Source: a virus
Virus record (IMG/VR): IMGVR_UViG_3300021373_000571
Span: 1-35,056 of that record
Length of the DNA stretch: 35,056 nucleotides
Reading direction: 5' to 3' (one strand)
Under the pieces are notes generated by a model that saw nothing but the letters and a program-made list of their open reading frames with translations, did not search any database and was not told the DNA's origin. Shown here piece by piece: positions 1 to 35,056 of this stretch. Within the stretch, counting starts at the first letter, position 1; every line of letters begins with the position of its first letter. The position numbers and the translations under genes are program-made.

Positions 1-81
1 TAATCAATCCATGCGATCGGGACAACCTGATCCATCATCTGCGGGTAACCATTCCGCAAGTAAATTTTCGAGGAAACAATT

Positions 82-453
82 ATGTTCAAATCTGTTCTCG
101 CAGCTGCCGCTGCTGCACCCCTTATGGCGACCGCTGCTATGGCAGGTCCCTATGTGAATGTCGAGGCTAACTCTGGTTTCACTGGTTCTAACTACACTGG
201 CACTTCGATCGACAACCACGTTGGTTACGAAGGTGCTCTGGGCACTGACGCTTCCTGGTATGTCCAAGCAGGCGCTACCGTCGTTCTTCCTGACAGCGGT
301 GCTTCTGACTGGGTTCCTTCAGGTAAGGCAGGTCTTGGCGTTGGTCTGACCGATAGCCTCTCTGCTTACGGTGAAGTTTCGTTCGTTGGTTCGGGCGTTG
401 CTGGTGTTGACCGTTCTTACGGCACCAAGGCTGGTCTGAAGTATTCCTTCTGA
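82..453 (+). CDS. Secreted/outer-membrane barrel-like small protein
   Basis: This 123-residue protein starts with a clear Sec signal peptide: a lysine at position 3, an alanine-rich hydrophobic core, and an AMA cleavage site before Gly22. The rest is short alternating polar/hydrophobic segments rich in Gly, Ser, Tyr and Val and ends in YSF with a terminal aromatic residue. That is the usual ending of outer-membrane beta-barrel strands. An AGGA ribosome site lies 7 bases before the ATG, which supports this start. A strong terminator follows directly, so it is probably a single-gene unit or the end of one. The composition resembles cyanobacterial porin-like proteins, but at this length it could form only a small barrel or half-barrel. 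The function is unknown; membrane modification or a virion decoration are both possible. The gene is GC-richer than the AT-rich genes after it. Confidence 0.85.
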   Translation: MFKSVLAAAAAAPLMATAAMAGPYVNVEANSGFTGSNYTGTSIDNHVGYEGALGTDASWYVQAGATVVLPDSGASDWVPSGKAGLGVGLTDSLSAYGEVSFVGSGVAGVDRSYGTKAGLKYSF

Positions 454-470
454 TCTCCTGACTTGATTGA

Positions 471-495
471 GGGCACCTTCGGGTGCCCTTTTTTT
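471..495 (+). terminator. Rho-independent terminator with UUCG loop
   Basis: A perfect 7-bp stem (GGGCACC / GGTGCCC) closed by a TTCG tetraloop is followed by seven T residues. It sits 18 bases after the stop of the secreted barrel-like gene and separates it from the small-gene run. Confidence 0.92.
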
Positions 496-528
496 ATGCC
501 TCTAAATAATTACATCTGATTTTTTATT

Positions 529-723
529 ATGGACTACAAACCTTATTCGCCCGAGTGGCACCGATGTAGATACTTAAAAGAAGCACTGTATAAGTATCTG
601 GACGATTATGTTGACAATGATGTAATCATCAAAGATATTACAGATATTCTCTCTGAACGCTCTGAGAGAGCGTATAGGGAGTTTTCACGAATAAATGATC
701 TAGAGGCAAAACTGGGAGAATAA
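529..723 (+). CDS. Small hypothetical protein
   Basis: This 64-residue, charged, probably all-helical protein is rich in Tyr, Asp, Glu and Arg, with no signal peptide, membrane segment or cysteine cluster. I do not recognise a family. Its stop is one base before the start of the next gene, so the two are translationally linked. It is the first gene after the terminator. A TCTAAATA sequence at 501-508, one base away from the T4-type late motif, lies about 20 bases before the start and may be its promoter. Confidence 0.75.
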   Translation: MDYKPYSPEWHRCRYLKEALYKYLDDYVDNDVIIKDITDILSERSERAYREFSRINDLEAKLGE

Positions 724-724
724 G

Positions 725-1039
725 ATGCTTTCTACGCAATACAGACTACGATTAGAGTTTATCTGTAAGAAGATTGCTAACAAGGAGGAAGTAAAACTTG
801 AAGACATGATCTGGGCAGAAAAACTTGCCAAGAGACACACAACAGCACGCGACTGGTTGAACAAAGCACGCAGATGCGCCGCTAATGACATCCAAGAGGG
901 CAGTATGGACGATTTCATGAATAAGATGGGTCTAGGTGATCCAGACCCCTCAAATTACCGCACAGGGTTCTCTGGTGCGGATGAGATCGTTGACTGGTTC
1001 AAACAAGACAAACCTGATGATTGGCGACAGAGAGACTAA
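725..1039 (+). CDS. Small hypothetical protein
   Basis: A 104-residue protein, strongly basic in its N-terminal half (several Lys/Arg-rich helices) and acidic and tryptophan-containing at the C terminus (DWF and DDW). The two-part charge could suit a nucleic-acid or protein adaptor, but no family is recognisable. It follows the previous gene by one base, and its TAA overlaps the next ATG by one base (TAATG), as expected for a co-translated phage operon. Confidence 0.8.
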   Translation: MLSTQYRLRLEFICKKIANKEEVKLEDMIWAEKLAKRHTTARDWLNKARRCAANDIQEGSMDDFMNKMGLGDPDPSNYRTGFSGADEIVDWFKQDKPDDWRQRD

Positions 1040-1245
1040 TGAATGATTTTTTAGATAACCTTGGTGCTGAACAGTACCGAAAGATGCATAATAAGATTGA
1101 CGATGACTTTAAAAATTTTGCTGTTAAAACGCAACTAGACAATATTTGTAAGATATTAGGTGGTGAAGCAAAGCATTACACTTGCTGTGATAGAACCACT
1201 GAACATGAAAAAATTGTAATTGAGTATAACCATCAGAAAAAATGA
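1039..1245 (+). CDS. Small hypothetical protein
   Basis: I chose the ATG at 1039, coupled to the upstream stop (TAATG), over the in-frame ATG at 1021, which lies inside the preceding gene. The 68-residue product has an acidic N-terminal part and a vicinal cysteine pair (TCC near residue 50). The final ATGA overlaps the next gene. The family is unknown. Confidence 0.75.
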   Translation: MNDFLDNLGAEQYRKMHNKIDDDFKNFAVKTQLDNICKILGGEAKHYTCCDRTTEHEKIVIEYNHQKK

Positions 1246-1481
1246 TACAAGCACTAGTTTATGGTAACGGTAGTCAAGAATCAGAAAGAGCAATTATGGT
1301 TCTTGAAGCATGTGGTCAGGATGTAAGAGAATTCTTATTAGGTGCTGACTTCAGTGATAAACAATTTAGAGCAGAATTTGGATCAGAAGCAGAGTATCCA
1401 CAGATTGCAATTGGTTTAGATCATCGTGGCAGTCTGAAAGAAACTCTTAAATACATGAGTGATAAAGGTATGTTTTCATGA
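1242..1481 (+). CDS. Glutaredoxin-like fold protein lacking the CxxC site
   Basis: A 79-residue protein with the size and layout of a phage glutaredoxin. It has a first beta strand ending in a Tyr-Gly-Asn-Gly turn, a helix, a middle segment, then EYPQIAIG, which matches the cis-Pro loop and third strand of thioredoxin folds, then a HRG turn and a final helix (SLKETLKYM). Where a glutaredoxin has C-P-Y-C, this protein has S11-Q-E-S14, so the dithiol chemistry should be lost. The only cysteine is Cys24, in the following helix. It may bind a partner or a ligand instead of reducing disulfides. The fold call rests on pattern matching only. It overlaps both neighbours by 4 bases. Confidence 0.7.
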   Translation: MIQALVYGNGSQESERAIMVLEACGQDVREFLLGADFSDKQFRAEFGSEAEYPQIAIGLDHRGSLKETLKYMSDKGMFS

Positions 1482-1591
1482 CAACAACTAGACGCAAGAA
1501 AAGCAGAGATGCTGAAGAAAAGTTCTTCTTGTATGTGGCATTTCATTCAGTATTCACAGCAATCGCCAACTTATTTCGGGATGACGATTGA
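1478..1591 (+). CDS. Tiny hypothetical protein, basic N terminus
   Basis: A 37-residue protein starting on the ATGA overlap with the preceding gene. It has an Arg/Lys-rich N terminus (TRRKKSR), a hydrophobic aromatic middle (FFLYVAFHSVFTAIANLF) and an acidic tail (DDD). The middle could be a short membrane-associating helix. Its stop overlaps the -35 box of the promoter at 1588. It is supported mainly by tight spacing. Confidence 0.6.
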   Translation: MTTTRRKKSRDAEEKFFLYVAFHSVFTAIANLFRDDD

Positions 1592-1616
1592 CAAAACCTG
1601 AGAAACCGAGTAGGAT
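1588..1616 (+). promoter_or_regulatory. Host sigma70-type promoter
   Basis: A consensus -35 box TTGACA (1588-1593) is separated by 17 bases from TAGGAT (1611-1616). The gene at 1643 starts 27 bases after the -10 box. The -35 box overlaps the stop codon of the preceding small gene. Confidence 0.6.
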
Positions 1617-1642
1617 AACTCTGTCCAAGGTTCAGAAGGGTA

Positions 1643-1843
1643 ATGGCTCTATCAAACTCTGTAGAAGAAAGCTTGAAGGAAGCTTCTGCTTCTCTTCGTA
1701 ATGCTTTAGCATTCGCTGCTAGACAAGAACGACCGATTGTTTGTACTCAGATCGCTAGAATGATCAATGAGATTGAACAGATTGGTTCGTTTGATACTAT
1801 TTTAGATAAATTCGAGGAAATGACAAATGAAAAAAACTCATAA
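1643..1843 (+). CDS. Small hypothetical protein
   Basis: A 66-residue helical protein rich in Ala, Glu and Ser with one cysteine (IVCTQIARM) and an acidic C terminus. No family is recognised. It has its own sigma70-like promoter upstream. Its last 17 bases overlap the next gene in another frame. Confidence 0.75.
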   Translation: MALSNSVEESLKEASASLRNALAFAARQERPIVCTQIARMINEIEQIGSFDTILDKFEEMTNEKNS

Positions 1844-1964
1844 GCGCATTGACAGCAAAGGTCATGAGGAGATCTGGGAGTGGGAAGAGACCCCAGAACT
1901 CAAGGCATTTATCAAGAAGCAGTCAGTTGTAAATCTGTCTGCACCCCCTGTCCGTCCTACATAA
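1827..1964 (+). CDS. Small hypothetical protein
   Basis: A 45-residue protein starting inside the end of the previous gene, after the sequence GAGGAAATG, which offers a good ribosome site (GAGGAA) about 10 bases before the ATG. It has a basic start (MKKTHKR), a tryptophan/glutamate-rich centre (EEIWEWEETPE) and a proline-containing end (APPVRPT). The function is unknown. The strong ribosome site and the even charge pattern make it credible despite the length. Confidence 0.65.
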   Translation: MKKTHKRIDSKGHEEIWEWEETPELKAFIKKQSVVNLSAPPVRPT

Positions 1965-1968
1965 AGTA

Positions 1969-1991
1969 TGCTATAATTACTAGGTAATCGA
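1969..1991 (+). promoter_or_regulatory. Extended -10 promoter with GGTAATC leader
   Basis: An extended -10 element TGC-TATAAT (1969-1977) is followed directly by TACTAGGTAATCGAG (to about 1992). No good -35 box is visible, which fits the extended -10 type. The same -10/leader arrangement occurs at 34000 and 34492. It drives the small basic gene at 2001 and possibly the tRNA-Leu. Confidence 0.65.
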
Positions 1992-2000
1992 GACAGGACA

Positions 2001-2126
2001 ATGACGACGCCCAACTGGCAACACCACTCCAAGAAAGACCAGAAGCGTCGTCTAAAGCCTCAAGCATTACGCCAGGCAAAGGCAAAGCGTCAAGCACTCA
2101 AGAAAAAACTTCTAGTGCTTGCTTGA
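2001..2126 (+). CDS. Highly basic small protein
   Basis: A 41-residue protein in which Lys, Arg, His and Gln make up about half the residues. It consists of an amphipathic Ala/Lys/Arg/Gln helix and ends in a short Leu-Val-Leu-Ala tail. The composition suggests RNA or DNA binding or a ribosome-like tail, but no family is recognised. The ATG lies 9 bases after the GGTAATCGAG leader, with an AGGACA ribosome site just before it. Its TGA is immediately followed by the first base of tRNA-Leu. Confidence 0.7.
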   Translation: MTTPNWQHHSKKDQKRRLKPQALRQAKAKRQALKKKLLVLA

Positions 2127-2210
2127 GGGACGGTGGTGGAATTGGTAGACACCCCAGACTTAAAATCTGTTGAGCGTATGCTCGTGCGGGTTCAAGTCCC
2201 GCTCGTCCTA
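2127..2210 (+). tRNA. tRNA-Leu (UAA)
   Basis: An 84-base type II tRNA. The acceptor GGGACGG pairs with TCGTCCT, with G-U pairs at the first and last positions. A GTGG D stem follows. The anticodon loop CTTAAAA gives anticodon TAA. There is a long variable arm, and the T arm is GCGGG-TTCAAGT-CCCGC. The discriminator base is A and no CCA is encoded. It starts on the base after the stop of the preceding gene, so 5' processing must cut directly at that stop. Confidence 0.95.
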
Positions 2211-2226
2211 TTGGCATTTTATAACT

Positions 2227-2874
2227 ATGACCGAAGAAAGAACATCAACACTGGAAAGAGTAGATCCTTTTTACCTTCCAATTTTCTTATACAATGATGC
2301 CATCACTGATGAGCAATGTGATACTCTAAGACAATATGCCGAACAACTAGATGATTGGGGTCCTTCATTTGAGACCAATGCAGTCTATGGGGACGGAAAT
2401 GCCATATACACGTCGAGTAGCAAAAATATAGTAGATGCTATGCCTGACATGAAGTTTCATTTTGAAGCATTAATGCAGGATATCTCTACACAATTAATGC
2501 ATCAAGCAACAGAAGGATTTTCTATCGGATCTTCTTGGTTCACTAGAACTAAAAAAGGTCAGACTAGCACAATGCATAATCATAAAAATTATTACATGTC
2601 AGGTATCTTATACTTGCAAGATGATAATAGATTGATTTTGCAAAATCCTCACTTTGATAAGACGCACTACCTGTTTGCTGTTAATGAGCAATCTCCATAC
2701 ACATGCACTACAACCATGGTTGCTCCACCTAAAAATTCATTCTTGTTGTTACCAGCATACCTATATCATCAAATTCCTCCGTATGAAAAAGATGATGTTC
2801 GTTACAGTCTTGTAATGAATTACTATCCAACTGGCACTTATGGGTTCGAAGCATCTCTTATTACTGTTAAATAG
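2227..2874 (+). CDS. 2OG-Fe(II) oxygenase family protein
   Basis: I chose the ATG at 2227 because the in-frame ATG at 2170 lies inside tRNA-Leu. The 215-residue product matches the phage/cyanobacterial 2OG-Fe(II) oxygenase type (PF13759-like). It has a double-stranded beta-helix core with H117-x-H119 just before MSGILYL, a second metal-ligand histidine at H181 (YLYHQIPPY) and an arginine at R192 (VRYSLVMNYY) expected to bind 2-oxoglutarate. Such enzymes hydroxylate proteins or small molecules using O2, Fe(II) and 2-oxoglutarate. They are very common in cyanophages, where their substrates are mostly unknown. The HxH in place of the usual HxD is typical of this subfamily. It lies between tRNA-Leu and the cpeT region. 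Confidence 0.85.
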   Translation: MTEERTSTLERVDPFYLPIFLYNDAITDEQCDTLRQYAEQLDDWGPSFETNAVYGDGNAIYTSSSKNIVDAMPDMKFHFEALMQDISTQLMHQATEGFSIGSSWFTRTKKGQTSTMHNHKNYYMSGILYLQDDNRLILQNPHFDKTHYLFAVNEQSPYTCTTTMVAPPKNSFLLLPAYLYHQIPPYEKDDVRYSLVMNYYPTGTYGFEASLITVK

Positions 2875-2902
2875 TAATGTCAGGAAAATTACACATATGT
2901 AG

Positions 2903-3184
2903 ATGGCAAAGTTCAAGTATACAATCAGCAGAAAACATGTCTTTGTTGACAACGAACCAGTTCTGATGTATTATATTGAGAGTATCCCATTTGCATTTGA
3001 CATTCTCGAAAATGACGAAAAGCAAGATAAGTGGATCCTGTCAGAATGTGCAATCAATCAAGAATATACACTTGAAGATATCTTTAGGTTCTCTGATTAT
3101 CTGATTGCTGAAGAATGCCACCCAGTTCTGTTTGAATTAGACCTCGTTAATCCAGAAGTTTTACCAGATGAATCAGTTTCTTGA
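2903..3184 (+). CDS. Hypothetical protein upstream of cpeT
   Basis: A 93-residue acidic protein with a basic first ten residues (MAKFKYTISRKH), several aromatic beta-like segments (VLMYYIESIPFAF), a DKW/LSEC centre and a very acidic C terminus. There is no signal peptide or membrane span. Its last 17 bases overlap the start of cpeT in another frame, so it is probably co-translated with the lyase and could act with it. I do not recognise the family. Confidence 0.75.
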   Translation: MAKFKYTISRKHVFVDNEPVLMYYIESIPFAFDILENDEKQDKWILSECAINQEYTLEDIFRFSDYLIAEECHPVLFELDLVNPEVLPDESVS

Positions 3185-3707
3185 TCTGCTTGTAGGAACA
3201 TTTTCTAACAAAATCCAAGCACAATCTCACCCCACTCGTTATGCTCACATCTGGGTAAATCATCGGAAACTTTCCGATAATCGCGTTTATGGCGAACAAG
3301 CATATAACTATCTTAAGAACAGACCATACCGACAGTTTGTTATTGAGGTGGTTGATGAAGGCAATGAAGTAGATGGCAACATCTATCGCCTTAAGAACTA
3401 CGAGATCAAAGATGCCAAGCAATTTGCTGAGTGCAAAAATCTCGAAAATCTTACGGATGACCTCTTGACATACCGTGAGGGATGCGATATAATTATGAGA
3501 CAGACAGGGAACTCCACCTTCACTGGTGGAACTTCTACTTGCAACTGTTATGTTGAGTGGCAGGGTGTTAAGACCTATGTTCAGAATGAAGTAATCCTCA
3601 GCGAAGAAGATTACCAAGTTGTTGATCGCGGTCTCCATACCGAAACCAATCAAAGAATTTGGGGTTCTGAATGGGGAGCATTCAAATTTGTTCGTATGGG
3701 GTTGTAG
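3168..3707 (+). CDS. cpeT: CpeT-like phycobiliprotein lyase
   Basis: This 179-residue protein has the CpeT/CpcT layout in order: LVGTFSNKIQAQ (residues 8-19), a YAHIWV strand, GEQAYNY (42-48), PYRQFVIEV (53-61), YRLKNYEIKDA, EGCDI (104-108), STCNCYVEW (123-131), DRG (153-155) and WGSEWGAFKF at the end. CpeT-family proteins are lipocalin-like bilin lyases or chaperones that attach chromophores such as phycoerythrobilin to cysteines of phycoerythrin. In cyanophages the gene is a known auxiliary metabolic gene, thought to keep light harvesting working during infection. The length is close to the family norm. The last three codons and the stop lie inside the acceptor stem of tRNA-Asp. It overlaps the preceding gene by 17 bases. 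Confidence 0.93.
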   Translation: MNQFLDLLVGTFSNKIQAQSHPTRYAHIWVNHRKLSDNRVYGEQAYNYLKNRPYRQFVIEVVDEGNEVDGNIYRLKNYEIKDAKQFAECKNLENLTDDLLTYREGCDIIMRQTGNSTFTGGTSTCNCYVEWQGVKTYVQNEVILSEEDYQVVDRGLHTETNQRIWGSEWGAFKFVRMGL

Positions 3708-3771
3708 CTCAGTCGGTTAGAGCGCCTGCCTGTCACGCAGGAAGTCGAGGGTTCAAGTCCCTTCAGTCCCG
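3698..3771 (+). tRNA. tRNA-Asp (GUC)
   Basis: A 74-base cloverleaf. The acceptor GGGGTTG pairs with CAGTCCC (two G-U pairs). The D stem is GCTC/GAGC, the anticodon stem is CCTGC/GCAGG with loop CTGTCAC (anticodon GTC), and the T arm is GAGGG-TTCAAGT-CCCTT. The discriminator is G and no CCA is encoded. The first 10 bases are also the end of cpeT. Confidence 0.95.
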
Positions 3772-3774
3772 TAT

Positions 3775-3848
3775 GCCACTATAGCTCAGCTGGATAGAGC
3801 AACGGTTTTGTAAACCGTAGGTCGTCGGTTCAAGTCCGACTTGTGGCT
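3775..3848 (+). tRNA. tRNA-Thr (UGU)
   Basis: A 74-base cloverleaf. The acceptor GCCACTA pairs with TTGTGGC with one T-T mismatch. The anticodon stem is ACGGT/ACCGT with loop TTTGTAA (anticodon TGT), and the T arm is GTCGG-TTCAAGT-CCGAC. It is 3 bases after tRNA-Asp. No CCA is encoded. Confidence 0.93.
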
Positions 3849-3850
3849 CT

Positions 3851-3869
3851 TGATAGGCATTGTCTATCA
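3851..3869 (+). repeat. Spacer hairpin after tRNA-Thr
   Basis: A 6-bp stem, TGATAG / CTATCA, with a 7-base loop begins 3 bases after tRNA-Thr. It is the first of two hairpins filling the 53-base gap before tRNA-Ala. No T tract follows, so a terminator role is unlikely. Confidence 0.6.
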
Positions 3870-3872
3870 TAC

Positions 3873-3897
3873 GGATCGGGATCATTATATCCGATCC
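3873..3897 (+). repeat. Second spacer hairpin before tRNA-Ala
   Basis: A 7-bp perfect stem, GGATCGG / CCGATCC, closes an 11-base loop and ends 4 bases before tRNA-Ala. There is no T tract after it. A role in holding the precursor RNA for processing fits the position, but that is inference. Confidence 0.65.
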
Positions 3898-3901
3898 ACT
3901 T

Positions 3902-3974
3902 GGGGAATTAGCTCAGTTGGTAGAGCACCTGCTTTGCAAGCAGGCTGTCAGGAGTTCGAGTCTCCTATTCTCCA
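3902..3974 (+). tRNA. tRNA-Ala (UGC)
   Basis: A 73-base cloverleaf. The acceptor GGGGAAT pairs with ATTCTCC. The D stem is GCTC/GAGC, the anticodon stem is CCTGC/GCAGG with loop TTTGCAA (anticodon TGC), and the T arm is AGGAG-TTCGAGT-CTCCT. The discriminator is A. No CCA is encoded. Confidence 0.95.
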
Positions 3975-3997
3975 TTCGCTATTTGCAAATAGCGAAT
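3974..3997 (+). repeat. Perfect 24-bp palindrome between tRNAs
   Basis: Two 10-base arms (ATTCGCTATT and AATAGCGAAT) flank TGCA, so the whole 24 bases equal their own reverse complement. In RNA this gives a 10-bp hairpin filling nearly the whole 25-base spacer between tRNA-Ala and tRNA-Asn. There is no T tract. It could guide tRNA processing or bind a dimeric protein. Confidence 0.8.
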
Positions 3998-3999
3998 AT

Positions 4000-4072
4000 T
4001 CCTCTATAGCTCAGTCGGTAGAGCGTCTGACTGTTAATCAGAATGTCCCTGGTTCGAGCCCAGGTGGAGGAG
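4000..4072 (+). tRNA. tRNA-Asn (GUU)
   Basis: A 73-base cloverleaf. The acceptor TCCTCTA pairs with TGGAGGA. The anticodon stem is TCTGA/TCAGA with loop CTGTTAA (anticodon GTT), and the T arm is CCTGG-TTCGAGC-CCAGG. The discriminator is G. No CCA is encoded. Confidence 0.95.
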
Positions 4073-4075
4073 TTA

Positions 4076-4157
4076 GGGTAGGTGTCCGAGTGGTTAATGG
4101 AGGCGGACTGTAAATCCGCTGGCTCTGCCTACGGGGGTTCAAATCCCTCCCTGCCCA
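4076..4157 (+). tRNA. tRNA-Tyr (GUA)
   Basis: An 82-base type II tRNA with a long variable arm. The acceptor GGGTAGG pairs with CCTGCCC (one T-G pair). The anticodon stem is GCGGA/TCCGC with loop CTGTAAA (anticodon GTA). The T-loop sequence is TTCAAAT. The discriminator is A. It follows tRNA-Asn by 3 bases. Confidence 0.94.
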
Positions 4158-4171
4158 TACTTGGAGGTATT

Positions 4172-4366
4172 ATGTTAAATAAATTGCGTGGTGATGTAAC
4201 ATGGGGTGAGCAATTCTACTACATTTACATCTGTATTAAGGAAGTATCTAGACTATGCCTTATAAAGATAAAGAAGAAAATCGTAAGTATCAGCGTGAGT
4301 GGGCTAGAAAGAATTCTAAGACTAAAAAATCACATCAAATTAGTTCTCAGAGGAGAAAGCAGATAG
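4172..4366 (+). CDS. Possible short ORF overlapping the HNH gene
   Basis: A perfect GGAGGT ribosome site (4163-4168) lies 3 bases before an ATG that opens 64 codons. The first 28 or so codons lie between tRNA-Tyr and the HNH gene. The remainder runs out of frame through the HNH coding sequence and becomes Lys/Ile/Leu-rich, as expected for a shadow frame. The likeliest reading is the 5' end of an older gene interrupted by the arrival of the HNH endonuclease, or a translated leader that feeds ribosomes to it. It is not convincing as a folded protein in its full length. Confidence 0.3.
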   Translation: MLNKLRGDVTWGEQFYYIYICIKEVSRLCLIKIKKKIVSISVSGLERILRLKNHIKLVLRGESR

Positions 4367-4605
4367 TCAATGATGCAAAAGAGCATCCATGTATCATCTG
4401 TAATAAACAATATCCACCAGAAGTAATGGATCTATTGCATATAGATCCTACACCAAAAATGCATAGCATTTCAAAGTTGATGCAGATTGCAAGTTATCAA
4501 ACTTTGAGAGACGAGATTGACAAGTGCGCTCCAATATGTGCAAACTGCCATAGACTTTTAAAGCACGGATATGTAGACCTCCCAGACCTTATTGTAGTTC
4601 CTTAG
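4255..4605 (+). CDS. HNH endonuclease (likely homing)
   Basis: A 116-residue HNH endonuclease. The basic N terminus begins MPYKDKEENRKYQREWARKN, a common DNA-binding start in stand-alone HNH enzymes. A Cys pair follows (C46-x2-C49), then LLHIDP with H62 as the first catalytic histidine, then C95-x2-C98 with N97 and H99 (CANCHR). The four cysteines should bind a structural zinc and the His/Asn/His set one catalytic metal ion. Such genes are selfish elements that cut alleles lacking them and often sit beside tRNA genes or late genes in T4-like phages. Here it lies between tRNA-Tyr and the giant late gene. AAGGAAG, about 10 bases upstream, is a possible ribosome site. Confidence 0.9.
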   Translation: MPYKDKEENRKYQREWARKNSKTKKSHQISSQRRKQIVNDAKEHPCIICNKQYPPEVMDLLHIDPTPKMHSISKLMQIASYQTLRDEIDKCAPICANCHRLLKHGYVDLPDLIVVP

Positions 4606-4639
4606 GTTCAAATCTTTAGACTTCTAAAAATTAGAACCT
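4604..4639 (+). terminator. Two-part hairpin after the HNH gene
   Basis: An outer stem AGGTTC / GAACCT encloses an inner stem TTTAG / CTAAA. It starts at the HNH stop codon. A short T run (GTTTTTC) lies about 15 bases further on. It may be a weak terminator or an mRNA-stabilising structure before the late promoter. Confidence 0.4.
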
Positions 4640-4664
4640 GACTGGGATTTCTAAGTTTTTCTAG

Positions 4665-4672
4665 TATAAATA
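4665..4672 (+). promoter_or_regulatory. T4-type late promoter
   Basis: TATAAATA is identical to the T4 late promoter -10 element recognised by the phage sigma factor (gp55 type). It sits 36 bases before the giant gene's ATG, with no sigma70 -35 box upstream. It should drive the structural block late in infection. Confidence 0.85.
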
Positions 4673-4707
4673 AACCCGAGGACAAAGTTTGTAAGGTCAG
4701 GGTAATC

Positions 4708-7700
4708 ATGCCATTAACACGTTTAGATAACCTTATCAGCTCAAAAACTGGTAAGTATCTTTATGTTTCTCCAGACGATTTTAACGCGACTGATGCGTTA
4801 TCTAACAGAGGTAACTCACCTGTTACTCCATTTAAGAGTATTCAGCGTGCTTTCTTAGAAGTTGCGAGATATTCTTATCTTCCTGGTTTTGGTAATGATA
4901 GATTTGACCAGTTCAGCATCATGCTGATGCCTGGTATTCACTACATTGATAACCGTCCTGGTACTGGAGATACTAGTTTAATTGATATCTTTGGTTTTGA
5001 TCAAGGAACTAATGCATGGACTGATGATAGTATCCTTGACATCTCCAATGTTAACAACGTTCTCTATAGATTTAACAACACTGAGGGTGGTGCAATCATC
5101 CCCAGAGGTTCTTCTCTTGTAGGTTATGACCTCAGAAGAACCACAATCAGACCTCTCTATGTTCCTGACCCTGCAACTACAACTAGAGAGATCCCTCGCT
5201 CTGCTATCTTTAATGTAACTGGTGGTTGTTACTTCTGGCAGTTCACCATCAAAGATGGTCAGACCACTTCAGAATCTCCTCTGTATAACTCTGCAGCAGG
5301 AACTGGTGAGGTTTACTATGATCCTTCCGATTTCACCAAGAAGGCAGCACCTAACTTCTCTCACCACAAACTAACTGTTTTCGAATACGCAGACAAGGAA
5401 GAACTTGCTCTGTTCTATAGAAAAATTGCTAAGGCATTCTCTGCATACCAGCCTACAATCGATGATCCAGGCGAATTTGACTTTAACATTCAGGAAAACA
5501 GAATTGTTGGACCTCTATCTGACAGTAGAGTTATTGAAAGTCTGAAGCTAACTGATGCTACTACTGATGCTAGCATTCCTGCTTCTACTACTGAGGTTGA
5601 GGTAACAACCAAGGTTGACCATGGTTACTTCCAAGGTCAGTTTGTTGCCATTGCTAACACTGAGATTGATGATGTTCTTGAGGGTATTTTCCCTGTTAAG
5701 GAGATTGATCAAAATGATCCTCGTAAGTTTACATACGAAGTTCCATTCGTTGTTAGTGCAATTGGAACTAACCTTGCATCTGGTCAGATTGTCAACCAAC
5801 CAACTCTGGGTGCCAATGCACAAACCCTAGCAGAAGTTGATAGTGTTGAATCTGCATCACCATATGTCTTCAACGTATCAATCAGATCTACCTGGGGTAT
5901 TTGTGGTATCTGGGCAAATGGTCTTAAGGCGACAGGCTTTAAGTCGATGGTTATCGCTCAGTACACGGGTGTTTCTCTACAGAAAGACGACAGAGCATTC
6001 ATCCGTTACGACGAGTATTCAAACACTTGGAACCAAGCATCACTAGTAGACGCATTTGCTACTGTTCCTTATCACACCAAGGGTGATAGTTACTGGAAGG
6101 ATGAGTGGAGAAACTTCCACGTTCGTGCATCTGATGACGCATTCATTCAGAACGTTTCGATCTTCGCTGTTGGTTTCGCTGATCACTTCCTGATGGAGAG
6201 TGGTGGTGACATGTCGATCACCAACTCTAACTCAAACTTCGGTAATACATCACTTCACGCTATTGGTTTCAAAGGTTTCGCCTTCAACCAAGATAAGGGT
6301 GGTTACATTACTGACATTATTCCACCTAAGCAGGTTAGAAACACTGCAGCACAAACCAAGAAAGTTGCCTACTATACGGTTGACATTCAAGGCACTCTAC
6401 AAGAGAGTGGCAACTACACTAAACTATACCTAGGTAGTGACGATATTGTTCAACCAACTGATCGTCCTGCTGCTACCATTGACGGTTTCAGAATTGGTGC
6501 TAAGTCTAACGAAGAACTGTATGTTAAGTTAGATCCAGCACCTGGCACAGATGAGTTCTTTAGTGCTAGACTAGAACCTACTGGTTTTGTCAAGTATCTT
6601 GCCAAGGGCACTATCCTCAACCCAACTGGTGGTGTTGTTAACAACATCTATGCTGACGCTGCTAATCTAATTGAAAGCAACCGTCGCATGATCCAAGAGG
6701 AAGTCTTCGGTTACATCCTAGAGAAGTATCCAAGACTTCAGAACATTTCTTATGTCAACCCTGGTCTAAATCCTGCAGGCAACAGATACTTCGATGCTCG
6801 CAATCTAATCCTTGCTAACCGCCAGGAGATTGTCAACACAGCATTCGACCAGATGGTTGAAACTTATGGCATCTCCAACATTCAAGGTGTTGCTGATGGT
6901 AAGTGCAAGCGTGACATTGGTTTCATTGTTGACGCTATCGCAGAAGACCTTAGAGATGGTGGTAACGCTAACATCATTGATGCTACTAAGTTCTACTTTG
7001 ATGGTGCTGGTGCTCCAATCAACAACGGTCTTGTGGGTGAAGAAGAGCAATCAATCTTTGCATTCAACAGAGCAAGAGATCTTTGTAAGAAAGCAATTGC
7101 TAACCTCCTAACTGTTAAGGCAGACATCTACGATCCTGATCCTAACAGCATCTTCTTCAATGGTTCTACCAATAAGTATCCTGACTTTATTGCTGGTAAG
7201 GGTTACACTGGTTCTGCAGCAGAAGAAGCAAACCTAACAAGCAATGGTGTTACCTACGATCCTGCTGGTATCGCAGATCCCGCTGGTCGTTATAAAGATG
7301 CTCGCAATCGTATTGTTGCTAACAGAGACTTTATCCTAGATGCAGCACTCGCTGAAGTTGCTGTTTATCACCCAGATTTCTACATTCCTGGTGACACTCA
7401 GAGCAATGCTCAATCAAGATATGCTGATGCATTCCGTCTAATTCGTCGCAACAGTAAGGAGATTGGAGATAAAGCACTTGCTGCTATCGCACTTAATCAC
7501 CCATCCTTCTACATTCCTGGTGATCAGCAGACTGATGCATCTTCTAGATTTGCTGATTCATATCGTCTCATTCAACAGAATAGAGATCAAATTGTTGACA
7601 CTGCACTAGCACAGATTGCTATCGGTCATCCTGATTTTTATATTCCTGGTGATCAGCAGACTGATGCTCGTTCAAGATACAACGATGCATATCGTTTAAT

Positions 7701-10700
7701 TCAGCAGAACAAGACTGAGATTGTCAATACAGCATATGCAAATATGTTTGCCATCTATCCAAACTATGATGGTAACAATGGTAATACATTTGGTGACAAG
7801 TGTAAGCGTGACCTAGGTTATCTGGTTGATGCTGTATCACTTGACCTATTTGTTGGTGGTAATAAGTATTCTCGTAAGTTTATCTCTGAATACTTTGATG
7901 GCAATGGTAACTGGATCTCTGGTGGTCTACAAGGTGAAGAGACTGCATCGATTGAAGCATTCAACCAAGCAAGAGATTTGATGGGTGCTGCTGTTGCTAA
8001 CCAGCTCAGCATCTCTGATTCTACTATTACAGAAGGTCCTGCACAATATGGTGGCGGTGGTCCTAACATCCCCAGAACTAATGCTGGTGCTTGTGATGAT
8101 GTTCAATCTGCAATCGACACTCTTGTCAACATCATTACTACGCAGATTAATAATGGTAATTTGTCTGGTCTTCCTGTAGAAACTGCTTATATTTCTGGTG
8201 TTGGCGAGAGTAAGTGCCGTAGAGACATCGGTTACTTTGTAGATGCAGTTGCACTTGACCTATTCATCAATGGCAACGAGTATACTTGGAAGTTCTGTGC
8301 AGAATACTTTACCAATGCAACTACACAAATTGCTAATGGTCTTGTAGGTGAGACTGCAGAGAGCAGAACTGCATTCGCTAAAGCTGCTGACATGATGAAG
8401 CAGGCAGTTACTAATCAACTCTATGAAAAAGATCTAACCATTACTGCTGATAATGCACCTGGCAGTGACTATGGTCAAGTTTCTAGAAGTTTCACTCCAC
8501 ATGGAGCAACATATGATCCAAACACTGGTCTTGCGGTTCTTAGCATTGCTAATCATGATCTCTCTGTTGGTGATTATATCACCATTGCTACGGATTCGTT
8601 AACCTTCACTTGTGATCTGGATGGTAACGCTACCCAGCATACCTATCCTCGTGCTACTGATCCTGCCGCTGGTCAGTATATTGAAATCACTGCTGCTACC
8701 GATGATACTATCACCGTTAATGTTGGTGATGGTGGCACCAACACCAGTGTTCATACATTTGTAAGTGCTTCTGCTAATGCAGTTACATTTGGTGGTAACA
8801 CTGCAAATCAACTAACTGATATTCAACCAGTTCTCTGTTCGGATGTTCAGTCTGCAATTGATACCCTCAACACCATTGTTCAGGATGTATTCATCGCTGG
8901 TAACCTCAATGGTATGCCACTTGAGATCAACAAAGGATCTGCTGGTCCTGGTGAAACCAAGTGCCGTAGAGACATTGGTTACTTCATCGATGCTATCTCT
9001 GTTGACATGTTCGCTGGTGGTAACAAGCACACCAAGGAATTCACAAGACAATACTTCACCAATGCTACAACTCCACTAAGCAATGGTCTTGTAGGTGAAG
9101 AGACAGAGAGCGTAACTGCATTCACTGCTGCTATCAATGAAATGAAGCGAGCAGTATACAATGCTCTATACTACAAGGATCTAACTGTCACTGCTGATCC
9201 TATCACTGCTCCTGACAACCAAGATCCTGCAGCATGTTCTGACGTTCAGAACGCAATCCAAACCCTAGGTGATATTGTTACCGATGCAATTATTGCTGGT
9301 GCTATCACTGGTGGTATCTGGAATGCTGCTGATAATGCGGGTACATTCCTCACTGGTGAGACTAAGTGCCGTAGAGACATCGGTCATGTTGTTGACGCTA
9401 TTGCACAAGACCTCTGGTTTGGTGGTAACGAGTATACTATTGCTGCAACTAAGGAATACTTCGCACAGAATGCTCTCATCTCTAATGGTGTAGACAACGA
9501 AGTTGGTCCTGCTATTACTGCATTCAAGCGTGCTGCGGATCTAATGAACCGTGCAGCAAACAACCAATACTATGATAGAGATCTAACCATTACTCTTGAT
9601 CAGGTTGGAGATCCTCCATTTGTATCAGACATTCATGCTGATGCATATAATCTTGTTCTTGACAATAAAGAGTTTATTGCTGAAGAAGCATATCAGCGTA
9701 TGCTACTTGCATATCCATCATATGCTCCACAGACAGGTAATACCAAGCAAGATTGTCTAGATGATGTATATGATGTCCTAGAAGAAGTAATGTGGGATGT
9801 CAAGTTTGGTGGTAACTCTAAGACTTATGATGTTGCTAAGATCTATGTAACCAATGTCTTTAATGGTCAGGCAATCTCTACCTTTATTGATGCTGAGCGT
9901 GATGAAGCTGCTAAGGTCTTTATTGAAGCAAGAAATATTGCTATCCAGTGCCTCAGAAATGAAACTGTAACTGTTACCTCTGGTAACACTCTGACCCAGA
10001 AGAAAGATCTCACTATTGTTGATGACTGGGATATTGATGAGTTACTACCTACCTGTGGATCGGCTGCTGGTGCGGTTGATACTCTCTTCGGTATCGTTCT
10101 TCAAGCAATTGGATCTGACAGTGGTGTTGGCAACCTTGATGGTGTTACTAGAATTACAGGCGCTCCTGCAGATCCTGCTTACAACACAACTGTAACTCTA
10201 ACTGCTGCTACTACAAACACTCTAACATTTAATGTTGGAACTTCTACCCATCTCTACACTCATCAGTTTGTAAGTGCTCTTCCTGGAGCTATTGTTTCTG
10301 GTGGAGATTATGATCATAGATTTGAAAGTGCTTCCGCTAATTCTATTTTTGTAGTTAATGCTGGTCAACTAACACCAACCAATGCTGTCTATGATGCAGC
10401 AACTGGTGTCATGACAATGTATTTTGGTGCTGCTCATGGTGTAACAACCAGTGATCAGTTCAGCATTGCTGATTCTTCTATCACATTCTCCTGCTCTAGC
10501 AACGATTATGCATCAACAATTGCATATCCACGCCCTGGTGTTGATCCTCAAGCAGGACAGAATATTACACCAACTTCTGTAACTGATTATTCGATCACAT
10601 TTAATGCTGGTGCATCACCTGCTGTTGAGCATAATGTTTCTACCGCAACTTATGATCCAGCAAGTGGCAATGTTGTTGTTACTACACAAGCTCCACACGG

Positions 10701-13700
10701 ACTAGTTGCTGGCAAGAAGATCTTTGTTAAGACTGAAGGTTTGACATTCAGCTGCTCTAAGGATCAATATGAGACAACTCACTCTTACCCCCGTGCTGCT
10801 AAGGCATATCAACCTTCTACTTACACTCTAGGAAATTGCTCAGATGTTCTTCAGACAATTGATACCCTAACTGGTATTGTTTGTGATGCTCTACTTGCTG
10901 GGGATCTTGATACACTTCCACCACTAAGCAATGGTAACTGGGATTGTGCTAATGTCCGTTCTACCATTGAGAACCTATTTGATATTCTCACCGATGCAAT
11001 TAGCGGTGGAACACTTGCTGGTCTACCTCCTGTTAACACTGGCGACTTTACAATCAACAACGAAGCATCTAAGTGCTTCCGTGATGTTTCTTACATCGTT
11101 GACGCTGTTGTTAATGACCTCAGACTTGGCGGTAACCTCAACAGCATTCAAGCAGGTGAAGCATACTATGTTGGTAACAGTCTAACCTACATTGATGATG
11201 AGAAGACTGAGACCCTAGATGCATGGGATTATGTTGGTCAGATCGCAACTGCTGCGATGCGTAACTTTGATGTTCTCGCATTCAACTGTTCAACAACTGC
11301 TGGTTCTGCTATCGTTGATGTCAATGATACTCGTGGCATCATCATTGGTATGAGCGTCAAGGAGTATGATAACACCAATCCAGTCAATCCTGCATATGTC
11401 AATGGATTGCTTCAGTCTGGCGCAACTCCTGTATACAGCAACATTCCTGAAGGTGCATATGTCAAGAGAATTGTAAGCAACACTGAGATTGAACTTGGTG
11501 TTGAGAACTCAAGACTTGATACTGGTAACCTAGTTAATGCTTTACAAACCAGCTCATCTACAGAACTATACTTTGTATATGAGAAAGGTATCTGGGCAGA
11601 CACAGAACCAACCACAGTAACTGTCGGTCCTGAGGTATCTGACCCTGATGTCATTCAAGACACCTTGACTTCACCCACATATAGAGAATGTGCGGGAACT
11701 GCTAATGCAATCGATAATTTAATCGGTGTTATTACTACTATCATCAATAGCGGTCTTGGAACTGTTGTTAGACAAGAGCAGACAGTTGATACTGCACTGC
11801 TTGCATCTAGAGCAACAGTATTCACGATTGATACAACTGGAACTGGTCCTTCTAACCCACACAACTTTGAAACTGGAACACCAGTTAGACTTGTTCCCCG
11901 TCCTCGTTTTGACACAACAACTGGTAAGTATGTTGATGTTGATAAGCGTCTTGTTAGACTACCTAATGGATTTGACACCAACCAAACTTACTATGTTATC
12001 GCTCCTGGTAGAGTAACACAACCAGAAGACTATTCTGGAACTACATTCTTCGATGGTAGCGATCAAACCAAGTTGATGCTCGCAACCTCTAAGGAGAACG
12101 CAGCAGCAGGTATCTACATCTATGCATCTGAGACTGACAGCATTGATAAGGATGTTGAGATTGATCTTTATCAGTTCATTCTGGATGACAAGTACGATCT
12201 ACACAACTATGTTGGTGTAACTTCTACTGCTACTTTAATTCAGACAGATGTATCTCACGTTTTTGATATTCCTGATGCAGGCACAACTCCTCAGTTAGTC
12301 TTTATTAGAGAAGTTGAAGGTGGAGTTCTACCAGCAGTTGCAAGTGGTCAGGCAACTGATCCAGATATTGCTATCACCAATCCTGCTGATGCTAATGTTG
12401 GTAGAATTAATCCTAACAAGGAGTTCTATGCTAAGTATGTAACTAATAAGAAGTTCTCACTTCACAAGACGCACGCTGATGCAATCAATGGTGTAAATCC
12501 AATCACATTTGTTGTAACTGCTAACAAGTTTAATGTTTATGCTAACAAGCGTCGTTCGCCAATGCGCTTCGACCCAGCATTTACTAATGATGTAGCAGAT
12601 ACTGGTAAGTGGTATATTCAGTGTAAGAATGATGTTACTGGTCAACCAGATAGCATTAAGAAAGAAAATATCTTCTGGCGTATTAACGAGAGTGACTACG
12701 CGGATCGTCCAAGATCCACTGACATGTGGTATGAGCGTCTGGATGACACTCGTGAGGCAGATGAGAGAACTTACAAACTCCGTTTCGTCATTCCTAAGTA
12801 TCTTGAGAACGCAAGAGATCCTATCAATGGTTTCGTTCTTAAGACAAGAACTGACGACACTCGTAAACTTGTTCCTCAGAAGATCCTACTCAAGCCTGTA
12901 ACTGGCACCGTCTATGGTGCTCGTTTCGAGAACCCAAGACAAGCAGGAGAATTCATTGGTTATGCTGATGCAGACTTCACTACAAACAACCTCAACACGG
13001 ATGTTGCATATGATCCATATCTAAGCATCGACAACCGTGCATTTGCTAAGTTCAACTCTGGTATTCAGGCAACTATTCAGTCTGGTCGCTATGTTGAAGA
13101 TGTTCTTGATCCTTCAATCAAGTATCTCGAACTCACAGTCTTTGACCACACAATTAATGCTACAGATTTCTCTGGTCTAACCAATGAGATCCTAACAACA
13201 GTTAAGATTACTGCTCCTCAGGGTGGAGATTTTGTTACCAATAAGACTGACAATTCGCCAACTGATACAAATGCTGCAGAATTTACTGGTAACAGCTCTG
13301 GTCAGTGCAATATTCATGCTTACTACAGTGTTGGTGGTGATCACTATCTAATCATCAAGAATGTCCGTGGTGGTATTCTTGAGTATAGTGAGTTCACTAA
13401 CACCAGATTTACTCAGGGTAATGTCTTTGCTGATATGCTGGAAGACCAGGATATGGGCAAATCGCTACCTCTGAAAACACTAATCCGCAAAAATTTCTCC
13501 CAGTATTTTTACAAGCAAGACGGCGCGAATGTTTATACCATCACTCCTGGTGATCGTATTCAGGATGACGCTGGTGTTGAATACTATGTTGCTAGTGTTG
13601 ATGATGTTGGAGTTGTTGAAGATACATTCTACATCTTCGGTTACGAGACACTACAACGCAGAATTGCTGGTCAGCAAGATGGTGTTTACTACATCACCGC

Positions 13701-16700
13701 TCTCCGTGGTAATGTTTCTCCATTCCCAACTGGTGCTGGTGTTTCTACTAACTTCCGTAGATTTAAGTTCTCACAACCAGTCAGCAAACTCTATCCTCTC
13801 AACTACAGAAACGATCCTCTCTGGTTCCAAAACAGCGGAACAACTCAGGCAGAGAAAGATTACTATGCTAACCTAATTGACCCACCACAGGCATTCTCTG
13901 CTGCTGACAACTATGTCCATGGTCTAGTTACTGTTAACGACTATAAGAACTCTGTAACCAGAGAACTTGTTGAAGATCTAATCAGCAACCCTGCATTTAT
14001 CCTCAACACCTACACTGGCGATAATCAAATCAGAGCACAGGAAGGTAACGCAGTATCTGGTTCAGAAGATCGTCGTATTCCTATCGCTGGTGACAGCACT
14101 GTTCTAGCAGATCAGAGATACTACATCGAACTTCGTAGACCATCTATTGCTCGTGCTGGTAACCATACATTTGAATACCTTGGTTTCGGTCCTGGTAACT
14201 ACTCCACAGGTCTCCCAGCGCGTCAGGAAGTCGTCCTAACACCTGAGCAGGACTTCTATGCTCAAAGTAAGAAACAAGACGCTGGTATCGTCTTCTACAC
14301 GGGTATTAACTCTCAGGGTGATCTCTACATTGGTAACAGAAGAATTAACGCTATTACTGGTGAAGAGACATTCATTGATGCTGCAGTTCTTGCAGACGAT
14401 GGAGATCAGGATGACGTAATTGGCGGTCTCGTTACTACCTTCGATACACCTGTAACATTCAACCAGAATATTACAATCGTTGGTGGTGATGGATCACTTG
14501 TCAACTCGATTGAATCTCCTCTCGTTATCTCTGTTCAAGACGGAGACTTCACTCAGGTAGATGATTCTCTCATCATTCGTTCTAATGTCAAGAGTACCAA
14601 GAATGATCTAGGTGTTGTTGAGCAGGACGAAAGACTAGACAGAACACAGTTCAACCCACCAACTCAGGGTGACATTCTAATCAGCAAGAACAGAGTTAAG
14701 TCTGCTGTCTTTGAAATCACTCCAATCAAGTATCCAAGAGCAAGAGGATACAAGTTCCTCACACATGCTGTTGGTGACTTTGGTTCTAACCTAACACCTA
14801 ACCAGTCTCCACTAACAACTGCTGGTGGCACAAGACTAACTGCTAATCAGTATATTGATTACGCTGGTGTTATCCCAACTCCTGGTGATGTTCTAATCAA
14901 GGGTGAGCAAGTTAACCTAACTGGATCCTTTGCTTGGGTCTATGCTGATGGTTACACTGAGGTATCTGCTAACACTATCCTCAGACTTACATTTGATGGT
15001 TCTAACATCTTCAAGGTTGAGTGGCAATCAAGTGGTGTTGCTGTTCAGAACCAAGCACTTGGTATTACCGATAGTTCACAGATCAGAGTTTCTGATTACT
15101 ATCCAAACACCGATCTTAATGGAACATGGTATATTGTTTCTCCTGCAGGAGATCCATTCTCCTCAACTAACAACTATGTTCATGTTCAGATTGTTGATCC
15201 TATTCCTTCTGAGATCAAACCTTGGGCGGATGTTATCAATAATGCTGCTCCTGGTCAAGATCCAACTATCGAGTTCTCCAACTCTGCATGGAAGGAAATT
15301 GGTGTTATTGGTGCTGAGGCAATCAGAACCGAGACAGCAACAATTGGAGACTTCAAGGTTGGTATTAACACTGTCAACCGTGCTACACATGATGCTGTTG
15401 AGAATGCATGGGTTGAGGAAGCAAACACAGATCCTCGTGCTAACCTAGACGTTGTTGGTAATGCATACATCAGCGGTCGTAAGACAACTGACTTCCTAGA
15501 TCACAGCAATTTTGCTGATCGTGAGAAGAACAGAATTGCTGATGCTCTAATCGTTGGTGGTGATAGTTCTCTTCCTGCTGATGAGGCAGTCCTGAGAGTT
15601 TCTACCGAAACTTCTACTCCTCTTGAGAACGGTAGACCTGTTGCTGAGGGCAAGGTTGGCGTTAATGCTACCGATGCCGAACTCAACAGAGCACTAGTTG
15701 TCAAGGGTGATGCTCGTTTCACTGAAGATGTTCAGTTCGAGCGTGATATTGAAGTTCAGGGAGATGGTACTGTTGCTGAAGTCAGAACTGACATCACTAC
15801 TGGAACTGTTAATCTCTTCACTGATAGCACATTTGTTGGAACTGCAAACAGCACTGGTCTAAATCTCGCTGGATTTGCACAAACAATCAAGATTGGCGAT
15901 GAGCAAACTGGAGATCAATTCCTCAGAATTGGTAACTCCGCTGATCACTCCAATATCTTCATTGGTGATACTTCAGATAACGCATCGTTTATCTCTAAAG
16001 TTCAAATTGGTGGTGCATACAACAACAACTCTTCTAACTCCTACACACTGATCGGTTCTAAGCAGTTCAGTGTTGCTGGTGATGTTCTAATCGGTGCAAA
16101 TAGAACGATCGGTGGAGACGAAACTGATCCTAATCAGGTTGTAACTCTAAGAACTGAGGCAGGTGTTGTTAACTTCTTCACCACTCAAACACAGACCATG
16201 AACTTTGCTACCAACGCATCGTTGGTGACAATCGGTGGTCAGGGTGGTAGCACAACCATTAGAAACAACTTTATTGTTGATGCTAACTCTCGCTTCAATG
16301 CAGACATCAAACTCTGTGGTGGTAATGCATCTTACTCCTTCGTTGGAGATAGAGGACAACTCGGAACAAATACCTTTGCCCACGCAACTGGTGTTCTTGG
16401 GCAGAATACATTCAACAGCAATGTTGATATTGTCAATGTATTTGTTATCACTGTTGCTAATCAGAACAGCCCAACACCAACAGAAATTGCTGCTGGTTTC
16501 AACAGAGTTGATACCGTTGGTTCTGCTCTCTGGGGTGATGCAACCTATCAGGAGGCAGTAACTGGAGGTGGTGCTGAAGGTGGCGATCTCCCAGCAATCT
16601 CTGGTGATGAGTTCTATCTACCACTCAAGTATAAGCCAACTCCATACTTCCAAGCAGGCGACTACATCCTCATCGACACTGTTCCATTTGGTTCTGGTGC

Positions 16701-18981
16701 AACTGAGCGTTATCCTGAACTCGTTAGAGTTACTGAAGATGGTCTTGCTGGTGCAGAAGCAGCACCTTACTTCCTCAAGGTTCGTCGTCATCCACTTGGA
16801 ACATTCACCAAGTATAAGTTAGGTTTAGTTGGTAAGAATTATCTAGATACTCACCCAGATACAACTGCAATCTGGAAGTGTAACATCGCATTTGATGCTA
16901 CTTGGACTGTTCAGAATGTTGATGGCAGCGGTGCTCAAGATAATGTTTATCTGTCACAATTTGGTGGTTCATTGGGCACCAATGATTATGTCATTCTTGA
17001 CCGTGAAGACACAAACGATGATGGCATCTTCGATCAAGGTGAATTCCTCAAGGTTGCTCAACCACTAGATCAAGTATCTAAGAAGTTCATTGTTACCAGT
17101 GGTTGCGACACCCAAGACGAGAAAGATGTATTTGTCATCGATAGCGTCACTGGTGATATCATCATGGGTGATGAGAGTAATCAAAATTCTATCACCAACA
17201 TGTATGGTAGCTTCAAACTCAAGGGAGGTTGTGGTGCTACTCCAATCGTTAATGACATCTTTGATACCCTCAAGGATACTGCAGATGATGCGAAACTAAC
17301 TCTCGCAAACCAAATCTTCACCACATTTGAAGTCAATACCTGTAATGGTGATACTCAGATTGGTAATCCATGGGGTTGGGTATGGGCACTTCAAGGTTAC
17401 TACAGTTCAACTCCTGTTGCTCATGATGTTGACGAACCAGTTTATGTCTACACTAGAGATCCACAGACTGTCCAAGCAAATGGTCCTCAAACAACTCTAG
17501 CGTCTACTCTTACTGCTGGTAACCTCAATTACATGGTTGTCAACAGCATCACTGGTTTCCAGAAGGGTGATCTGGTTGCAATTATTGATGGATCGACGGC
17601 AGCAGAAATTGTTGTCATTACTGCTGATCCTTATATTGATCCAACAACTGATGAACCAAGACTGCCTCTAATTTATAATGTAGATTATCCTGCATCTTCT
17701 TATCCAAATGGTGGTCGTGGTCAGGAAGGAACAACTCCTCAGCAGTTCTTACCTGGTCCAACAGTTGTTAAGATCCAGAAGGATGAAAGAGTTGCATACC
17801 TAACAGAGGCAATTCCTGCAACTGGTAGAACTCAAGCACCTTCGCCAAATACAAACCCAGCAAGAATTGTTCTCAAACTTGATAATGGCAACCTAGTTGC
17901 TCAGAAACTTGACTACGAACAGTTCATCAGAATTGGTAATGAGTTCTTCTTACCTGACAGCATTGATGGTAGCATTGATAATAACTTTGGCGTCAAGATG
18001 CCTAAGAGCATCAGAACTGCCTATGATCCAGTAGAAGCAGAGAAGAACATTGACAGATACTTTGGTGGTGGTAAACTCACCGTCCATGACAATATTGACA
18101 TGGTATCTGGTAACCTCAGAATGTATGGCACTAATGGTAAGACCCTTATCTTCAACATTGCCAACGATGACGGTCACCCAGGTGACGGTGCAATTCTTGA
18201 TCCTGTCACTGGCAGATCTGGAATGTATCTCAATGGTAGAGCAGACATCTATGGTAAGTTGAGAGTATTTGAGCAAGTCTGTCAAGAAAATGGCACTTGC
18301 ACAAATGAACTCAAGTTTGATGTTGATAACAACGACGGTTCTGTCAGATTGGGTGACAGTCTATACATCAAGGGTCAATTACTTGAAAATGAAAGCAACC
18401 AAGATATTGTCCTTCATGTTGATAACCTTGGTGGTGCTGGTCAAGGTGGAACTGCTGGTCCACGAGATTTCATTATGTATCAGGACGGATCTATTGATGC
18501 CTTTGGCATTACTAGATACTTTAACAAGAACGGTGGTCGTCGCTGGACATATATTGCACAATCCTCTACTGGATTTGGACAAGTTCAAGCAAATCCACTA
18601 CAACCAAATGGTAACTATCTAATCAACGCACCTTCTGGTGGTAATATGGTTGTCTATCTCCCATCTGATGGAGTTCAGACAGGTGACATGATTAGATTTA
18701 TTGAGATCAGTGGTAATCTTGCCTACAATACAAACTTGGTTATCCGCGCACTCAAGAATGGAACTGAAGCAGTTCCAATCCAAGGAGACAGCACTGGAAC
18801 TAAGGCGAATGTTGGATCTTCTGCTCCTCTAGCAATCGCATGGGATAGTGGAGAACTAATTGTTCAGACAAGAAATGCATCATTCGGTCTTGTATATGTT
18901 GGCACAACAGATTCAGAAGGAGACGTAAATGCATCAGAAATTCCAACAGATCTACGCGGTTGGTGGTTAGTGGAGCTCTAA
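4708..18981 (+). CDS. Giant modular structural protein (tail fibre/spike-like)
   Basis: An intact 4757-residue open frame, far larger than any T4 structural protein. The N terminus (about 1-110) has the pattern of repeat-containing spikes: SPDDFNATDALSNRG then TPFKSIQRAF, followed by beta-rich sequence to about 640 that could be a right-handed beta-helix. Residues 650-2350 hold three interleaved families of short helical modules (see the repeat entries) with beta modules at about 1266, 1892 and 1981. The rest is beta-rich and fibre-like, ending in a compact domain with GWWLVEL. No transmembrane or enzymatic signature is visible. The gene is led by a late promoter, and its TAA is one base before the next gene. 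Position ahead of collar proteins and a chaperone argues for a long host-contact fibre. That it is in the virion is inference. Confidence 0.85.
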   Translation: MPLTRLDNLISSKTGKYLYVSPDDFNATDALSNRGNSPVTPFKSIQRAFLEVARYSYLPGFGNDRFDQFSIMLMPGIHYIDNRPGTGDTSLIDIFGFDQGTNAWTDDSILDISNVNNVLYRFNNTEGGAIIPRGSSLVGYDLRRTTIRPLYVPDPATTTREIPRSAIFNVTGGCYFWQFTIKDGQTTSESPLYNSAAGTGEVYYDPSDFTKKAAPNFSHHKLTVFEYADKEELALFYRKIAKAFSAYQPTIDDPGEFDFNIQENRIVGPLSDSRVIESLKLTDATTDASIPASTTEVEVTTKVDHGYFQGQFVAIANTEIDDVLEGIFPVKEIDQNDPRKFTYEVPFVVSAIGTNLASGQIVNQPTLGANAQTLAEVDSVESASPYVFNVSIRSTWGICGIWANGLKATGFKSMVIAQYTGVSLQKDDRAFIRYDEYSNTWNQASLVDAFATVPYHTKGDSYWKDEWRNFHVRASDDAFIQNVSIFAVGFADHFLMESGGDMSITNSNSNFGNTSLHAIGFKGFAFNQDKGGYITDIIPPKQVRNTAAQTKKVAYYTVDIQGTLQESGNYTKLYLGSDDIVQPTDRPAATIDGFRIGAKSNEELYVKLDPAPGTDEFFSARLEPTGFVKYLAKGTILNPTGGVVNNIYADAANLIESNRRMIQEEVFGYILEKYPRLQNISYVNPGLNPAGNRYFDARNLILANRQEIVNTAFDQMVETYGISNIQGVADGKCKRDIGFIVDAIAEDLRDGGNANIIDATKFYFDGAGAPINNGLVGEEEQSIFAFNRARDLCKKAIANLLTVKADIYDPDPNSIFFNGSTNKYPDFIAGKGYTGSAAEEANLTSNGVTYDPAGIADPAGRYKDARNRIVANRDFILDAALAEVAVYHPDFYIPGDTQSNAQSRYADAFRLIRRNSKEIGDKALAAIALNHPSFYIPGDQQTDASSRFADSYRLIQQNRDQIVDTALAQIAIGHPDFYIPGDQQTDARSRYNDAYRLIQQNKTEIVNTAYANMFAIYPNYDGNNGNTFGDKCKRDLGYLVDAVSLDLFVGGNKYSRKFISEYFDGNGNWISGGLQGEETASIEAFNQARDLMGAAVANQLSISDSTITEGPAQYGGGGPNIPRTNAGACDDVQSAIDTLVNIITTQINNGNLSGLPVETAYISGVGESKCRRDIGYFVDAVALDLFINGNEYTWKFCAEYFTNATTQIANGLVGETAESRTAFAKAADMMKQAVTNQLYEKDLTITADNAPGSDYGQVSRSFTPHGATYDPNTGLAVLSIANHDLSVGDYITIATDSLTFTCDLDGNATQHTYPRATDPAAGQYIEITAATDDTITVNVGDGGTNTSVHTFVSASANAVTFGGNTANQLTDIQPVLCSDVQSAIDTLNTIVQDVFIAGNLNGMPLEINKGSAGPGETKCRRDIGYFIDAISVDMFAGGNKHTKEFTRQYFTNATTPLSNGLVGEETESVTAFTAAINEMKRAVYNALYYKDLTVTADPITAPDNQDPAACSDVQNAIQTLGDIVTDAIIAGAITGGIWNAADNAGTFLTGETKCRRDIGHVVDAIAQDLWFGGNEYTIAATKEYFAQNALISNGVDNEVGPAITAFKRAADLMNRAANNQYYDRDLTITLDQVGDPPFVSDIHADAYNLVLDNKEFIAEEAYQRMLLAYPSYAPQTGNTKQDCLDDVYDVLEEVMWDVKFGGNSKTYDVAKIYVTNVFNGQAISTFIDAERDEAAKVFIEARNIAIQCLRNETVTVTSGNTLTQKKDLTIVDDWDIDELLPTCGSAAGAVDTLFGIVLQAIGSDSGVGNLDGVTRITGAPADPAYNTTVTLTAATTNTLTFNVGTSTHLYTHQFVSALPGAIVSGGDYDHRFESASANSIFVVNAGQLTPTNAVYDAATGVMTMYFGAAHGVTTSDQFSIADSSITFSCSSNDYASTIAYPRPGVDPQAGQNITPTSVTDYSITFNAGASPAVEHNVSTATYDPASGNVVVTTQAPHGLVAGKKIFVKTEGLTFSCSKDQYETTHSYPRAAKAYQPSTYTLGNCSDVLQTIDTLTGIVCDALLAGDLDTLPPLSNGNWDCANVRSTIENLFDILTDAISGGTLAGLPPVNTGDFTINNEASKCFRDVSYIVDAVVNDLRLGGNLNSIQAGEAYYVGNSLTYIDDEKTETLDAWDYVGQIATAAMRNFDVLAFNCSTTAGSAIVDVNDTRGIIIGMSVKEYDNTNPVNPAYVNGLLQSGATPVYSNIPEGAYVKRIVSNTEIELGVENSRLDTGNLVNALQTSSSTELYFVYEKGIWADTEPTTVTVGPEVSDPDVIQDTLTSPTYRECAGTANAIDNLIGVITTIINSGLGTVVRQEQTVDTALLASRATVFTIDTTGTGPSNPHNFETGTPVRLVPRPRFDTTTGKYVDVDKRLVRLPNGFDTNQTYYVIAPGRVTQPEDYSGTTFFDGSDQTKLMLATSKENAAAGIYIYASETDSIDKDVEIDLYQFILDDKYDLHNYVGVTSTATLIQTDVSHVFDIPDAGTTPQLVFIREVEGGVLPAVASGQATDPDIAITNPADANVGRINPNKEFYAKYVTNKKFSLHKTHADAINGVNPITFVVTANKFNVYANKRRSPMRFDPAFTNDVADTGKWYIQCKNDVTGQPDSIKKENIFWRINESDYADRPRSTDMWYERLDDTREADERTYKLRFVIPKYLENARDPINGFVLKTRTDDTRKLVPQKILLKPVTGTVYGARFENPRQAGEFIGYADADFTTNNLNTDVAYDPYLSIDNRAFAKFNSGIQATIQSGRYVEDVLDPSIKYLELTVFDHTINATDFSGLTNEILTTVKITAPQGGDFVTNKTDNSPTDTNAAEFTGNSSGQCNIHAYYSVGGDHYLIIKNVRGGILEYSEFTNTRFTQGNVFADMLEDQDMGKSLPLKTLIRKNFSQYFYKQDGANVYTITPGDRIQDDAGVEYYVASVDDVGVVEDTFYIFGYETLQRRIAGQQDGVYYITALRGNVSPFPTGAGVSTNFRRFKFSQPVSKLYPLNYRNDPLWFQNSGTTQAEKDYYANLIDPPQAFSAADNYVHGLVTVNDYKNSVTRELVEDLISNPAFILNTYTGDNQIRAQEGNAVSGSEDRRIPIAGDSTVLADQRYYIELRRPSIARAGNHTFEYLGFGPGNYSTGLPARQEVVLTPEQDFYAQSKKQDAGIVFYTGINSQGDLYIGNRRINAITGEETFIDAAVLADDGDQDDVIGGLVTTFDTPVTFNQNITIVGGDGSLVNSIESPLVISVQDGDFTQVDDSLIIRSNVKSTKNDLGVVEQDERLDRTQFNPPTQGDILISKNRVKSAVFEITPIKYPRARGYKFLTHAVGDFGSNLTPNQSPLTTAGGTRLTANQYIDYAGVIPTPGDVLIKGEQVNLTGSFAWVYADGYTEVSANTILRLTFDGSNIFKVEWQSSGVAVQNQALGITDSSQIRVSDYYPNTDLNGTWYIVSPAGDPFSSTNNYVHVQIVDPIPSEIKPWADVINNAAPGQDPTIEFSNSAWKEIGVIGAEAIRTETATIGDFKVGINTVNRATHDAVENAWVEEANTDPRANLDVVGNAYISGRKTTDFLDHSNFADREKNRIADALIVGGDSSLPADEAVLRVSTETSTPLENGRPVAEGKVGVNATDAELNRALVVKGDARFTEDVQFERDIEVQGDGTVAEVRTDITTGTVNLFTDSTFVGTANSTGLNLAGFAQTIKIGDEQTGDQFLRIGNSADHSNIFIGDTSDNASFISKVQIGGAYNNNSSNSYTLIGSKQFSVAGDVLIGANRTIGGDETDPNQVVTLRTEAGVVNFFTTQTQTMNFATNASLVTIGGQGGSTTIRNNFIVDANSRFNADIKLCGGNASYSFVGDRGQLGTNTFAHATGVLGQNTFNSNVDIVNVFVITVANQNSPTPTEIAAGFNRVDTVGSALWGDATYQEAVTGGGAEGGDLPAISGDEFYLPLKYKPTPYFQAGDYILIDTVPFGSGATERYPELVRVTEDGLAGAEAAPYFLKVRRHPLGTFTKYKLGLVGKNYLDTHPDTTAIWKCNIAFDATWTVQNVDGSGAQDNVYLSQFGGSLGTNDYVILDREDTNDDGIFDQGEFLKVAQPLDQVSKKFIVTSGCDTQDEKDVFVIDSVTGDIIMGDESNQNSITNMYGSFKLKGGCGATPIVNDIFDTLKDTADDAKLTLANQIFTTFEVNTCNGDTQIGNPWGWVWALQGYYSSTPVAHDVDEPVYVYTRDPQTVQANGPQTTLASTLTAGNLNYMVVNSITGFQKGDLVAIIDGSTAAEIVVITADPYIDPTTDEPRLPLIYNVDYPASSYPNGGRGQEGTTPQQFLPGPTVVKIQKDERVAYLTEAIPATGRTQAPSPNTNPARIVLKLDNGNLVAQKLDYEQFIRIGNEFFLPDSIDGSIDNNFGVKMPKSIRTAYDPVEAEKNIDRYFGGGKLTVHDNIDMVSGNLRMYGTNGKTLIFNIANDDGHPGDGAILDPVTGRSGMYLNGRADIYGKLRVFEQVCQENGTCTNELKFDVDNNDGSVRLGDSLYIKGQLLENESNQDIVLHVDNLGGAGQGGTAGPRDFIMYQDGSIDAFGITRYFNKNGGRRWTYIAQSSTGFGQVQANPLQPNGNYLINAPSGGNMVVYLPSDGVQTGDMIRFIEISGNLAYNTNLVIRALKNGTEAVPIQGDSTGTKANVGSSAPLAIAWDSGELIVQTRNASFGLVYVGTTDSEGDVNASEIPTDLRGWWLVEL
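6655..11760 (+). repeat. Seven-copy helical module array in the giant gene
   Basis: Three degenerate motifs recur seven times each. Family A, D-A/S-x-x-L/I-I-x-x-N, starts at residues 650, 696, 864, 907, 950, 993 and 1645. Family B, C-x-R/D-D-x-x-Y-x-V/I-D-A with a downstream GGN, starts at 733, 1032, 1170, 1419, 1554, 1683 and 2123. Family C, C-x-x-V/A-x-x-A/T-I-x-x-L, starts at 1129, 1377, 1510, 1783, 2044, 2080 and 2328. All look alpha-helical, in contrast with the beta-rich flanks. They probably arose by repeated internal duplication of an A-B-C composite unit followed by loss of parts. Confidence 0.8.
7369..7755 (+). repeat. 129-bp in-frame tandem repeats
   Basis: Three consecutive 43-residue units start at residues 888, 931 and 974 of the giant protein, each opening with HP-D/S-FYIPGD and containing a DA-x-RLI-x-x-N helix. 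The second and third units share long nucleotide identity, for example GGTGATCAGCAGACTGATGC, so their duplication looks recent. Confidence 0.88.
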
Positions 18982-18982
18982 G

Positions 18983-20554
18983 ATGGCAGTAAACTACAGT
19001 CTAACAAAGTTCATGAGGGTTGCCAAAATTGGCACCATCATGCCTTGGGCAGGGGACGGAAACGAAGGTTTCGCCCTGTCCAATATTCCAAAAGGTTGGA
19101 TTTTATGTGATGGTAGATTGCAAAATGCTTCAAGGTATCCCTTACTAGCATCTGAACTTGGAACTACCTATGGTGGTAGTAATTTTGCTGGAAATTTTCC
19201 AGATTATCAAGGACAATTCCGTGTTCCAAACATGACGCTGAAAATGCCCATGGACTTGGAACCTGAATATCTATTCGAAACTAAGTATCAATATGGACAA
19301 ACTGATGCATACGATAAATTAGTTGATAATACTTTTGATGGCGATCCTTTGATCGGTGATTTTGGATTAACATATCCAATTCAGACTACTATCTCTGCTA
19401 ACACTGATATTGACTTTACGGTTGATCCTTCTCTTGTAATGGTTGGTAAGATGACCAATATCTCTATTGGTGCTCCTGACTTTTCGACAACTGTTTACAC
19501 CATCAACAGAAAATTAAGTATTAACCATACACCATCACACTCACACCCAGGAACATATTCAAAAGCAACAGCACAGTTCACTGGTCCTCAATTATTCGAA
19601 CCTTCTGGTATTGTTACTGGTGGTCCAGTTTCTGGTAGTTGCGGTGACTTTGGATATTCTGAGTGTCAGTTAGCTAATGCTGATACAGCACCATCTTGGC
19701 AGCAAGGTAGAGCATTAGCAACATATTATGGTGATGAAACTCATGAATTTACTCTACCGACAACTGATAGATTTTACAACTTTGAGGGTGGATCGTATTG
19801 GAATAATGTTCCTGCTGATAGTTGGCCACCAACAGGTGCTCACCCATCTGGTATTCAAGGTGCTACAGATTTAGATTATCAGTTTAATGGTAGTGCATAT
19901 ACTGATACTTTTGATGTTAGTCCAGTAAAAACTCACCAGCAACCAGCATGGAGTGGTATCTTCCCCAAACCAATTGAAGTTGCTAATAGAAGAAACTATT
20001 TTGGTCCAGTTCTTGGATATGATCCAGAAACATCACCCGCATTTACCGTCACTGGTGTTACGATTGATGCAAATGCTACCTCTATTGATCTCCCAGCGGG
20101 AGCAAACATTGGTGCTGCATATGAGTTAGATAGTGTGGTTCCTTTTATGTGGGTTTATTCTGGAAACATTGCTCCTGGAACTCAAATTCTTGCGATTAGC
20201 AGAAGTGGAACAAGCGATGCTGATTATGTTTATACACTGGAACTTTCACAACCATGTATTAATCCAGCAACTGTAACTGGGCAAACATTATCATTTAAAC
20301 ATGGAACGTTCCCAACTACACTGAACAATCAAACTTCACAACTCGATCCAAACAATACAAGTTTCCTTGGTCACAACCATGGAAGTTTTGATTTACAAAT
20401 GGGTCAGGGATCTTTGTCTGGACCTGCCACACACCCAGTAAACAACATTAGTTTGGGTGATATTGCTCCTGAAAGTATTGATGACGCACTAAATATTATT
20501 GCTGACGTAGCAATGCCAGCACTACTAGTTACGTTTATCATTAAGGCATACTGA
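18983..20554 (+). CDS. Tail collar-domain fibre protein 1
   Basis: A 523-residue protein with a phage tail collar domain (PF07484 type) near the N terminus: IGTIMPWAG, then GWILCDGRLQNASRYPLLASELG and a YGGSNFAGNFPDYQGQFRVPN segment. The rest is beta-rich. Histidine clusters (HTPSHSH near 185 and GHNHGSF near 455) resemble the HxH motifs by which T4 short-tail-fibre tips bind metal ions. The protein ends LLVTFIIKAY, an ending closely shared by the third protein of the set and, in shortened form (LIKY), by the second. The ATG is one base after the giant gene's TAA, and its TGA overlaps the next ATG by one base. It is probably a trimeric fibre tip or baseplate-attached short fibre. Confidence 0.85.
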   Translation: MAVNYSLTKFMRVAKIGTIMPWAGDGNEGFALSNIPKGWILCDGRLQNASRYPLLASELGTTYGGSNFAGNFPDYQGQFRVPNMTLKMPMDLEPEYLFETKYQYGQTDAYDKLVDNTFDGDPLIGDFGLTYPIQTTISANTDIDFTVDPSLVMVGKMTNISIGAPDFSTTVYTINRKLSINHTPSHSHPGTYSKATAQFTGPQLFEPSGIVTGGPVSGSCGDFGYSECQLANADTAPSWQQGRALATYYGDETHEFTLPTTDRFYNFEGGSYWNNVPADSWPPTGAHPSGIQGATDLDYQFNGSAYTDTFDVSPVKTHQQPAWSGIFPKPIEVANRRNYFGPVLGYDPETSPAFTVTGVTIDANATSIDLPAGANIGAAYELDSVVPFMWVYSGNIAPGTQILAISRSGTSDADYVYTLELSQPCINPATVTGQTLSFKHGTFPTTLNNQTSQLDPNNTSFLGHNHGSFDLQMGQGSLSGPATHPVNNISLGDIAPESIDDALNIIADVAMPALLVTFIIKAY

Positions 20555-21930
20555 TGGCAAGACTATACACAAAAGAAAAGGCAAAGTATGGTTCTGGATC
20601 AGGGACTATTATTTGTTGGCCAGTTGAACTTGACAGCACAGATCCTTCAAATGAAGCAAATGTAAATGTATTGCCTGCTGGATACTTGAAGTGTGATGGT
20701 TCCATTTATAAAGCAGAAGATTATCCTGCTCTTGCTGAAATTTTGGGAACAGGATTGAATACAAAATTCATTCGTTATGATATCAATAATGATCCTATTG
20801 ATAGTCCTGGTGACGATGAATTTATGGTTCCAGATCTTGGATCTAAGTTCATGAAACCAACAACTGGTGCGTCTGCTGGTACATACATCAACATTCTAAC
20901 AGAAACTGTTAGTGGAATTGAAAAAAGACGCTCTGGTATGGGCATCGAAGCATCTTCTACAGCAGGAACAACAGCGGGAAACACTGTTACTATCCCAGTT
21001 ACTTATACTGGAAACTTTATTGTTCCTTCTCAGGAAATTGCACTAAAGGGAAAACCATCTTGGTCTAAGGGAACAAATAATAGTGGTTATACAGATGAGG
21101 AAGCGGTTGATAGTTTAGCACTACACTCTCACATGCACTTCTCAACTACAAACAGATTGAGAATTAAAACTACTAATGAAGGCACTCAAATTCAGTCTCA
21201 AGGTGTTGGATCTAGATTTGTAGCATCAACTATTCCAATTAATGAGTGGTTAGATAATACTCAATATAATGGAAATGCTGGACCTGGAACAAACCAACCA
21301 GGATGCTGGGCGATTGCTTCTGGTGTTCAAGCTGGTGCTTACATTCCCAATGTTCAAACTCCATTTATTGGAAATGAAGTTGTTTATTACAACATGTGCT
21401 TTGACGCTGCTGGCACATCAGGATTGAATGCTTATAGGTATCAGTGTTTGTTGAGCAGTGGTATATCTCTAAACACTGGACAAGTTACTTTTGGAAACGA
21501 ACCATCCTTCAATAGTTTCCTTGTAGGATGTATTAATACTGGTAGTGGATCTTTTGGATCTGGTCAGAGTGTCCCTGCTACTTATGTTAACGGTGGTCAA
21601 GGTGTTCCTAATGATTACAACGGAGCAAGTTTATATGATGTAGTCCCTGTCAATAGTAATATCGCATCAAAAACTTCTTTTGCATACCCTCAGGTTAATA
21701 ATGTTTTTACTGAAATTAACGAATTATCACAACCTGATGGTGACCCAACAATCCACTCTCACAAGATTACTCTCACTCAAAACACCCATACATATAAGAT
21801 AAAAACATCTCCATATCTGCTAGCTCCAGATAATTTGAAAACTACTTTGACATTAAAACTTGACCAAGCAGCGTCTTTGGATCAGGTTACTGGTCCTTAT
21901 ATCATCATGGAATATCTAATTAAGTATTAA
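20554..21930 (+). CDS. Tail collar-domain fibre protein 2
   Basis: A 458-residue paralogue of its neighbours. The N-terminal collar element is GTIICWPVE, then AGYLKCDGSIYKAEDYPALAEILG, then FMVPDLGSKFMKP. Histidine motifs HSHMHF (near 190) and IHSHKITL (near 405) again suggest metal binding along a fibre axis. The C terminus is PYIIMEYLIKY. It overlaps the upstream gene by one base (TGATG), and 7 bases separate it from the next gene. A role in receptor recognition or tail-tip assembly is inferred from the domain and context. Confidence 0.83.
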   Translation: MARLYTKEKAKYGSGSGTIICWPVELDSTDPSNEANVNVLPAGYLKCDGSIYKAEDYPALAEILGTGLNTKFIRYDINNDPIDSPGDDEFMVPDLGSKFMKPTTGASAGTYINILTETVSGIEKRRSGMGIEASSTAGTTAGNTVTIPVTYTGNFIVPSQEIALKGKPSWSKGTNNSGYTDEEAVDSLALHSHMHFSTTNRLRIKTTNEGTQIQSQGVGSRFVASTIPINEWLDNTQYNGNAGPGTNQPGCWAIASGVQAGAYIPNVQTPFIGNEVVYYNMCFDAAGTSGLNAYRYQCLLSSGISLNTGQVTFGNEPSFNSFLVGCINTGSGSFGSGQSVPATYVNGGQGVPNDYNGASLYDVVPVNSNIASKTSFAYPQVNNVFTEINELSQPDGDPTIHSHKITLTQNTHTYKIKTSPYLLAPDNLKTTLTLKLDQAASLDQVTGPYIIMEYLIKY

Positions 21931-21937
21931 TAGAAAA

Positions 21938-24900
21938 ATGGCAGTTGCGTTAAATCCTTTCTACAGAAACAAAAGAGCAAATTTCTATACTGACAAGGGA
22001 ACTGATAGTCAGGCAGTGGGATCTATTGTTCAAGTTTTGAAGTCAACGACTAATTCGTTTGACCATAATTTTGTTCCAACTATCGTTGCTCAGAGTGGAA
22101 CAACTGCATATGATGTAATTGCTGGTGATGCTGCTCCAGAAGATAATCCAGAATATCAGTATGAAGGATATATCTACTGTGATGGTAGAGAATTTTATAT
22201 TAAGGATTATCCAGCATTGTTTGAAATTATTGGAAATGGTTATGGTGGAGTTGCCAGTGATGGTATTGATATTATTTCTGGTGGAGCAGGATACTCTGGA
22301 ACAATTACTGTAACTATTGATGCTCCACCTTCTGGTGCTAATCAAGTTTTTCCTGGTGTCACACCAGTTCAAGCAACTGCAGATGCAACTGTAGTTGGTG
22401 GTGTTATTAGTGGTGTAGAGGTATTAAATCCTGGAAAGGGTTATGATCCAGAAAATCCTCCTACTGTAACAATCACTGGATCTGGTGGTGGTAGTGGTGC
22501 CACCGTTGCTATTAGAATTAACGAAGAAAACGGTCAAATACAAGCAATTACAAAAGATAATGTTTGGGATTATTGGCCAGAAGATATGGGAACTTTTCAG
22601 ATCCCTGATCTGAAAGCGAAACGAATTGTTGGCAATGGACCAGTATATGGTGCTAACTCTGCTAATGTTGGCAACTCTGAACTAGGTGTCGGTATCAATA
22701 CTATCGATGGCAAATGGTATATGGACAAAAATGCTCAGAAGGGCATGTTTGCGCTTGGTAATATCTCTACAGTTGGATATACCGATGTTGTCGATACCAT
22801 TGAAGCATCTATTGTTGGTGGTCAAGTAATTAGTGTTCAATTGCAACCAAAGAAACTTGCTGGTGCTCCACAGCACTCACACTTCTTGCTTCACTCTGAG
22901 GCACCACAGGATACAAACTATCCAATGGCTGTATCTGGTGAGAGATATTTAGTTTCATACAAAGCATCAACTGGCAAGATCAATAACTTCTTGCCACCTG
23001 GCGGTATCGCATATAATCATACACACGTTCTATCTAAAGCACCAATTCTAGATTCTAGTGTGTCTACCTATGACATCTATAACTGGAGTGGTGGCGATCA
23101 GAATTCTGGATCCATTAAAGAACCTGCTTATTACTATGCATCTGGTGGCGCTGGTGCTGGTTCTTATCAGCAGATTACCAGTATTGGCACACCAGATATG
23201 AAGAAATTTTCTGCTTCCAGTAATGTTGGAGGCAGAACTGTAACTACTGGTGGTGTCCCGATTTATGATACACAAGAAACGACATATTCAACTGCTGGCG
23301 GTCCTTTTTCTTTAGCAGTTCCTGCTGATCTTTCTCAGGCAACAATCACTCTAATTGGTGGTGGTGGATCTGGTGGTTCGTATACGACACAGGGTAATAA
23401 CGGAGGAGCATCTACACTTACAGTTGGTAGTATTTTAACTGCTAGTGCTGGTGGAGGACAGCGAGGTGGAGCTGCTACATCAACGACTGGTGGCAGTGGT
23501 GGAAATTATGGTGGACATACTATAAGTGGTTCTGCGTCTGGAGATGTTATTACATTAACTACTGGAAGTCCTGATCAAGGTGACGGTGGTGATGGTGGTC
23601 CTGGTCCAATTTACAATGGATCCTTAAGTGATCCAAACCAAGATCCTGGTCAGGGTGGCGCAGCAGGAACTACACCAACAGGATTTAACGGCACTGCTGG
23701 TAGAAGTAAACAAGTTGCTGATAGCGCAAATGTTAATGCTGGAACATTTACTTATGCAGCAAGTCCTAGTCATAGTTACACTATTGGTGCAACAAATTCT
23801 AACTATACTATTACTGGACTTACTATTGAGTTAGCAGGTGGTGGTGGTAGAAACTGTGGAAACTTTGGTGGTAATGGTTGTGGTGCTGCTGGTGCTGGCG
23901 GTGCTGGCAAATGGATGAGAATTCAACTCAATCAGCAATATGCTACTGCTGGAACTGTGTTGAATTTTGAACCTGGAGCATTTGGTAGTGTATACAATGG
24001 TCAGGCAAATGCTGCTCACTCTGGTAAAGGTGGAAGAGCAGGTGATGGATATGGTAGTAATGATGGTGGCGGTGGTGGTGCTGCTACTCTTGTTAAATTC
24101 CAGTCAGGTAACGTTATTATTGCTGGCGCTGGTGGAGGCGGCGGCGGTGGCGGATATGGTGAAGGTGTTTGTGGACAGAATGGACGAAGCGCACCATCTC
24201 CTGGTGATAGTGTAATTGAAACTACAGAAGCATTATTTACTGGTGGTGGTGCTACTGGTGGTGGTTATGGTTGCACAGGCGGCGGAGGCGGCGGTGGTGG
24301 CGGCGGATGTGGTCGCGCTGGTGATACTGCTGGTGGTCAACCTGGCTCTGGTGGAGGTGGAGATGGCGGTCACGAAGAAGGATATGGTGGACAGAGAGGA
24401 TTATCTGCTGTTAGAACAACTTATGCTACTCTGCAAAACTCGGCAAATAATAACACTGGTAATGGATATGTTTCCGTAACTGTTAGTGAAGATAGAGGAT
24501 ATTGGACTGCTGGTGCAGGTGGCGGTGGGGCAGGTGGATTTGTCTCATTTATTGTCCCAGGATCAACTTTGAATGGAATTTCAACCATCACCACTACAGT
24601 TGGTGAAGGTGGCGCTGGGGTAAACAACGGAGGAACTACATCTTCTGCTGGTAGTGATGGATATGCAAGTGTTAAATTCCAAACCATCATCGGATATGAA
24701 GGTGGAACAGAAAGCATCACAATTGGCGATGTATTCGCAGCAGGATCGGGTGATCAAGATAATGGAGTCAATTTCTACAATTCTGGAACAGGAACTAATG
24801 CTAGCAATGGATTTAAATTGCCAACTACACAAATCCCTCAAGTTGTATTTGAAGGTGGTGGCGGTGGTTCTGGTGCCACTGCTTCATGCACAGTTTCTGG

Positions 24901-25750
24901 AAATCAAGTAACCAGTATTACACTAACAAACGCTGGTAGTGGATATACAGAAATTCCGAGAGTTAGACTTCTGGGTGGTGCTGGAGTAAGAAACTATGCT
25001 ACCGTTGGTTTGAATGTAAATAATGGAACATTACAAGGATTGACACTACAAAATAGTGAAGTTCCAACAACTTATCTAAAGTTTGGTGGCACACAACAAA
25101 CTAGATTTGTTACAACTAATGCTGTTAATGCATCTGATATTCTCAGAGTTACAGTTAAAGCAGCAAGAGGTAATGGAAAGAATGGTGGAGATCTACCAGA
25201 GAATGGTGGTGATGAGTTGCTGCTCTATTATAATACTGATGGAACAGATGTATTCCCAGGATCCAATTTCTTAGGAACACTTGTCCCAATTCCAACAACA
25301 AATAATGTAAATACTGATTATGATGGAACTGGAACTGGAACGAACCCAACAAATTGGTATACTTACAGTGTTGATCTTCCAGAGCAAGCACAAACAGAAA
25401 ACGTTAAGTTCCAACTAAGACAAGCAAGAGGAACTCCCTCTGGTGCTAATGATAACGCTTCTAATAGTGACCAGTATGGTATTATGGAAATCGCGTATGA
25501 ATTTAAACAAACTACTGAACTAGTGTTTGTTGCTTCCGATGGTAAAATCCCAACAGCGGATGACATTCAACAATATAATGTTGAAGGTCAAGCAACAGCA
25601 ACTTATACATCTGGTATCTTTGCAAATGATTTGACACTCACATTGTCGTCATCTAATCCAATTATCCCTAGTGCTGTTCTTGACCCTGATAGGAACATTC
25701 CATTGATCGAACCATACTTCCTGGTTAAGTATCTAATTAAGGCATACTAA
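21938..25750 (+). CDS. Collar-domain fibre protein 3, glycine-rich adhesin-like
   Basis: A 1270-residue protein. A collar element lies at about residues 75-100 (YEGYIYCDGREFYIKDYPAL) and at about 220 (MGTFQIPDLKAKR). Two related beta modules, each with a G-x-GY...P-x-V pattern, occur at about 110-185 and 970-1020. Metal-type histidine motifs are QHSHF and NHTHV. From about 470 to 880 there are several polyglycine runs, up to ten glycines, at about 633, 727 and 780. These recall the polyglycine-helix receptor-binding domains of T-even gp38-type adhesins (S16, T2). The C terminus is YFLVKYLIKAY. It is probably the host-specificity tip. The glycine codons give long GGT/GGC tracts prone to slippage. 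Confidence 0.83.
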   Translation: MAVALNPFYRNKRANFYTDKGTDSQAVGSIVQVLKSTTNSFDHNFVPTIVAQSGTTAYDVIAGDAAPEDNPEYQYEGYIYCDGREFYIKDYPALFEIIGNGYGGVASDGIDIISGGAGYSGTITVTIDAPPSGANQVFPGVTPVQATADATVVGGVISGVEVLNPGKGYDPENPPTVTITGSGGGSGATVAIRINEENGQIQAITKDNVWDYWPEDMGTFQIPDLKAKRIVGNGPVYGANSANVGNSELGVGINTIDGKWYMDKNAQKGMFALGNISTVGYTDVVDTIEASIVGGQVISVQLQPKKLAGAPQHSHFLLHSEAPQDTNYPMAVSGERYLVSYKASTGKINNFLPPGGIAYNHTHVLSKAPILDSSVSTYDIYNWSGGDQNSGSIKEPAYYYASGGAGAGSYQQITSIGTPDMKKFSASSNVGGRTVTTGGVPIYDTQETTYSTAGGPFSLAVPADLSQATITLIGGGGSGGSYTTQGNNGGASTLTVGSILTASAGGGQRGGAATSTTGGSGGNYGGHTISGSASGDVITLTTGSPDQGDGGDGGPGPIYNGSLSDPNQDPGQGGAAGTTPTGFNGTAGRSKQVADSANVNAGTFTYAASPSHSYTIGATNSNYTITGLTIELAGGGGRNCGNFGGNGCGAAGAGGAGKWMRIQLNQQYATAGTVLNFEPGAFGSVYNGQANAAHSGKGGRAGDGYGSNDGGGGGAATLVKFQSGNVIIAGAGGGGGGGGYGEGVCGQNGRSAPSPGDSVIETTEALFTGGGATGGGYGCTGGGGGGGGGGCGRAGDTAGGQPGSGGGGDGGHEEGYGGQRGLSAVRTTYATLQNSANNNTGNGYVSVTVSEDRGYWTAGAGGGGAGGFVSFIVPGSTLNGISTITTTVGEGGAGVNNGGTTSSAGSDGYASVKFQTIIGYEGGTESITIGDVFAAGSGDQDNGVNFYNSGTGTNASNGFKLPTTQIPQVVFEGGGGGSGATASCTVSGNQVTSITLTNAGSGYTEIPRVRLLGGAGVRNYATVGLNVNNGTLQGLTLQNSEVPTTYLKFGGTQQTRFVTTNAVNASDILRVTVKAARGNGKNGGDLPENGGDELLLYYNTDGTDVFPGSNFLGTLVPIPTTNNVNTDYDGTGTGTNPTNWYTYSVDLPEQAQTENVKFQLRQARGTPSGANDNASNSDQYGIMEIAYEFKQTTELVFVASDGKIPTADDIQQYNVEGQATATYTSGIFANDLTLTLSSSNPIIPSAVLDPDRNIPLIEPYFLVKYLIKAY

Positions 25751-25753
25751 ATA
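25746..25753 (+). promoter_or_regulatory. Late-promoter-like ACTAAATA
   Basis: ACTAAATA differs from the T4 late consensus TATAAATA at the first two positions. It overlaps the stop of the preceding gene and lies 29 bases before the chaperone-like gene, similar to the spacing of the perfect late promoter at 4665. Confidence 0.4.
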
Positions 25754-25782
25754 CACATAGCATAAAACTTGTTCCAGTAACC

Positions 25783-26670
25783 ATGAGCATCGTAGCAGAA
25801 GCTAATGTCCCTAATTTATTATTAGAACTTAGACTTTCGGACAGAACTATTACATATAGGGGAATGATGAAAGTCGTTCCTGATGGACACTGGGATAGTG
25901 AAGTTCGTCCTAAGTTGTATCCTCTTTGGGATACTGAAAAGGATCGCCTAATTGAATTCACATGGTATGATAACAACACATATCATTGTGTCAGAAGAAA
26001 GTTTGTCAAGAACTTTAAGACTGGTGAGTATGAGTGGAAGAACTATGAGATGGAGCAGACTGATGTAGAGGCTGCTAGATCTTTCTATGAGTTCTTGAAA
26101 GATACTTTTATCAATATTGAACAAATTCAAAATACAGAGTTCCAAGAAGAAATGGGACGCATGTATGGCGAAGTCAGAACTGAGAGTTGGTTATCTATTA
26201 GACTTGCTCGTAACTTCTTACTACAAGAAACTGATTACATCTTCTGTTCTGATGTGACAATGGATGCGGATCTTAAAGCAGAATATCAAACATATAGACA
26301 GAAGTTAAGAGATCTCCCAGCACAATTTGCTGATGTAGCAGTAAATGAAGTTAAGTTCCCAATCTCACCAGAATCTTTTCATGCTGTGTATGAAGTAAAT
26401 AATCCTGGTGTTGAATACTTGTCAACAGAAGATCAGTGGACAGCATTAGGATCATTCTTCTTTACGCAATTTAGAGATAAGATGGCGAAATATCTATCGG
26501 TCAGAGATATTACTGATAGAATGTATAACGCTAGGTTCTTAGAAGCACTCAGAGCTAATCCTGTTGGTATGGGCGGAACTGCCTGGTCAGTTGAACATCA
26601 GAACTTAGATAGCATTAAAGAACAACTTGATAAACTACTTGATAAACTAGATGACGGAGGTGCAGCATGA
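25783..26670 (+). CDS. Tail-assembly chaperone-like protein
   Basis: A 295-residue protein. Residues about 141-180 carry the signature of the phage tail assembly chaperone family (PF16778-like): a RNFLLQETDYIF helix and turn, an acidic DADLKAE linker, then YQTYRQKLRDLP. The N-terminal 100 residues form a separate beta-rich domain (TYRGMMKVVPDGHWD). The C terminus is helical and acidic (LDKLLDKLDDGG). Proteins with this motif help fold or trimerise tail fibres and are typically encoded just after them, as here. Its last 4 bases overlap the next gene (ATGA). Whether it is a chaperone or has joined the virion cannot be told from sequence. Confidence 0.75.
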   Translation: MSIVAEANVPNLLLELRLSDRTITYRGMMKVVPDGHWDSEVRPKLYPLWDTEKDRLIEFTWYDNNTYHCVRRKFVKNFKTGEYEWKNYEMEQTDVEAARSFYEFLKDTFINIEQIQNTEFQEEMGRMYGEVRTESWLSIRLARNFLLQETDYIFCSDVTMDADLKAEYQTYRQKLRDLPAQFADVAVNEVKFPISPESFHAVYEVNNPGVEYLSTEDQWTALGSFFFTQFRDKMAKYLSVRDITDRMYNARFLEALRANPVGMGGTAWSVEHQNLDSIKEQLDKLLDKLDDGGAA

Positions 26671-27020
26671 TTACCGTAATTGAAGGACTATCAGTATTTG
26701 AACTGGCATCTAGTCATTGTGTCATGAATAACAAGTGTTTGTTGTATTTCAACAATGCACTGTGGGCATCGTTTAGTGAAAATAAAAAAGAACAAATTTT
26801 GTCATTCTATTCAGACTATGCACCAGAAGATGTCATCGAAGAGATGAGACTTGGTAGAAACTGTGTTATCGAATATGATAATGAAGACGTTGCAGTTCTA
26901 AATGCATCTGAATGGTTCCCACCAGCAGTAGCGTGTCCTGATGCAGATCATTTCTTCAGAGCATTGGTAATCAATCAGCAAGCAAGCATCGTATTTGAGA
27001 ACATCAACCCAGTTGCTTGA
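26667..27020 (+). CDS. Hypothetical protein co-translated with the chaperone
   Basis: A 117-residue acidic protein, mixed alpha/beta, with three cysteines (residues 18, 24 and 66) near the start and middle and a PPAVACPDADHF segment. No signal peptide or known motif is seen. The ATGA overlap with the chaperone-like gene suggests a linked role in tail assembly, but that is inference. Its TGA forms part of the -35 box of the promoter at 27017. Confidence 0.75.
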   Translation: MITVIEGLSVFELASSHCVMNNKCLLYFNNALWASFSENKKEQILSFYSDYAPEDVIEEMRLGRNCVIEYDNEDVAVLNASEWFPPAVACPDADHFFRALVINQQASIVFENINPVA

Positions 27021-27046
27021 CAAGGGGTTGACACCCATGCTATGGT
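27017..27046 (+). promoter_or_regulatory. Sigma70 promoter with tandem TTGACA boxes
   Basis: TTGACA (27017-27022) is 18 bases from TATGGT (27041-27046), which is preceded by TGC, an extended -10 element. A second TTGACA at 27028-27033 sits exactly 11 bases after the first but has no matching -10 box. It drives the gene at 27069. Confidence 0.6.
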
Positions 27047-27068
27047 GGTGAGACACTTGTGAAACAGC

Positions 27069-27302
27069 ATGAAAGTCCCCACACAATATGAATTGACGCA
27101 TCTGCAGCTGCAAGCGATGCTCCGTGATCACAATATTCCCGAAAGCGAAGTAAAATACTTGGGTGAATTTGAATACACTGCTGAATACCAAGCACACCCA
27201 GAATACCATGGTTATATGATGCATTGGTATCGCATTGGTAATGAACATGAAGTTCCTGTCTGCGACATCGCATCCGTCGATCGAACCGACGAGGACGATT
27301 GA
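27069..27302 (+). CDS. Small hypothetical protein
   Basis: A 77-residue acidic protein with a helical first part and a His/Tyr/Trp-rich centre (HPEYHGYMMHWYRIG) and an acidic tail. No family is recognised. It has its own sigma70-type promoter 23 bases upstream and a terminator hairpin 14 bases downstream, so it can be expressed as a single-gene unit. Confidence 0.78.
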   Translation: MKVPTQYELTHLQLQAMLRDHNIPESEVKYLGEFEYTAEYQAHPEYHGYMMHWYRIGNEHEVPVCDIASVDRTDEDD

Positions 27303-27315
27303 AGAACTGTCACAT

Positions 27316-27334
27316 GGGGTCGCAAGACCCCTTT
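27316..27334 (+). terminator. Short terminator with GCAA tetraloop
   Basis: A perfect 6-bp stem, GGGGTC / GACCCC, with a stable GCAA loop is followed by only TTTCT. The stem is strong but the T tract is weak. It lies between the 77-residue gene and the helicase. Confidence 0.7.
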
Positions 27335-27343
27335 CTCATGCCC

Positions 27344-27349
27344 TATACT
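27344..27349 (+). promoter_or_regulatory. Possible -10 box before the helicase
   Basis: TATACT within CCCTATACTA, 22 bases before the helicase ATG. The same CCTATACTA occurs at 34491-34499. There is no credible -35 box, because that position lies inside the terminator stem. Confidence 0.4.
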
Positions 27350-27371
27350 ATTCACATCAACGACGCACCGC

Positions 27372-28619
27372 ATGACCCTGACCCTTCGCCCTCACCAGCA
27401 GCGTATGCTCGATGCTCTGCTGTCTGCTGACCGTGGGCGTCTTACCTGCCCCACAGGCGGCGGCAAGACCCTTGTGATGATCCTTGACACTCTGCGTCGC
27501 CTGCAAGCGGCAGACCGCCCCCAGACGATCGTAGTGGTCTCTCCTCGCATCCTGCTGTCTGTTCAGTTGTATGAAGAGTTCTTTGCTGAACTCAATGGTA
27601 AGGTTGATGTTGCTGTGATGCATGTTCACAGCGGTGAGGTTGAAGGCAACAGCACCACTAAGATCCAAGAGATCCAGTGTCATGCTGCTGTGTGTGCTGC
27701 TGCTAACACTCACCAACTGATCTTCACCACTTACAACTCTCTGCGTCGTATCAACGAGGCAGGTATTGATGTTGACACCATCTATTATGATGAGGCGCAC
27801 AACTCTGTTCGCCGTGACTTCTTCAAAGAAGTTGCTGCTGCTTCGCTGACTGCTAAGCAAGCATACTATTTGACTGCCACTCCTAAGTATCGTGGTGGTG
27901 CTATCAGTATGAACAACACTGATGTGTATGGTTCTGAACTGATCAATGTTCCTGCTCCTGAACTGATTGCTAACGGTAGCATCATTCCTCCTACCATTCA
28001 AGCACACACTATTGACATCGAGCGTCACAAGTCTGTGCTCGCTGCTGAGAATGACCGTGAGGTTCTTCTTGACATCGTGAACAAACTTGATGGTGAGGAT
28101 GCCCAGAAGATCCTGGTTGCTGCTCCTAACACTCGTGTGCTGTGGGCATTGCTGACTGGCACCAATGTGATGCAGGAGTTTGCTGATCGTGGTTATGATG
28201 TGCTCCACATCACCAGCAAGCATGGTGCCTATGTGAACAAAACTAAGGTCGGTCGTCAAGAGTTCTTTGACACTCTTGATGCTTGGGGCAAAGATCCCAG
28301 CCGTAAGTTTATCATGTTCCACTACAGCATCCTGTCTGAGGGTATCAACGTCCCTGGTCTTACCCATACTATTCTCCTTCGCAATCTGCCTGTGATCGAG
28401 ATGGCACAGACCATTGGGCGTGTGATCCGTCTTGACAAGCGTGATGCTGCTGACATCGCTGCTGGCAAGATCCCTGCTGGCAAACTTGATTTCTATCGCA
28501 AGCGCACTGGTTTCGTCACGGTCCCTGTCTTTACGAATTATGGCAAACAGACCGAGAAGCGTCTCCAGAGTGTGGTAGACTGTATTTTCGTCAAAGGCGT
28601 CGCCGCCACCCAATTCTGA
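27372..28619 (+). CDS. SF2 DNA/RNA helicase (DEAH type)
   Basis: A 415-residue superfamily 2 helicase with both RecA-like domains: a Q-type start (LRPHQQRMLDAL, 5-16), Walker A CPTGGGKT (26-33), motif Ia VVVSPRILL, motif II YYDEAH (139-143), motif III LTATP (167-171), motif V EGINVPGL and motif VI QTIGRVIR (346-353). It resembles helicases of the SSL2/restriction-R-subunit type rather than replicative helicases. It lacks nuclease motifs of its own. The first 60 bases are 60% GC and codons prefer C/G at third positions, unlike the AT-rich structural genes. The next gene starts 4 bases after its stop. It may translocate on DNA for the nuclease/methylase pair that follows, or work in replication/repair like UvsW. 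The context favours the first only weakly. Confidence 0.85.
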   Translation: MTLTLRPHQQRMLDALLSADRGRLTCPTGGGKTLVMILDTLRRLQAADRPQTIVVVSPRILLSVQLYEEFFAELNGKVDVAVMHVHSGEVEGNSTTKIQEIQCHAAVCAAANTHQLIFTTYNSLRRINEAGIDVDTIYYDEAHNSVRRDFFKEVAAASLTAKQAYYLTATPKYRGGAISMNNTDVYGSELINVPAPELIANGSIIPPTIQAHTIDIERHKSVLAAENDREVLLDIVNKLDGEDAQKILVAAPNTRVLWALLTGTNVMQEFADRGYDVLHITSKHGAYVNKTKVGRQEFFDTLDAWGKDPSRKFIMFHYSILSEGINVPGLTHTILLRNLPVIEMAQTIGRVIRLDKRDAADIAAGKIPAGKLDFYRKRTGFVTVPVFTNYGKQTEKRLQSVVDCIFVKGVAATQF

Positions 28620-28623
28620 TCCC

Positions 28624-29319
28624 ATGGGCACCACAACACAAAAGAAAGCAGGTTCTACGGCAAAACGCCAGGGACATGTTCAAGAAAGCAAATCCGCAGA
28701 TCGTCTGACTAAATCTACTGGTTTCGAGCACACTACAGACGGTGCTAACAACACCAAACGAGACGTTATTTGTGAAGATCTAGAGCTCTATTATAGTCAG
28801 AAGTCTGTATCTGGAAAGAACACTCAATGCCATCTCACCTCTTGGAATGTGTGGTGTGATTACTTCAACATCACTGGAGAACTTCGCCAGTGGTTTGGAT
28901 TGTTCTTCGGTACTTCTGGGGAAGATGTTAGCAACGGTGCTCATCCTCAGCGTCGTGTTGTTGATAGCGAACTGAATGATCTTGGGGTCAAGTGGTTCAA
29001 CGATCACAAAATGGAGACCTTTGATGCTATCGTTCGCAAGGGTATCTATCTCAATCGAAAGACCAAACAGATTGAAGTTGGCGAACCTGTCAACAAAATG
29101 ATATGGTATAATAAGAAGACTGGAGATCTCAAAACCTTTGACATTCAGAAGATTGCTGATGTTATTGAAGGTGGACAGTGGGTTATGCAACCCTCTACAC
29201 TTTGGTTCATTGATGCTAACGGCAACAAACTATTTCACCTTCAGATGAAAGGATCTGGAGAGAAGTTCACCTCTGGTTATCACTCCCTGATGTTCCACAT
29301 TTACGAACCCCAAGTATGA
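28624..29319 (+). CDS. Putative restriction-type nuclease (uncertain)
   Basis: A 231-residue protein with a basic N terminus and no clear family. Two segments could form a PD-(D/E)xK-type site. One is E35, then TKRDVIC with D47, then YYSQKS with K60. The other is a C-terminal D197-x9-Q207-M-K209 (FHLQMKGSGEKF). Both have a non-standard residue two places before the lysine, so the assignment is tentative. The gene lies 4 bases after the helicase and overlaps the methyltransferase by 4 bases (ATGA), the usual arrangement for a type II restriction enzyme and its methylase. Alternatives are a DNA-binding accessory or an unrelated phage protein. Confidence 0.45.
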   Translation: MGTTTQKKAGSTAKRQGHVQESKSADRLTKSTGFEHTTDGANNTKRDVICEDLELYYSQKSVSGKNTQCHLTSWNVWCDYFNITGELRQWFGLFFGTSGEDVSNGAHPQRRVVDSELNDLGVKWFNDHKMETFDAIVRKGIYLNRKTKQIEVGEPVNKMIWYNKKTGDLKTFDIQKIADVIEGGQWVMQPSTLWFIDANGNKLFHLQMKGSGEKFTSGYHSLMFHIYEPQV

Positions 29320-30041
29320 TTATCAATAAAGACTGTATCGAAGGTATGAAAGAGATGGAAGACAATTCCATCGATTGTATTGTCACATCTCCACCATACA
29401 ACAAGAAAGGTCTACTTGGCAAGGTCAAGCAGGGTAATCAAATCTGGGGTAAATTCCAGATTGATTACAATACCTATGGTGATGACATGCCCGAGGATGA
29501 GTATCAGGCATGGATGATAGCATTTCTAAATGAGTGTCATCGTATTATTAAACCTGATGGTTCTATCTTTTTTAATCACAAACCACGAAGATTTAAAAAT
29601 AGATGCTATTTGCCCACTGATTTTATTATACATAGTGACGCTCAGTTGTATCAACTGATCATTTGGGATAGGAGAAACTCTCCTAACATTCGTAATGATG
29701 TTCTCGTGCCATGCACAGAACATATCTATTGGTTCTGTAAAAAGAAACCAAAAGTATTTCGGGATGCTATCTCTCCAGAATATAGAGGAGAGGTATGGGT
29801 TATCAATCCCGAGCGTCAAAAGCAACACCCAGCACCATTTCCTGAACAGTTGGTGCGTAACTGTATCCAACTGACTACACAGGAAGGTGACATCGTACTA
29901 GATCCTTTTATGGGTTCTGGTACTACTGCTAAAGTTGCAACAGATCTTAACCGTAACTGGATAGGGTTTGACATTGACGAAAAGTATGCTAAAATAACCC
30001 AAGAACGCACAAAGAAAGGACTTGCTTCTTTCCTTGGGTGA
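29316..30041 (+). CDS. Beta-class DNA methyltransferase (N6-A or N4-C)
   Basis: A 241-residue SAM-dependent amino-methyltransferase. The catalytic motif IV TSPPYN (24-29) comes first and the SAM-binding motif I DPFMGSGTTA (196-205) is near the C terminus, the permuted order of the beta class. FPEQL (about 176) and WIGFDID (220-226) are the usual flanking motifs. TSPPY is found in both N4-cytosine and N6-adenine enzymes, so the base cannot be decided here. It overlaps the preceding putative nuclease gene by 4 bases. In a phage it could protect DNA from host restriction or serve as the modification half of a phage restriction pair. Confidence 0.92.
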   Translation: MIINKDCIEGMKEMEDNSIDCIVTSPPYNKKGLLGKVKQGNQIWGKFQIDYNTYGDDMPEDEYQAWMIAFLNECHRIIKPDGSIFFNHKPRRFKNRCYLPTDFIIHSDAQLYQLIIWDRRNSPNIRNDVLVPCTEHIYWFCKKKPKVFRDAISPEYRGEVWVINPERQKQHPAPFPEQLVRNCIQLTTQEGDIVLDPFMGSGTTAKVATDLNRNWIGFDIDEKYAKITQERTKKGLASFLG

Positions 30042-30094
30042 GGTCAACCATTCAACCCCCTCACTAGTTCATTGTAAACACTACTAAAAGTCTC

Positions 30095-31297
30095 ATGACA
30101 CAAGTAATCGAAAAAACAGAACAAGAACAAGAACAAGAAAAAGTCTACGCAGAGCTGCAGCGTATTATCTCCCTTGCAGAAGACAAGGTTGATGAAAAGG
30201 TTTTATTAGACCTGTCTCAGTATCGGGTAGTAGATCAGATGCCTCAAGGTCTTCCCCTCATGGAAGATGTCATTAGAGATTATATCTCTGGTGAGAAATA
30301 TCTTGGTGGCGAAACTATTCTCGTGCTTGCGAGAGTTGGAGATATCTACGGAGATCCCACATATAATCGCGTAGAAGAGATTAACTACAACAATTGCGCC
30401 AAGCAAATCAGAAACGTTGGTGGTTATTCTTATGCTGCTGCTGATGTGCTCTCAGCATATTTGCGTCCTAATGCTAAGGTTGTCTCTACAAAAGGCAATC
30501 ACCGTATCACTATGAACTGGTTGGTTCTTAGAGATCCTAATGCTAGAACTCCCGTTGCTCTCAAATTGCATAGTCGAAAGGCTACTTTGGCAGAAATGGT
30601 TGTGATTGAAGCACAAGATCACACCCGCGATTGTTCTTATCGCACCCCACAAAAAGGTGATGATAAGTTCAAATCAAATTTCCATGCTAATGAACCATGG
30701 GCAGTAGATCTGTACAACTATTGTGCAAAGTATAATATTGGTATTGCTGGTACTAACCCCAGTGCAGTATTTGATTTGCCTCGTTACAGTTATCTTTCTC
30801 GTGCCATCAAAGAGTATGGCGCAGTGTTTGCTGATAAGTTTCTAAGGGCATTCACTAAGAACAAGTGTTCAGATGTTATTGGTGGTAACATTATCATTGC
30901 TGGCACTTCTTTCTGTAGTCATTTCAGGCAAACCATTGATGATATTGACAACAAATACAATGTCGATTCATTCTCTGATATGCTACATTTTTACTTCGAG
31001 AAGTGGGGTGAACTGATGGAAAGTATTGGTGAACCAGGGAACAATGTCACACAAGAGCAAATCACAGATGCTGCTGCTTGGAACAATCCTAAAGGGCAAG
31101 AACCAGGAGTTGCACGATTTGTATTCATGTACAATTCGTATTGTGCCCGTGAGAAGTACAATCTCAAGGGTACTGCTAACACAGTTATTCCTTTTGAGAG
31201 TGATTCTAAGACCAATGAGTGGAATGTTTTCCTTGAGACATGCCACGAATATATCCGTCCTAGCATCTACACTGTTGCTAAAACTCGTTTCTTCTAA
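30095..31297 (+). CDS. ParB/Srx-fold-like protein
   Basis: A 400-residue protein. After a Glu/Gln-rich N terminus (about 1-35), residues 110-160 contain VVSTKGNHRITM (129-140) in the position of the G-x-R/NHR nucleotide-binding motif of ParB/sulfiredoxin-fold domains. The C-terminal half is alpha-rich with conserved-looking aromatic and cysteine residues (DMLHFYFEKWGEL) and no recognisable motif. ParB-like domains bind CTP or act as nucleases or in DNA partitioning. Many phages carry them next to DNA-modification genes. Here it follows the methyltransferase by 53 bases. A strong hairpin follows it. The ParB assignment rests on one motif. Confidence 0.6.
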   Translation: MTQVIEKTEQEQEQEKVYAELQRIISLAEDKVDEKVLLDLSQYRVVDQMPQGLPLMEDVIRDYISGEKYLGGETILVLARVGDIYGDPTYNRVEEINYNNCAKQIRNVGGYSYAAADVLSAYLRPNAKVVSTKGNHRITMNWLVLRDPNARTPVALKLHSRKATLAEMVVIEAQDHTRDCSYRTPQKGDDKFKSNFHANEPWAVDLYNYCAKYNIGIAGTNPSAVFDLPRYSYLSRAIKEYGAVFADKFLRAFTKNKCSDVIGGNIIIAGTSFCSHFRQTIDDIDNKYNVDSFSDMLHFYFEKWGELMESIGEPGNNVTQEQITDAAAWNNPKGQEPGVARFVFMYNSYCAREKYNLKGTANTVIPFESDSKTNEWNVFLETCHEYIRPSIYTVAKTRFF

Positions 31298-31315
31298 ACT
31301 GAATAGTTAAGAATG

Positions 31316-31342
31316 TGTGAGGGAATCCCATTTTCCCTCACA
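31316..31342 (+). terminator. Strong hairpin after the ParB-like gene
   Basis: A perfect 10-bp stem, TGTGAGGGAA / TTCCCTCACA, extendable by one G-T pair, with a 7-base loop. No run of T follows, so it may be an mRNA-stabilising 3' end or a terminator helped by Rho or host factors. It lies 18 bases after the stop. Confidence 0.6.
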
Positions 31343-31376
31343 TCCAATCTAAAATACCTTAGTTTGACAGACACCT

Positions 31377-31559
31377 ATGGATCAGCAAAAGCACGACAAA
31401 CGCAGAGATGCCCTTGGTTTATTCTATGAGAGTGTATTAAAACCAGACAGCGAACTGCGCCAATGTGCCCATAACCAAGAATGTTTCCATGAGTTGATGG
31501 AATGGCGCTCTGAAGTGCTAGAATACCTTGACCACCGCCGCAATGAGGAATTTAACTGA
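31377..31559 (+). CDS. Small hypothetical protein
   Basis: A 60-residue, highly charged helical protein (His, Arg, Glu-rich) with two cysteines (CAHNQECFHE) spaced C-x5-C, which with the nearby histidines could bind a metal. No family is recognised. The TGATG junction overlaps the next gene by one base. A possible -10 box (TAAAAT, 31350-31355) lies upstream. Confidence 0.72.
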   Translation: MDQQKHDKRRDALGLFYESVLKPDSELRQCAHNQECFHELMEWRSEVLEYLDHRRNEEFN

Positions 31560-31861
31560 TGACTATTGAAGGACGCCCTGACATTCAAGTTCCCAATGAC
31601 TATTGGCAGAAAGAGTATGAAACACAGCGCAAAGATCGTATGCAAGATTGCATCGATGATTACCTCCAAGATGATAAAGTATCAAGCAGACGAGCATATG
31701 AAGAGATGCTATCTTGCATCCAAGATGTGATAGATTATCACAGAAAAAGCATGGAGAAAGCAACTGTGCTAAAATCTTTGATGATGGGTCATCGTGAGGT
31801 TGACTTTGCTGATGAACTTGCTGAGAAATGGCAGTATGATAAACTACCTGAGCGTTTCTAA
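31559..31861 (+). CDS. Small hypothetical helical protein
   Basis: A 100-residue, charged, mostly helical protein with two cysteines (QDCIDDYL and LSCIQDVI) in similar helical contexts, possibly a short internal repeat (x-x-C-I-x-D). No known domain. It overlaps its neighbours by one base on each side and belongs to the operon from 31377 to about 32500. Confidence 0.75.
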   Translation: MTIEGRPDIQVPNDYWQKEYETQRKDRMQDCIDDYLQDDKVSSRRAYEEMLSCIQDVIDYHRKSMEKATVLKSLMMGHREVDFADELAEKWQYDKLPERF

Positions 31862-32073
31862 TGAATGAGAAAGAGCGTTTGCTGTTGGCATTGCAGCAAA
31901 TAAATAATATCACCTCACTGCTGCAGGACAACAAGTATAAAAACTACTTGTACAGCAATCTTATCACTATTGAGGTAGAATTACAACGACAACTCACTAA
32001 TTTAACATATCATGAGCGAAGAAGATTTCAAGAAAGCAATGGAAAATGTTCTGAGAATGCAGAACAACAATGA
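31861..32073 (+). CDS. Small hypothetical helical protein
   Basis: A 70-residue protein starting on the previous stop (TAATG). The first 50 residues form amphipathic leucine-rich helices, suggesting a coiled coil or helical bundle. The final 20 residues are charged and lie in the region overlapping the next gene in another frame, so the C terminus may be an extension gained by loss of an earlier stop. Function unknown. Confidence 0.68.
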   Translation: MNEKERLLLALQQINNITSLLQDNKYKNYLYSNLITIEVELQRQLTNLTYHERRRFQESNGKCSENAEQQ

Positions 32074-32179
32074 CGCAAACTTTCAGATCCTGCAAGCACA
32101 AATTGATCGACTACAGCAGCAAATTGCTGATCTTGTAGAATTAAAAGATGTTTTCCGTCTTCCAAATAAAATCAACTAG
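32012..32179 (+). CDS. Small coiled-coil protein
   Basis: A 55-residue protein starting inside the previous gene. Its middle has heptad-like spacing (ILQAQIDRLQQQIADLVELKD), typical of a dimeric coiled coil. AATTTAAC precedes the ATG and no strong ribosome site is seen, so it probably relies on translation from the gene it overlaps. Coiled-coil character supports a real protein. Confidence 0.62.
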   Translation: MSEEDFKKAMENVLRMQNNNDANFQILQAQIDRLQQQIADLVELKDVFRLPNKIN

Positions 32180-32187
32180 TTTGACTG

Positions 32188-32457
32188 ATGAAGTTTGAGC
32201 ATGGTATGATGGTCCAGTATCACCACACCGAAGGGTGGGTGAACTTCATTTGTGATGACTATATCACAATCTGTTTTATTGATCGACCAGACAAGCACAA
32301 GCGTAATGGTCGATACCAAGCAAACCTTTTAGTTTTTCGTGAGTATTGGAATGAAGTATGCAGTTGTGTGGATGAAGAACAAGAAGAAGGGTCAAGCGAA
32401 ACAACAAGCTATTTTCTACAATCTAGAGGATGCGATTATGTGGGAGCAGCATGTTAA
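32188..32457 (+). CDS. Small hypothetical protein with an unusual tail
   Basis: An 89-residue protein. The first 54 residues are compact and aromatic (VQYHHTEGWVNFICDDYITICF) and look like a small beta domain. The remaining 35 residues are low-complexity and cysteine-bearing and overlap another gene by 107 bases. The real protein may originally have ended near residue 54 at FREYWNEV. It starts 8 bases after the previous stop. Confidence 0.65.
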   Translation: MKFEHGMMVQYHHTEGWVNFICDDYITICFIDRPDKHKRNGRYQANLLVFREYWNEVCSCVDEEQEEGSSETTSYFLQSRGCDYVGAAC

Positions 32458-32509
32458 CATGACTGAACATGCTAAAACTGAACTGCATCCGATTTGGGGT
32501 GACAGTTGA
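32351..32509 (+). CDS. Small hypothetical protein overlapping the previous gene
   Basis: A 52-residue protein, basic then mixed, with YAVVWMKNKKKG at the start, a FYNLEDAIMWEQH helix and ending HPIWGDS. The sequence looks like a small alpha/beta domain and is more protein-like than the other frame across the same bases. It ends 10 bases before a strong terminator. Confidence 0.62.
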   Translation: MKYAVVWMKNKKKGQAKQQAIFYNLEDAIMWEQHVNMTEHAKTELHPIWGDS

Positions 32510-32519
32510 GAAACTGGTT

Positions 32520-32545
32520 GGGGCGCTTGACACCGCCCCTTTTTT
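32520..32545 (+). terminator. Rho-independent terminator
   Basis: A perfect 6-bp GC stem, GGGGCG / CGCCCC, with an 8-base loop is followed by six T residues. It ends the small-gene operon. The loop contains a TTGACA that can serve as a -35 box for the next gene. Confidence 0.88.
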
Positions 32546-32557
32546 ATGTCATACTAT
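32527..32557 (+). promoter_or_regulatory. Promoter overlapping the terminator
   Basis: TTGACA (32527-32532, in the terminator loop) and TACTAT (32552-32557) are separated by 19 bases, slightly long. Transcription would begin near 32564, which makes the ATG at 32579 the first usable start of the nuclease gene. Confidence 0.5.
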
Positions 32558-32578
32558 ATGAGTAGTCAAGACCACAGC

Positions 32579-33145
32579 ATGTCTTATCTTGAAGAGAACC
32601 TTCTGCCTCTCATCTTGGGTATTAAAACGCCCAAGACTGATAGTTATATTATGATCGCTGCTGGTCTTGGCGACAACACCAGTCAAAGCAGTGTGCTGAT
32701 CCAAGTTGGTAACAAACTTGAGATCTTCTGGAACAATGTGATCAGCGCCTGCACCACTAATCTTATCGAAGAGAATAACAAGATCAAGGTCAATGGCAAG
32801 AACCGCCAACTTGATCACCTGTTTGGTGATGACTTGATCTATTATCTTGAGAGCAAGTGTAACCTCAACTTTGATACTGAAAAGAAACCTGCTAGCAACG
32901 ACAAGATTGAGGCAGTGTGTGCTGCTGTCAATGAGAAGTATGATCGTTGTGTGTTCTCTGGTTACTTCGTGCCTTGTATCCGTGAGATCCCTGCTGATGT
33001 GAAGAAGAAATACCCCAATGTCAACATTTATGGTGTAGAATGGATGCTGGACACTCTCAAATGTGATCTGTTCACTGCTGATGAGTTTTTCGCCTTCTTT
33101 GAGGAGGTTGTCGGTCCTATTCTTGAGGAAAAGATCTATGCTTAA
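32579..33145 (+). CDS. PD-(D/E)xK nuclease, likely type II restriction enzyme
   Basis: A 188-residue protein from the ATG at 32579. The in-frame ATGs at 32546 and 32558 are less likely because the terminator and the -10 box lie there. The core motif is RQLDHLF (D79) followed by YYLESKCNLNFDTEK, giving E91-S-K93: D, eleven residues, then E-x-K. This is the classic restriction-nuclease active site; the two acidic residues would bind Mg2+ and the lysine activate water. LEIFWNN (E48) could supply a further acidic residue. Basic segments flank the site, as expected for DNA binding. The last 8 bases overlap a Dam-like methyltransferase gene, the standard layout of a restriction-modification pair. 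The target site is unknown. Confidence 0.65.
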   Translation: MSYLEENLLPLILGIKTPKTDSYIMIAAGLGDNTSQSSVLIQVGNKLEIFWNNVISACTTNLIEENNKIKVNGKNRQLDHLFGDDLIYYLESKCNLNFDTEKKPASNDKIEAVCAAVNEKYDRCVFSGYFVPCIREIPADVKKKYPNVNIYGVEWMLDTLKCDLFTADEFFAFFEEVVGPILEEKIYA

Positions 33146-34004
33146 ACCGCTGGTCAAATACCAGGGTGGTAAGTCTCGTGAACTGAAGACTATCACCAAG
33201 ATGATGCCCAAAGAGTTCAATCGTGTGGTTGAACCATTCTGTGGTGGTGCTGCTGTGTCATTCCACATTGGCAAACCTGCTGTGTTGTGTGATACTAACT
33301 GGGAGATTATCAATCTCTATCGTAGTATTGTAGACAACCAAGGTTTGCGTCGTTTGACTATGCGAGCAGACGAATTGCGTAAGATGGACCACGATCAATT
33401 AGAGGAAGTATTCTATGCTTCTCGTGGTGACATCAATCAACCATTTGATGAGGATAGAGAAACACGATGGGGACGCGCTCTGGCATACATTACTGTGCGT
33501 CAGTTGTGCTTCTCTGGCATGGAAAGATACAATGCTAATGGCGAGTTCAATGTGCCATTCGGTCACTATAAGAAGTTTGCCTGCAATCTGACGTATGAAA
33601 ACTCTGGTCAATACTGGGACATGCTCAGACAATCTACCATCCTACATGGTGACTTTGAGTTAGCACTTGATCGTGCGGAAGCAGATGACTTTGTATTCAT
33701 TGATCCTCCGTATCTTGAGCGTCTGGGATATCATAGTGGTGATGGTGGTGATGATGTTCACTCTCGTCTTGCGGAAAAACTAAAGAATGCTCCGTATAAG
33801 TGGATGATTGTCCACTCTGACCATGAGTTTTACCGCGAAGCATACAAGGATTTCCACATTATGACTAAGGATTTCCAGTATGCTCAGCGATTTGGTAAGG
33901 ACAAGGATCATTCTAGTGCCAAAGTCCAGCACCTATACATCACAAACTATCCAGTTGATGAACTGGCACACCCTACCGTCACGGCGCACCTGGACGCTGT
34001 ATGA
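33138..34004 (+). CDS. Dam-like N6-adenine DNA methyltransferase
   Basis: A 288-residue alpha-class (D12) methyltransferase. The start at 33138 was chosen because it gives the canonical opening KPLVKYQGGKS (3-13). An earlier in-frame ATG at 33063 adds 25 residues of unlike sequence within the upstream gene. Motif I is VEPFCGGAAVSF (31-42), CDTNWEIINLY (51-61) is the post-I strand, CFSGMERYN is the target-recognition side, and the catalytic motif IV is FIDPPYLERLGY (187-198). These enzymes methylate adenine, often in GATC. It overlaps the restriction-type nuclease by 8 bases and its TGA lies within the next promoter. It may protect phage DNA from the neighbouring nuclease or from host enzymes. 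Confidence 0.92.
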   Translation: MLKPLVKYQGGKSRELKTITKMMPKEFNRVVEPFCGGAAVSFHIGKPAVLCDTNWEIINLYRSIVDNQGLRRLTMRADELRKMDHDQLEEVFYASRGDINQPFDEDRETRWGRALAYITVRQLCFSGMERYNANGEFNVPFGHYKKFACNLTYENSGQYWDMLRQSTILHGDFELALDRAEADDFVFIDPPYLERLGYHSGDGGDDVHSRLAEKLKNAPYKWMIVHSDHEFYREAYKDFHIMTKDFQYAQRFGKDKDHSSAKVQHLYITNYPVDELAHPTVTAHLDAV

Positions 34005-34020
34005 TTACAAGGTAATCGAG
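34000..34020 (+). promoter_or_regulatory. -10 box plus GGTAATCGAG leader
   Basis: TATGAT (34000-34005) overlaps the methyltransferase stop and is followed by TACAAGGTAATCGAG. Over 21 bases it matches the module at 1972 at all but two positions. No -35 box is obvious. The gene at 34029 starts 8 bases later. Confidence 0.6.
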
Positions 34021-34028
34021 AGACACCC

Positions 34029-34265
34029 ATGCAACTCCTGACCTCCGCCACTCAGACCGACTTCTACCCTGTTGCTGGTGGCAAGCGTTTCGTCAAGCGT
34101 GTGATCTGGCATCCTGGTGCTGCGAGCGAGATGATTTCCTTCAGCACTGTTGTCAAGACCGATGCTCTCTATTCTATCCGTAACCTGATCGCCAACGGTG
34201 CTGAGGTCACTGACTTCAACACTGAAGCATACCAAGGTTCTGACTACACTCCTGCCGCCTGCTGA
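34029..34265 (+). CDS. Small hypothetical protein
   Basis: A 78-residue mixed alpha/beta protein with a basic middle (GGKRFVKRVIWHPG), no transmembrane helix and a single C-terminal cysteine (AAC end). It has GC-rich codons. It carries the GGTAATC-type promoter/leader, so it is probably expressed early. A small hairpin, AGGCG / CGCCT, follows its stop at 34267-34284. Family unknown. Confidence 0.72.
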   Translation: MQLLTSATQTDFYPVAGGKRFVKRVIWHPGAASEMISFSTVVKTDALYSIRNLIANGAEVTDFNTEAYQGSDYTPAAC

Positions 34266-34311
34266 GAGGCGTCTAGGAGCGCCTGTAATGCCCCTCTGAC
34301 CCCTGTGACCT

Positions 34312-34488
34312 ATGAAGACTGCTGAAGTCCCCCTGACTGCCCCTGAACTGAAGTTCCTGATCGACCTCCTGTGGGGTGCTCCCATCGCCACTGTGCGTGA
34401 GACAGCATCGCGCCATGGTCTGTCCGATACCGAGGTTGAAGGACACTTGGTGAAGTGTCTGGGATACCTTGCCTGTGAGATGGATTGA
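34312..34488 (+). CDS. Small hypothetical helical protein, HTH-like
   Basis: A 58-residue protein whose residues 12-50 form two or three helices around a turn (TVRETASRHGLSDTEVEGHL). The layout resembles a minimal helix-turn-helix, so a DNA-binding role is possible but unproven. No clear ribosome site is visible. The GC-rich codons match the preceding gene. Its stop lies just before the -10 box of the promoter at 34469. Confidence 0.6.
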   Translation: MKTAEVPLTAPELKFLIDLLWGAPIATVRETASRHGLSDTEVEGHLVKCLGYLACEMD

Positions 34489-34509
34489 CCCTATACTACT
34501 AAGGTAATC
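34469..34509 (+). promoter_or_regulatory. Sigma70 promoter with GGTAATC leader
   Basis: TTGCCT (34469-34474) is 17 bases from TATACT (34492-34497), followed by ACTAAGGTAATCAAGG. This third example of the leader module drives the tiny-gene run at 34523, with an AAGGAA ribosome site in the leader. Confidence 0.62.
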
Positions 34510-34522
34510 AAGGAAACGACCC

Positions 34523-34675
34523 ATGATCACTGACACCACACAAGACCTGCAACTGCGTCGCACTATTCTCAAGTCTATTGAAGAGATGGACATTGAGATG
34601 CTCAAGCGTATCGCTTATGAGTGTCGCTGTGAAGAGATGGGTCTCTTCCCTGACAACACTTACCTGAACTTCTGA
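34523..34675 (+). CDS. Small hypothetical protein
   Basis: A 50-residue helical, acidic/basic protein with a C-x-C pair (YECRCEEM) near residue 35 that could bind a metal or be redox active. AGGAAA in the leader gives its ribosome site. Its stop overlaps the next start by one base (TGATG). No family recognised. Confidence 0.65.
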   Translation: MITDTTQDLQLRRTILKSIEEMDIEMLKRIAYECRCEEMGLFPDNTYLNF

Positions 34676-34830
34676 TGAAAACCTACGCTTTCTGGATCAT
34701 TCTTGCTTTTGCTGGTATTACATCCTACAATGTATTTCTAGCACAACGAGATCTCAAAATGTTTGAGGCATACGATCAAGCGTGTGCTGCTCTACCTCAA
34801 CCTCATCCTGATTGTCGCTACGCTAAATGA
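34675..34830 (+). CDS. Small membrane protein
   Basis: A 51-residue protein with an N-terminal hydrophobic helix (about residues 5-22, FWIILAFAGITSYNVFLA) after MKTY, then a polar tail with two cysteines about 10 residues apart (ACAAL...PDCRY). It is either a single-pass membrane protein or one with an uncleaved signal; the tail could lie outside the cytoplasm with a disulfide. It overlaps the preceding gene by one base and the next by 4 bases. Function unknown; an early host-takeover role is possible. Confidence 0.65.
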   Translation: MKTYAFWIILAFAGITSYNVFLAQRDLKMFEAYDQACAALPQPHPDCRYAK

Positions 34831-34967
34831 TTACCAAAGAAGATCGAGAGTTTGTTGACTTTCTCTTCGGCAAACTCCTCAAGCATGTTGACACTGACAT
34901 GCTAGATTTGCAGGATGATGATACCTGCTGTGACCACATTAACTTTCAACAACTTACCCTTTTTTGA
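34827..34967 (+). CDS. Tiny acidic protein with vicinal cysteines
   Basis: A 46-residue acidic protein: a helical first half (EDREFVDFLFGKLLKHV), then an Asp-rich stretch followed by TCCDH, a Cys-Cys-Asp-His cluster that might bind a metal. It overlaps the membrane protein gene by 4 bases (ATGA). The T-rich end (ACCCTTTTTTG) is coding but may slow polymerase. Confidence 0.6.
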   Translation: MITKEDREFVDFLFGKLLKHVDTDMLDLQDDDTCCDHINFQQLTLF

Positions 34968-34970
34968 ACC

Positions 34971-35056
34971 ATGAATGAAGTTATGCTCGACCGCTGGCTC
35001 CTGGATCAACTCGATGAAGAATACGATGTGACCGAGATCGAACGCGATATGCCAGT
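34971..35056 (+). CDS. Partial small acidic protein at the window edge
   Basis: Opens with an ATG 3 bases after the previous stop, in the same run of tightly spaced genes, and stays open to the window end (28 complete codons, Asp/Glu-rich, with a WLLDQLDEEY segment). The end is not in the window, so no assignment is possible. Confidence 0.55.
   Translation, partial: MNEVMLDRWLLDQLDEEYDVTEIERDMP

Follow-up and report, generated by a model that had tools for sequence, protein, structure and literature searches.

A candidate Type II-like restriction-modification cassette in a T4-like cyanophage

The locus and its surroundings

The window, by which we mean the whole stretch of DNA analysed, is a virus record of 35,056 bases. 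It belongs to a T4-like cyanophage that has Synechococcus phage S-WAM2 as a close relative, and in the region considered here the two are 93% identical in DNA. Two overlapping genes, P0001 and P0002, make up a candidate cassette with the following features:

32503..32517, + strand: left copy of an imperfect 15-bp direct repeat, CAGTTGAGAAACTGG, which bounds the cassette
32520..32545, + strand: intrinsic-terminator-like hairpin with a T run, just 5' of P0001, splitting the pair from the upstream genes (suggestive only)
32527..32555, + strand: promoter-like TTGACA-17-CATACT with TG before the second hexamer, inside the terminator hairpin (a consensus match only)
32579..33145, + strand: P0001, 188 aa, gene for a PD-(D/E)xK-type nuclease, the predicted restriction endonuclease half, with predicted catalytic residues E48, D79, E91 and K93
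33138..34004, + strand: P0002, 288 aa, Dam-family (D12, alpha-class) N6-adenine DNA methyltransferase, the predicted protecting half, probably acting at GATC
33952..33966, + strand: right copy of the repeat, CAGTTGATGAACTGG, within the last codons of P0002

Two terminator-like hairpins were found against 1.3 expected in shuffles. Although a longer open reading frame begins at 32546, homologues favour the ATG at 32579 as the start of P0001; P0002 is read from the ATG at 33138 to 34004, so that the genes share the 8 bases 33138-33145. Elsewhere in the window, six tRNA genes (Leu, Asp, Thr, Ala, Asn and Tyr) lie at 2127-4157.

The predicted nuclease and its methyltransferase neighbour

An earlier, sequence-only reading had drawn attention to a D-x11-E-x-K motif in a small protein overlapping by 8 bases a Dam-like methyltransferase with KYQGGK, EPFCGG and DPPY, and the translations contain all of these elements, the first as RQLDHLF...YYLESK (D79-x11-E91-x-K93). 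The P0001 protein is identical (100%) to a gene product of S-WAM2 and 50% identical to one of S-CAM8, and it falls in PHROG 26553, a group of unknown function (6e-98). Pfam and NCBIfam hold no family for it; a weak match to Phage_connect_2 (0.04) lay below the cut-off and was dismissed. Sequence searches of solved structures, with P0001 alone and with a 34-sequence profile, returned nothing meaningful, while the PADLOC models of Type II restriction enzymes (REase_II) matched 6 of 34 family members weakly, the best at 1.1e-5. A profile scan of bacterial and archaeal genomes found no P0001-type nuclease and a plasmid collection held no match to one divergent family member, results that may reflect the narrow patterns used.

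Relatives of P0001 were gathered from IMG/VR, and in 34 diverse sequences G44, E48, Q77, D79, E91, K93, D99, E101 and K102 are invariant. When the set was extended to 67 distinct members, with identity down to about 20%, E48, D79, E91 and K93 showed zero substitutions, apart from a gap in one or two rows; the D, E and K on which the sequence-only reading had staked its case are thus kept in homologues. Judged by a dN/dS of 0.06-0.12 between close pairs, the family is under purifying selection. In a single protein a D-x11-ExK string might arise by chance, but the absence of substitutions together with these ratios shows that the one in P0001 did not. Strong selection on the nuclease and its unsubstituted catalytic residues also weigh against the idea that the pair is a relic, or that the nuclease is inactive and only the methyltransferase matters. 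We give this idea almost no credence, even though nuclease activity is a prediction and orphan versions of the methyltransferase exist, for example in the locus L104.

An AlphaFold model of P0001, built on the alignment rows of its relatives (pLDDT 92.4, pTM 0.87), places E48 on a helix, D79 on a strand and E91-x-K93 on a further strand, followed by a helix (105-121) and a strand (125-130). This is the order of elements in the PD-(D/E)xK core. The structural neighbours of the model are almost all PD-(D/E)xK nucleases, among them R2 endonuclease domains, EcoO109I, XisH, Can2/Card1, McrC, EcoRII, PspGI, HindIII and FokI, and the structure comparison that the sequence-only reading had proposed as a check therefore led to nucleases and not to a non-nuclease fold. 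Over the whole model the best match is EcoO109I (PDB 1wtd/1wte; Z 7.5, 169 residues, 4.6 A), a larger enzyme which is only 10% identical to P0001 and from which a different recognition sequence is expected. MutH, Sau3AI and DpnII are absent among the structural matches listed, and in a comparison with other viral models the S-CAM8 protein was the top match, with a protein of phage STML-198 lower down. It should be noted that the best fold scores are moderate (Foldseek E 6.5e-4, Z 7.8), a level which, according to the tool, can reflect a common arrangement; hence there is good support for the fold class and not for a specific family. With this in mind, we predict that P0001 has a PD-(D/E)xK nuclease fold and its catalytic residues.

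P0002 (METHYLTRANSFERASE) matches PF02086 at 5.5e-46 (157.8 bits, cut-off 22) and TIGR00571 at 184 bits (cut-off 114.85), and by these curated family scores and its DPPY and FxGG motifs it is a Dam/D12-class N6-adenine methyltransferase, as the sequence-only reading had held. Its closest solved relative is DpnM (2dpm, 6e-28), with 7m6b and E. coli Dam next in order. The recognition hairpin, FSGMERYN...FNVPFG, resembles FSNMIRIN...FTTPFG of T4 Dam; the common pattern FSxMxRxN...PFG is absent from the second Dam-like enzyme, the core one, that these cyanophages carry. In both T4 Dam and E. coli Dam we take these hairpin residues to recognise GATC. Given this pattern and the presence of DpnM and E. 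coli Dam among the closest solved relatives, GATC is our best guess, of moderate strength, for the target of P0002.

The sequence-only reading rightly had GATC occurring freely in the window (231 sites against 228 expected), where most other 4-bp palindromes are depleted (CCGG 0 against 21 expected, GGCC 3 against 19, GTAC 18 against 112). These counts do not discriminate, since in S-RSM4, which is without the pair at this site, GATC is likewise not depleted; for this reason GATC avoidance was dropped as a test of specificity. As further observations on composition, AGCT is strongly depleted in the window, as are GGCC and GTAC, and 40 kb of each of the phages S-WAM2, S-CAM8 and S-RSM4 likewise contain no CCGG.

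Linkage, exchange and mobility of the pair

Among loci drawn from fragmentary viral contigs, a methyltransferase of the P0002 clade is adjacent to or near the P0001-type nuclease in 60 of 79 cases, mostly directly downstream of it and in seven loci upstream, so that both gene orders occur. Approached from the methyltransferase side, a P0001-type nuclease lies next door in 49 of the best 80 loci; because some contigs turn up in both searches, the two counts cannot be treated as independent. A linked nuclease, which had been thought much less expected in cyanophages than a methylase, is instead common in these phages. The 19 nuclease loci without an adjacent P0002-clade methyltransferase are mostly fragments in which linkage cannot be judged; in one record the methyltransferase lies about 8 kb from the nuclease (L057), and in another it is found elsewhere in 177 kb (L015).

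Three single loci may be mentioned in passing. In L064 (858-2454), another of these 19, the methyltransferase that abuts the P0001-type nuclease is of the beta class and not of the Dam type, and the short contig L048 carries tandem nuclease paralogues (1355-1912 and 2198-2752) with no adjacent methyltransferase. The contig L307 is binned in an archaeal MAG (TMED129), but with genes for the methyltransferase, a divergent nuclease of the P0001 type and a helicase it has the look of a cyanophage piece placed there in error.

About 13 further loci of the best 80 bear a divergent or unrelated nuclease. Divergent members of the P0001 family stand beside the methyltransferase in L126, L146 and L149. 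Elsewhere a different protein lies directly upstream: in seven loci one with HHVDILV...AINSKGKS or similar and in one locus one with GWDFMV...LQVKR, both nuclease-like from their motifs only, and in two loci an HNH nuclease (1.4e-16). A D...DxK protein (KVDIVA...VIDVKSS or VDVKSS) also overlaps a methyltransferase, here 40-42% identical, in the phages KP179 of Klebsiella and STML-198 of Salmonella. Across 52 distinct pairs the nuclease and methyltransferase halves co-vary (r 0.34, against at most 0.23 in 1000 permutations), with sharp exceptions in which methyltransferases that are 95% identical stand beside nucleases that are 21% identical and retain the catalytic residues. Such swapping is compatible with, though no test of, a target site common to methyltransferase and endonuclease.

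It might be argued that P0001 is an ordinary enzyme of phage DNA metabolism, which serves to break down host DNA or acts in repair or recombination, and that P0002 is an orphan methyltransferase with a separate function such as shielding the phage from host restriction. Orphan methyltransferases are indeed common in phages, copies such as that of L104 exist, some nuclease loci are without an adjacent methyltransferase, and the fold matches of P0001 include the repair nucleases EndoMS and a Pyrococcus repair endonuclease. We nevertheless consider this explanation unlikely, as adjacency is conserved from both sides, in both gene orders and in many backgrounds, as the place of P0001 next to this methyltransferase clade can be taken by unrelated nucleases, and as relatives either have the cassette as a whole or lack it as a whole.

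One case of absence is S-RSM4, in which the flanking sequence with one such repeat site, and no cassette, constitutes a precise empty site. In S-H9-1 other genes occupy the cassette position, and L104 carries the methyltransferase alone next to the same upstream neighbour as the cassette. The empty site and the 15-bp imperfect direct repeat, along with frequent swapping and a scattered distribution, could suggest that P0001 is a free-standing homing-type endonuclease that spreads the cassette, with the methyltransferase as cargo or as protection for the recipient. However, the neighbourhoods of the pair vary widely between phages and no single insertion site is apparent, and we know of no homing enzyme that needs a conserved partner methyltransferase of this kind; homing is thus a very improbable account of the locus.

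Proposed role, known counterparts and a second pair

A restriction-modification pair, as the sequence-only reading had proposed, fits better than any of these rivals, on account of the conserved two-way linkage and of the swapping beside near-identical methyltransferases. Separate and adjacent genes for endonuclease and methyltransferase, as in Type II systems, are found here (8-bp overlap; 60 of 79 and 49 of 80 loci). In our judgement P0001 and P0002 are very probably a Type II-like restriction-modification cassette of a virulent T4-like cyanophage, which would be used on unmarked DNA of the host, of rivals or of both. This view draws on the gene overlap, the predicted fold, the invariant residues, selection, linkage, cassette mobility and nuclease swapping, from which we infer cutting, the shared target, GATC and the role. 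The nuclease would recognise a short site, most likely GATC, and cut double-stranded DNA there when the site is unmethylated, and P0002, encoded by the overlapping and probably co-transcribed gene, would mark adenine in the same site and so spare the phage DNA. Within the infected cell the nuclease may then attack whatever DNA is unmarked, that is, the host chromosome, rival phage genomes or both. Picocyanobacteria, the host lineage, would mostly be without the GATC methyltransferase of other cyanobacteria: they belong to C1, and it is among the cyanobacteria outside this one group that dmtA, the gene for the GATC methyltransferase, is nearly universal (PMC4390886); host DNA could therefore be a target.

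By its alpha-class Dam-like methyltransferase, with DpnM as best solved relative, and its adjacent endonuclease, the pair resembles GATC Type II systems of the DpnII/MboI/MjaIII kind. It differs from them in that no sequence match ties P0001 to a named restriction-enzyme family, that the carrier is a virulent phage and that GATC is here an inferred site. Virus-encoded, adjacent endonuclease and methyltransferase genes are also found in the CviAII and CviJI systems of chloroviruses, whose packaged restriction endonucleases are thought to break down host DNA (PMC7019647), although those belong to a virus of eukaryotic algae. Likewise virus-borne is the GATC pair of a marseillevirus, which spares the virus and appears to be aimed at competitor DNA lacking the pair; unlike the cyanophage, this virus infects amoebae, and host DNA is not degraded there (PMC7253447).

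In open-licence papers we found no report of the cyanophage P0001/P0002 pair. Restriction-modification is usually described as a bacterial defence against phages. If our reading is correct, a common cassette in virulent phages would mean that they wield it as a weapon, much as some viruses of algae and amoebae do, and that they have a means of excluding one another from marine photosynthetic hosts that are abundant. It would also give a name to the nuclease family of PHROG 26553 and put new restriction enzymes on offer. As S-WAM2 and S-CAM8 are isolated phages that carry the pair, the reading is directly testable.

A second candidate pair, absent from the sequence-only reading, sits 2.5 kb upstream of P0001/P0002:

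28624..29319, + strand: P0003, 231 aa, second candidate restriction enzyme with a predicted HinP1I/MspI-like fold
29316..30041, + strand: P0004, beta-class DNA methyltransferase (N6_N4_Mtase, SPPY motif), overlapping P0003 by 4 bp

The P0003 model (pLDDT 87.7) matches HinP1I with Z 17.8 (207 residues, 3.3 A) and 15.9 and MspI with Z 11.7, and Foldseek gives 8.7e-8. This is a stronger fold match than that of P0001, and P0003 is thus predicted to have a HinP1I-like fold over most of the protein. Its identity to HinP1I and MspI is nevertheless 12-14%, and P0003 differs from them in being phage-borne and paired with a beta-class methyltransferase. Such a methyltransferase directly follows the P0003-type nuclease in 84 of 138 family loci, and the combination also occurs in S-CAM22 and Sf-CH1b, while the block at 28.6-31.3 kb is missing at a clean junction in S-WAM2 and S-H9-1. 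A broader generalization, which we put forward tentatively and with slightly less than even confidence, is that T4-like virulent phages, cyanophages above all, carry widespread offensive cassettes in which unrelated nucleases are swapped in beside a conserved methyltransferase that maintains protection of a single site, some phages stacking two of them against host and rival-phage DNA.

Two minor observations concern the second pair. P0006 (30095-31297; PHROG 15918, of unknown function) comes after it, and this neighbourhood is conserved in L168, L169 and L269. In several loci, among them L202 (621-1196; 7e-11) and L176 (3166-3744; 5e-7), the P0003-type nuclease adjoins a DruA-domain protein (PF14236) instead of a methyltransferase.
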